Shown: piece by piece, positions 1 through 41,297 of the stretch
Layout of the letters: the number at the start of each line of letters is the position of its first letter
How positions within the stretch are numbered: the first letter of the stretch is position 1
From: a virus
DNA length: 41,297 bases
Strand: one strand, 5' to 3'
Virus record (IMG/VR): IMGVR_UViG_3300042988_001354
Span: 1-41,297 of that record
Notes under the pieces: generated by a model
The model's database searches: none
The model's input: only the letters and a program-made list of their open reading frames with translations
What the model was told of the DNA's origin: nothing
Translations under genes and position numbers: made by a program

Positions 1-81
1 CCACCCAGCTGGCCCCCGAGCTGAGCACCCTGAGGTCCAGCCTGGGAACCACCGATGCCCATCCCCAGCAGCTGGAGGAGC
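1..81. repeat. Terminal direct repeat, left copy
   Basis: Bases 1-81 are identical to 41217-41297. An exact repeat at both ends of a contig is the usual sign of a circular assembly or a circularly permuted phage genome. A minus-strand gene continues in frame across the join, which supports circularity. The 81-base length may simply be an assembler overlap rather than a biological terminal repeat. Confidence 0.95.
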
Positions 82-602
82 GCAGCCTGCCGCGCCATCT
101 GGCGCATCCGCTCCTGCTGGGCCACGCCGTAGTTCGCGTACTGCCGGGACAGGTCGAACTCGTTCCCGCCCATCGCCAGCTGTCCACGCAGGTGGTAGAG
201 CTGGGCGAGCTGCGCGGCCCGCGCGCGGTTGTGCATGTCCCGGACCTGCGACTGCGCGGAGACTTCGAGTGAACCGGCCAGGGGACCTTCCAGCCCGCGG
301 GCGTAGGCAGCCTGCCGAGCGCCGTGAGCCGCACCGAGGAGGTCAACGTCTCGCGCCTGGCTGTTGTTCACCTCGTCGATGTAGGCGTTCACGTCCTCCA
401 TGTTCCCCTTGTAGTCAGCGTCGTAGGGGAGGTTGCCGAACTGGTGGGGCTGGTTCTTGGACTGATTCCCCCAGAAGCCGAGCGACTGGCCTCCCTTGAC
501 GACGAAGCCTCCCGGGAGAATCCACCCAGCCTTCGAGCCGTAGGCGTCCTTGACCTTATCGGTCGCCCACCCTGCCGCATCTCCGAGAACCCCGAAGGCC
601 AT
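1..602 (-). CDS. Putative virion protein spanning the contig join (main part)
   Basis: The gene starts at ATG 602 (MAFGVLGDAAGW...), preceded by a GGAG ribosome site that overlaps the upstream stop. It runs off the left edge and continues in frame at the right end to a TAG stop at 41189-41191, giving 209 aa in all. I do not recognise a family. The N-terminal third is rich in Gly and aromatic residues. The middle (NMEDVNAYIDEVNNSQARDV) and the Arg/Gln-rich later part look helical. The C-terminus is a low-complexity Gly/Gln/Leu tail (LGGQLGGQLPYLFGG). It sits between small fibre-region genes and the giant virion proteins in the late unit, so a minor structural or ejection-related role is inferred from context only. 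Confidence 0.8.
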   Translation of the reverse strand, partial: MAFGVLGDAAGWATDKVKDAYGSKAGWILPGGFVVKGGQSLGFWGNQSKNQPHQFGNLPYDADYKGNMEDVNAYIDEVNNSQARDVDLLGAAHGARQAAYARGLEGPLAGSLEVSAQSQVRDMHNRARAAQLAQLYHLRGQLAMGGNEFDLSRQYANYGVAQQERMRQMARQAALLQLLGMGIGGSQAGPQGAQLGGQLG

Positions 603-611
603 GACGTACTC

Positions 612-968
612 CTAGTAGCCGAGCCCACCCCGGAACGGGGAGGCGAACTGGTACATCTGCTGCTTCCGCTGCTGCTCCAGAGACTGGAGCATCATCGCAC
701 TGGGGTCCATCGCTCCCATGTCGAGGCGCCCCATCTGGGGGGACGCACCGAGATTCCCGTACTGGGCGAAGAGCGCACGCAGGTCGATGGCGGGGGTGTT
801 GCTCTGACCGTCCTGCCCGTCGTCTTCCGCTACCGACTGCCCGCCCTGCTTGGCGTTGAGGAAGTAGGAGTACGCCGGTCCCAGCAACTTGGACAGCTGC
901 CCCTGCACATCGTAGGGCGTGAACTTCATTCCCGGGATGTGGGGCGTCAGCTGCAAGTCCACGGTCAC
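612..968 (-). CDS. Hypothetical virion-region protein, 118 aa
   Basis: This 118-aa protein starts at GTG 968 with a TAGGAG ribosome site overlapping the end of the preceding gene. The sequence starts (M)TVDLQLTPHIPGMKFTPYD. It has a Gly/Asp/Gln-rich centre and a Met/Gln-rich helical stretch (MMLQSLEQQRKQQMYQF) before a Gly-rich end. I recognise no domain. It is tightly packed between a fibre-like gene and the join-spanning gene in the late unit, so it is probably a minor virion or assembly protein. Function is unknown. Confidence 0.75.
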   Translation of the reverse strand: MTVDLQLTPHIPGMKFTPYDVQGQLSKLLGPAYSYFLNAKQGGQSVAEDDGQDGQSNTPAIDLRALFAQYGNLGASPQMGRLDMGAMDPSAMMLQSLEQQRKQQMYQFASPFRGGLGY

Positions 969-970
969 TC

Positions 971-1549
971 CTAGGTGTCGAAGACGACGATGCTGAAGAC
1001 CTTATCAGCCGCGTTGGTCATAATCGAATTGTCGAAGCAGGCCACAGCGACGGCGGTGGTGGACTGAGAGGTCACCCGGCACCAAGCCGTCGAGCCGTAG
1101 GGCGTGATGCTCACCGCATAGGCGGTGTCCGTTGCGGTGTAGGCGAGATTCACCGAGTAGACTCCGGTGCCCGAGCGCGTGACGCTGGTCACCCGGGAGC
1201 CGTCCCCGTAGCTGCCGGTGATGTAGCAGGTAGCAGTGCACCCCGTGCTGTTGCTCACTCCATCCGTGGGCCGCGCCCACGCCTTGGGAAGCAGTGCCGG
1301 GTACTGCATCTTCGTGTGCTGGATGGCGGCACTCACGGACACGTTCTCGTCCGCGATGTTCCCATCGAAGGTGTTGTGGAGGTGGGCGACGGTGTTGTTC
1401 AGGTCCGTGGACGTGAGCTTCTGCCCAGTCGTCCACGTCACTCCAGCGGGAGAGCCGGAGTGCCCCAGTGCATCCTTCACCACGAAGACGGCGAGGGCCA
1501 GCATGAGGCAGATGCTGAATCCGTAGAGCAGGCTGCGAATGTGGTTCAC
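971..1549 (-). CDS. Fibre-like protein with hydrophobic N-terminus, 192 aa
   Basis: The gene starts at GTG 1549, overlapping the upstream stop as GTGA, with a GGAAGGAGA ribosome site. Residues 8-24 (YGFSICLMLALAVFVV) form a hydrophobic segment resembling a signal anchor. The next part (WTTGQKLTSTDLNNTVAHLHN) matches the style of phage tail-fibre shafts, which often start with a 'G..lT..dlN' segment followed by a coiled coil. The C-terminal 100 residues are Ser/Thr/Ala-rich beta-type sequence with paired cysteines (TGCTATC). The position directly after the nozzle-like gene suits a tail fibre or tail-tip protein. The hydrophobic N-terminus is odd for a virion part and is shared with the plus-strand fibre cassette. 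Confidence 0.75.
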   Translation of the reverse strand: MNHIRSLLYGFSICLMLALAVFVVKDALGHSGSPAGVTWTTGQKLTSTDLNNTVAHLHNTFDGNIADENVSVSAAIQHTKMQYPALLPKAWARPTDGVSNSTGCTATCYITGSYGDGSRVTSVTRSGTGVYSVNLAYTATDTAYAVSITPYGSTAWCRVTSQSTTAVAVACFDNSIMTNAADKVFSIVVFDT

Positions 1550-3402
1550 GAGATTCTCCTTCCAATGGGACGAATCTTCATCCCGAAGCCAGCCAGCCTA
1601 ACGGCTGGGGCGTTGGTTTCACTCGGCTCCGTGTAGAGCACAGGCTGAAAGGTACGCGCAACGAATCGGTCCCCGTTGGCGGGGTAAACGGCAGCGACTG
1701 CGAACTCCTCGTTCACGCCTGAGTCGCTGTCCAGCTCCGTCAGGTCGAGGGTGAAGTCGGAAGAGGGGATGAGAGAACCATCCGTGGCCTGCTCTCCCGC
1801 CACGCTGAGACGCCCGGAGTCACCGAGCATCTTCAGCGCCACACCGCCGAAGTCGTCAGCGGGGCGGAAGTTCCCGTCACCGTCCAAGGCCCCGTTCGGG
1901 TTCTCCACGTAGGCCACCAGCTCCACGTTGGAGACAATCTTCTTGAGCACCGGGTCCCCGAAGGTGAACTCCTTGAAGACCAGCTCCTGCTTCGGACCTG
2001 TCTGATTGTCCAAGCCGCTGTGCGCGTCGAGATGCGCCTCCGTTCGCTGGTTGGCCTCCACGAAGTAGAGGGTCGAGTTGGGCTCCGAGAGCCGGACGAA
2101 TGCCTGCACCTCCCGCGAGTGCCCGTCCGAGAACGTCTCCACCATCGCGGCGGCTGCCGGCAGGTCCATCGGCCCCCACCACGTCATGCGCTCCGGGTAC
2201 TCGCGCATGTCCAGCCACCACTGCTCGGTGGGAGCGGTGAGGTACGCCTCTCCGTAGTCCTCGCCGGTGTCCCCCTGCCCGGGAGCCACGCGCGGGATGG
2301 TGAGCTTGTAGAAGCCGTCCTTGTAGACGGCGTGCCAGGCGTAGACCGCCGCCCCATAGTGCGAGGCCAGCAGCGGAGCGATGTCATCACCGACTTTGAC
2401 CGGCTGCTGGCCGGAGGGCATCAGCCACACGTTCTTGCCCGAGCACCAGACCGTCCCATGCGGCGTATCCACCACCGTCTCCTTGGAGATGCAGCCCTCG
2501 TCCTTGTTGATGGGCGTCACCCGGAGGGTGCCGTTGAGGACGGAGGTGGGGGGCTCGCCCTGCACCATCCACATGGAGCGCTGCTTCAGCACCAACCAGT
2601 AGGGCTCCACCATGTCGGAGCCGCCCACCACGGCAATCTCCTTCGTCGCCACGATGCGCTGGTCGTCGGCCACTCCCACGAAGAACCAGCTAGCTTCCGG
2701 GATGAGGGTGAGCGGGTCCAGCGGGTCACAGAGCGCGACGTACCCCGGTTGCTCGGGGTCGAAGTCCGCCAGCATGAAGCTGCCGCGGTAGACGGACACC
2801 ACCTTCGGCTTGATGGCCTTGTGCCAGTTGAAGCCCACGTCATCGTAGGTGTTGGTGGTCACCAGCGGAGAGCTGCCCGTCAGCGGGGCATAGAGGATGT
2901 ACCCACTCTTGTCCGCTCCGGTGAAGACGTAGAGCTTCCGCTGGTAGTTCACGAAGCAGGGACGGTCGATGGCCGAGAGCCCGTAGTCGTCGGTGCCCAC
3001 CTTCCCGAGCACCACGTGCCACGAGCTGGTGGAGGAGTCCCACTCCAGCAGCACTCCGCCGGTGTTGTAGATGGGTCCGGGAGTGACGGTGTAGCGCGGC
3101 AGCCAGAGCAGGAGGTGGTGGTGCCCCTTCGTATCCTCGAACTGCGCGAAGGCCATCCGCGCATACAGGTCGGGGTGGGCAGGGTCCGGGATAACCTCAC
3201 CCGTGATGAGCGTCTGCTTCCACGTGGCGAAGACTTCGGAATCGATGAGCTGGGTGTGCGGCCTCATCGAGAGGACTGCCGCTCCCTTCTCCGCGGGATA
3301 GGTGTTCAGCGCCCGGACGAGCTGCGTGTCCTTCAGCTCTCGCGGGTGGCGCGACAGGCACACCCCGTCGAAGCGCTGCACCAGCACCGTATCCTTCGGC
3401 AT
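1546..3402 (-). CDS. Large tail/nozzle-like structural protein, 618 aa
   Basis: The start is ATG 3402 with an AGGAGGT ribosome site just after the upstream stop. The 618-aa sequence is beta-rich with repeated blade-like segments and many Trp/Tyr-Gly turns (for example YVFTGADKSGYILY and PYWLVLKQRSMWMV). No signal or membrane segment is visible. It directly follows an adaptor-like gene in the late unit, the position occupied by the nozzle proteins of short-tailed phages (T7 gp12-like or P22 gp10-like), which are beta-propeller-like. The call as tail nozzle or hub is inferred from size, composition and synteny. A different beta-rich tail protein is possible. Confidence 0.7.
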   Translation of the reverse strand: MPKDTVLVQRFDGVCLSRHPRELKDTQLVRALNTYPAEKGAAVLSMRPHTQLIDSEVFATWKQTLITGEVIPDPAHPDLYARMAFAQFEDTKGHHHLLLWLPRYTVTPGPIYNTGGVLLEWDSSTSSWHVVLGKVGTDDYGLSAIDRPCFVNYQRKLYVFTGADKSGYILYAPLTGSSPLVTTNTYDDVGFNWHKAIKPKVVSVYRGSFMLADFDPEQPGYVALCDPLDPLTLIPEASWFFVGVADDQRIVATKEIAVVGGSDMVEPYWLVLKQRSMWMVQGEPPTSVLNGTLRVTPINKDEGCISKETVVDTPHGTVWCSGKNVWLMPSGQQPVKVGDDIAPLLASHYGAAVYAWHAVYKDGFYKLTIPRVAPGQGDTGEDYGEAYLTAPTEQWWLDMREYPERMTWWGPMDLPAAAAMVETFSDGHSREVQAFVRLSEPNSTLYFVEANQRTEAHLDAHSGLDNQTGPKQELVFKEFTFGDPVLKKIVSNVELVAYVENPNGALDGDGNFRPADDFGGVALKMLGDSGRLSVAGEQATDGSLIPSSDFTLDLTELDSDSGVNEEFAVAAVYPANGDRFVARTFQPVLYTEPSETNAPAVRLAGFGMKIRPIGRRIS

Positions 3403-3405
3403 GGA

Positions 3406-4080
3406 CTACCTCCTGAAGCGGCGCCGGCTCAGCTCCAGCCTCCGCGGCTGAATCCCGTACACCACCCGGTCCTCGCTCACCAGCCGGTGGAACTTGGCCT
3501 CCGCGGCATCCGCGCGCGGGTCCTCTTGGTGGAAGAGCGCCTTGGCGGCCAGCATCTGCACCAGCGTCTCGTCGTTGGGGTACGTGGGCGTCGAGCTGGT
3601 GGCTCCCAGCGCCGCCGGCACCTTCTGAGCGTAGATGCCGATGCGGTAAGCCAACCCGGGCAGCGGCGTCCAGTGCAGCCTGAAGGCGGAATCGACGGTG
3701 GTCTGCTCCAGGGTGGCCTTGCTGGGAAGCCCGGACGCATCCGTGGGAAGGAAGAGGTGCACGTCGCCGGAGCCCACCTCGGAGGGCGTCTCCAAGTCCA
3801 CTTCACCCAGTCCTCTGCCGGAGGTGGGCTCAGCGATAGCGATGCGGTGAATCCGGGCGATGGAGTCCGCCGTGTTCGACCCACCTCCGAAGTCGAGGTA
3901 GGTCGAGCCCACCGTCAGCGTGTAGGGGCCATACCACTTCGAGAGGAAGGCCCAGGAGCCCTTGCGGTACAGGTCCCTGAGCCCGTCGTTCAGCCACCCG
4001 AAAGCATGGGTGCTGAGGCTCACGTCACCCGCCAGCTGCAACGCCCGCGAGATGAGAGTCGATGCAGTGGCGAGTGCCAT
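3406..4080 (-). CDS. Head-to-tail adaptor-like protein, 224 aa
   Basis: The start is ATG 4080 with an AGGAGGT ribosome site; the stop lies 4 nt before the next gene. The N-terminal half has a helical segment (ISRALQLAGDVSLSTHAFGWLNDGLRDLYRKGSWAFL, split here by a short turn) followed by a beta segment with a WYGPYTLTVGSTY core. The C-terminus returns to helix (DETLVQMLAAKALFHQEDP) and ends in a basic tail (RRLELSRRRFRR). Helix-beta-helix proteins of about 200 aa between capsid and nozzle genes are typical of podoviral adaptors (P22 gp4 or T7 gp11 type). No signature motif proves this; the assignment rests on fold-like pattern and gene order. Confidence 0.65.
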   Translation of the reverse strand: MALATASTLISRALQLAGDVSLSTHAFGWLNDGLRDLYRKGSWAFLSKWYGPYTLTVGSTYLDFGGGSNTADSIARIHRIAIAEPTSGRGLGEVDLETPSEVGSGDVHLFLPTDASGLPSKATLEQTTVDSAFRLHWTPLPGLAYRIGIYAQKVPAALGATSSTPTYPNDETLVQMLAAKALFHQEDPRADAAEAKFHRLVSEDRVVYGIQPRRLELSRRRFRR

Positions 4081-4090
4081 GAACTACCTC

Positions 4091-4696
4091 CTACAGGATG
4101 GGGATGCCGCCCAGCGAAGTGGAGCCGGTGGCGAAGTCGCCGGCTCCGAACATCTTGCCACCGGGGATGAACTTCTTCTTCTCCCGCTGCTCCCAGCGGG
4201 AAATCTCCGCCTTCACCGAGCCGGCGATGGTCACCGGCAGGGTGCAGCGGCCCGCGTAGGTGATGCCGTTCCAGACCGTCCCCTGGTACGAGGGCCAGAG
4301 GGAGAAGTCGTTCGGGGCCACCATCACCTGCACGTGCTGCCCCGTGCAGACTCCGCGCCCGGATGCCGAGCGCATCATCTGAGAGCAGGTCGGGCACTTC
4401 AGGAGCCGCTCCTTGGTGTTGAGCGTCTTCGGCTGCTCCAGCTTCCCGATGCGCGACTCCATCAGCTCCAACGCCTGGGTCAGCGCCTGGAGCGCCTTGG
4501 TGGCGATGTCCGCCCCCAGCTGGTCGCCGGCAGCCTTCTTCTGCTCGGCGGCGTCGGCCACCTCCTCCACGACGGAGGCGCGCGTCTCACGCTCGTCCCA
4601 GGTCCCGCCCTCCTTGTACGCCTTGCTTCGCGCCGTCTCGGCATCCTGAAGGATGCTGTCACCGGACTTCTTCCGCTTCTTGGTGTTGAACGCCAT
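4091..4696 (-). CDS. Zinc-ribbon-like structural-region protein, 201 aa
   Basis: The start is ATG 4696, preceded directly by the GGACAGGAGATACAG leader. The N-terminus is very basic (NTKKRKKSGDS). Residues of about 30-90 are a long Ala/Glu/Gln-rich probable coiled coil. A CPTCSQM...GVCTG stretch near residue 100 could bind a metal, although only three cysteines are obvious. The C-terminal 60 residues are Gly-rich. It lies between the major capsid gene and the adaptor-like gene, separated from the former by a strong terminator, so it is probably expressed less than capsid. A head-completion or decoration role is possible but unproven. Confidence 0.7.
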   Translation of the reverse strand: MAFNTKKRKKSGDSILQDAETARSKAYKEGGTWDERETRASVVEEVADAAEQKKAAGDQLGADIATKALQALTQALELMESRIGKLEQPKTLNTKERLLKCPTCSQMMRSASGRGVCTGQHVQVMVAPNDFSLWPSYQGTVWNGITYAGRCTLPVTIAGSVKAEISRWEQREKKKFIPGGKMFGAGDFATGSTSLGGIPIL

Positions 4697-4711
4697 CTGT
4701 ATCTCCTGTCC
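4697..4711 (-). promoter_or_regulatory. Recurring 15-bp leader / ribosome-binding element (copy 1)
   Basis: On the minus strand this reads GGACAGGAGATACAG and ends right at the ATG at 4696. It matches 14 of 15 bases of the leaders directly before the plus-strand starts at 17336 and 18793. The AGGAG part is a good Shine-Dalgarno core, but conservation extends well beyond it. Confidence 0.7.
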
Positions 4712-4730
4712 TGCTTGGTGGGACTGCTGT

Positions 4731-4762
4731 GAAAAAGGGGCCTGCCGTACTGCGCAGGCCCC
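4731..4762 (-). terminator. Intrinsic terminator after the major capsid gene
   Basis: On the minus strand a perfect 9-bp stem (GGGGCCTGC / GCAGGCCCC, arms 4762-4754 and 4745-4737) with an 8-nt loop is followed by TTTTTC. It lies 28 nt after the capsid stop. There are only about 20 nt between its U-run and the next gene's leader, so downstream genes probably depend on read-through or transcript processing. Confidence 0.9.
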
Positions 4763-4789
4763 CTGGTGTCGGTCACCCCTGACTGACGC

Positions 4790-6052
4790 CTAGAACTGGG
4801 ACGCCAGCTCGATGCGCTTGGTGGCGAAGGAGTTCCGAATCCCCGCCTTGTGGTTCCACTTGGCGCCGACCTTCCGGCGCTGCTGGAGGGGGTCCGAATC
4901 CGAGCGGGTCTTGGGGGTGATGCCCGCCCCCATGTTCAGCTCGGAAATCTCCACGTGGTCAACCGCCTTCGCCGCGAAGATGTACATCGGGTGGACGGTC
5001 ACACCGGAGGCCGGGGTGGTGGGGGGGTTGGTCCCGGAGGTGAGGAGCGCGGTGAGCACGTAGCTGCCGCTCGCCGCCAGGTTCTCCTTCACCAGCCAGA
5101 GGTTGGCGTCCCCGGTCGCGGAGCCCGCGTAGATGTTGTACACATACCCGCTGGTCAAGGGCGCGGTGAAGGTGATGGTGTCGTCTCCACCGCCGCCCAT
5201 CGCCTGGGTGGCCTCCGCGCAGATGGCCTCCTCGAATCCCCGGGTGAGGTCCTTCCGGGTAATCTTGAAGTACACCGTGCCGCTCAGCTGGCCGCTGGCG
5301 GTGTTGGAGATGGCGACGGTGAAGCCGTGGGTGAAGCGCACGAACTTCGGCATGAAGTTCGACCGGATGATGCGGAAGCCGAGCCAGTCACCGACGTGGC
5401 CCTTCTCCAGCTTGTCCATCTTCTGCTGCTGAGCGGACGCCGCGAAGGAGCCGACCGCCGCGCTCTCGTGCAGGATGTCCGCCTCCACCTGGGGGCCACA
5501 GACGATGACGAAGAAGTCACCGACGCGGGGCTTCGCACCCTGGTCGTTCATGTCCGCGCGAGCGCGGTTGAAGACCTCGGCGGAGAAGTAGTCGGTGGCG
5601 GTGATGGCGCTCCGGTCGGCGCGGCTGCCCTCCCAGAACTGCACGTTGGTGCCGGCGTTCAGCACCTCCGCGATGTTGTAGTCCTGGCACCGGGCCATCG
5701 CGTCGGCCACGAGGTCCAGAGCCTCGTTCAGAACGGGGTGCTTGGTGGTCACCTCCGCCACGTCGGTGAGGGTGATGTACATGCCCCACTTGTCCACCTG
5801 AATGGTCTGACGCGAGATGGTGAACTCGGTCCCATCCGGGGTGACGCCTTCGGAGAGCTGCTCCACCGGGACGTTGGTGCGGTTGTACTTCACGAACTCG
5901 GCGGTGTCCCCGTTGCCCTTGGCGAGCGGCTTGGCGTCGCACAGCTGAGGCAGCTTGTGGAGCAGCTCGGAGCGCTCCACCAGCTCATCAGCGATGTACC
6001 GACCCTGGTCATACGTCAGCGAAGAAGAACCAACTGCATTGTCGTCAGCCAC
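4790..6052 (-). CDS. Major capsid protein, N4-gp56-like family
   Basis: This 420-aa protein begins MADDNAVGSSSLTYDQGRYI. Residues 45-75 (GNGDTAEFVKYNRTNVPVEQLSEGVTPDG) resemble the conserved block of the N4-gp56 family of HK97-fold major capsid proteins, where a Gly-rich turn, an Arg/Asn pair and 'l.EGvtP' are typical. The following VDKWGMYITLTDV segment also fits. A beta-rich insertion at about residues 285-365 (ITFTAPLTSGYVYNIYAGS) looks like a surface domain. It follows a scaffold-like gene, as expected. A strong terminator follows, suggesting that it ends a highly expressed sub-transcript. Family assignment is by motif recognition only. Confidence 0.88.
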   Translation of the reverse strand: MADDNAVGSSSLTYDQGRYIADELVERSELLHKLPQLCDAKPLAKGNGDTAEFVKYNRTNVPVEQLSEGVTPDGTEFTISRQTIQVDKWGMYITLTDVAEVTTKHPVLNEALDLVADAMARCQDYNIAEVLNAGTNVQFWEGSRADRSAITATDYFSAEVFNRARADMNDQGAKPRVGDFFVIVCGPQVEADILHESAAVGSFAASAQQQKMDKLEKGHVGDWLGFRIIRSNFMPKFVRFTHGFTVAISNTASGQLSGTVYFKITRKDLTRGFEEAICAEATQAMGGGGDDTITFTAPLTSGYVYNIYAGSATGDANLWLVKENLAASGSYVLTALLTSGTNPPTTPASGVTVHPMYIFAAKAVDHVEISELNMGAGITPKTRSDSDPLQQRRKVGAKWNHKAGIRNSFATKRIELASQF

Positions 6053-6095
6053 GGGGACAGCCTCCTATGTTCGGGGGAAACCCCCGGGTTGTGGA

Positions 6096-6770
6096 CTACC
6101 AGCCGCCGCTCTTGTCGAGTCGGTCAGCCCAGTACTTGCCGCCGTCCTTCATGCGTTCCCGGCGGGTGAGCTGCTGAGGGTCGGGCGCCTCGGCCTGCCC
6201 GCGGGGGGCGGTGCGCCCGGGGCGCTCCACCACGGCGTGGCGGTTGTGCGCCTGCACCGTGTGCTCCCCCGTCCCGCCAGCTCCAGCCCGAACGGGCTTG
6301 CCCTGCTCAGCGAGGATGCCCGCGGTGTAGCGCAGCGCATCGAAGCGGGAGGGCGGCTTCCCCGCGAAGGTCATCCCCGAGCGCTTCCACATCTCGTAGG
6401 TCTGCTCCGTCGCCTGGACCGCTTCCGGGGTGAAGCCCATCTGCGTCACGTGCTGCTGGTACGCCAGGAAGTCCGCGCGCTCGTCCACCTGCGCAATCTT
6501 CTGGTCGAGGGCCTGGGAAGCGCGGGCGAGGGCGCGCTGAGTGGCGGGGTCGATGTTCGCGTCGTCGTCCCCCTCTTGCCCGCCGCCTTGCGCCGGGGCC
6601 GGGGGCGACTGCATCCCCTGGTACACCTGCGCCATGAACTGCTCCTGGCGGCTGTTCATGGCCTCGATGCGCTGCATCAGCGCCGACATGTCCGGGGCCG
6701 GAGCCGCCGGAGCCGGAGCTGCGCCTGCACCCTCACCCGCGCTTCCACCGTTCTGAGTCTCGTCGCTCAT
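6096..6770 (-). CDS. Scaffolding-like protein, 224 aa
   Basis: The start ATG 6770 overlaps the stop of the upstream gene as ATGA, with GAAGGAGAAGACAGGACA in front. The N-terminal 70 residues are disordered (Ala/Pro/Gly/Gln-rich). Residues 75-110 form a probable coiled coil (ATQRALARASQALDQKIAQ). The C-terminal part is charged and ends GGKYWADRLDKSGGW. High predicted disorder, coiled coil, charge and position directly before the major capsid gene are typical of phage scaffolding proteins, which guide capsid assembly and are then lost. No specific family is recognised. Confidence 0.72.
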   Translation of the reverse strand: MSDETQNGGSAGEGAGAAPAPAAPAPDMSALMQRIEAMNSRQEQFMAQVYQGMQSPPAPAQGGGQEGDDDANIDPATQRALARASQALDQKIAQVDERADFLAYQQHVTQMGFTPEAVQATEQTYEMWKRSGMTFAGKPPSRFDALRYTAGILAEQGKPVRAGAGGTGEHTVQAHNRHAVVERPGRTAPRGQAEAPDPQQLTRRERMKDGGKYWADRLDKSGGW

Positions 6771-7060
6771 TGTCCTGTCTTCTCCTTCGTCGCTTGGAAC
6801 TGCTCCATCTGCTTCACGAACACCCGGAGCTGGTCATGAGGCCAGCTCCGAAGCAACTTCAGCTGCGCCAGCGCACCCGCGTTGCGGAGCACGTGCTCGG
6901 TCAGGGTCACCCCCTCCGCCGGCTGTGCCTGGGTGATGGCGCGCTGCACCATCTCCTCCTGCTGCATCACGAAGCGCTCATACACCTTCCACCCATCGGA
7001 ACGCACGAGAGCAGAAAGTGCGTCGATGAGCGTCGGGAGTTCGCCGGGGGAGATAGCCAC
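6767..7060 (-). CDS. Hypothetical small protein between portal and scaffold, 97 aa
   Basis: The start is GTG 7060 and the stop overlaps the scaffold start by 4 nt. The protein is mainly helical (LPTLIDALSALVRSDGWKV... and AGALAQLKLLRSWP), with no membrane segment and no cysteine motif. The position between portal and scaffold suggests a head-assembly helper. Function is unknown. The start codon lacks a strong ribosome site, so its expression may be coupled to portal translation. Confidence 0.7.
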   Translation of the reverse strand: MAISPGELPTLIDALSALVRSDGWKVYERFVMQQEEMVQRAITQAQPAEGVTLTEHVLRNAGALAQLKLLRSWPHDQLRVFVKQMEQFQATKEKTGQ

Positions 7061-7072
7061 ACCGGGAGATTC

Positions 7073-9070
7073 CTAGAGTCCGCCGTCCTCAGTCAAGGAC
7101 GCATCTCCCGGGACTCCTCCCTCACCCAGCGCACCGAAGAGGCCGGCGATACTGTTGGCCCCCATCCGGGTGGCCGCGAACTCCGGGTTCTCGTCGAGCA
7201 TTTCATTCTCGCCGGCCAGCGGATTCTCCATCAGCTCGGAGCTGTTCACGTCAGCCGTCCTGGCGGGCTGCGCCTGCATCCCGGCAGAGCCCAGGAGATT
7301 CTCTTCGACCACCTTGTTGAAGTCGCGGAAGCCGAAGACCTCTTCGTAGAGCCGCTTCAGCAGCGGCACCGGGTTGAGCTTGATGCCACGCGCCTGGAGC
7401 AACTGACCCAGGCCCGGCTGCGCCAGCAAGCCCAGGAGCTGCACCACCTGGCTGCCCTTCACCTGCTGGTTCGCCGTCTGCGTGCTCGCCATCCAGCGGT
7501 ACACGTAGTCGCCGCCCAGCAGCCGCGGGTCCAGCCGCTTGATGTTCGGCCCGAAGCGGGCCAGCACTTGGTCCGACGCAAACTGCTGGTCGAGGGAGTG
7601 GAAGAACATGAGCGTCGGTTCCCACACGTCCGTCTCGCAGAGCCGCACAATCTCCTGAAGCGGCTTCATGGCGTTCGACTGTGCAGCTCCGACGCCCGTG
7701 GCGGTGCGGAACGCGCGGCCCGGGGCCGAGCCCCCCGAGAGCACCGGCGGCGCGCCGATGAAGTCGTTGAGCCAGCTCATCGTCTGCGAGGTGAGGATGC
7801 TCCCGTACTGGATGAGGTCCCCCGGCGGGCGGTCGAACTTCACCGCCGCGTTGATGTCTCGCACGAGCCACTGCACGCCCGGCTCAAGGTCCGGCAGTGC
7901 GCCCAGCAGCATGTCCTCGTTCGCCAGTACCACCGGGTTGAGGGCATAGGTGGCGCAGTCCATCGCCTGGTTGGTCTGGTCGTTGAGGAGCAGGTTCAGC
8001 TCCCGGATGGCCTCCACGAAACCAGTGCCCCAGAAGCGCCCCACCAGCTGCCCCATGCGCCCGATGCTGTAGGGGGGCATCTTGTGCCAGAAGGGATTCT
8101 CGATGACACGGAGCACCCGTCCGCCGGCATCCAGCGTGATGAGGCAGGGGATGGGGGACTCTTCCGCGAAGCGATTCTCCGCCTCAGGGTCGAAGTGGAT
8201 GTAGACCTCGGTGATGTCCGCCAGCCCGTAGGGGCCGTTGGCGGTGTCATGGGGGGACATGATGCCCTGCCCCTCCAGCTTCCGGCGCGAGTTCAGGTTC
8301 TTCTCGTCCTGAAGCGAGCGGCAGATGGCGTCCACCTCACTGGAGATGTAGATGCCCTCCGCCGCCTTGGCGCGCAACGCGGCCACCGTGGTGGTGATGT
8401 CCTCGAAGACCATCTCCGCGTCGATGAGGTCCCCTACATCCTCGGGCCACACGTACAGGTTGGCCGGGTCCAGCGTCTCAAAGACGGGGCCTTCGTAGAG
8501 CACGTACTCCTGCTCCACGGGAGAAGGGATGCCGGAATAGTCCGGCTGCCGCTTGGCACGCCGCATCCCCTTCACCGTCTTGCGCTTGTAGTAGTACTTC
8601 ACCGGAGAGTTCCCGGTGACCACAAGCTGCCGGTAGAAGCGGTCAGCCTTCGAGCGCACCTTCGCGGTGGACTGCACCCGGTGCTGGAGGAGCAACTTCG
8701 TGTCCTCCACCCCAGCGGCGAACTCCTCCGCCTTCGCTTCGATGGAGAAGACGTCCTCCCCGGGAAAGGTGGCTGCCACCAGCTGGGAGGTGAGCGTCTC
8801 CGCTCCCTTCTTCCCCGCTGGGACGTAGATGTTCGAGCGTCCCTCGTACCCCTGGTACTCGTGCTCCAGCGACCAGACCTTGTTCAGCGAGGCCCAGCGG
8901 TCGTTGAGCCTCCGCTTCCGGTCCCGGACTTCGTTCACGAGCGGGAGAATCTCGTTCCGCACCCGGGTGCGCACCGACTCCGAAGTGGCCCAGTTCTTCG
9001 GCGGAGACGAATCGCCAGTGGAAGGGTTGAAGGGGTCCTGCACCGCTTCCACATGCGGAACGTCTGCCAC
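7073..9070 (-). CDS. Portal protein, podovirus type
   Basis: The start is GTG 9070 with GGAGG 5 nt upstream, giving 665 aa. The N-terminus is a charged helix (VRNEILPLVNEVRDRKRRLNDRWASLNKVW) followed by YEGRSNIYVPAGKKGAETLTSQL, close in style to portals of short-tailed phages. Later segments include a membrane-independent helical core, a long stretch (LLNDQTNQAMDCATYALNPV) and a Gly-rich loop (GAPPVLSGGSAPGR). The size fits T7/P22-like portals rather than the shorter siphophage type. It follows the large terminase immediately. The protein forms the dodecameric DNA gateway at one capsid vertex. Identification is from length, pattern and gene order. Confidence 0.85.
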   Translation of the reverse strand: MADVPHVEAVQDPFNPSTGDSSPPKNWATSESVRTRVRNEILPLVNEVRDRKRRLNDRWASLNKVWSLEHEYQGYEGRSNIYVPAGKKGAETLTSQLVAATFPGEDVFSIEAKAEEFAAGVEDTKLLLQHRVQSTAKVRSKADRFYRQLVVTGNSPVKYYYKRKTVKGMRRAKRQPDYSGIPSPVEQEYVLYEGPVFETLDPANLYVWPEDVGDLIDAEMVFEDITTTVAALRAKAAEGIYISSEVDAICRSLQDEKNLNSRRKLEGQGIMSPHDTANGPYGLADITEVYIHFDPEAENRFAEESPIPCLITLDAGGRVLRVIENPFWHKMPPYSIGRMGQLVGRFWGTGFVEAIRELNLLLNDQTNQAMDCATYALNPVVLANEDMLLGALPDLEPGVQWLVRDINAAVKFDRPPGDLIQYGSILTSQTMSWLNDFIGAPPVLSGGSAPGRAFRTATGVGAAQSNAMKPLQEIVRLCETDVWEPTLMFFHSLDQQFASDQVLARFGPNIKRLDPRLLGGDYVYRWMASTQTANQQVKGSQVVQLLGLLAQPGLGQLLQARGIKLNPVPLLKRLYEEVFGFRDFNKVVEENLLGSAGMQAQPARTADVNSSELMENPLAGENEMLDENPEFAATRMGANSIAGLFGALGEGGVPGDASLTEDGGL

Positions 9071-9079
9071 GGTAGCCTC

Positions 9080-10561
9080 CTAGTAGCCGGTAACTGGGTT
9101 GCGAATCTTGCGGAGCACACGCCCCTGTTGCTGCTTGGGCGTACTGGACCCCATTCCGAGATTTACCTCAAGGTATCGGTCGCAATCCATGAGGTGCTCG
9201 TAGAAGCCATCCGCCACCGGCTCCTCCTTCAGCGGCTTCCCCGGCTGCGCGTCCGGGTAGGTGTACCCACCGACGTACCCTTCGATGAGGAGTGGCGTCC
9301 CCTTCCGGTTGTACATCGAGCGGGGCCGCCCCTTGATGAGGGTGTTCAACCCTTCGCTCATCTTCTCCAGCCCCGTCTTCTTCGCCACGTCGCGGTACTG
9401 CAACTGGAAGCCGTTGCGCCGCATGATGTCGATGTCCGACTCGTCGCTGACGGACTTCTTCGCCGTGCCGTGGGGGTCGCAGAACTCCACCCGCTTGCGC
9501 ACGTGAGGGAAGCGCGTAGCCGTCAGCATGTTCACCGTCTTGGCGAAGCGGTCGGTGTTCATCTCCTCGCCCAGGAACTCGGAGAGCCTGTTCACGAAAC
9601 CCTCCGGCGTGCGCTGGGACCACACGCAAGCGGGCCTCCTGCGCCCGAAGTCGATGGAGAGGATGAGCGGCAGCGAGGGGTAGTAGAGCAAGTCCCCCAC
9701 GTGCAGGTCGCTTCGGAACTCGTTGCGGAAGACGGGGGAGCCGGAGATGTCTGGGCCGCACTCTCCCTCGATGTACCGGAGCTTCGTCTCCGGGGACATC
9801 CCTGCCGCCAACTCGTCGTAGTACCCCGGAGGAAGGTTCGACTCGTTCTCCCGGCGGAGGGGGCGGAACTTCTTCCCGAAGGGAGGGTTGAGACAGCTCT
9901 CCTCGCCACAGTAGCGGTAGTGCACCCAGTGGGAGCGGCGCACCGGATTGCACGCAGAGCGCAGGAAGAACGGCCCCTCAGCTACTTCTTGGTGCGGCAG
10001 GCGATGGCGGAGCCGCATGTTGAGCGTGTCCACCATCGGCTCCGGCAGCTCGTCGATTTCGTCCACACCGATGCCGGTGAACTCGGTGGAGCCCAGCTTC
10101 CCGATGTCGTCGAGCCCGTGGAAAATCCACTCCACCGGCGCACCCGGAGAACCGTCCGGGTTGTTCACCGCCGGGTGCAGCCACAGCTTCATCGGCGGGC
10201 CGGCTTCCTTGTCCACGATGATGGAGCGCCCAAGCCTGTCGATGGACTCCATGAAGCGGCGGAGGGTGGTCTGCTCCAGCGTCCACCACGTGGCGCGGAA
10301 GAGCCCCCACACCCCGCCTGGGTAGAGGAGAGATGGAAGCAGGAGGGAGCCCACCAAGGCCGAAGTCTTGGCGGCTCCCACCGGCCCCATGAAGTGCGCG
10401 ATGCGTCCCGGGTAGAAGATGAAGTCCTTCTGCGTCGGGAGCAGCGGCTTGGTCGGATGGACGATGAGCCGAGCCAAGTCCTCCAGCCCGGCCAGCTCCA
10501 CCCGCTGATTCTGCTTCGGCTGAGACGCCAGCCGTACCCTGTCCAGCCGAGAGAATCGCAT
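9080..10561 (-). CDS. terL: Terminase large subunit
   Basis: This 493-aa protein has an N-terminal ATPase and a C-terminal nuclease. The Walker A-like loop is GPVGAAKTS (Lys65). Walker B is IGVDEIDEL (Asp167/Glu168). The nuclease acidic residues are seen in LSIDFGRRRP (Asp304) and FCDPHG (Asp362), with a further Asp-rich C-terminal segment (HLMDCDRYLE). It powers DNA packaging through the portal and cuts the genome. It begins at ATG 10561 straight after the 158-aa gene and is followed by the portal, the standard order. Which phage packaging type it belongs to cannot be told by eye. Confidence 0.92.
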   Translation of the reverse strand: MRFSRLDRVRLASQPKQNQRVELAGLEDLARLIVHPTKPLLPTQKDFIFYPGRIAHFMGPVGAAKTSALVGSLLLPSLLYPGGVWGLFRATWWTLEQTTLRRFMESIDRLGRSIIVDKEAGPPMKLWLHPAVNNPDGSPGAPVEWIFHGLDDIGKLGSTEFTGIGVDEIDELPEPMVDTLNMRLRHRLPHQEVAEGPFFLRSACNPVRRSHWVHYRYCGEESCLNPPFGKKFRPLRRENESNLPPGYYDELAAGMSPETKLRYIEGECGPDISGSPVFRNEFRSDLHVGDLLYYPSLPLILSIDFGRRRPACVWSQRTPEGFVNRLSEFLGEEMNTDRFAKTVNMLTATRFPHVRKRVEFCDPHGTAKKSVSDESDIDIMRRNGFQLQYRDVAKKTGLEKMSEGLNTLIKGRPRSMYNRKGTPLLIEGYVGGYTYPDAQPGKPLKEEPVADGFYEHLMDCDRYLEVNLGMGSSTPKQQQGRVLRKIRNPVTGY

Positions 10562-10564
10562 GAC

Positions 10565-11041
10565 CTAGAGCTTCACCTGCGCGGACTCGAACGCTTCCAG
10601 CTCCTCCACGGAGGTGATGCCCGTCTTCGGAGAGGGGAGCTTGATGGCCACCGCCGTGAGCTTCACGACCATGTTCCCGCTCGGAACATCCAGCATCACT
10701 TCGAGGTGCGCCCGCTCGTTGTCGGCCAGCTCCTTGGCGTCCAACATCTCCCCGGCAGCGGAGAGCATTTCCATGAGCACATCGCAGCCGGGCGCTCCGC
10801 GAGAGATGGCCACGCGCTCACCCATCACGCGCACGAGCGCCTCACTCACCCGCTTCTTCGAGCCCACCAGCTTGAGGAGAAAGGGCCACGGGATAGCCTT
10901 CGCCGGCGGCGGCTGAATCGACTCGAACTCCTTCCTCATCATCGCTGCCGTTTCCGAGAGCTGGGTGTCCGCTCCCTCGGGCAGACTGCTGGACGCTTCC
11001 ATCGACGGCGAGACTTCCTTCGACGACTCGGGGTTGCTCAT
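10565..11041 (-). CDS. Hypothetical protein upstream of the large terminase, 158 aa
   Basis: The start ATG 11041 has a good GAAGGAG ribosome site. The N-terminal 35 residues are Ser/Glu-rich and probably disordered. The rest mixes helix (FLLKLVGSKKRVSEALVRVMGERVA) and strand (LEVMLDVPSGNMVVKLTAVAIKL). I recognise no family. Being directly upstream of the large terminase it could be a small terminase subunit or packaging helper, but no DNA-binding motif is visible. The first 200 nt overlap the end of the upstream gene in another frame. Confidence 0.72.
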   Translation of the reverse strand: MSNPESSKEVSPSMEASSSLPEGADTQLSETAAMMRKEFESIQPPPAKAIPWPFLLKLVGSKKRVSEALVRVMGERVAISRGAPGCDVLMEMLSAAGEMLDAKELADNERAHLEVMLDVPSGNMVVKLTAVAIKLPSPKTGITSVEELEAFESAQVKL

Positions 11042-11690
11042 TTCGTAGCTCCTTCTGCTGCGAGTAGGGTGAAACGAACGTCCCGCCGACGAATATCACG
11101 GGACCTCTGTAGTCAGGCGCGGGGTCCGTCTTCCTCGGGAACCCGGCCCGCTCCAGCAATTCTGCTGCTGCCTCGTCGCCTGCGTCTCCGGGATTGAAGA
11201 GCGCAGTGAAGATTTTCCGCTCCAAGAGATACGGTGCGATGTCCTCCAAGCGCTGCTTGACGTACTCCTTCTGCGACACCCCCGTGGGAGCAGCCGGCAC
11301 CTTGGGCATCGGGTGCAAGGCTTCCCGGGCCTGCTTGATGCCCACCAGTCGCATGAGCACCAGAGCTTCCTTCGCCTGCGCCAGGGCCATCTCCGCCTCG
11401 GCGGTGAGCGTCGGCTCGGTGCTCGCCTGCTCGGTGCCCACTGGCTGCAAGCGCATCTCCGCCTCATAGGGGCGCATGTTCACCGCTGCGTCCTTCTGCG
11501 CCTTGCTGCCCGGCTGAAGCTTCGGGCGCTCCACGCAGTCCATCGGAGAGCACCTGCCACTCGTCGTCCGGTTCGGGAGGAGGTGTCCTCCCGGGCAGCG
11601 CATGAAGTGCGGAGCGGCGCTGCGCTGGGCCTGGAGGATGCGCTCCGGGTCCGGGAAGAGATTCTCCAAGTCCGTCTTCGGGTTCGACAT
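10842..11690 (-). CDS. Hypothetical protein with long 3' overlap, 282 aa
   Basis: The start chosen is ATG 11690 (MSNPKTDLENLFPD), 4 nt after the upstream stop and with GGAAGGA in front; an in-frame upstream start at 11726 lies inside the previous gene. Near residue 35 there is a short Cys/His/Arg segment (FMRCPGGHLLPNRTTSGRCSPMDC) that may bind metal. The middle is helical (AEAEMALAQAKEALVLMRLVG). The last about 66 codons overlap the 158-aa gene in a different frame and look compositionally like a shadow (Gly/Ala/Asp/Glu-rich). Either the overlap is genuine or a frameshift hides an earlier stop. Function is unknown. Confidence 0.65.
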   Translation of the reverse strand: MSNPKTDLENLFPDPERILQAQRSAAPHFMRCPGGHLLPNRTTSGRCSPMDCVERPKLQPGSKAQKDAAVNMRPYEAEMRLQPVGTEQASTEPTLTAEAEMALAQAKEALVLMRLVGIKQAREALHPMPKVPAAPTGVSQKEYVKQRLEDIAPYLLERKIFTALFNPGDAGDEAAAELLERAGFPRKTDPAPDYRGPVIFVGGTFVSPYSQQKELRNEQPRVVEGSLAVDGSVQQSARGSGHPALGNGSDDEEGVRVDSAAAGEGYPVALSPQAGGLEEAGE

Positions 11691-11694
11691 GGCC

Positions 11695-12246
11695 CTATCC
11701 TTCCGGGTTTTCGTCCCCGGTGTCACCCGGGTCCTCGTCCTTGAAGCGCCGCTCCTGCGCCTTCAGCGCCTTAGCCACTGCGTCCTTCTGCTGGCGCTGC
11801 TGTTTGGACTTGCTCTCGAAGGGACGGGCGAAGCCTCCCGGAGTGATGCCCCCCGGTGCATGCCGGAGCCTCTCCGGCTGCTGGGCGCGCCAAGCGGCGA
11901 TGATGGACTTGGCTGCCGGCAGAGCCAGCCACGCTTCCATCGGCACCACTCCCTTGGTGAGCCGCTCGATTTCGTAGGCAGCGGCGAGGGAGGGGACGGT
12001 CTTCCCCTTCATCCAGCCCTCCACCGTGCGGTACGGGATGCCGAACGCCTTCGCAGCGGCGGTGAGGGACACCCCGCTCATCGAAAGGTAGATGCCCAAT
12101 GGAGAGCCGCTGCCCTCCGGCAGCTCCCGCTCGGGAACCTCCTGCACTTCAGGCTCCACCCTCTCCACGTCGTGGAGGGGTTTGTTCGCCTTGGCCTTCA
12201 GCCTTGCAGAGCCGTCCGTGACGCTGCGCCTGGATGCCTTCGCCAT
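11695..12246 (-). CDS. Helix-turn-helix protein (Cro/YdaS-like), 183 aa
   Basis: The start ATG 12246 overlaps the upstream stop (TAATG). Residues 54-95 (SGVSLTAAAKAFGIPYRTV followed by EGWMKGKTVPSL) form a clear Cro/C1-type helix-turn-helix, with a recognition helix near YRTVEGWMKG. The flanks are basic and low-complexity: a charged N-terminal arm and a Lys/Gln-rich C-terminal tail (KSKQQRQQKDAVAKALKAQ). It could be a regulator binding the palindromes of the control region, or a small terminase subunit recognising the packaging site, since it lies in the gene block leading to the large terminase. The sequence does not decide between these. Confidence 0.8.
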   Translation of the reverse strand: MAKASRRSVTDGSARLKAKANKPLHDVERVEPEVQEVPERELPEGSGSPLGIYLSMSGVSLTAAAKAFGIPYRTVEGWMKGKTVPSLAAAYEIERLTKGVVPMEAWLALPAAKSIIAAWRAQQPERLRHAPGGITPGGFARPFESKSKQQRQQKDAVAKALKAQERRFKDEDPGDTGDENPEG

Positions 12247-12476
12247 TACCTCACCCCCAGCTTCTCGGCGCTCTCCAGCGCCCCAAGGAGCGGAACACAG
12301 TGCACGCAGCGGCAGGCACTCACGTGGCGCCAGGACTTCCTGGCCTCACGGAGGGCCAGGACTGCCTCTGCCAGGGCTTTCTCCATCTCCCCGGAGCGTG
12401 CCCGCCACTGGTCGCGCTCCTGCACGAGTGCCTTCCCCATCTGGTCCGCCTTCTCCTGAGCCGTCCAGTTACTCAC
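12246..12476 (-). CDS. Hypothetical coiled-coil protein, 76 aa
   Basis: The best start is GTG 12476 (VSNWTAQEKADQ), with GGAGGT 6 nt upstream; a longer reading from 12530 lies inside the preceding gene. The protein has a helical middle (ALVQERDQWRARSGEMEKAL) and a Cys/His cluster (HVSACRCVHC) near residue 55 that may bind zinc. It overlaps the neighbours by 8 nt and about 1 nt, so it is translated as part of the cluster. Function is unknown. Confidence 0.65.
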   Translation of the reverse strand: MSNWTAQEKADQMGKALVQERDQWRARSGEMEKALAEAVLALREARKSWRHVSACRCVHCVPLLGALESAEKLGVR

Positions 12477-12888
12477 CGAGTACCTCCTGCACCGTGTTGA
12501 GCGCTGCGCGCACCTGGCGCCAGCTCTCACCCTTAATCGGAATCACTCCACCCTGACGAAGCAGCGTTTCAGCTGCATCCAGTGCTCCCTTGCACTGATA
12601 GAGCGCCGACCGAGCGGCATCACGTCCAGTCTTGGCGACGGACAACGCAGAGCACTTGGCAACCAGCTCCATCACGTAATCGAGGGACCGAGCCTCCACG
12701 TACCGGACGCGCCCGGCGCGTTCTTTCAACCTGGCCTCCAACATCGCCACCTTCGCCCGGAGTTCGTCCCTCTCTGCGACGGCAGCGACCAGACGCTTGG
12801 CGTCCGCGTAGGCGCAATCGTGCAGTCCGTCCTCGCTCTCGGAGAAATCGTAGGGAGTCTGGCACTCCCGGCACGTGCGCAGCGTCAC
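12469..12888 (-). CDS. Hypothetical protein with CxxC and coiled coil, 139 aa
   Basis: The start is GTG 12888, overlapping the preceding stop as GTGA, with GGGGGTGAAG upstream. A short N-terminal metal-binding-like segment (TCRECQTPYDF, with His and Cys at HDCAYAD) is followed by a long Ala/Arg/Glu-rich coiled coil at residues 30-75 and a helical C-terminus. I recognise no family. A role in DNA or RNA binding is possible from the zinc-like knuckle. Confidence 0.68.
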   Translation of the reverse strand: MTLRTCRECQTPYDFSESEDGLHDCAYADAKRLVAAVAERDELRAKVAMLEARLKERAGRVRYVEARSLDYVMELVAKCSALSVAKTGRDAARSALYQCKGALDAAETLLRQGGVIPIKGESWRQVRAALNTVQEVLGE

Positions 12889-13394
12889 TCTTCACCCCCG
12901 AAGTAGCGCTCCCCCAGCGTCTCCTTGCCCCAGCGCTCCGCCTTCGCAGGCTCAGCCAGCCCCAGAGCCTCGAAGCACTCGTAGATGGCCCTGGCCCCCT
13001 TCTCCGGCGTCACCGAGAGGTGGTGTCTGGAGATGGGGTGCCGGACTTCCTTGGGGTCCTTCTTCGACCAGGCCACCTCCATCTCGTAAGCCTGCTCCCC
13101 GATGGCCCCCTTCTCCAGCCCCGCCATCACCCCCTCCACCACCCACGCAGCGAGGTAGGGCCTGCGCTCCACGTAGCTGCGCAGCTTCAGCCTCCACTTC
13201 GTGCGCTCCGCCTGCTTCACCCCCACCGACAGCATCTGCTCCCCCAGGGCCTTCTTCAGCTTCTCCTCCGCCTCCTTCTTGGTGGCCCCGTTTCCCTCTG
13301 CGAGGACCCGGGTGAAGCGCTTCACGCGCCACTGCCAGCCGTCCACTACCTCCTTCAGAGAGAAGTGAATGCCCATCCCGAAGTTGGTCTTCAT
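12885..13394 (-). CDS. First gene of the late unit, hypothetical, 169 aa
   Basis: The start ATG 13394 (MKTNFGMGIHFSL) is chosen because the longer in-frame extension would run through the GC-rich hairpin and promoter-like region. GGGGAGG lies about 12 nt upstream. The protein is basic and helical (KKEAEEKLKKALGEQML; TKWRLKLRSYVERRPYLAAWVV) with no cysteine motif or membrane segment. Being first in the late unit after a structured leader it may be a regulator or packaging factor, but no domain is recognised. Confidence 0.68.
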   Translation of the reverse strand: MKTNFGMGIHFSLKEVVDGWQWRVKRFTRVLAEGNGATKKEAEEKLKKALGEQMLSVGVKQAERTKWRLKLRSYVERRPYLAAWVVEGVMAGLEKGAIGEQAYEMEVAWSKKDPKEVRHPISRHHLSVTPEKGARAIYECFEALGLAEPAKAERWGKETLGERYFGGEE

Positions 13395-13414
13395 ATATAG
13401 AACCTCCCCACCTA

Positions 13415-13440
13415 GGGACCCCCCCGAAGGGGGGGGTCCC
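13415..13440 (-). promoter_or_regulatory. GC hairpin with UUCG-type loop at the 5' end of the late transcript
   Basis: On the minus strand GGGA plus eight C, then TTC, then seven G plus TCCC fold into a stem of about 11 bp, with C(UUCG)G available as an extra-stable loop. It starts about 7 nt after a promoter-like -10, so the late mRNA may begin with it. No U-run follows on this strand, so it is more likely a 5' stabilising hairpin than a terminator. Confidence 0.7.
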
Positions 13441-13445
13441 TCTTG

Positions 13446-13474
13446 GTAATAGGATAAGAATAAAAGAAAAGCAA
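13446..13474 (-). promoter_or_regulatory. Candidate promoter for the late (minus-strand) unit
   Basis: On the minus strand TTGCTT (13474-13469) and TATTAC (13451-13446) are separated by 17 nt in an AT-rich island within GC-rich DNA. Matches to the sigma-70 consensus are 3 of 6 and 4 of 6. Transcription would start near 13440, exactly at the base of the GC hairpin, 45 nt before the first late gene. Confidence 0.45.
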
Positions 13475-13631
13475 GCCGCCGCACGTGGGGTTGAATCGGA
13501 AATTGTTCCGGGGGCCTAGACGAAGGGGGGCGGGGGAGGGGGGTGGGGGTATGCCAGGGGGCATCTACACGGCGCCCCCTGGGGTACTCCGCCGCCCTGG
13601 GCGTGACCATACACGCCACGTCACCTAGGGC

Positions 13632-13687
13632 AGGGCAGTGTCAGGTAGGGCGACGCATGGGAGGGAGGGGTCACTGCCCTACACTGC
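13632..13687. repeat. Inverted repeats of the GCAGTG/CACTGC type
   Basis: AGGGCAGTG (13632-13640) is the exact inverse of CACTGCCCT (13672-13680). A second CACTGC follows at 13682-13687, 10 bp after the first. The helical-turn spacing of the right-hand copies suggests a protein-binding site. Confidence 0.55.
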
Positions 13688-13751
13688 GCTAGGTGTATCT
13701 CCACCCAGTGGCACGCGGCCCTAGGCCCCCCGCTAGCCGCTCCCTTGTCCT

Positions 13752-13788
13752 CCCCTCTCCCTGGTAGAGGGTTCCCCCTCTCCCTGGT
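13752..13788. repeat. Two 14-bp direct repeats, period 23 bp
   Basis: CCCCTCTCCCTGGT occurs at 13752-13765 and 13775-13788. It is not part of any gene. Possible operator or origin iterons; only two copies are present. Confidence 0.7.
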
Positions 13789-13875
13789 CGGTGGAGCATC
13801 CGCGCTCCATGTGGTGCATCGCTATCCGCTTGGAATTTCTAGAGCGGCCTTGGAGATTGTCCTATTTCAGGTCGG

Positions 13876-13889
13876 GACGGCTAGCCGTC
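13876..13889. promoter_or_regulatory. Perfect 14-bp palindrome, candidate operator
   Basis: GACGGCTAGCCGTC is its own reverse complement. A related 10-bp palindrome lies 48 bp away (centre to centre) at 13926-13935. Such paired palindromes in a divergent region suit a dimeric helix-turn-helix regulator. Confidence 0.6.
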
Positions 13890-13925
13890 TAGAGCTAAAC
13901 GCCTGATTTCATTTGTTCGAGGGGC

Positions 13926-13935
13926 CGGCTAGCCG
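13926..13935. promoter_or_regulatory. 10-bp palindrome, second candidate operator
   Basis: CGGCTAGCCG is the core of the 14-bp palindrome at 13876-13889. A weaker GCTAGC half-like copy is at 13732-13737. Confidence 0.55.
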
Positions 13936-14169
13936 TTGGCCCACGGTCTGCAATACCTCCCAATGTTGTTTCGGTCGGCGGTTGGGCGGGGCGGTGCGCT
14001 GCGTCGGGGATGCTCGACGGGATGCACGGGAGGGGATGGGGCTGGCCGGCGTTCTTTGACAGGTCGGATGGTTTGCGCGCGGGACACTCTCCCCTCGGGG
14101 AAGAGGACGTTCACGCCATCGGGGAGAACCCGCGCGTCACTTCCGGCTACCGAATACCTTCCTACAGTG

Positions 14170-14204
14170 CCACGGGTGAACCGTGGGGTTCTCCGCCGAG
14201 AACC
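14170..14204 (+). promoter_or_regulatory. Two abutting hairpins in the early-side leader
   Basis: CCACGG/CCGTGG (14170-14175 with 14181-14186, 5-nt loop) is followed without a gap by GGTTCTC/GAGAACC (14187-14193 with 14198-14204, 4-nt loop). Both stems are perfect. There is no U-run. They may be part of a structured RNA or DNA cruciform sites. Confidence 0.5.
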
Positions 14205-14311
14205 GGGGCCAGACGGGCGACAATGCACCGGGCGACCACCTAGCGAAGAGAAGCGCGCTGCTCTGACCATCGAAACCGGCGGAGCTAGGGCAAGGCAGCG
14301 CGCAAGACTGA

Positions 14312-14376
14312 GGGCCAGGGATGGTGACCCTGGCCCCCAGTGGAGAGCGGCACCACGGATGAACGCTCCCCACTGG
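14312..14376 (+). promoter_or_regulatory. Tandem hairpins upstream of the first early gene
   Basis: A perfect 9-bp stem GGGCCAGGG/CCCTGGCCC (14312-14320 with 14328-14336) is directly followed by a 13-bp stem with one mismatch (14337-14349 with 14364-14376, 14-nt loop). The AAGGACAG leader and ATG 14416 follow within 40 nt. No U-run is present, so this is a structured leader rather than a clear terminator. Confidence 0.65.
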
Positions 14377-14415
14377 CGGAGGGATGAACCCTTCCCAGTC
14401 ACAAGGACAGAGAAC

Positions 14416-14805
14416 ATGAGCACGAAGAACAACGCGCGAACCCTCCCCTTCACTGTGGCCGCTGCTCCTTCGGATGAACTCGCAAGGATGGCGCGGCAGC
14501 TGGCGGAGATGCAGGCGGAGAACGAGCGGCTGAAGGTCGCGGCTGCCACAAGGCAGGCGGGACGGCTCAGTGTGAAGGTGAGCGCGAAGGGATGCGCTTC
14601 GGTGTACGGGCTCCAACGTATGCCGCTCAGCCTCTACCCCTCCCAGTGGGAGCGGCTGGCGAAGTTCCTCCCCGAAATCCTGGCCTTCATCCGTGAGAAC
14701 AAGGACCGGGAGTTCGAGGTGGAGGAGTACACGAAAGACGAGACGGGCAAGTCGGTGAAGACGGGCCGGAAGGTGAAGACCAAGCTGAACTTCCGGGAGG
14801 AGTAG
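14416..14805 (+). CDS. First early gene, hypothetical, 129 aa
   Basis: The start is ATG 14416 after AAGGACAG; in-frame codons further upstream run through the hairpin region and are not credible. A disordered Thr/Asn/Ala-rich start leads to a leucine-zipper-like helix (LARMARQLAEMQAENERLK). A compact domain follows (RLSVKVSAKGCASVYGLQ; RMPLSLYPSQWERLAKFLP) and a Lys/Glu-rich tail. The fold-like middle resembles small phage/plasmid proteins in which 'G..svyGl....vtly..qw..l' precedes a helix, but I cannot name the family firmly. As first gene of the early unit, it may act in early takeover or regulation. Confidence 0.75.
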   Translation: MSTKNNARTLPFTVAAAPSDELARMARQLAEMQAENERLKVAAATRQAGRLSVKVSAKGCASVYGLQRMPLSLYPSQWERLAKFLPEILAFIRENKDREFEVEEYTKDETGKSVKTGRKVKTKLNFREE

Positions 14806-14888
14806 CACCCCGGAGGTGAGGAGGGTCGGGGGTGAGGGCTGCTCATCCCTGCGCCCGCCCATCTTCGGGCGCAAAGGACAGGTGCACG

Positions 14889-14963
14889 GTGGACCCTTAC
14901 GTGATGTGGGCGCTGGCTTGGACGGCGGTGATGGCCTTCCCGGTGCTTCTCGGCAAGGCGTAG
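14889..14963 (+). CDS. 24-aa single-pass membrane peptide
   Basis: The frame from GTG 14889 to TAG 14963 encodes VDPYVMWALAWTAVMAFPVL plus a short LGKA end (Met at position 1 in the cell). Almost the whole peptide is one hydrophobic helix. It is directly preceded by AAAGGACAGGTGCAC, the same leader as at 24480-24493 before a clearly real gene, and by a GCGCCCG/CGGGCGC hairpin (14851-14872). This leader is the main reason to believe it. Function is unknown; tiny phage membrane peptides can modify host membrane proteins. Confidence 0.55.
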   Translation: MDPYVMWALAWTAVMAFPVLLGKA

Positions 14964-15023
14964 GACGCAGAGCGCAGACAACCAAGGACGCAGGACAACG
15001 CAGCACAGGACAGGGGCAGAGAC

Positions 15024-15188
15024 ATGAACCGTGGGAACTTCGTGATGGTGAAGCGTGGCAAGCGGTACGGCTGGCTGGAGAAGGGGGTGCTGGTGTGCCC
15101 GCCCGTGCTCAGCAGTCGGGAGAAGGCGGAGGAGTTGCTCGCGTGGTGGGAGGAGCAGGAGCAGGAGTACGCGAGGCAGGCGGCGTAG
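15024..15188 (+). CDS. Hypothetical small protein, 54 aa
   Basis: The start is ATG 15024, preceded by AGGACAGGGGCAGAGAC, a variant of the recurring leader. The sequence starts MNRGNFVMVKRGKRYGWLEK and ends in a Glu/Trp-rich helix (AEELLAWWEEQEQEYARQAA). The first half looks like a small beta hairpin. No family is recognised. It lies in a run of small early genes. Confidence 0.65.
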   Translation: MNRGNFVMVKRGKRYGWLEKGVLVCPPVLSSREKAEELLAWWEEQEQEYARQAA

Positions 15189-15190
15189 CC

Positions 15191-15439
15191 GTGGGCTGGG
15201 TGAGAGGAGACAAGCTCAGCCCGAAGCTGAGGGCGGAGGTGCTCGCGCGCTTCCTCTACAGGTGGACGCACTCCAACCCGAACAGAGAGAGGGTGTGGCG
15301 AGGGCTTAGCTCGCGCCCCACCACACTGCTCATCTCAGACGAGGAGTGGCTGCGCAGGTACTGCTTCAGGGTGACGCGGAAGGGTGAGCTGGACCGGAGG
15401 GTGACGCACGCATCCCCGGACTACGCAGAGGAAGGGTGA
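15191..15439 (+). CDS. Hypothetical small protein, 82 aa
   Basis: The start is probably GTG 15191, 2 nt after the previous stop; GTG 15200 is an alternative. The protein is basic with several Trp/Tyr residues (ARFLYRWTHSNPNRERVWRG; EEWLRRYCFRV). It may bind nucleic acid but has no recognised motif. The ribosome site is weak and translation may be coupled to the upstream gene. Confidence 0.58.
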   Translation: MGWVRGDKLSPKLRAEVLARFLYRWTHSNPNRERVWRGLSSRPTTLLISDEEWLRRYCFRVTRKGELDRRVTHASPDYAEEG

Positions 15440-15486
15440 ACCCGGCACGGATACGTGTGCCCAACGACTAGACAGAGGAGAAGTGC

Positions 15487-15696
15487 ATGAGCGGAGCACG
15501 GACGGACAGGCTGAACACATGGGAGATGCGCAGGATGCTGGACTTCCTGCTGTACCACGTCGCCGCGGAGACTCGGTACAAGCTGATGGCGGACATGCCC
15601 GTGGCCTACACGAAGTTGTACCCCACGTACCTCGACATCGAAACCATCGTGAAGGGGCAGGTGGATGTCGCAATCTCCGACGCCAAGCCCGACTGA
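15487..15696 (+). CDS. Hypothetical small protein, 69 aa
   Basis: The start ATG 15487 follows GAGGAGAAG. The sequence (MSGARTDRLNTWEMRRMLDF...) is helical with a Tyr-rich centre and ends VAISDAKPD. There is no cysteine motif or membrane segment. It overlaps the next small gene by 32 nt. Function is unknown. Confidence 0.68.
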   Translation: MSGARTDRLNTWEMRRMLDFLLYHVAAETRYKLMADMPVAYTKLYPTYLDIETIVKGQVDVAISDAKPD

Positions 15697-15832
15697 AGAG
15701 CACGAGGACCCGCCCCGGGGTGAGTGCCCCGAGTGTGGAGCGGAGTGCGAACCCGACACCCTCTGCCCTCCCTGCCTGCGCTGGTGGCGCAAGGTGGACG
15801 AGGAAGCAGACGAGATGATGGAGAGGGAGTGA
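15665..15832 (+). CDS. Zinc-ribbon microprotein, 55 aa
   Basis: The start is ATG 15665 inside the end of the preceding gene, with GGGGCAGG upstream; the stop overlaps the next ATG (TGATG). A disordered Ser/Pro/Glu-rich N-terminus leads to a clear four-cysteine ribbon (GECPECGAEC...LCPPC), then LRWWRK and an acidic helix. Zinc binding is likely. Such microproteins often bind host RNA polymerase or nucleic acid, but nothing here shows the partner. Confidence 0.62.
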   Translation: MSQSPTPSPTEEHEDPPRGECPECGAECEPDTLCPPCLRWWRKVDEEADEMMERE

Positions 15833-16008
15833 TGGACCCGAACGCGAACCTGCAAGAGATGCTCAGGCTGGCGAGGGAGGTGACGCGGTGCCTGGATGAG
15901 GGCATCGAGTGGGACAACGATGACGCTGCGCGCCTGGCTGAGCTGGTGCTGGCGTTGAACGGATGGCTGAAGGGAGGAGGCTTCCTCCCCTCCGACTGGC
16001 AGCGGTAG
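15832..16008 (+). CDS. Hypothetical acidic helical protein, 58 aa
   Basis: The start ATG 15832 overlaps the previous stop and has GGAGAGGGAG in front. The sequence (MDPNANLQEMLRLAREVTRC) continues with an acidic stretch (IEWDNDDAARLAELVLAL) and ends GGGFLPSDWQR. It looks like a compact helical pair. This pattern, with a C-terminal 'Gg.LP..W', is common in small phage proteins of unknown role. Confidence 0.7.
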   Translation: MDPNANLQEMLRLAREVTRCLDEGIEWDNDDAARLAELVLALNGWLKGGGFLPSDWQR

Positions 16009-16043
16009 CTACACCCAACCACGCAGTGAACGAGGACACGGAC

Positions 16044-17258
16044 ATGAGCGACATCACGGTGAACAGCGGCACGCAGGGCGTCTACATGGGGAACGAGAGC
16101 AGCGAGACGCGGAACGCCTACCTCAAGCTGCTCGCGCAGCGGGCTGGCTTCCGACTGCCGGAGACGAGGGTCCCGGAAGGGGAGTCCCTCCTCCCAATCG
16201 GTGAGGAGAACAAGCGCAAGTTGGAGACGGAGGTGGCTGCGCTGCCTGACCTCAGTGAGGGGCTGGCTGCCCTCCGCCAGCGGGTGAAGGAGGAGAACCC
16301 GGTGGACGTGAAGGTGCCCATCTCCCAGGTGCGGATGAGCAGCGAGCGGGCTGGCCTCTTCGGCAAGGGGCAGGACCCGGGCAAGGCGCTGGGGTACACC
16401 GAGGCCGGCTTCTCCCACGTGGTGGGGATGGTGAAGCCTGACGCGGTGCGGCAGGGGGCTTCGTCGGTGCTCCTCTCCCTCTCCCCGAAGACTCGGGCCG
16501 ACGTGTTCAACGAGTGGGCCGAGCGCAAGGTGCTCCGGGATGATGCGGTGCTCCGCACCATCCTCCACCCTGAGAGCAAGCGGCGGGTGATTCGGGCCGT
16601 CACTTCCACCAAGCACAGCCAGGAGAGGGGTGACGACTTGGCGATTGCCTCCGTGCTGGAGCGTTCCCTCCCCAAGGGTGGGAAGCTGCGTATCACCCGG
16701 AACTTCGACCGCACCGACTTCGAGATTCTCTTCCCGATGCTGGCCCGGGAGGTGAGGGTGGGCGACGCAGTGATGGCGAAGGTCCACGTCACGAACAGCG
16801 AGACGAAGGCACACAGCTGGGAAGTCTTCGGCGGCATCCTCCGGGTGCTCTGCTTCAACTTCATCACTGCCTGGGCAGGGAAGGACGAGGCGGTGGGAGG
16901 CAAGCACGTGGGAGACATCGGTCCTCGCATCGCTGACGCTGTGCTCCGGGCGCTGCGCACCATCGAGCCCTTCGTCCACGCCTTCGGGGATGCGTACTCG
17001 AACGAGCTGCCCGGTACCTTCCCCACCCGGGGTGAGGTGCTCACTCGGGTGGGCTCGGCGCTGGCCTTGCCGGACTCCACGCTGACGCTGGCCGGTCAGC
17101 TGTGGGATGCGGACGGGGTGAAGGGAGCGGGCAACACGCTGGCCGGGTTGGTCAACGCGCTGACCCGTGCTTCCCAGGAGGAGACGATGGCGCAGGCGGC
17201 AGTGACTGAGCAGGTGGCTGGCCGGCTGGTGATGGAGGGCTGGGCTGCGCTGAACTAG
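16044..17258 (+). CDS. DUF932-like phage/plasmid protein, 404 aa
   Basis: The start is ATG 16044 after GAGGACACGGAC. The central and C-terminal part (RVIRAVTSTKHSQ...; GDAVMAKVHVTNSETKAHSW; FGGILRVLCFNFIT) follows the layout of DUF932 proteins, where an 'R...S..y' segment, a central beta domain and 'isNSe.G..s....ll.RlvC.Ng' occur in that order. Family members are common on phages and plasmids and their biochemical role is not established. The protein is long for the early small-gene cluster and is followed by a hairpin (17267-17293), so it may end a sub-transcript. The family call is by pattern. Confidence 0.7.
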   Translation: MSDITVNSGTQGVYMGNESSETRNAYLKLLAQRAGFRLPETRVPEGESLLPIGEENKRKLETEVAALPDLSEGLAALRQRVKEENPVDVKVPISQVRMSSERAGLFGKGQDPGKALGYTEAGFSHVVGMVKPDAVRQGASSVLLSLSPKTRADVFNEWAERKVLRDDAVLRTILHPESKRRVIRAVTSTKHSQERGDDLAIASVLERSLPKGGKLRITRNFDRTDFEILFPMLAREVRVGDAVMAKVHVTNSETKAHSWEVFGGILRVLCFNFITAWAGKDEAVGGKHVGDIGPRIADAVLRALRTIEPFVHAFGDAYSNELPGTFPTRGEVLTRVGSALALPDSTLTLAGQLWDADGVKGAGNTLAGLVNALTRASQEETMAQAAVTEQVAGRLVMEGWAALN

Positions 17259-17266
17259 CAGCGAGT

Positions 17267-17293
17267 GGGGCTCACGCTGTGGAGGTGAGCCCC
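17267..17293 (+). terminator. GC hairpin after the DUF932-like gene
   Basis: A perfect 9-bp stem GGGGCTCAC/GTGAGCCCC (17267-17275 with 17285-17293) with a 9-nt loop. No U-run follows, so it may be a pause site, weak terminator or 3' stabiliser. A GGACAGGAGATACAC leader lies 27 nt downstream. Confidence 0.55.
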
Positions 17294-17320
17294 TGCTCGG
17301 TCTAGTTCATCGGACCTAAC

Positions 17321-17335
17321 GGACAGGAGATACAC
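17321..17335 (+). promoter_or_regulatory. Recurring 15-bp leader / ribosome-binding element (copy 2)
   Basis: GGACAGGAGATACAC ends directly at ATG 17336. It is identical to 18778-18792 and one base different from the minus-strand copy at 4697-4711. Confidence 0.75.
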
Positions 17336-18055
17336 ATGCGGAGCATCCTCAAGCAGGTGAGCAGCCAGGAAGCGGCAATCGACGGGCTGACGGACGACAT
17401 CGTGGGATTGGTCAGGAAGCAGGAGGACCTGACCCTCAGCGTGGCGCATCTCGTCAACGGCAAGGTGAACATCACCTCACTGGACGAGAAGCTGGAGGCT
17501 CATGCCCTGAACTTGAGGGCTGAGATTCTCAAGCTGCACGAGGGAGAGAAGGAGGAGAAGAGCAGCCACATCATGGACGGGGTGCGGGACATGGTGGACC
17601 GCTCGGTGGAAGACGCAGTGGAGAAGATTGACTGGGAGGCGATGGTCAACGGGAACATCGACGGTGCTCAGCTGCTCAACGACTGCTTCTCCTTCGGTGA
17701 CTACGAGTCCGAGGTGAAGGACGTCATCGACGACTGGGCAACCCGCTACCTGGGTGAGATGGTGAACGAGCACGCCTCTGACACGGTGAAGGAGATTGCC
17801 CACGAGGAAGTGGCGAAGGTGCTCGGTACCAACAGCGTCCTCGCTTTGAGGGAGGAGCTGCTCCTCAAGGTGGAGACGTTGACTGCCGAGGTGAACACGC
17901 TGCGCACGCAGGACACCGAGCACAGGCAGGAGATTCTCCGGCTCGTCTCTCGCCTCGCCATCACCGAGGACAACCTCTTCCACACCCGCTCCGCACTGAA
18001 CCGTCTCTGCGCCATCGTCGGCGTGGATTCCTCCACCTTCGAGCCCATCGCCTAG
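17336..18055 (+). CDS. Coiled-coil protein of unknown function, 239 aa
   Basis: The start is ATG 17336 straight after the conserved leader. The protein is almost wholly helical and acidic: a first coiled coil (residues 1-75), an acidic centre (DGVRDMVDRSVEDAVEKIDW; FGDYESEVKDVIDDW), and a second coiled coil (LREELLLKVETLTAEVNTLR onward). There is no membrane segment or enzyme motif. It could be an oligomeric scaffold or a host-directed early protein. I do not recognise a family. Confidence 0.75.
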   Translation: MRSILKQVSSQEAAIDGLTDDIVGLVRKQEDLTLSVAHLVNGKVNITSLDEKLEAHALNLRAEILKLHEGEKEEKSSHIMDGVRDMVDRSVEDAVEKIDWEAMVNGNIDGAQLLNDCFSFGDYESEVKDVIDDWATRYLGEMVNEHASDTVKEIAHEEVAKVLGTNSVLALREELLLKVETLTAEVNTLRTQDTEHRQEILRLVSRLAITEDNLFHTRSALNRLCAIVGVDSSTFEPIA

Positions 18056-18057
18056 GC

Positions 18058-18375
18058 ATGGAGGCTCATGTCATCGGGGCGCTGGCTGCTCGCCGTCTCT
18101 GGCTGCGCTGGTATGGGAGGCAGCGGGAGCGGCGGGCTCGTCAGTACTGGGTGAGCCGCCGAGAGGACCTCATCGAGCTACTCGGTGGCAGGTGTGCGAT
18201 GTGCGGACAGGACTGGGGACTGGAGGTAGACCACGAAGACGGGAAGGATTGGTGCGCACGGGAGGAGAACTCCCGAACGCGCATCCGTAGGTACTGGCAG
18301 GAGTACCAGCGGGGGGTGAAGCTGCGCGCCCTCTGCAAGGGATGCAACAGCGGTTACCTCAACTACGGGAGATAG
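18058..18375 (+). CDS. HNH-type endonuclease-like protein, 105 aa
   Basis: The start ATG 18058 is 2 nt after the previous stop. A very basic N-terminal third (RRLWLRWYGRQRERRARQYW) is followed by an HNH zinc fold: CAMCG (Cys46/Cys49), LEVDHEDG (Asp58-His59) and LCKGCNSG (Cys93/Cys96, Asn97). These fit the two CxxC knuckles and the DH...N catalytic pattern of HNH nucleases. Small HNH proteins in phages act in packaging, homing or host DNA degradation. Its position in the early unit, far from the terminase, favours a homing or early role. The acid-rich loop between the knuckles is somewhat long. Confidence 0.82.
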   Translation: MEAHVIGALAARRLWLRWYGRQRERRARQYWVSRREDLIELLGGRCAMCGQDWGLEVDHEDGKDWCAREENSRTRIRRYWQEYQRGVKLRALCKGCNSGYLNYGR

Positions 18376-18377
18376 AG

Positions 18378-18656
18378 ATGGCACGGCGCGAAGACAAGCT
18401 GAACCCCGACTACATGAAGTGGGCAGACGAGGACCCCGAGGAGTTCGCCAAGCACCACCCCTCGCTGGCTGACTCCGACTACCGCAAGCGGGTGAGGAAG
18501 ACCCTCGTCCGGTACACGGAGATGGAGTACCGCACGGTGAAGCAAGCTGCGCGGCGCACGAAGATGCGTGGGGTGGAGACGTTCGTGCGAGAGGCAGCGG
18601 TGCAAACGGCGATGCGCGTGCTCGGAAAGGTTGACTCGGAAGATTCGGAGAGTTAA
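18378..18656 (+). CDS. Hypothetical basic protein, 92 aa
   Basis: The start is ATG 18378 after GGGAGATAGAG, just past the HNH stop. The sequence (MARREDKLNPDYMKWADEDP) has an acidic patch followed by basic helices (YRKRVRKTLVRYTEMEYRTV; KQAARRTKMRGVETF). No family is recognised. A complex conditional-type terminator lies immediately downstream. Confidence 0.7.
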   Translation: MARREDKLNPDYMKWADEDPEEFAKHHPSLADSDYRKRVRKTLVRYTEMEYRTVKQAARRTKMRGVETFVREAAVQTAMRVLGKVDSEDSES

Positions 18657-18670
18657 CACTCGCGCCCTCG

Positions 18671-18773
18671 CTGGCCGGGAACCCAACGAGACAACTGAAT
18701 CTAGGCGGGGCCGGGCGTGCAATGCCGCACCTTCCCGGCCAGTGGCTAGCACGCCACACTGGCCCCGCTTTTT
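18671..18773 (+). terminator. Terminator with competing upstream pairing (attenuator-like)
   Basis: A stem GCGGGGCC/GGCCCCGC (18705-18712 with 18761-18768), with inner GGCGTGC/GCACGCC (18714-18720 with 18749-18755), is followed by TTTTTC. A compact alternative hairpin GGCCAGTG/CACTGGCC (18737-18744 with 18757-18764) uses the same 3' arm. An upstream perfect 11-bp pairing, CTGGCCGGGAA with TTCCCGGCCAG (18671-18681 with 18732-18742), would block the compact hairpin. Termination is well supported; switching is inference. Confidence 0.75.
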
Positions 18774-18777
18774 CTCT

Positions 18778-18792
18778 GGACAGGAGATACAC
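18778..18792 (+). promoter_or_regulatory. Recurring 15-bp leader / ribosome-binding element (copy 3)
   Basis: GGACAGGAGATACAC ends directly at GTG 18793, identical to 17321-17335. It begins 4 nt after the U-run of the terminator, leaving no room for a separate promoter. Confidence 0.75.
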
Positions 18793-19086
18793 GTGAGCGC
18801 CGACAAGATTGAACTCGCAGAGGTGGGCTTCGTGGTGCGGCTCGTCTGCAAGGCAGGGGTGAACGAGGACGGGGACATCTCCACGATGCACGTGCAGGGG
18901 GCGGAGGTGCAGGTGCTGGAAGGCACGGCGTCCAGTCTTCAGCTGCTGGCGAAGAGGCTCGCTCCTCAGCTGGTGCAGACGGCGTTGAACACCGCCCTTC
19001 AGAACGCGCAGTTCAAGAAGCAGCTGGTCAAGGAGCCGCGCACCCTCGCCAAGATTCTCCTCGCTGCCACCGACGATGAACGCTGA
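18793..19086 (+). CDS. Hypothetical protein, 97 aa
   Basis: The start is GTG 18793, fixed by the conserved leader. The first half is beta-type (IELAEVGFVVRLVCKAGVNE; MHVQGAEVQVLEG) and the second helical (SLQLLAKRLAPQLVQTALNT), ending ILLAATDDER. I recognise no family. The stop overlaps the next start by 11 nt. Confidence 0.7.
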   Translation: MSADKIELAEVGFVVRLVCKAGVNEDGDISTMHVQGAEVQVLEGTASSLQLLAKRLAPQLVQTALNTALQNAQFKKQLVKEPRTLAKILLAATDDER

Positions 19087-19330
19087 CCAGCTGCTCAGAG
19101 AGTGGATGCTCAAGCAGTGGGAAGCTCGCCTGAATCCGGGCAACGTGGCAGCGGACTTCGCTGCCTTCCGTGCCTGGAAGAACTTCGAGCGCACAACGGG
19201 AGCGGGCGGTGAGAGATACCCTTCAGGAGTGGAGGAAGTACCTTGTCTCCATCGACGAGGTGGAAGCCAGGCCCCCTACCTGGGTGCTGCCGGGGATGCT
19301 GCCTCCGGGCATGGTGCTGCTGGCGGGTGA
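19076..19330 (+). CDS. Hypothetical small protein overlapping the ATPase gene, 84 aa
   Basis: The start ATG 19076 overlaps the previous gene. The first 45 residues (MNADQLLREWMLKQWEARLN...FAAFRAWKNFERTTGAG) look like a genuine helical protein. The last about 40 residues overlap the ATPase gene in another frame and are Gly/Ala-rich. The ADQLLRE segment recurs at the start of the Sak4-like protein at 22664. The C-terminal extension may be an accident of the overlap. Confidence 0.5.
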   Translation: MNADQLLREWMLKQWEARLNPGNVAADFAAFRAWKNFERTTGAGGERYPSGVEEVPCLHRRGGSQAPYLGAAGDAASGHGAAGG

Positions 19331-19946
19331 CCCGAAGACGTACAAGTCCACCATCGTCCTCGCCATCATCAAGGCGCTGACGACGGGGACTTGGTTCGGT
19401 GACCCTCAGTACAAGCGAGAGCCAGTGAAGCGGGGCACTGCTGTCTACTTCGCAGCTGAGCAGTCCATGCGTGGCATCCGTCACGCCTACGAGACGAGGT
19501 TGCTGAAGAAGAAGAGGCCGAAGGGCAAGGCCAGCTTCGACTTCATCCTCGTGAAGAATCCCTGGGAGTGGAAGCTGGACGAGGTGCAGGGTGAGCGGGA
19601 CATGGTGCGGCTCATCACTGACCTGAAGCCTTCGGTCACCGTCGTTGACCCGCTGGTGTACTTCCACTCCCTCGATGAGAACGACCCTCGCTTGGTGCAG
19701 CCGCTCGTTCCGCTGCGTCAGGCGGTGCTGAAGTACGGAGGCACGCTGCTGGTAGTGCACCACTTCCGCAAGCCGGTGGATGGGAACTCCAAGACGGTGG
19801 ACTTCAGCCGGGTGCGTGGCACCACCGCTCTCTGGGGCATGGCAGATGGCGGCATCCTCACGCGCAAGATGTCCAGTGGGGCGGTGAGTATCTCGACGGA
19901 CTTCAAAGACTTCCGCGGTGGCAGCTGGGTGTGGAAGCCGGACTAG
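19209..19946 (+). CDS. RepA/AAA_25-like ATPase, probable replicative helicase
   Basis: The preferred start is GTG 19209, with GGGAG upstream, giving 245 aa; GTG 19170 is an in-frame alternative. Walker A is LLAGDPKTYKST (Lys46), with Tyr in place of the usual last Gly, a variant seen in AAA_25 proteins. Walker B-like PSVTVVDPLVYF and the VVHHFRKP sensor-like segment follow, then GTTALWGMADG. This layout fits the RecA-fold RepA/DnaB-like helicases of phages and plasmids. It would unwind DNA at the fork. No primase domain or gene is visible beside it. It opens the replication block. Confidence 0.8.
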   Translation: MRDTLQEWRKYLVSIDEVEARPPTWVLPGMLPPGMVLLAGDPKTYKSTIVLAIIKALTTGTWFGDPQYKREPVKRGTAVYFAAEQSMRGIRHAYETRLLKKKRPKGKASFDFILVKNPWEWKLDEVQGERDMVRLITDLKPSVTVVDPLVYFHSLDENDPRLVQPLVPLRQAVLKYGGTLLVVHHFRKPVDGNSKTVDFSRVRGTTALWGMADGGILTRKMSSGAVSISTDFKDFRGGSWVWKPD

Positions 19947-19955
19947 GACAAGGAC

Positions 19956-21557
19956 ATGGACCTCTGGAAACTGAAGCCTCGTGGTGAGGAGGGAGTGCTC
20001 ATCCCTCTGAGTACGAAGGACAAGCACGCGAAGAAGTGCATCGCCGTGGCAGCTGACGTGCCCGGCGCAGTGGTGGATTCGGATGGCTCGGTGGAGGGTG
20101 CACTGCACACCCTCTTCGCCTGCCTCGAAGCAGCGGGGCAGCAGGTGGAGTGGAGCAAGGCGACGAGGCTGAAGCCGATGATGGACCCGAAGGGGCTGCC
20201 TCCCTTCCAGGCTGAGGGCGTAGCCTTCATCCGAGGGATGATGGACACGGGCGTCCTCATCAACGACGACGTGGGTATCGGCAAGACGGTGCAGACCATC
20301 GCCGCACTGGCTGCCATGCAGGAGTGCAAGGTGGTGCTCTGCCCCTCCTTCCTCAAGCAACAGTGGCAGGGGGAGATTCACAAGTGGTCCCCCCTCTTCG
20401 CAGGCAGGGAGCAGAGGGTGCAGGTGGTGTGGCCCAGCGGGGACAAGCGCTCCAAGCTGGCGCCCATCCACAACCCTGACTGGGTGGTGGCCTTCTACCT
20501 CGACGCAGAGAAGGCGATGGAAGCAGTGGGTAGCCGGAGCTACGTGCTGGTCATCGACGAGATTCACAACGTGCGCGGCTTCAAGACTCAGCGCTTGGAA
20601 GCCGTGCAGACGGCTAGCACTTTCGCAGCTGGGCGGATGGGGCTGACGGGCTCCGTGCTCTACAACGACGGGGCACGCATCCACCCCATCCTCAGCCTCA
20701 TCTCTCCCGGGTACTGGGGGAACTTCGCATCCTTCGCTAAGCGGTACGCCGGCGCCACTGAGGGAGAGTACGGGCTGGTGATTGGGAAGAAGCTGACCAA
20801 CGCACCGGAGTTGCGCAAGCGGATGAGCACGATGTCCTTCCGTCGCACTCGCCCGGATGTGTACAAGCAGCTGCCCTTCGAGACGGTGTACCAGACGGTG
20901 TGGCTGGAGATGCCGGGAATGAACTCCCTCCTGCTCGCTTCGCTGAAGAGTGCAGGCATGGAGGCCATCGCTGCTCACGCCCATCTGGTGGCGGGCTTCA
21001 AGGTGAAGGCGCTTCAGGAGTACATCGCTAACGACAACGCCTCCGACCAGCCCAGCATCACCTTCACCTGGCTGCGCGAGCAGGCGAAGTCCATCGCTGC
21101 GCTGCTTCCTGACTCGTACCTCGTGCTCGGCGGGGACTCCTCTTCCCTCCGGCTGAAGCGCATCGCTGACTACGTGGCGCGCTGCAAGTCCACCGGCAAG
21201 GTGCCCCACGTCATCGGCACCTACGGCGCACTGAGCGAGGGAGCCAACCTCCAGTGGGCGAAGACGGTGAACCTCGCCGCCCTCGACTACACCCCGGACG
21301 TGGTGAAGCAGGCGGTAGGTCGGGCCGCACGGATGGGGCAGACGGGGACGGTGACGGTGCGCCTCTTCCTCGTGAGGAACAGCATCGACGAGCACATGGG
21401 ACGCATCGTGCAGGACAAGCTGGCTGAGCAGTTCAAGCTCGACGGGCGGCAGGAGATGGACAAGGCGCAGCTGAACGAAGCGTTGGAGCTGCGTGGTATC
21501 CAGGCTGCCCTGAAACGGATGTACGAGCGCGCACTGCGCGAGGAGAAGCGGGCATGA
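19956..21557 (+). CDS. SNF2-type DEAD/DEAH helicase, 533 aa
   Basis: The start is ATG 19956 after AAGGAC. Superfamily 2 motifs are clear: motif I DDVGIGKTVQTIA (Lys110), motif II VIDEIHN (Asp201-Glu202-Ile-His204), motif III-like GLTGSVLYN, and motif VI QAVGRAARMGQTG (Gln452 to Arg459). The Q-rich entry (LPPFQAEGVAFIRGMMDTGVL) and 'RaaRmGQtg' ending are typical of SNF2-like phage helicases. It probably remodels or unwinds DNA during replication or recombination. The stop overlaps the nuclease start by 4 nt, suggesting coupled expression. Confidence 0.9.
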   Translation: MDLWKLKPRGEEGVLIPLSTKDKHAKKCIAVAADVPGAVVDSDGSVEGALHTLFACLEAAGQQVEWSKATRLKPMMDPKGLPPFQAEGVAFIRGMMDTGVLINDDVGIGKTVQTIAALAAMQECKVVLCPSFLKQQWQGEIHKWSPLFAGREQRVQVVWPSGDKRSKLAPIHNPDWVVAFYLDAEKAMEAVGSRSYVLVIDEIHNVRGFKTQRLEAVQTASTFAAGRMGLTGSVLYNDGARIHPILSLISPGYWGNFASFAKRYAGATEGEYGLVIGKKLTNAPELRKRMSTMSFRRTRPDVYKQLPFETVYQTVWLEMPGMNSLLLASLKSAGMEAIAAHAHLVAGFKVKALQEYIANDNASDQPSITFTWLREQAKSIAALLPDSYLVLGGDSSSLRLKRIADYVARCKSTGKVPHVIGTYGALSEGANLQWAKTVNLAALDYTPDVVKQAVGRAARMGQTGTVTVRLFLVRNSIDEHMGRIVQDKLAEQFKLDGRQEMDKAQLNEALELRGIQAALKRMYERALREEKRA

Positions 21558-22501
21558 GCAACAAACTGAGGGTCCTCGACGGAGGGAAGAACCTGTTGCC
21601 CTTCACCTTCGGTTCCACTGCCAAGGGCTGGCACGCCATCCAGTCCTTCACCATCTGCCCGAAGGAGTACCAGTTCGCCAAGGTGCGGAAGGTGCGTAGG
21701 CGTCGGGCCTTCCTCCCCGAGCCGCTGAGCATCGGGCTGCTGGTGCACGCTGCTCGTGCCCAGTACCTGCACGACGGATGGAAGGGTGACCGCTGGCGCA
21801 AGGCCATCGAAGAGTACGAGCGGCAGTTCACTGAGCAGGAGGGGGAGAAGCTGGCGCCGGCAGCTCGGAGCATCGCCGTCCAGTGCTTCGAGGCTTACGT
21901 GGCGTACTGGTCCGTGCGTCCCACCTCCACGGTGCTGGCGGTGGAGCACGAGATTCGACCGAAGCCGCTCGTCCCCAACGCTCCCGAGTGGGCGTGGCGT
22001 GGCGCCCGGCTGGACAGCGTGGAGCGGTGGCGCGGGAAGGTGTGGCTGGGGGAGATGAAGACCACCTCCGCATCCTTCGCTAAGGTGGTGGACACGTACA
22101 TGCTGAACGGGCAGACGCTGCTCCAGGCTGCACTGTACGGAGAGGACGAGGCGAAGCAGTTCGGTCCTCTCGGTGGCATCCTCCTCGACGGCATCATCAA
22201 GCCCAGTGGGAACAAGAAGGCGAAGGCAGTGGACAGGGTGCCGCTGCCCATCGACCGGATGCAGCACGCACTGCACTGGTTCCGCCGGGACTTCACCACG
22301 TGGGTGATGCAGTCCCAGCTCATCGATTGGAACAGCACGCCCGAGCGCAGGCCCGTATGCATGAGGAGCTACGGCCCCTGCGAGTTCCGTGACCTCTGCC
22401 TTCGTGGACGTGCGTCGTCCGTCCACTTCGAGTTCCCTGACGGACGCCCGCTGCACCACTGGCAGCCGACGAAGGGGAAGGAGGTTCCCCCGTGGGAGTG
22501 A
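21554..22501 (+). CDS. Cas4/RecB-like PD-(D/E)XK nuclease with Fe-S cysteines
   Basis: This 315-aa protein starts at ATG 21554. The nuclease core is seen as His65 (GLLVHAA), Glu131/133, Asp154 (ARLDSVERW), Glu167-x-Lys169 (WLGEMKTT) and a QAALY motif at about 191-195. One cysteine near the N-terminus (ICPKEY, Cys35) and three near the C-terminus (Cys269, Cys276, Cys282 in CMRSYGPCEFRDLC) match the split 4Fe-4S ligand arrangement of Cas4 and AddB nucleases. It is likely a 5' or 3' DNA exonuclease for recombination or end processing. It sits between the helicase and a Sak4-like annealing protein, a common phage recombination set. Confidence 0.88.
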   Translation: MSNKLRVLDGGKNLLPFTFGSTAKGWHAIQSFTICPKEYQFAKVRKVRRRRAFLPEPLSIGLLVHAARAQYLHDGWKGDRWRKAIEEYERQFTEQEGEKLAPAARSIAVQCFEAYVAYWSVRPTSTVLAVEHEIRPKPLVPNAPEWAWRGARLDSVERWRGKVWLGEMKTTSASFAKVVDTYMLNGQTLLQAALYGEDEAKQFGPLGGILLDGIIKPSGNKKAKAVDRVPLPIDRMQHALHWFRRDFTTWVMQSQLIDWNSTPERRPVCMRSYGPCEFRDLCLRGRASSVHFEFPDGRPLHHWQPTKGKEVPPWE

Positions 22502-22680
22502 TTGCTCGGTTCCGCCAGAAGCTGAAGCGCTGGCTGCTTGGCGTCCCGCCTTACGAGTGGACCTGCATCGAGTGCCAGCAGACCTACTCAGTCTTTGTTC
22601 GTCCACCCTCAACCATCGGCTACTGCGCCGACTGCTTCCTCAACACCCACAACGGAGTGAATCGTGAGAGCGACCGCTGA
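22492..22680 (+). CDS. Zinc-ribbon small protein, 62 aa
   Basis: The start is GTG 22492, overlapping the nuclease gene by 10 nt. The N-terminus is basic (GVIARFRQKLKRWLLG), followed by a four-cysteine ribbon (WTCIECQQTY...GYCADCFLN). Zinc binding is likely. The stop overlaps the next gene by 17 nt. It could be an accessory DNA-binding subunit of the recombination set; the sequence shows no more. Confidence 0.65.
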   Translation: MGVIARFRQKLKRWLLGVPPYEWTCIECQQTYSVFVRPPSTIGYCADCFLNTHNGVNRESDR

Positions 22681-23455
22681 CCAACTGCTGCGAGAGAAGG
22701 TGTACGCCTTCGTGTATGGACCCACGGGGGCGGGGAAGACCCGGCTCATCATGTCCCTGTCCGATGACCCGAAGGGCAAGGACATGGGCTTCATCACCGC
22801 TGAGGCGACGGGCACCACGTCCCTCGCTTCCGCCGGCTACACCAAGACGCCGGTCGAAGTCATCGACCCCGGCTCCGATTGGGAGAGCGTGGTGGAGCTG
22901 ACGGTGAAGACCATCAACGAGTTCGCCAAGGACCCCAACATCAAGGGCATCTGCCTCGACGGGCTCACCGCCCTCTGTGGGCTGGCGGTGGACTCCCTCT
23001 CCGATGGTGGCGGGGAGAAGCAGCTGGGCTGGGATGGGTGGGCGCAGGTGCTGAACGGCTTCCGCCGGATGGAGCGCTCGCTCGACATCGCTTCGATGAA
23101 GTACCACAAGACCTGCGTGATGACGGCGTGGGAGAAGTCCGCCACCTACGAGGACACGATGGCGGGCCGCGTCATCAAGGAGGGGCACCGCCCCCTGCTT
23201 CAGGGACAGGCCAAGGACTGGCTGCCCGGGAAGGTGGACATCATCGCCCGGATGTCCTCGAAGACGACGAAGAAGGCGGTGGGCAAGGAGGTGAAGCGGG
23301 AGTGGAACGGCTTCCTCTACTGCTACGGCACCGACGAGTACCTCGCCAAGACCCGGTGGACCCTGCCTGACCCTGCGCCTGCCGACCTGAAGAAGATTCT
23401 CGGCATCGTCCGGGGTCAGCGGGATTCCATCGTCAAGGCTCGCAAGGAGAAGTAG
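22664..23455 (+). CDS. Sak4-like RecA-fold ATPase, probable single-strand annealing protein
   Basis: The start is GTG 22664, giving 263 aa. Walker A is VYGPTGAGKTR (Lys25), Walker B-like is IKGICLDGLTAL, and a DIASMKYHKTCVMTAWEK segment follows. Size and layout match the phage ATPases called Sak4 or 'phage nucleotide-binding protein' (AAA_24), which promote DNA annealing together with an SSB. The SSB-like gene follows directly, and the Cas4-like nuclease precedes it. Sak4 versus other small RecA-like ATPases cannot be settled by eye. Confidence 0.82.
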   Translation: MRATADQLLREKVYAFVYGPTGAGKTRLIMSLSDDPKGKDMGFITAEATGTTSLASAGYTKTPVEVIDPGSDWESVVELTVKTINEFAKDPNIKGICLDGLTALCGLAVDSLSDGGGEKQLGWDGWAQVLNGFRRMERSLDIASMKYHKTCVMTAWEKSATYEDTMAGRVIKEGHRPLLQGQAKDWLPGKVDIIARMSSKTTKKAVGKEVKREWNGFLYCYGTDEYLAKTRWTLPDPAPADLKKILGIVRGQRDSIVKARKEK

Positions 23456-23467
23456 AAGTCTATCTCT

Positions 23468-23486
23468 TCCCAGCATACCGCTGGGA
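23468..23486 (+). promoter_or_regulatory. Small hairpin before the SSB-like gene
   Basis: TCCCAGC/GCTGGGA (23468-23474 with 23480-23486) with a 5-nt loop. A CCGGACAGGGGC leader-like segment and an AGGAGC ribosome site follow before ATG 23525. There is no U-run. Confidence 0.5.
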
Positions 23487-23524
23487 CAACCCGCCCCGGA
23501 CAGGGGCAAACAACAGGAGCAGTC

Positions 23525-24301
23525 ATGCCGAAGGGTGAAGCGCGTCGCAATTCCTACAAGCCCGGAGTCCCCCGCCCCAAGTTCATCCCCGCTGAGGAGG
23601 GGGACTACGACTTGGAGCTGACCGACTTCGGGAAGCCTGGCCTCGCTGGCTGGAAGGTCAGCAACCCGAAGAAGTTCCCCAACCGGATGGTCCGCTTCAC
23701 CCTGCTCGGCACCGAGGATGAGGTGAGCGGCAAGGAGAAGACGGTGGTGGAGTTCTTCTCCGCCAGCCCCGGGGCCTTCTTCAAGGTGGCGGACTACGCC
23801 GCTGCCATCGAGTACCCGGTGGAGATGAACCTTCCCACCCCCGAGTCCCCCAAGGACACGGCGGCGGTGAAGGAGTGCTGCTCCGCCATCGACGCGCTGC
23901 TGGAGTGGGCGAAGGAGAACGCCGCGGTGGTGAAGGCGCACGTCACCATCGAGGAGTACAAGGGCAAGGACAACAACCGCATCTCCGAGTGGCTGACCCC
24001 CGACGCCGCCAGCGCTGAGGCTGAGCCGGCGGATGAGGACGACGCCACCGAGGACGAGGAGGAGGTGAACGAGGACAGCGAGCAGGACGAGGACGAGGAC
24101 GCCGACGAGGATTCGGACGGCGATGACGACAACGACGATTCGGATGAGTCCGACGAGGACGAGGCCGATGACGACGAGGAGGAGGCTCCCGTGAAGAGCA
24201 AGTCCAAGGTCAAGCCCGGCGCCAAGGTGCTGCCGCTTGGCTCGAAGAAGGCGCCGCCCTTCCCCCCGAAGGGGAAGACGGCGAAGGGCAAGAAGAAGTA
24301 G
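23525..24301 (+). CDS. SSB-like protein (DUF669-like) with very acidic tail, 258 aa
   Basis: The start is ATG 23525 with AGGAGCAG upstream. The N-terminal about 150 residues (FIPAEEGDYDLELTDFGKPG; FPNRMVRFTLLG; TVVEFFSASP) have the beta layout of phage single-strand DNA-binding proteins of the DUF669 type. Residues of about 160-225 are an extreme Asp/Glu run, then a Lys/Pro-rich basic tail (KSKSKVKPGAKVLPLG... GKTAKGKKK). SSB proteins use acidic tails to recruit partners, but this one is much longer and is capped by a basic end. Position after Sak4 fits. Confidence 0.78.
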   Translation: MPKGEARRNSYKPGVPRPKFIPAEEGDYDLELTDFGKPGLAGWKVSNPKKFPNRMVRFTLLGTEDEVSGKEKTVVEFFSASPGAFFKVADYAAAIEYPVEMNLPTPESPKDTAAVKECCSAIDALLEWAKENAAVVKAHVTIEEYKGKDNNRISEWLTPDAASAEAEPADEDDATEDEEEVNEDSEQDEDEDADEDSDGDDDNDDSDESDEDEADDDEEEAPVKSKSKVKPGAKVLPLGSKKAPPFPPKGKTAKGKKK

Positions 24302-24495
24302 GCTGCGCTAGCCTCTGAGGCGCGAGAGGGGGGCGCTCACCACGCCCCCACCTGTCCCCGGCCCGTGCCCGTGTCCGGTTCAGCGCTGACGGCACCCTTC
24401 GGGGTGCATCGCTTCCTAGGACAGTTGAAGTGAATCTCCCCCAAGGTTAGAAGTGAATCTCCGGTTGGACGCCGGAACGAAAGGACAGGTGCATC
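24302..24495 (+). promoter_or_regulatory. Structured intergenic region with two hairpins and a leader
   Basis: No gene is seen in these 194 nt. GGGGGCG/CGCCCCC (24329-24335 with 24343-24349) lies after the SSB-like gene. GCACCC-UUCG-GGGTGC (24392-24407) has an extra-stable tetraloop. Direct repeats follow at 24427-24462, then AAAGGACAGGTGCA (24480-24493) immediately before ATG 24496, as before the peptide at 14889. Confidence 0.65.
24427..24462. repeat. Two 13-bp direct repeats, period 23 bp
   Basis: GAAGTGAATCTCC occurs at 24427-24439 and 24450-24462. The period equals that of the repeats at 13752-13788, although the sequences differ. They are candidates for regulator binding; no clear promoter is seen. 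Confidence 0.7.
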
Positions 24496-25050
24496 ATGGC
24501 TGCGAAGAAGCTGGTGGTGGCTGGCAAGTCGAAGAAGGCTGAGATGGTGAAGGCTCCGACTGCGAAGATGCAGATTCGTGAGGCGGTGGACTCGGTGACG
24601 ACAGGCTTCAGGACGGTGGCGGCGCTGCTCTCGCAGGACCTCAAGCCCGCCCCCCTCGCCATCGTCTACCAGGCCATCGACAAGGACTGGAAGAAGGTCA
24701 TCGAGGGGCTGCGTGCCGAAGCGAGGGCTCAGCTGCTCGCCTTGGCGGAGGAGCAGGGAGAGCAGCAAGACAACGGCTGTGACTTCACCCTCTCCGTGCA
24801 GGCAGGCGAGTCCGAGTACGTGGTGACCAAGCGTGCGGCCCTCTCGAAGATGCCGGACGCCGACAGGCTGCGCGAGCTGTGTGCTCAGAAGGGCATCGCC
24901 TGGGACGAACTCACCACCCCGGTGGTGACGTACACGCTGGACCCGCTGAAGCTGGACCTGGCCGTCAGCAAGGGGTTGCTCACCCGAGCCGATGTGGAGG
25001 CGTGCCGCAAGGCGCAGCCCGTACAGCTGCTGGTGTCCGAAGCGGAGTAG
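24496..25050 (+). CDS. Hypothetical protein, 184 aa
   Basis: The start ATG 24496 follows the AAAGGACAGGTGCA leader. A Lys-rich N-terminus (AAKKLVVAGKSKKAEMVKAP) leads to a helical segment (IREAVDSVTTGFRTVAALLS; YQAIDKDWKKVIEGLRAEAR) and a mixed C-terminal domain (YTLDPLKLDLAVSKGLLTRA). No enzyme motif is visible. It lies between SSB-like and polymerase genes and ends at a strong terminator, so a replication accessory role is plausible by context only. Confidence 0.72.
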   Translation: MAAKKLVVAGKSKKAEMVKAPTAKMQIREAVDSVTTGFRTVAALLSQDLKPAPLAIVYQAIDKDWKKVIEGLRAEARAQLLALAEEQGEQQDNGCDFTLSVQAGESEYVVTKRAALSKMPDADRLRELCAQKGIAWDELTTPVVTYTLDPLKLDLAVSKGLLTRADVEACRKAQPVQLLVSEAE

Positions 25051-25060
25051 TGCAGCACCG

Positions 25061-25117
25061 GAGCCCCGCCGGCAGGCATCCCCCCTTCCACTGCCGGCGA
25101 GGCTCTTTTTCTTTTCT
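25061..25117 (+). terminator. Strong intrinsic terminator
   Basis: GAGCC plus GCCGGCAG (25061-25075) pairs with CTGCCGGC plus GGCTC (25091-25105), interrupted by a 2x2 internal loop, with a 15-nt apical loop, followed by TTTTTCTTTT (25106-25115). It ends the 184-aa gene transcript. No clear promoter is seen in the short gap before the next gene. Confidence 0.92.
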
Positions 25118-25131
25118 CCAGTGGAGTCCTC

Positions 25132-25206
25132 ATGGTCTTTGACCTCATCGGCTGGTGCCTGTGCGCCGGCTTCGTCTTCGCAGTTGGCCTCTGGCAGAGC
25201 GAGTAA
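25132..25206 (+). CDS. 24-aa single-pass membrane peptide (second)
   Basis: ATG 25132 to TAA 25206 encodes MVFDLIGWCLCAGFVFAVGL plus WQSE. It is one hydrophobic helix with two cysteines and a GGAG ribosome site about 6 nt upstream. The next gene's ribosome site overlaps its stop (TAAGGAG). Its length is the same as the peptide at 14889, but the sequences are not related. Function is unknown. Confidence 0.5.
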   Translation: MVFDLIGWCLCAGFVFAVGLWQSE

Positions 25207-25217
25207 GGAGAACGGAC

Positions 25218-25874
25218 ATGGCTGCATCACAGAAGGACGCACGCATCTGGGCCGCTGACTACTTCCGTGACAACCCGGGGTCCTCAATCGACGACTGCTG
25301 CCGTGCAGCGGACGCCGCTGGGCTGCCCCTTCACAAGAGCACTGCCGCCCAGGTGAGGCGGGTGGTGCTGGAGGCGCTCGTGACTGCGCACAATCACGCC
25401 AACGACTTGGCGATTCGCCCGAAGTTCCTTCAGGTGGAGGTGGAGCTGCCGGAGCAGCCGAAGCAGGACCGGAGCAGGGAGGCGCGCATCGCCTTCGTGA
25501 ACGAGCTGCTGGACAAGGACCCCGGGCTGCACCCTGACCAGCTGAAGTTCCACCTCCGGGAGAAGTTTGACAAGACGCTGGACGCCGCCTACCTCTACGA
25601 GGTGTGCCGCCTTGCGCGAGAGGTACACGGGCTCCCTCAGATTCCCACCCGTGTGGACGAGGACGGACGAGCCAGCCCCGGGCCGGTGCCCATGCCGGTG
25701 GGTGTGCCCGTTCCCGCACCCGACCCGGTGGAGGCAGCGGTGCGCATCCTCGTCCAGAAGCTGAAGGAGATGTCCTTGGACTTCTCCGAGTTCAACCTGA
25801 GGGTGAACGAGGAGTGGGTGGCTGAGTACTCCTTCACCCGGAAGTACTCCGGGAAGGGGAAGGTGACGCTGTGA
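25218..25874 (+). CDS. Hypothetical protein upstream of DNA polymerase, 218 aa
   Basis: The start chosen is ATG 25218 (MAASQKDARIWAADYFRDNP), with TAAGGAG upstream; earlier in-frame starts overlap the membrane peptide. Two similar helical domains appear: residues 1-60 (ADYFRDNPGSSIDDCCRAAD...TAAQVRRVVLEAL) and 85-130 (VNELLDKDPGLHPDQLKFHL), both reminiscent of small winged-helix-like DNA-binding folds. A Pro/Val-rich linker and a C-terminal helix-strand part follow. It is translationally coupled to the polymerase (GTGA overlap). A polymerase accessory or DNA-binding role is inferred. Confidence 0.68.
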   Translation: MAASQKDARIWAADYFRDNPGSSIDDCCRAADAAGLPLHKSTAAQVRRVVLEALVTAHNHANDLAIRPKFLQVEVELPEQPKQDRSREARIAFVNELLDKDPGLHPDQLKFHLREKFDKTLDAAYLYEVCRLAREVHGLPQIPTRVDEDGRASPGPVPMPVGVPVPAPDPVEAAVRILVQKLKEMSLDFSEFNLRVNEEWVAEYSFTRKYSGKGKVTL

Positions 25875-28492
25875 GCGGCTCGACCTACGACGCCAGGGCT
25901 TGCGGTGCGCTGTGCCGGGCCTGTCCCAGGAAGGGGCAGACGCCTGTCCCTCCCAGCGGTAGGCCCGGAGCCCGGGTGGCGTGGGTCGGGCAGGAGCCCA
26001 ACATCCAAGAGGTCCGCTCAGCTGCTGTGCTGGGCGGGCCTGCCGGAGTGCGGCTCACCAAGATGTGGGAGTACGCCTGCCAGCAGGCAGGGCAGGACAT
26101 CCCTCGCAAGGACATCTGGGTCACCAATGCCGTCCTCTGCCCTGCCGTCACCCCTTCGGAGAAGGAGGCGAGGGTGGCCGCTGATTGCTGCCGGCCCCGG
26201 CTGGAGCGGGAGGTGGCCCAGTTGAAGCCCAACGCCGGCATCCTGCTCATGGGGAAGTGGGCGGCGTACTCCGTGCTCGGCTCGGAGAAGGGCATCGCCA
26301 AGCTCATGGGCTTCCACGTGCGCCGGAAGTCCCTGCTCAAGCGGTGGGCCATGCCCGTCCTCCACCCGGGGTACACCTTCGCCCAGCCGGCAGGGCTCGG
26401 CCCCTTGCAGGCGCACCTCGAAGGCTTCGTGCGCCGGATGGTGAACGGGCTCCCGCCCAAGCCTGCCCTGTACGCCAACCCTTCCGCGGAGGACCTGCGC
26501 GGACTCATCGCTGAGTGCAAGCACCGGGGCCTGGCCTTCTCCATCGACGTGGAGGCGCGCCCCCCGGAGCGTGGCCCCCGGGAGTGGGCACTCCTCCCCC
26601 AGTGGGCACGGCTGCGCTCCATCGGAGCGGGCGCCGACATCGGCAGCGGGGTGGGGATGAGCTGGATGTACCCCTGCTCCCGTGAAGTCCTCACCCTGCT
26701 GAAGGAGGCAGTGAGGGACCCCAAGCTGGTGAAGCTGTACATGAACGGCTGGCAGTACGACATCCCCCTGCTGGAGAGGTACGGCTTCGAGCACCGGGGT
26801 GTCATCCACGACATCAAGCAGGGGAGGCGGGCACTCTCGTCCACCTCGAAGCTGGGCCTCGCTGCGCAGGCCGGCTTCTACCTCGACTGTGGACCCTGGA
26901 AAGCGGAAGCCACCCACGACTACGACGATGAGGGTGGCGACGACATGAAGGGCCTGCTGGTGGACGCCAGCCGTATCCCCCGGAAGAAGCTCCTGCTCTA
27001 CAACGCTGAGGACACGGTGCGTGCGGCGCAGATTCGGACCAACCACATCCGGGAGATGCGCGCCGACAAGACGGACAAGGCCCGGGTGCTCCGTCTGTAC
27101 CAGCAACAGCTGCGCCTGGCACGGCACGCCTCTGCGCAGATGTTCCTCCACGGGTTCCCCATCGATGAGCAGCGCCGGCGCTCCCTGTCCAAGGAGCTGC
27201 TCGGCCTCTCCCGTGAGCGGTCTTCCGAGCTGGCCCGAGCGCTCCGTCCCTTCGCCAAGGTGAAGGTGCTGGAGCCGGGGGAGAAGGGGGACAAGTTCAA
27301 GGGGATGTTCCGCATCTCCCTCTCCGGCGGGGTGAACGAGAACGACCTGCGCGGGCTGCTCTTCCACGAGTGTGCGCGCAAGGGCATCAAGTCCTTCGAG
27401 CTGGAAGTCCCCCTCTCGGACAAGTGCCGCACCGACACCGGCCAGGCAGCGGTGAACAAGCGGGCGCTGCTCTACCTCATGGCGGCAGGCAACGTGCCCG
27501 AGGAGGCCAAGCGCATCATCCGCCTGGCGTGGATGGTGGATGCCCCCCTCAAGGCCCGCTCCACCTACGTGGAGTCGGACAAGGTGCTCAGCGCCATCGG
27601 CCCTGACGGGAGAGTGCACGCCTCCCACAACTCGGACGGCACGGAGACGGGTCGCTTCACCTGCTCGAAGCCCAACCTCTACAACCTGAGCGAGCAGAAG
27701 AAGGCGGAGGAGGGGGCTCTCGGAGGGGACCTCCCCAACATCCGGGATATGTACGTGGCCCCTCCCGGGTACCGCATCATCCACCGTGACTTCTCTCAGC
27801 TGGAGCTGGAGGTGATGGCGGATGTGACGGAGGACCAGCTCCTCCGCCGGATGCTCTCCACTGGAGATGCGCACACCGCCCGTGTGCACGAGTGGTTCGG
27901 CATCCCCCACGGGCAGCCCGTGCCGAAGATGCTCCGCCGGCAGGGGAAGGTGGTGGGCTTCAACGCCCAGTACGGAGGCGGCGCCGAGTCGGTGTACCTC
28001 TCGGTGCTGGAGCAGATTCCCGAAGCGGACTTCGAGGACATCGCTGCGCTCCACGCCACCTTCGCGGAAAAGCACGTGGGCATCCGCGAGCACTGGGAGT
28101 CCACCGTCGCCTTCGCAGAGACGCACGGGTACCAGTACACCCGCATCATGGACCGCCGCATCTACTACCCGCCGGGCTTCCCCCTGAAGCCCACCGAAAC
28201 CTCGAACTACCCCATCCAAGGCACGGCGGCGGACATCGCCAACTGCTCGATGGTGGGGAAGGAGGAAGCGGACTTCGCGCAGTCCATGCTGGGCAGGCTG
28301 AAGAAGTACTTCCCGAAGGCGTGGCTGGCGATGCACACCTACGATTCCTTCGACATCATCGCGCCGAAGGCAGAGGCGGAGGCCATCGACAAGATGATGG
28401 ACGAGTGCATGAGCGGTCCCTGGCGCATCGGGAAGCAGCATCGCCGTTACCGTTCGGACGGGAAGATTGGACAGAGGTGGAGTGAGGTCTAG
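25871..28492 (+). CDS. Family A DNA polymerase with N-terminal UDG-like domain, 873 aa
   Basis: The start is GTG 25871. Residues 10-170 look like a family-4 uracil-DNA glycosylase: Cys15, Cys18, Cys90 and Cys106 fit Fe-S ligands, with GQEPNIQE, VTNAVLCP and VLHPGY in order. A 3'-5' exonuclease follows: Asp226/Glu228 (SIDVE), Asp297 (NGWQYDIP) and Tyr377-x3-Asp381. The polymerase part has motif A IHRDFSQLELE (Asp640), motif B RRQGKVVGFNAQYG (Lys693) and motif C HTYDSFD (Asp825-Ser826), where family A enzymes normally have Asp-Glu. The same fusion type is known from phage SPO1 polymerase. It is the replicative polymerase; whether the UDG part is active is uncertain because GQEPN and HPG differ from the usual motifs. 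Confidence 0.92.
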   Translation: MSGSTYDARACGALCRACPRKGQTPVPPSGRPGARVAWVGQEPNIQEVRSAAVLGGPAGVRLTKMWEYACQQAGQDIPRKDIWVTNAVLCPAVTPSEKEARVAADCCRPRLEREVAQLKPNAGILLMGKWAAYSVLGSEKGIAKLMGFHVRRKSLLKRWAMPVLHPGYTFAQPAGLGPLQAHLEGFVRRMVNGLPPKPALYANPSAEDLRGLIAECKHRGLAFSIDVEARPPERGPREWALLPQWARLRSIGAGADIGSGVGMSWMYPCSREVLTLLKEAVRDPKLVKLYMNGWQYDIPLLERYGFEHRGVIHDIKQGRRALSSTSKLGLAAQAGFYLDCGPWKAEATHDYDDEGGDDMKGLLVDASRIPRKKLLLYNAEDTVRAAQIRTNHIREMRADKTDKARVLRLYQQQLRLARHASAQMFLHGFPIDEQRRRSLSKELLGLSRERSSELARALRPFAKVKVLEPGEKGDKFKGMFRISLSGGVNENDLRGLLFHECARKGIKSFELEVPLSDKCRTDTGQAAVNKRALLYLMAAGNVPEEAKRIIRLAWMVDAPLKARSTYVESDKVLSAIGPDGRVHASHNSDGTETGRFTCSKPNLYNLSEQKKAEEGALGGDLPNIRDMYVAPPGYRIIHRDFSQLELEVMADVTEDQLLRRMLSTGDAHTARVHEWFGIPHGQPVPKMLRRQGKVVGFNAQYGGGAESVYLSVLEQIPEADFEDIAALHATFAEKHVGIREHWESTVAFAETHGYQYTRIMDRRIYYPPGFPLKPTETSNYPIQGTAADIANCSMVGKEEADFAQSMLGRLKKYFPKAWLAMHTYDSFDIIAPKAEAEAIDKMMDECMSGPWRIGKQHRRYRSDGKIGQRWSEV

Positions 28493-28600
28493 CCACTGGA
28501 CAACCGAGCCGTCAGGCGGCAGACAGCCTGTGCCGTAGATTCACGAACGCGTGCACCATCGTGGTTAGGACGAGGGCGTAGCAACCACGGAGGTCACCCC

Positions 28601-28981
28601 ATGACACGCAGGGAACGAGAGATGCTGAAGCGAATGGTGATGAAGTCGGAGATGACGAACATGAAGAAGCGGCAGGCGGCAGTCCGTGCGAAGTGCATCG
28701 ACTGCACGGTGAACAAGGTGCGCGCACGCCGGGCGATTCGGTGTGCGGAGTGCCAGGAGGCGTTCCGCCGGATGTCGATGAAGCGGAACAACACCAAGTG
28801 GCGGAAGCGGAAGGCGCTGGGGAGGGCGCAGCACCGCGTTACCTACCGTGGCCGGCTGACAGAGTGGGCCAAGGCACACCCGGCGGACGCGATGAGGCTG
28901 GCCCGGCAGCTGAAGACTCCGGCGATGGAGCTGGAGAGACTGAAGAAGCTCTTGACTCCGAAGCTGGCTAAGGCCGCGTGA
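28601..28981 (+). CDS. Very basic zinc-binding-like protein, 126 aa
   Basis: The start is ATG 28601 with GGAGGT upstream. Highly basic helices flank a four-cysteine motif (KCIDCTVNKVRARRAIRCAEC). The sequence is full of Lys/Arg (MKRNNTKWRKRKALGRAQHR). Probably it binds DNA or RNA through a zinc knuckle. No family is recognised. The 108 nt before it (28493-28600) hold no clear gene or strong hairpin. It ends just before the SD-sequestering hairpin of the next gene. Confidence 0.7.
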   Translation: MTRREREMLKRMVMKSEMTNMKKRQAAVRAKCIDCTVNKVRARRAIRCAECQEAFRRMSMKRNNTKWRKRKALGRAQHRVTYRGRLTEWAKAHPADAMRLARQLKTPAMELERLKKLLTPKLAKAA

Positions 28982-28990
28982 ATCTTGCAT

Positions 28991-29021
28991 CCTCTGGGGG
29001 GTATCTCCTACCCCCTGGAGG
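28991..29021 (+). promoter_or_regulatory. Hairpin that covers a ribosome-binding site
   Basis: GGGGGTA/TACCCCC (28997-29003 with 29009-29015) is extended by CCTC/GAGG (28991-28994 with 29018-29021). The GAGG arm is part of the GGAGG ribosome site that serves ATG 29027. Folding would hide it, so translation may depend on unfolding or on translation running through from upstream. No U-run. Confidence 0.65.
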
Positions 29022-29026
29022 GTTGC

Positions 29027-29464
29027 ATGAATCGGATTCTTGCCGTAGCGCTGGTGGCCTGCCTCGTTGCCGGTTCCGCGCAAGCTGCGAAGACGTACCG
29101 CACGTGGTCTGCATCGGGTGTGGCCCTCACCGGCTCAGCCCCGAGTAGCGCACCGACTGCCACCACCGATGCGCTGAAGCTGAACGGCGTCATCGGCTTC
29201 CGCCTTACGGTGTGCGCCACCAGCGGGAACACCCTGACGGGGGGCACCCTCCGGGCCTACGTGTACAGCTCCTCGCTGGGGCTGTGGTCGCGCAACCCGG
29301 ACCTCGACCAGACCATCGGCACCCCCACCCACCGCTGCCGTCACTTCGCTGACCAAAGCGTGGTGGCCGGGAACAACGACTGGGTGAAGTACGTCACCGA
29401 TGCGGTCACCGTCAGCGCCGGGACCACCGTCACCGTCAGCATCTCCGCTGTGGTGGAGAGCTAA
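29027..29464 (+). CDS. Secreted-type protein with signal peptide, 145 aa
   Basis: The start ATG 29027 is set by GGAGGG upstream; a TTG at 28985 is not credible because it lies before the hairpin. The first 20 residues (MNRILAVALVACLVAGSAQA) form a textbook Sec signal peptide with likely cleavage after AQA. The mature part is beta-rich, Thr/Ser-rich, with two cysteines (LTVCATSG and THRCRHF). It heads the fibre cassette. It may be an exported or virion surface protein; no domain is recognised. Confidence 0.75.
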   Translation: MNRILAVALVACLVAGSAQAAKTYRTWSASGVALTGSAPSSAPTATTDALKLNGVIGFRLTVCATSGNTLTGGTLRAYVYSSSLGLWSRNPDLDQTIGTPTHRCRHFADQSVVAGNNDWVKYVTDAVTVSAGTTVTVSISAVVES

Positions 29465-29469
29465 CCGCC

Positions 29470-31044
29470 ATGCTCAGGCACGTCTTCATCCTCTTTGCCC
29501 TGCTCCCGTCGCTGGTGCTGGCGCAGAGCGAGGCGCTGCCTGGGAGCGGCGCCGCCGGCGACTACGTTGACGAGGCCGGCGACACTATGACGGGGCCCCT
29601 CGATATCTCGGGGAGTCGCTCGACCGGCATCCTTTCGCTGACGGGCGGCAACTACAGCGCAAGCTTCCTCATCACGAGGAACGAGACGCTGGGCACGGCG
29701 CCCGATGAGACGGTGAATCCGTACTTCCGCATCGGAGACATCCAGCTCGGCGGCGTTGACGCCCCGATGCTCATGGTCATGGCGGGGGCGGACAACCTCA
29801 CCGAAAAGCCCGCCTTCGTCATCGAATACACCGGCACCGTCGCCTCAGTCGCCGGAAACGTCCGCATCAGCCACGTCGAAGGCTTTCTGGGGCTGGGCGA
29901 TGTGGTGCCCGTCTTCCGGCTCTCGTCGGCCCCAAACATGGCACTGGAGATGGGGCCTGGCGGCTGCGTCGTCGAGGCCGGTGACCTCGTGCGGGCGACC
30001 AACGTGACGACCGCCACCTGCGCTACGCCTCATGAGATGGAGGCCGGAGACGCGTTCCTAATGAGCCACTCCGAGGCCAATTTCCCCGCCTTCACGTCCG
30101 TCACGAAGACCGTCGTCTCGGCTCCCACTGCCTACCAAATCACCTACTCAGACACCGGCACCAACGCCACCAGCACCATCGACCACCACATCAGCGGCAT
30201 GACGGACGTGCACTGGAAGCGGACCGGGCCGAACGCGGCGGCGATTGCCCTGGGTGGAACCAACCGAATCACGTTCGAGGCCGGGGAAATCAATATCCCC
30301 TCCGACGTGGACCTCTACGTCAACAAGAACGGAGGATCGCACCCGCTCCTCTGGGCGAACTACAGCTCCAACCGCGTCGGAATCGGAGCCACCACGCCGG
30401 GGGCCAAGCTGCATGTGGAGGGCACCGCCGCCAGCGAGAAGGTCGCCATCATCCAGGCGCCGGCCTCCAACAGTAATCACGTCATGGACTGGCAGAACTC
30501 GGCCGGTTCAAGCTTGGCCTTCGTCCGGTACGACGGGCTCATCTACTCAGGTCCCGGTTTCAACTCGTCTGTGACGCAGGTCACGCAGGCATCCGCGACG
30601 GGCACCGCGATTTACTACAACGGAGATCACCGAGCTGGCTGCTACAAGATGGTGCTCTACTACACCGCCTTCACGGCGGCGGCACTGACGCAGGATGTGA
30701 CGATTGCCACGCTGCCAGCAAAAACCCGAGTCACCAGCATCATCGTGGACACGCCGTACAACTATTGGGGCACTGGCGCGGGCGTCTACACGCTGCGAGT
30801 CGGCCACACCACGGGCGGGCAGGAGTACATCCTCGACCACGACGTTCGGAGCGGCGCCGTCACCAAGGGTTTGGTGGACGGCGACCTCGGCACGTCCATC
30901 AACCGGGCGAACGCCGTCCAGGGCGGCCACATCCCGAGCTGGACGACGACGACCGCAATCACCGCACGGCTCACGTCGGACGTGAACGTCAGCAACATCA
31001 CCGCCGGGCAGACGGACATCTACATCTGCCTGGAGTTCCCGTAG
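29470..31044 (+). CDS. Tail-fibre-like protein with signal peptide, 524 aa
   Basis: The start is ATG 29470, 5 nt after the previous stop, with only a weak ribosome site. The N-terminus (MLRHVFILFALLPSLVLAQS) is a signal-peptide-like leader with likely cleavage at VLA-QS. The next segment, GDYVDEAGDTMTGPLDISGS, is a classic phage tail-fibre repeat ('GdtMtGpL'). Beta-rich Gly/Ser/Thr repeats and NRVGIGATTPGAKLHVEGTA follow, another fibre-type motif. The C-terminus is a compact beta domain. The combination of a fibre with a Sec leader is unusual. Confidence 0.82.
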   Translation: MLRHVFILFALLPSLVLAQSEALPGSGAAGDYVDEAGDTMTGPLDISGSRSTGILSLTGGNYSASFLITRNETLGTAPDETVNPYFRIGDIQLGGVDAPMLMVMAGADNLTEKPAFVIEYTGTVASVAGNVRISHVEGFLGLGDVVPVFRLSSAPNMALEMGPGGCVVEAGDLVRATNVTTATCATPHEMEAGDAFLMSHSEANFPAFTSVTKTVVSAPTAYQITYSDTGTNATSTIDHHISGMTDVHWKRTGPNAAAIALGGTNRITFEAGEINIPSDVDLYVNKNGGSHPLLWANYSSNRVGIGATTPGAKLHVEGTAASEKVAIIQAPASNSNHVMDWQNSAGSSLAFVRYDGLIYSGPGFNSSVTQVTQASATGTAIYYNGDHRAGCYKMVLYYTAFTAAALTQDVTIATLPAKTRVTSIIVDTPYNYWGTGAGVYTLRVGHTTGGQEYILDHDVRSGAVTKGLVDGDLGTSINRANAVQGGHIPSWTTTTAITARLTSDVNVSNITAGQTDIYICLEFP

Positions 31045-31059
31045 CACCAAGGAGATTCC

Positions 31060-32607
31060 ATGCGACTGCTGATTGCCCTTCTGCTGTTACCGACTCTTGT
31101 GCTCGCCCAGAGCGAGGCTCCTTCAGGGGCGGGGGGAGGTGGTGGCTACACTCCCCCGAGCACGGCGGCAGCCACCACGGCGGAACTCACCTACTACGTC
31201 TCCTCCAGCGGAGACGACGACAACTCTTGCACCGACTCCGGTGAGCCATGCCTCACCATCAACGGTGCGCTGGCGAAGATTCCGACGACGCTCATCCACG
31301 CCACCACGGTGTCTGTCGGCGCGGGGACGTTCGACGGCTTCATCCTCGACGGCTTCACCGTCCGGCAGCTCGGCGCGTCCACGTCCAACATGGCGTCGCT
31401 CGACATCGTGGGCACGATGCAGGCGCCGACGCTGGCAAGCGGAGTCACCTCCGGCACCGTCACGTCTTACGCGGCAGCGTCGGGCAATACCTATCCCGTC
31501 GTCACGGTGACTGGTGCCGGATGGACGAGCAACGACCTGCGCGGCAAGTTCTTCCGGGCTACGGGTGGAACAGGGACGGGCCGCACCTACGCGATTGCCG
31601 AGAACACCGCCACCACCATCACGCTCGCGGGCGGTGTCACGGCGATGGACGCCACCACCACGTTCTCCCTACTGGAATCAGCCACCACCATCACATGCAA
31701 CCTCGGTCTGGTAGGGCGGACCGCGACGCCCTGGCAGTCGGACGTGGCGGCCACCAGCAGTCGCTCCTGCGTGATGGCGCGCAACCTGGGGCAAGGCTCG
31801 GCGGCCTCGTCGTTCTCCAGCTATCTGCCCTACCGCATCGTGGGGTTCGTCTTCTCGGGCGGGACGGTCGCGGTGGACATGCGCGACGTGTTCGGGCTGG
31901 AGCTGGGGTGGAACAAGTTCGTCTCACAGACGGGCACCGGGGCGGGCTCGCCGGCCGTGTTGCTCAACAACAGCATCAACCCGACACTGTTCCACAACTA
32001 CGCCGTGCTCATCGCAGACAAATGGTTCGCCAGTCAGGGCTCGGCGGGCATCAACGGCGCGACGCGCGGGCTGTATGCGGCTGGGAACGTGGTGTCCGGC
32101 GGCGGCTTCTACGGCGACAGCTTCACATCCTTGGACAACGGCCTGTTCTTGTCCAACTACGTCACGGGCGGGGACCACAACGTCGCCATCTTCTACTTCG
32201 ACGGCACGGTGGGGATGGTGTCGATGACGACTAACCGCGTGTCGGGGAACGCGGACACATCCGGCTCGTGCGTGCAGGTGGGCGGCAGCGCCATCTCCAT
32301 CGGCTCGTCGTTGGGCGGAACGCTGCGATTCAACGGAGGCGTCTACAATAGCTGCCGTCACGGCCTCGCGCTGTACGGCCCAGCGGTGGATGTGACGGTG
32401 ACGACCGGCACCCTCGAAGGCACCGGCAACGCCCGCTTCGGCATCCTCGCCCGCAACGGGGCGACGGTTCGGACCGCCACGTCCACGCTCACCGGCACGC
32501 TCGGGGATTTGTCCTTCGACGACGCAGCAGCCATCACCTACGCCACGGTCGTCGGCGCCACCCAGGTTGACGCGGTGCTGGGTGGGCACTTCAGGAACTC
32601 TCCATGA
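31060..32607 (+). CDS. Tailspike/beta-helix-like protein with signal peptide, 515 aa
   Basis: The start ATG 31060 has AAGGAG upstream. The leader (MRLLIALLLLPTLVLAQSEA) is strikingly like that of the preceding gene (shared LP-LVLAQSEA). A Gly-rich linker follows, then ELTYYVSSSGDDDNSCTDSG and TINGALAKIPTTLIHATTVS, the entry pattern of parallel beta-helix (pectate-lyase-like) domains found in tailspikes and depolymerases. Short repeated strands continue through the length. It probably binds or cleaves a surface polysaccharide. Catalytic residues cannot be picked by eye. Confidence 0.8.
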   Translation: MRLLIALLLLPTLVLAQSEAPSGAGGGGGYTPPSTAAATTAELTYYVSSSGDDDNSCTDSGEPCLTINGALAKIPTTLIHATTVSVGAGTFDGFILDGFTVRQLGASTSNMASLDIVGTMQAPTLASGVTSGTVTSYAAASGNTYPVVTVTGAGWTSNDLRGKFFRATGGTGTGRTYAIAENTATTITLAGGVTAMDATTTFSLLESATTITCNLGLVGRTATPWQSDVAATSSRSCVMARNLGQGSAASSFSSYLPYRIVGFVFSGGTVAVDMRDVFGLELGWNKFVSQTGTGAGSPAVLLNNSINPTLFHNYAVLIADKWFASQGSAGINGATRGLYAAGNVVSGGGFYGDSFTSLDNGLFLSNYVTGGDHNVAIFYFDGTVGMVSMTTNRVSGNADTSGSCVQVGGSAISIGSSLGGTLRFNGGVYNSCRHGLALYGPAVDVTVTTGTLEGTGNARFGILARNGATVRTATSTLTGTLGDLSFDDAAAITYATVVGATQVDAVLGGHFRNSP

Positions 32608-33935
32608 CGTGGAGTGAACGGCTGCTGTTGGCGTTCGGGGTGCTCTTCCTGTTCGCTGCCATGTGCATCGATGTGGATGCACACGCCCAGTCCGGCGTCA
32701 TGGTGCAGGACGAAGGCACCAACCAGGGCACGGCGAATCTCATCAACTGCTCAGGCAGCGGCGTCACGTGCACAATGAGCGGCAGACGCGCCACCATCGC
32801 CGTCACCGGAAGTAGCGGGCTCCCTGCTGACCCCGCCGCTTGCAGCTCCGGGCAGTACGTCACCGACCAGAACGCGAGCGGGACGCTCACGTGTGCACAG
32901 CCTGCCTTCTCCCAGCTGAGCGGCACAGCTACGGACGGGCAGCTCGCCAACAACTACTCAGGCGTCGGAGCATGCAGTGCGAACCAGTGGGCCAGCACTC
33001 TCAACGACAACGCGGCTCCGACCTGCACCCAGCCCGGGTTCTCCAACCTGAGCGGCACGGCCTCCATCGCTCAGGGCGGAACCACCGAGACGGCCAGCAC
33101 CGAAGACGCGGTGCTCGTGGGCAACAGCACCACCGACTGGGAGGCGAAGGTCCTCCCGAGTTGCTCGAACGCCACCACCTCCAAGCTCCTCTACAACTCC
33201 TCGACGAACACCTTCTCGTGCGGCACTGACACGGACACCGACTCGTCCGGGCTCGATACCCTCCTCTGGCACGAGTACGGGTACGTCGTCTTCCAGTGCC
33301 AGCCCGGGCACAGCGTCAGTGCGACGACCCCGTGGTACTGCCCCTGGGGCAACGCGAACATCTCGATGACCGGGACCATCTCCCTGCTCACGTCGAACGC
33401 GACCCGGCGGTACATCACCACCGCAACCTCGACCACGCTCAACGCCACCTCCGGGCACAACGGCAGCCTCGGCGGCATCACCCGAAGCAAGTGGGCGCCT
33501 CGACTGCTCACCATCTCGCTCAGCGACGACACCATCTCCAACCGGAGGGTGTGGTTCGGTCTGGTGGAAACAGGCATCGACGCCGTAGCGGTGAGGACCG
33601 AGGCATCCGGCACGGCAGCCAGCGTCAACGACTTCGCGGCGGTCGGATTCGATACCGCCGTCGATGCGAGCTGGATGCTCTGCACGGGCGACGGAACCAA
33701 CTACGGCTGCAAGGACACCGGCATCGACGTGGCGGCAGACACCGTTTACAAGATTGACCTCGACTGGCGGACCTCAGGGTCGGTGATTGCCGACATCAAC
33801 GACACCCGCACCGAGAAGACCTCCAACGTCTCCACGGCTGACGTAGCGCTCGGGGTCCAGATGACCGTCACCAACTTGAGCGGCGGAACCGCACGCGAGT
33901 ACCACTGGGGACGCTTGGAACTGGTGCAGAACTAG
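32604..33935 (+). CDS. Tail-fibre-like protein with hydrophobic leader, 443 aa
   Basis: The start ATG 32604 overlaps the previous stop as ATGA. Residues 6-20 are hydrophobic (RLLLAFGVLFLFAAM) and a likely cleavage site is AHA-QSG, again with Gln-Ser after Ala. Then come fibre-type repeats: TCAQPAFSQLSGTATDGQL and TCTQPGFSNLSGTASIAQG, a short tandem unit seen in many phage fibres. The C-terminal half is a beta-rich lectin-like domain (SGGTAREYHWGRLELVQN at the end). It probably belongs to the same adhesin set as the two genes before it. Confidence 0.78.
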   Translation: MTWSERLLLAFGVLFLFAAMCIDVDAHAQSGVMVQDEGTNQGTANLINCSGSGVTCTMSGRRATIAVTGSSGLPADPAACSSGQYVTDQNASGTLTCAQPAFSQLSGTATDGQLANNYSGVGACSANQWASTLNDNAAPTCTQPGFSNLSGTASIAQGGTTETASTEDAVLVGNSTTDWEAKVLPSCSNATTSKLLYNSSTNTFSCGTDTDTDSSGLDTLLWHEYGYVVFQCQPGHSVSATTPWYCPWGNANISMTGTISLLTSNATRRYITTATSTTLNATSGHNGSLGGITRSKWAPRLLTISLSDDTISNRRVWFGLVETGIDAVAVRTEASGTAASVNDFAAVGFDTAVDASWMLCTGDGTNYGCKDTGIDVAADTVYKIDLDWRTSGSVIADINDTRTEKTSNVSTADVALGVQMTVTNLSGGTAREYHWGRLELVQN

Positions 33936-33960
33936 GGGTAGAGATACGGGAGGAGATTCG

Positions 33961-34296
33961 ATGCCCAACACCGGAGAGATTCCCGTCGTCAATGTGAACG
34001 AGCGCACCACGTTCAGTTGGCCCATCGTGGTGGCAACGGGTGCGCTCATCCTCGGCATCGCAGAAGCCCGAAGCAAGGTGGCGAGTAACGAGAACGAGAT
34101 GACGGTACTGAAGGCTGAAGTCACCGCCCTCAAGCACGACATCGCTCAGCAGGTGAACGCCCTCAACCGGGACATGACCGAGCAGAAGGTGGCGACGGTG
34201 AGGCTGGAGGGGAAGGTAGACCTCGGCAACTCCAAGCTGGACTCCATCGTGGATTCGCTCACGGGTGGGCGGGCTCCGCGGAGGGCTGAGCGATGA
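33961..34296 (+). CDS. Membrane protein with coiled coil, lysis-associated, 111 aa
   Basis: The start ATG 33961 has GGAGGAG upstream. One transmembrane helix at about residues 19-36 (SWPIVVATGALILGIAEA) is followed by a long coiled coil (NEMTVLKAEVTALKHDIAQQ) and a Gly/Arg tail. The stop overlaps the endolysin start (ATGA). Single-pass proteins of this kind beside an endolysin include class III-like holins and accessory lysis proteins. The role is inferred from context. Confidence 0.68.
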   Translation: MPNTGEIPVVNVNERTTFSWPIVVATGALILGIAEARSKVASNENEMTVLKAEVTALKHDIAQQVNALNRDMTEQKVATVRLEGKVDLGNSKLDSIVDSLTGGRAPRRAER

Positions 34297-34793
34297 CCGA
34301 AGCCCGCCGGCGATTCGTGGAGTGGGCCAAGGCACAGGCAGGGGCCATCCCTCCCCGCTGGTACATCTGGGGCTCAGATGGGCCGGACACCTTCGACTGC
34401 TCCGGCTTCATCTGTGGAGGGCTGAAGGAAGTCCTCGGCCTCGACTGGACGCTCACGTGGTGGGCTGACCGGATGTGGAAGACGCTGGAGCACACGGAGG
34501 ACCCTCAGCCTGGGGACCTCGCCCTCTACGGGACCCACCGGAAAGCGACCCACGTGGAGATGGTGGTGGAAGGGCGCTACGGCCCCGTCATCGGAGCCTC
34601 GGGCGGGGACTCGAACACTCGCTCCGTGGCCGACGCTCAGCGGATGAACGCCAAGGTGAAGCAGAAGCCGCACGTCTTCTACCGCAAGGACTTCCTCGGC
34701 TTCTGCATCCTCTCCCCCTTGGACCGGCTACCGCCACGCGGCGTAGCTGTAGCCAGCGAGGAGCCCAAGGACGAAGGCTCCAATCACGGGTAG
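34293..34793 (+). CDS. NlpC/P60 endolysin, 166 aa
   Basis: The start ATG 34293 overlaps the previous gene. The catalytic segment is TFDCSGFICGG (Cys36), with PGDLALYG and THVEMVVEG (His87), the Cys-His pattern of NlpC/P60 peptidases that cut peptidoglycan stem peptides. There is no signal peptide or cell-wall-binding domain, so it depends on a holin. Its final 66 nt overlap, tail to tail, the end of the minus-strand membrane gene at 34728. Confidence 0.86.
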   Translation: MTEARRRFVEWAKAQAGAIPPRWYIWGSDGPDTFDCSGFICGGLKEVLGLDWTLTWWADRMWKTLEHTEDPQPGDLALYGTHRKATHVEMVVEGRYGPVIGASGGDSNTRSVADAQRMNAKVKQKPHVFYRKDFLGFCILSPLDRLPPRGVAVASEEPKDEGSNHG

Positions 34794-35042
34794 CAGCGGA
34801 GGCTGGGCCACCGTGGGCTGAGCCCTCAGCGCCTTCAGCTCCTCCTTGTCTGCCACCCGCTCTCTGGCGATGGTGACGCAGGAGCGCTCCTCCAGCCAGC
34901 AGCCAGCGCCGGGGGAGGGCTCTCCAGCCTTCACCTCGCGCACGTCCAGCAAGGTGGCCGCGGGGGAGTCCAGCTCCACCCCCTCCTCAACTCCCAGCCC
35001 AGGGCCGGAAGCGAGGAGGGTGAGCAGCACCAACGCCGTCAC
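34728..35042 (-). CDS. Small protein with signal-like N-terminus and C-terminal membrane helix
   Basis: The start is GTG 35042, overlapping the upstream stop as GTGA; 104 aa. The N-terminus (MTALVLLTLLASGPGLG) resembles a signal peptide or first helix. The middle is soluble with two cysteines (GCWLEERSC) and a helical part. The end (LLPVIGAFVLGLLAGYSYAA) is a clear transmembrane helix. This layout resembles spanin-type proteins that link membranes, but no lipobox is seen. It is the last late-unit gene and converges with the endolysin. A lysis role is likely, the exact class not. Confidence 0.62.
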   Translation of the reverse strand: MTALVLLTLLASGPGLGVEEGVELDSPAATLLDVREVKAGEPSPGAGCWLEERSCVTIARERVADKEELKALRAQPTVAQPPLLPVIGAFVLGLLAGYSYAAWR

Positions 35043-35353
35043 GGCTGAGGACCCACGACAGGCGAGTGCGGCTCCCGAAGGGCAGCCACCGCACCGGGCA
35101 GGTCCGTCACCTCCCTCCGTGCCCGCTCCTCCGCCACCAGCTTGGCGCGCTGAGCTTCCTTGTAGTTCGAGCCGAGCACCAACCCGGTGACGATGACGGT
35201 GATGGCGGCGATGTCCTCAGTGGTGAGGGCCAACCCGAAGCGGTGGTTGAGCGCAATCGCCAGCACCGCAAGGACACCCGCCAACCAGCGCCGGACAGTC
35301 CCCTGCTCCGCCGTCATCCACCCCAAGAGCATCTTCAAAACCTGCGCTGCCAT
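35039..35353 (-). CDS. Holin-like membrane protein, 104 aa
   Basis: The start is ATG 35353, overlapping the giant protein's stop (TGATG). Two hydrophobic helices are separated by a short turn: RRWLAGVLAVLAIALN and IAAITVIVTGLVLGS. A charged C-terminal tail follows (NYKEAQRAKLVAEERARREV). Size, two helices and charged tail fit class II-type holins that time host lysis. It is a late gene, while the endolysin lies on the plus strand. Confidence 0.72.
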   Translation of the reverse strand: MAAQVLKMLLGWMTAEQGTVRRWLAGVLAVLAIALNHRFGLALTTEDIAAITVIVTGLVLGSNYKEAQRAKLVAEERARREVTDLPGAVAALREPHSPVVGPQP

Positions 35354-38300
35354 CACTGCCTCGCTTTCTGCCGGGCTTCCGCCCGGCGCTTCTGTTCCGC
35401 CCGAAGAGCTTCCAACCGGCGGCGATTCGCTTCGAGATGCTGCTGCCGCTGCGCCACGGGTACCTGCGCACGGTTGATGCTACCCGTAGTCCGCGCTGCT
35501 TCACCGGAGATTCCACGGATGCGTGCGCCCACCCCCGCCGCGGAGCGCTCACCCACCGGCTCCACCGGGAAGGCAGCCGTCACGGGATTCATCCGAGCCG
35601 CCACCTGCCCAGGCGTGAGCGACTCCTCGTACCGCTTCAGCTGACCGGCACCCGGGTTGCCGAGTTCATCCTGCGCCTTCGCCAGCGCACCACTTCGGCG
35701 CATGAGCGTCTTGGTGGTGCTCATCACCCCAGGTTCGAGATAGTTGATGACCGCTTCCGCTGCCGGGCGGAGGGTGTCGTCAGGCAGCTTCTTCCGCGTC
35801 GGCACATCCACGTCCAGCCCGAGCGAGGACAGAAGGTTGCGCGCCTCGTTCTCACTCGTCCCGGACTCCACGAAGCCGAGCGCGATGTTGGCCGCAACCC
35901 GAGACAGGAGGCTGCTCTCCGGGTCCCCGCGTCCGAACATGGCAGTGGGGAAGAGCCCGCCCAGGGACACCACCTGCTTCCGCCCCTTCGCATCCGTGAA
36001 GGGCAGCCACTCCCTCATCGGGTTGTTCTCGATGTACTGCTGGCCAAGCATCGCTTCCGCTTCCGCCACTTCAGCGTCGGACATCCCGGCAGCAAGACGG
36101 AGAGTGGAGAAGAGGCCAGCCACCGCTCCCATGTGGGTGGCGACGTTGAACGCCTGCATCGTCCCCTCACCAGAAGTGAGGCCCGCCCACACCCCTCCCT
36201 GCTTCATCCGCTGAGCAACGTCCTTCCAGCGGACGGAGTTCGCCAACCAGTTCTTGTGCACCCGGATGTTGTCCACGTGCCAGCTGAGGAACGGAGCCAG
36301 GAAGCCCACGCTCCCGCGCGCGAGCTGCCGCACCCCATGACCCACCGACCCCGAGCTGGCGAAGTTCGAGTTCACGATGGCGGAGGCACGCGCCCGAGCG
36401 TCAGGCACCGACAGCTTCAGCCGGTCCACGCCCTTCTCCACCTGCTCGATGTAAGCGGCGAGCCGCCACACCGAGTCCATCGAATCCTTCACCGCTCCCA
36501 TCTTGGCCTTGCCGCGACCCCACACCTTCCCGGCGTCCTCGATGAACGCGCCCAGGGAGCCCGCCTCCGTAGCCTTGTGGAGCTGCGCGGCGATGGCCCT
36601 GCTCTCCGAGCCACCTGCGAACTCGGCACCCATCCCGGAGATGACGGCTCCGTCCTCCAGCGCCCACTGGTACCAGAGCGCGTCCCTCTTCTGAGGACGC
36701 GAGCCAGCCACCGTGGCGAAGGACTTGCCGTGCTCCACCATCGAACCCAGCGCCTGCCGCATGCGCGGCAAGAGCTTCGGGTTCCAGAACGGCAGCCCGC
36801 TCGCGGCGGCGTAGGTGCTGTTCCCCACGAAGTCCCGGATGTACGCCAGGGGGGAGAGGCCAATCTTCATCGTCTTCCACGTGGAAGCGAGAGAGGACGC
36901 CACCTCGCTCACGGCGTTCTGCACGCGGGGAGCAGGAGCCGCCATCACCGCTTCACGCAGCTGAGGAGCCACGTACTTCCCGGCCAGCGCTCCGTACAGC
37001 CGCTTGTTCTCGAAGGCGTTGAGGCTCTCGTCCCACACCGGAGCGTGGTGGAGATGCTCCATCGGCTTGTTGCTCCAGAAGACACCCTCGGAGCCGGGCA
37101 TGTCGATGAACGCCTGCGTGGCGCGAGCCTGCCGCCACATCCGCTCCACCTCCGACATCGAGGTGGCTACCACGTAGGCGGGAGAGTCAATCTCCCCTGC
37201 CGCCTTGCGGAGGTACCAAGGTACGTTGGCGCGATTCTTCAGCGCACCCGTCTGCAACTGGAACGCGCGCCACCGCTGCTGGAGGGAGAGCCGCGGGTCC
37301 CCCTGGAGGAAGTTCATCACCTGCGCGCGGGCGGCTTCCGCGGAGAGGCCGGACTCCTTCATGAGCTGCCGCACCGCCTCGCTCATCCTCCCGGCGTCAG
37401 GGACGAACTTCCGGTTCATGAAGGCGTGGTAGTCGCGGTGCAGCCACACGAAGCCTTCGCGGCCCTTCTCCAACATCCGCTTCACCTGCGACGGCTCGAA
37501 GTACCCCTGCTTCACCAAGTCGTACTGCATCGCCTCCTGCTGCTTGCGATACAGCTTGAAGAGGTTCTGCCAAGCCTCCGGCAAAGCCTCGACGGGGATG
37601 TTCCCCTTCCCCGTCTTGTGCTGCTCCACGAACGCCTTGATGAGCTTCGGGTTCGCCTTCTCCGCGGCAGCGAGCTGCTTGAACACCCGCGCCATCTGCA
37701 CATCCTGAATGTGGTGCGAGGCGCGCAGCGAGCGGACGAGCGCCGCCACTTCCGGGGCCGCACGGTGTTCCGGCAGGGAGAACTGCTCCCTCACCTTCTG
37801 GAGGTGGCTGCGCTCACCCACGATGTCACGACGCATCCGCTGGCCCATCTCCACGAGGTCCGGGTGGAGGTTGACGCCGTTCAGCCCCGGCAGCCCGTTG
37901 GGTGCCGGCGGAGCCTCCACCGTCCGGGGGTCCACGCGCGCGGTGTTGTCGGCCTGGGCGGCTGCCGTCTCCGCCACCGTCTTGGCCTTGGAGGAGTGGA
38001 CGCTCGCCGCGGGAGAGCGGAGGTCCTCGAACATCGCCTCCACCGGTGGGGCGGGGGGTCGGTTCGGGTCGGCGGCAGGCCCCGGGACGTTGCCCAGAAT
38101 CTCCTTCCCCAGCTGCTCCTGCCGTGCCGCCCGCGCCTTGGTCCGGGGCGTCTCCACTGTGGGACTGGTGAGGGGAGCCTCGAAGGGTGCCCCCGGCACC
38201 CGATGCTTGGGGGGTCCCATCACGTCGGGAGGTGCGGCGGTGTCGGGGACGGGCACACCCTGCACCCGGTACTCGAACGGGTCGGCCCACTTCCGGCTGA

Positions 38301-39972
38301 GGGGGTCCACCTCCAGCGGCTGCCCCTTGGCGCGCGGAACGGGTCGCCCCGCTCGCTCCGGGGGGACGATGGCCGGGCGCTCCGGGAGGGTGCTGGTGCG
38401 CTTGGTGACCTCCAGAGGAGGCTTGGAGGGGGAGATGGCCTCCGGGCTGTCAGGTCGCGTGACAGTCCGCCCGGGGGTCAGCTCGTCGGCAGAGCCGCCG
38501 CCCACGTTCGGGGTGAAGCGCATGTCCCCGTTCTTCCCCTGCCAGACCTGCCCCTCCACGGTGGGCGCCCGCTGGGCGGGGGTACCCCGGCCCTTGTAGG
38601 GGGTGTGCCTGGAGCCCTTCTTGCCCTTCATCCGCTGCTCCGTCGCTGCAACCATCTCGTTCACTTCCGAGGTGGAAGGCCCCGGGACGTCCATCCGGGA
38701 GGGGAGCGGGTCGGCGGGAGAGCTGCCCAAGTCCGCGTTTTGACTGGCCGCGGACTGGCCCACCATCCGGTTGACCTCCGACGTGGAGGGTCCCGGAGCG
38801 TCCGGGTCGAACGCCCCAGGGAGGGGGGCGTCGGCGGTAACCGGCCCCCGGGGAGCCGCCGAAGGCACCTCGCCCGAGTACCGGATGGCCCGGGTTGCCT
38901 CGCTGGAGGGCCTGCCAGGCGTCTGGGGAGGCGTCGGCGTCCGTTCCGGCCTGGGGCCGGGTCGATGGGCGATGAGCGTAGGGCGGGCCTGCTGGGCCTC
39001 CAGAAGGGGCCTCATCATCTCGTCGGCCACCTGATTCACCCGGGCGATGCGGTCCGAGGTCTGGAGCTGGAGGGGGTCGAGGATGCCTCCGGGCACCTCC
39101 CGTGTAGGTGCGGTGTGTACATTCGGCATCGCCGGCTCGGTCGGTGGCCCCATGTCGGTGATGAAGGGGTCAAGGCCCCGGGCGTCGAACTCGGCGCGCA
39201 TCGAGGGGGCGGTGCCGTTCGGCCCCCGCGGGGCCAGGGACCCCTGCTGAATCGTCGGGGCAGCCGGCGGGGTGCGCGGGGGCGCCTCCCCCCGGATGAG
39301 GGCCTCCATCCGCTGACGCAGCGCGTCACCATCCGGCATCTGGGGGCGGGTCCGGTACATCTCCGTCGCAGCCCCAACGCCTCCACCGAGCCATCCGCCC
39401 AGGACTCCACCGAAGGTGCCGCCCAGGGCCATGTCGCCCAGCGTCCCTGCCAGGTCCTCAGCGTCAGAGAAGCCGAAGCCCCCCAGTGCTCCCTGAGCCG
39501 CGCCCTCCAGGGCACCCCGCTTCGCGCCTTCCTTGAGGGCCTGCTTCACCCCTGCCTTGCCGACCTGCTTCAGGCCCTCCCGGGCGACAGTGCCGGCGGG
39601 AGCCAGCGCCATCGGGATGAGCGCCGAGCCGTAGCGCACCACCTTCGAGCGCGTCTCCCGGCCCTTCGCCATGTCGTCCATCTTCCGGGCGGCGGAGTCC
39701 CGGGACCGGCGGTAGTTCTTCCCCACCTCGAAGTCACCGTGGAGTGCGCCGCCGAGGGCGCCCATCGCGCCGGCAGCCGGACGCACCAAGCCGAAGCTCA
39801 GCTCATCGCCAGCTTCGGAGATGTCCTTCAGGGGGTCGGCCAGGCCGAAGTACCAGGGGTCCGGCGCCAGCTCGATGGGCTGGGACAGCTCCCGCTCACG
39901 GAGAGCGCGCTGAGCCGCGGTCACGGAGCGGCCCTGCGTCTCGTACTTCTTCTCTTCGTCCCGCTTCCCCAT
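35353..39972 (-). CDS. Giant virion / ejection-like protein, 1539 aa
   Basis: The start is ATG 39972 with GGAGG 6 nt upstream; an in-frame TTG at 39984 is unlikely. An N-terminal charged segment is followed by a Gly/Ala-rich helical zone (AAQGALGGFGFSDAEDLAGT to GGWLGGGVGAATEMY) that could insert into membranes. Residues of about 230-690 are Pro-rich and disordered, with repeated PGPSTSEVN-type motifs. The C-terminal 800 residues are helical (for example GFLAPFLSWHVDNIRVHKNW). No enzyme motif is obvious. In short-tailed phages such giants are internal virion proteins ejected with DNA to form a channel. A tape measure is less likely because no tail-tube genes are present. Confidence 0.8.
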   Translation of the reverse strand: MGKRDEEKKYETQGRSVTAAQRALRERELSQPIELAPDPWYFGLADPLKDISEAGDELSFGLVRPAAGAMGALGGALHGDFEVGKNYRRSRDSAARKMDDMAKGRETRSKVVRYGSALIPMALAPAGTVAREGLKQVGKAGVKQALKEGAKRGALEGAAQGALGGFGFSDAEDLAGTLGDMALGGTFGGVLGGWLGGGVGAATEMYRTRPQMPDGDALRQRMEALIRGEAPPRTPPAAPTIQQGSLAPRGPNGTAPSMRAEFDARGLDPFITDMGPPTEPAMPNVHTAPTREVPGGILDPLQLQTSDRIARVNQVADEMMRPLLEAQQARPTLIAHRPGPRPERTPTPPQTPGRPSSEATRAIRYSGEVPSAAPRGPVTADAPLPGAFDPDAPGPSTSEVNRMVGQSAASQNADLGSSPADPLPSRMDVPGPSTSEVNEMVAATEQRMKGKKGSRHTPYKGRGTPAQRAPTVEGQVWQGKNGDMRFTPNVGGGSADELTPGRTVTRPDSPEAISPSKPPLEVTKRTSTLPERPAIVPPERAGRPVPRAKGQPLEVDPLSRKWADPFEYRVQGVPVPDTAAPPDVMGPPKHRVPGAPFEAPLTSPTVETPRTKARAARQEQLGKEILGNVPGPAADPNRPPAPPVEAMFEDLRSPAASVHSSKAKTVAETAAAQADNTARVDPRTVEAPPAPNGLPGLNGVNLHPDLVEMGQRMRRDIVGERSHLQKVREQFSLPEHRAAPEVAALVRSLRASHHIQDVQMARVFKQLAAAEKANPKLIKAFVEQHKTGKGNIPVEALPEAWQNLFKLYRKQQEAMQYDLVKQGYFEPSQVKRMLEKGREGFVWLHRDYHAFMNRKFVPDAGRMSEAVRQLMKESGLSAEAARAQVMNFLQGDPRLSLQQRWRAFQLQTGALKNRANVPWYLRKAAGEIDSPAYVVATSMSEVERMWRQARATQAFIDMPGSEGVFWSNKPMEHLHHAPVWDESLNAFENKRLYGALAGKYVAPQLREAVMAAPAPRVQNAVSEVASSLASTWKTMKIGLSPLAYIRDFVGNSTYAAASGLPFWNPKLLPRMRQALGSMVEHGKSFATVAGSRPQKRDALWYQWALEDGAVISGMGAEFAGGSESRAIAAQLHKATEAGSLGAFIEDAGKVWGRGKAKMGAVKDSMDSVWRLAAYIEQVEKGVDRLKLSVPDARARASAIVNSNFASSGSVGHGVRQLARGSVGFLAPFLSWHVDNIRVHKNWLANSVRWKDVAQRMKQGGVWAGLTSGEGTMQAFNVATHMGAVAGLFSTLRLAAGMSDAEVAEAEAMLGQQYIENNPMREWLPFTDAKGRKQVVSLGGLFPTAMFGRGDPESSLLSRVAANIALGFVESGTSENEARNLLSSLGLDVDVPTRKKLPDDTLRPAAEAVINYLEPGVMSTTKTLMRRSGALAKAQDELGNPGAGQLKRYEESLTPGQVAARMNPVTAAFPVEPVGERSAAGVGARIRGISGEAARTTGSINRAQVPVAQRQQHLEANRRRLEALRAEQKRRAEARQKARQ

Positions 39973-39997
39973 GCGTGCCTCCAAGGCACGCCGGGGA

Positions 39998-41185
39998 TTA
40001 CCGGGTGCCCGATTGCTCCAGGCGCTGAATCTCCGCCGACAGAGCTTCCTCCGTCATATCACCGGGCGCCGGCTGCGCACCCCCGCCACGAGGGACGAGG
40101 GAGGAGAAGTCCTTGGCGACGCTCTCGTAGGCGCCGCGGTTGACGGACTCCAGCTGCTCCAGTTGCGCAAAGCCGTTCGGGTCCACGGTGTTGAGTCCCA
40201 TCGCCAGCCAGTCCTGACGGGCCTTGGCGGCGGTGAGCGCATCTCGCTGGAAGAGCTTCGTCAGCTCGCGGAGGTTGCGAAGTGCATCCCCATCTCCGCG
40301 GCGAGCGGCGATGCGGAGCCTAGTCATCATGTCCTGATTCGCCATCGCCCGGCGGTTGAGCATTCCCACCAGCTCCACGCCCTTCGCCAACTCCAGCTGC
40401 CGGCGCTCGTGAGCGAAGCGGAGCTGCGCCGCTTCCTTCCGGCCAGCGGCTGCTTCCTCCACTCCAAGGCGCTGGGTGAGATGGGGCATCATCTCCTGAA
40501 GAATCTCGTACTGCGCAGCGCTCATGCCCTTCCCGGTGGGAGAGAGCATCCCTCCGAAGAGGTCAGCCGGCTTCTGCGCCATCCGCGGCCCGCCGCCGAA
40601 GGGCATGTAGGGCGCGCTGCCGGGCTGCCGCGGAGACACTGCCGGAGCCGAGAGCCTCCCGGCGGAAGCACCCATCCGCGGAGCGTCCGTGCCCACGCGC
40701 ATCGTCGGGATGCCGTTCTCGTCGAACACCACGCTGGGCTGACCGTTCTCGTCGCGCACCGCAGCACGCGGGTACGGCATCGGGTCGAGCGCTCCCTGCT
40801 TCGGCGCCCTCCGCATGGTGACCGGACCCACCTCCACGCGCACACCCGGAGGTGGTGCGGGCGCGGCGGCTCCCGGGTCCAACTGCCCGCTCATGCCGGG
40901 CATCGGCGCGCCGCCCGGAGGAGCGGTCAGCCCCAGCATGGGGGCCAGGTCAGCCGCTGCCTGAGCAGTCCCGGAGGTGAGCGGCTCGGAAGGAGCGGAG
41001 GGAGCCGAGTCCACCGGAGCCGTCAGGCTGCGAATCCACGCCTGCACTTCCGGGGATGCCAAGGCGCGCTCGCGCTCCCGCTGCTGGAGCAGCGCACCGA
41101 GCGCGTTCATCGCCCCCTCATTCCCACGGCGGAGCTGGGAGACGTAGGGGTCCGGGTACTGCATCCAGTCGAACGGCGTGCCCAT
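39998..41185 (-). CDS. Virion-associated protein, 395 aa
   Basis: The start is ATG 41185, 3 nt after the join-spanning gene's stop, with GGGGGG upstream. The first half is Pro/Gly/Ala-rich (SAPSAPSEPLTSGTAQ; GGAPMPGMSGQ) and probably disordered. The second half is helical (YEILQEMMPHLTQRLGVEEA; RRQLELAKGVELVGMLNRRA) and ends acidic. It immediately precedes the giant virion gene. An internal virion or assembly protein is inferred. Confidence 0.75.
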   Translation of the reverse strand: MGTPFDWMQYPDPYVSQLRRGNEGAMNALGALLQQRERERALASPEVQAWIRSLTAPVDSAPSAPSEPLTSGTAQAAADLAPMLGLTAPPGGAPMPGMSGQLDPGAAAPAPPPGVRVEVGPVTMRRAPKQGALDPMPYPRAAVRDENGQPSVVFDENGIPTMRVGTDAPRMGASAGRLSAPAVSPRQPGSAPYMPFGGGPRMAQKPADLFGGMLSPTGKGMSAAQYEILQEMMPHLTQRLGVEEAAAGRKEAAQLRFAHERRQLELAKGVELVGMLNRRAMANQDMMTRLRIAARRGDGDALRNLRELTKLFQRDALTAAKARQDWLAMGLNTVDPNGFAQLEQLESVNRGAYESVAKDFSSLVPRGGGAQPAPGDMTEEALSAEIQRLEQSGTR

Positions 41186-41188
41186 GAA

Positions 41189-41297
41189 CTACCCCCCGAA
41201 GAGATACGGCAACTGCCCACCCAGCTGGCCCCCGAGCTGAGCACCCTGAGGTCCAGCCTGGGAACCACCGATGCCCATCCCCAGCAGCTGGAGGAGC
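41189..41297 (-). CDS. C-terminal part of the join-spanning protein
   Basis: In the right-end copy the frame reads through the repeated 81 bases and ends ...LGGQLPYLFGG at the TAG stop 41189-41191. It is the end of the 209-aa protein that starts at 602; the 81 bases at the right edge duplicate 1-81. Confidence 0.85.
   Translation of the reverse strand, partial: LLQLLGMGIGGSQAGPQGAQLGGQLGGQLPYLFGG
41217..41297. repeat. Terminal direct repeat, right copy
   Basis: Identical to 1-81; removing one copy gives a circle of 41,216 bp. Confidence 0.95.

Follow-up and report, generated by a model that had tools for sequence, protein, structure and literature searches.

Sec-type leaders and paired cysteines suggest that fibre-like proteins of a podovirus are made outside the cell interior

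Tailed phages, by the textbook account, assemble completely in the cytoplasm, which is a reducing place. The presence of apparent export leaders on several fibre-like genes in the stretch of viral DNA analysed here (41,297 nucleotides; the window) therefore raised the question of whether their products are really exported and, if so, whether they could still become parts of the virion. The initial annotation had called such leaders unexpected for tailed-phage fibres, a point that we uphold. Fibres and Sec leaders are each known; their pairing in tailed phages is apparently undescribed, as searches of the open-access literature other than preprints turned up no tail fibre said to carry a Sec leader.

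Leader-bearing genes in the window

The window is a complete podovirus genome of 41.3 kb, from a virus of bacteria, as judged from an 81-bp direct repeat at both genome ends, and its gene order circularly matches that of podovirus MW202477. Host assignment via genome contigs gave only distant terminase matches, mostly in Planctomycetota MAGs, which were not usable. A gene caller trained on the genome's own clear genes returned 42-43 genes, and a rule-based finder of Sec leaders flagged five of 42 (Table 1). These comprise the four consecutive plus-strand genes for which signal-peptide-like starts had initially been proposed, as well as a fifth gene, 971-1549, for which a hydrophobic start had been noted. 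All four cassette genes are real ORFs, and their codon usage is gene-like, as in the remaining genome.

Table 1. Leader-bearing genes, their leaders and the adjoining tail hub gene. Leaders were called by the rule-based finder, and cleavage sites are its predictions; cysteine (Cys) counts refer to the mature protein.
Feature	Coordinates	Strand	Start	Details
Leader-bearing protein, 145 aa	29027..29464	+	ATG, GGAGG upstream	cleavage between A20 and A21; 2 Cys
Sec-type leader	29027..29086	+		MNRILAVALVACLVAGSAQA, then AKTY
Leader-bearing fibre-like protein, 524 aa	29470..31044	+	ATG	cleavage between A18 and Q19; 4 Cys (166/184, 391/520)
Sec-type leader	29470..29523	+		MLRHVFILFALLPSLVLA, then QSEA
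Leader-bearing tailspike-like protein, 515 aa	31060..32607	+	ATG, AGGAG upstream	cleavage between A16 and Q17; 6 Cys, three local pairs
Sec-type leader	31060..31107	+		MRLLIALLLLPTLVLA, then QSEA
Leader-bearing fibre-like protein, 443 aa	32604..33935	+	ATG, overlapping stop of preceding gene	cleavage between A28 and Q29; 12 Cys, six local pairs (49/56, 80/97, 124/141, 187/206, 232/246, 360/369)
Sec-type leader	32604..32687	+		MTWSERLLLAFGVLFLFAAMCIDVDAHA, then QSGV
Fifth leader-bearing fibre	971..1549	-	GTG, AAGGAG upstream	leader followed by a short helix (LTSTDLNN motif) and a C-terminal beta-sandwich knob; 4 Cys
Sec-type leader	1463..1549	-		MNHIRSLLYGFSICLMLALAVFVVKDALG, then HSGS; cleavage between G29 and H30
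Tail hub or 'stabilization'-like gene, without leader	1546..3402	-		end overlaps start of the 971-1549 gene

It could be argued that these leaders are chance hydrophobic stretches or the products of wrong start codons, as high G+C genomes are rich in open frames and the finder is rule-based, with a cut-off that was fixed after the scores had been seen. However, when the N-termini of the same genes were shuffled (300 rounds) a mean of 0.08 and a maximum of 2 were flagged, and among non-gene ORFs of at least 100 aa only 1/95 passed. Three of the five starts (29027, 31060 and 971-1549) have good ribosome-binding sites, and the leader of 971-1549 is conserved in ten orthologues, as described below. 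The Sec-type features of the five genes (charged n-region, hydrophobic core and AxA-like site) are thus above chance, in agreement with the original claim of export leaders on fibre-like proteins, and a chance origin seems very improbable indeed. In most of the leader-bearing genes the AxA-type cleavage site is classic.

A further suggestion, that the LP-LVLAQSEA string shared by the 29470 and 31060 leaders reflects a reusable module, proved weak. Identity between the two is 60% at the nucleotide level (43/72) and 8/15 in protein, the mean identity over pairs of window leaders being 24%, and a duplicated module was rejected at the DNA level. Glutamine at +1 is frequent in fibre leaders of other phages (15/31).

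The products of 29470, 31060 and 32604 are fibre-like by composition. For 31060, which looks beta-helix-like when judged by eye, there is also a weak PHROGs tail match (phrog_4577, E 0.001); its single-sequence structure model was too poor to use (pLDDT 32) and was discarded. Single-protein scans found no close relatives of the 31060 body or of the DNA polymerase, and 29470-31044 had no match in Pfam or PHROGs. The 32604 product is similar to those of L001 25205-26293 and L238 3037-4011 (L numbers denote records of relatives). The 29027 product had no Pfam match near the cut-off and no PHROGs match, and on this basis was not placed in a fibre family. No depolymerase, polysaccharide-degrading or other enzyme domain exceeded the Pfam cut-off in the leader-bearing proteins.

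Directly downstream of the cassette, 34293-34793 encodes an NlpC/P60 domain protein without a leader, the top PHROGs match of which is a minor tail protein; it is a candidate lysin or tail-associated enzyme.

The fifth gene and its relatives

The initial annotation had placed the leader-bearing genes outside the structural unit, which does not apply to the fifth: 971-1549 lies inside it, in the tail operon, directly behind the tail-hub gene. In an alignment-based model its leader forms one helix and the main part of the C-terminal beta-sandwich has a pLDDT of 76-93. In Foldseek searches with this model, the best PDB match was to the Pam1 tailspike, in its receptor-binding domain (7eea; E 0.013, probability 1.0, 66 columns), and a viral library yielded matches to numerous phage tail fibres (E down to 3e-8). 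A profile search matched the P-SCSP1u fibre gp28 (E 0.009). Thus, the C-terminal domain models as a fibre or tailspike knob, in a gene of the tail operon. The Pam1 tailspike and P-SCSP1u gp28 (8i4m) resemble the 971-1549 product in the fold of the C-terminal domain or in an N-terminal motif. They differ from it in that, to our knowledge, neither carries an export leader and both are assembled in the cytoplasm.

The lineage to which the window belongs includes two annotated uncultured podoviruses, MW202477 (cto1L10) and MW202637 (Manatee Spring), with DNA polymerases about 46% (over the whole protein; 53% in the shared alignment) and about 31% identical, respectively, to that of the window. Gene order is similar, and leader-bearing fibre-like genes occupy the same two places, one after the tail-hub gene and the other flanked by the genes for the DNA polymerase and the large internal protein, whereas the fibre bodies differ. 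In MW202637, beyond what is seen in the window, some leaders are of the lipoprotein type and the capsid gene is followed by a leader gene. Scans of viral contigs, with the terminase, the polymerase and the 971-type gene as queries, yielded further relatives, whose other halves were retrieved later.

A 971-type gene was present in all ten relatives compared, and all ten aligned orthologues keep a Sec-type leader. Mean identity is 28% in the leader and about 39% in the mature part, and each of the ten leaders begins with positive charge, followed by a hydrophobic core whose 12-residue maximum is 2.5-3.3; the mature parts do not exceed 2.0. C104, C108, C157 and C171 are invariant in all ten; an eleventh record found later (G002) has the leader but only two cysteines.

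Cysteine content and pairing

Large internal virion proteins of the window genome have no cysteine, and each of the five leader-bearing proteins has an even number (Table 1). Across 13 lineage records, counting leader-bearing genes of at least 100 aa and excluding the lipobox cysteine of lipoprotein-type leaders, even, non-zero mature counts were found in 30/31 leader-bearing proteins as against 60/146 other cysteine-containing proteins (Fisher p=1.7e-9), and cysteine density was 2.75 versus 0.93 per 100 aa. In the records retrieved later, 11 of 12 leader-bearing genes had even counts when counted by hand, the exception being L231 11174 with 15; L013 15827 is also odd. Consecutive cysteines tend to pair locally, with a median spacing of 15 residues within pairs and 32 between them (p=8e-6), for 34 proteins picked by hand; every one of these has an even count, the two odd proteins having been left out. 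These p-values serve as guides only, as related genes share ancestry and independence is overstated.

The cysteines are thus even in number, conserved and locally paired, as in disulfide-bonded extracytoplasmic proteins, and they make the leader-bearing bodies look like exported proteins. Taken with the leaders, they indicate with high probability that the proteins are exported through Sec, cleaved and oxidised in the periplasm, a reading that is drawn from sequence features.

Another way to account for the hydrophobic N-termini, put forward initially as a virion membrane anchor, is that they stay uncleaved and, as helices, anchor the fibres in the virion or a membrane, or act as an assembly trigger. 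The 971-1549 leader would suit such a role, being long (29 residues), having a weak site between DALG and HS, and modelling as one helix. Even, paired cysteines are not what this idea would lead one to expect, nor are the classic AxA-type sites of most leaders or the way in which leader sequence diverges while physical character persists. The anchor proposal is weakened in particular by the even cysteine counts and by the variability of leader sequence, and uncleaved helices appear improbable.

Leader-bearing fibres in unrelated phages and possible fates of the leader-bearing proteins

Use of the host Sec system by tailed phages is in itself familiar from SAR endolysins, Rz1 spanins, Lom, Bor and Llp. 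These, however, are lysis or lysogenic-conversion/exclusion proteins, whereas the window genes are fibre-like. A closer parallel came from the cultured Burkholderia phage BcepC6B (NC_005887), which had originally been included as a distant control: its gp19, annotated as tail fiber, has a canonical Sec leader (MKKLIAILLAVPALA) and an even number of mature cysteines, and the same is true of the gp19 homologue orf035, annotated as a structural protein, of Xanthomonas phage PBR31 (MT119766; leader MKKLIALFSLFCTSAFG). The passages of the PBR31 paper that we found make no mention of this leader. The bodies of gp19 and orf035 have no detectable relation to the window proteins, and a tblastn search of a phage collection for gp19 found no member of the lineage, so the likeness is one of design only. 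Both genomes carry an integrase. Bcep22-like phages BcepIL02 and JC1, considered as further examples, were rejected and serve as a negative control, as their fibres contain only 1-3 cysteines and lack a convincing leader.

A scan with gp19 and orf035 gave 435 relatives; 80 of these were retained, and 54 dereplicated complete proteins were compared. A leader was present in 33/54 and a leaderless N-terminus in 21/54, the leader substituting for the N-terminal part of the leaderless members. Leader-bearing members contain 0.85 cysteines per 100 aa versus 0.19 in leaderless members (p=8e-8), with even counts in 24/33 and odd counts in 9/33. This enrichment in the leader-bearing members only is a further point against uncleaved helices.

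If the proteins are exported, they might never be virion parts at all, and might instead coat the infected cell or be released, with a function in blocking superinfection, in binding receptors of the cell itself to keep progeny from getting caught on debris, or in degrading surface polysaccharide. The leaders, cysteine parity and local pairing fit such an external role equally well, and lipoprotein-type variants exist. In BcepC6B and PBR31, unlike the window, the leader-bearing gene is flanked by a leaderless fibre or tailspike on one side and by the lysis genes on the other, so the leader-bearing protein there need not be the receptor-binding protein and an external role is plausible in these two phages; the replacement of an N-terminal part by the leader in the gp19 family points the same way. 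In the window, however, every recognisable fibre gene among the called genes of the complete genome has a leader, the remaining structural-unit genes being head, portal, terminase, hub, Cys-free internal-type, or unmatched without fibre-like sequence, and no recognisable leaderless fibre was seen in the two annotated relatives either. With an external role only, the virion would thus lack a receptor-binding protein. The 971-type gene, in the tail operon and in every relative compared, is also unlike a typical accessory gene, and no enzyme domain was detected by Pfam. We therefore consider a purely external role less likely than mounting on virions, though well worth keeping in mind.

The absence of a recognisable leaderless fibre, together with the tail-operon position of the 971-type gene, suggests that the leader-bearing proteins are probably receptor-binding proteins mounted on the virion at lysis. 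On the explanation that we favour, the five genes would encode tail-fibre or tailspike-type receptor-binding proteins produced as pre-proteins, which would be exported via Sec and cut by signal peptidase I (with lipoprotein-type variants in relatives). The mature fibres would fold with disulfide bonds in the periplasm and join virions outside the cytoplasm, on opening of the inner membrane at lysis. The case for mounting after export is weaker than that for export and stands at about an even chance; that the five genes specify exported, disulfide-folded receptor-binding fibres which join virions at lysis might, as a whole, equally be right or wrong. We know of no tailed phage that mounts Sec-exported fibres. 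Somewhat more tentatively, the lineage's whole receptor-binding set may be Sec-exported, undergo oxidation in the periplasm and be attached to virions only at lysis, the strategy having arisen or spread in other podoviruses through leader swaps onto existing fibres.

A set of leader-bearing fibres with paired cysteines implies either two-compartment assembly or a secreted arsenal of fibre parts. Either outcome would alter the annotation and production of receptor-binding proteins, which would call for periplasmic expression or, at least, leaderless expression under oxidising conditions. The cultured examples, BcepC6B and PBR31, make the idea testable now.

Several other features of the lineage were seen in the course of this analysis. 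The N-terminal part of the window DNA polymerase (25871-28492) is uracil-DNA-glycosylase-like, and in L001 and L002 parts similar to this region are annotated as separate small genes. Many relatives encode, within or beside the fibre cassette, a small protein containing a single membrane helix, followed in several by a coiled coil, that gives weak holin and spanin-like matches (window 33961-34296; L001 26305-26661, L144 14952-15203, L147 6460-6687, L013 16244-16555, L236 13348-13614 and L002 38827-39108). In more distant relatives, the major capsid gene is immediately followed by a gene for a leader-bearing protein that is about 145 aa long (212 aa in L020) and contains 2-6 cysteines, most often 4 (L002 21412-21852, L007 15978-16442, L010 6877-7302, L011 8016-8447, L145 5869-6303 and, probably, L020 8031-8669); this protein is absent from the window and L001. 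Lipoprotein-type leaders occur on cassette genes of L002 (33494-34963 and 34963-35475), L013 (14803-15816) and L238 (5657-5905), and the L002 34963 gene has a VHELFH metalloprotease-like motif in addition to its lipoprotein-type leader.
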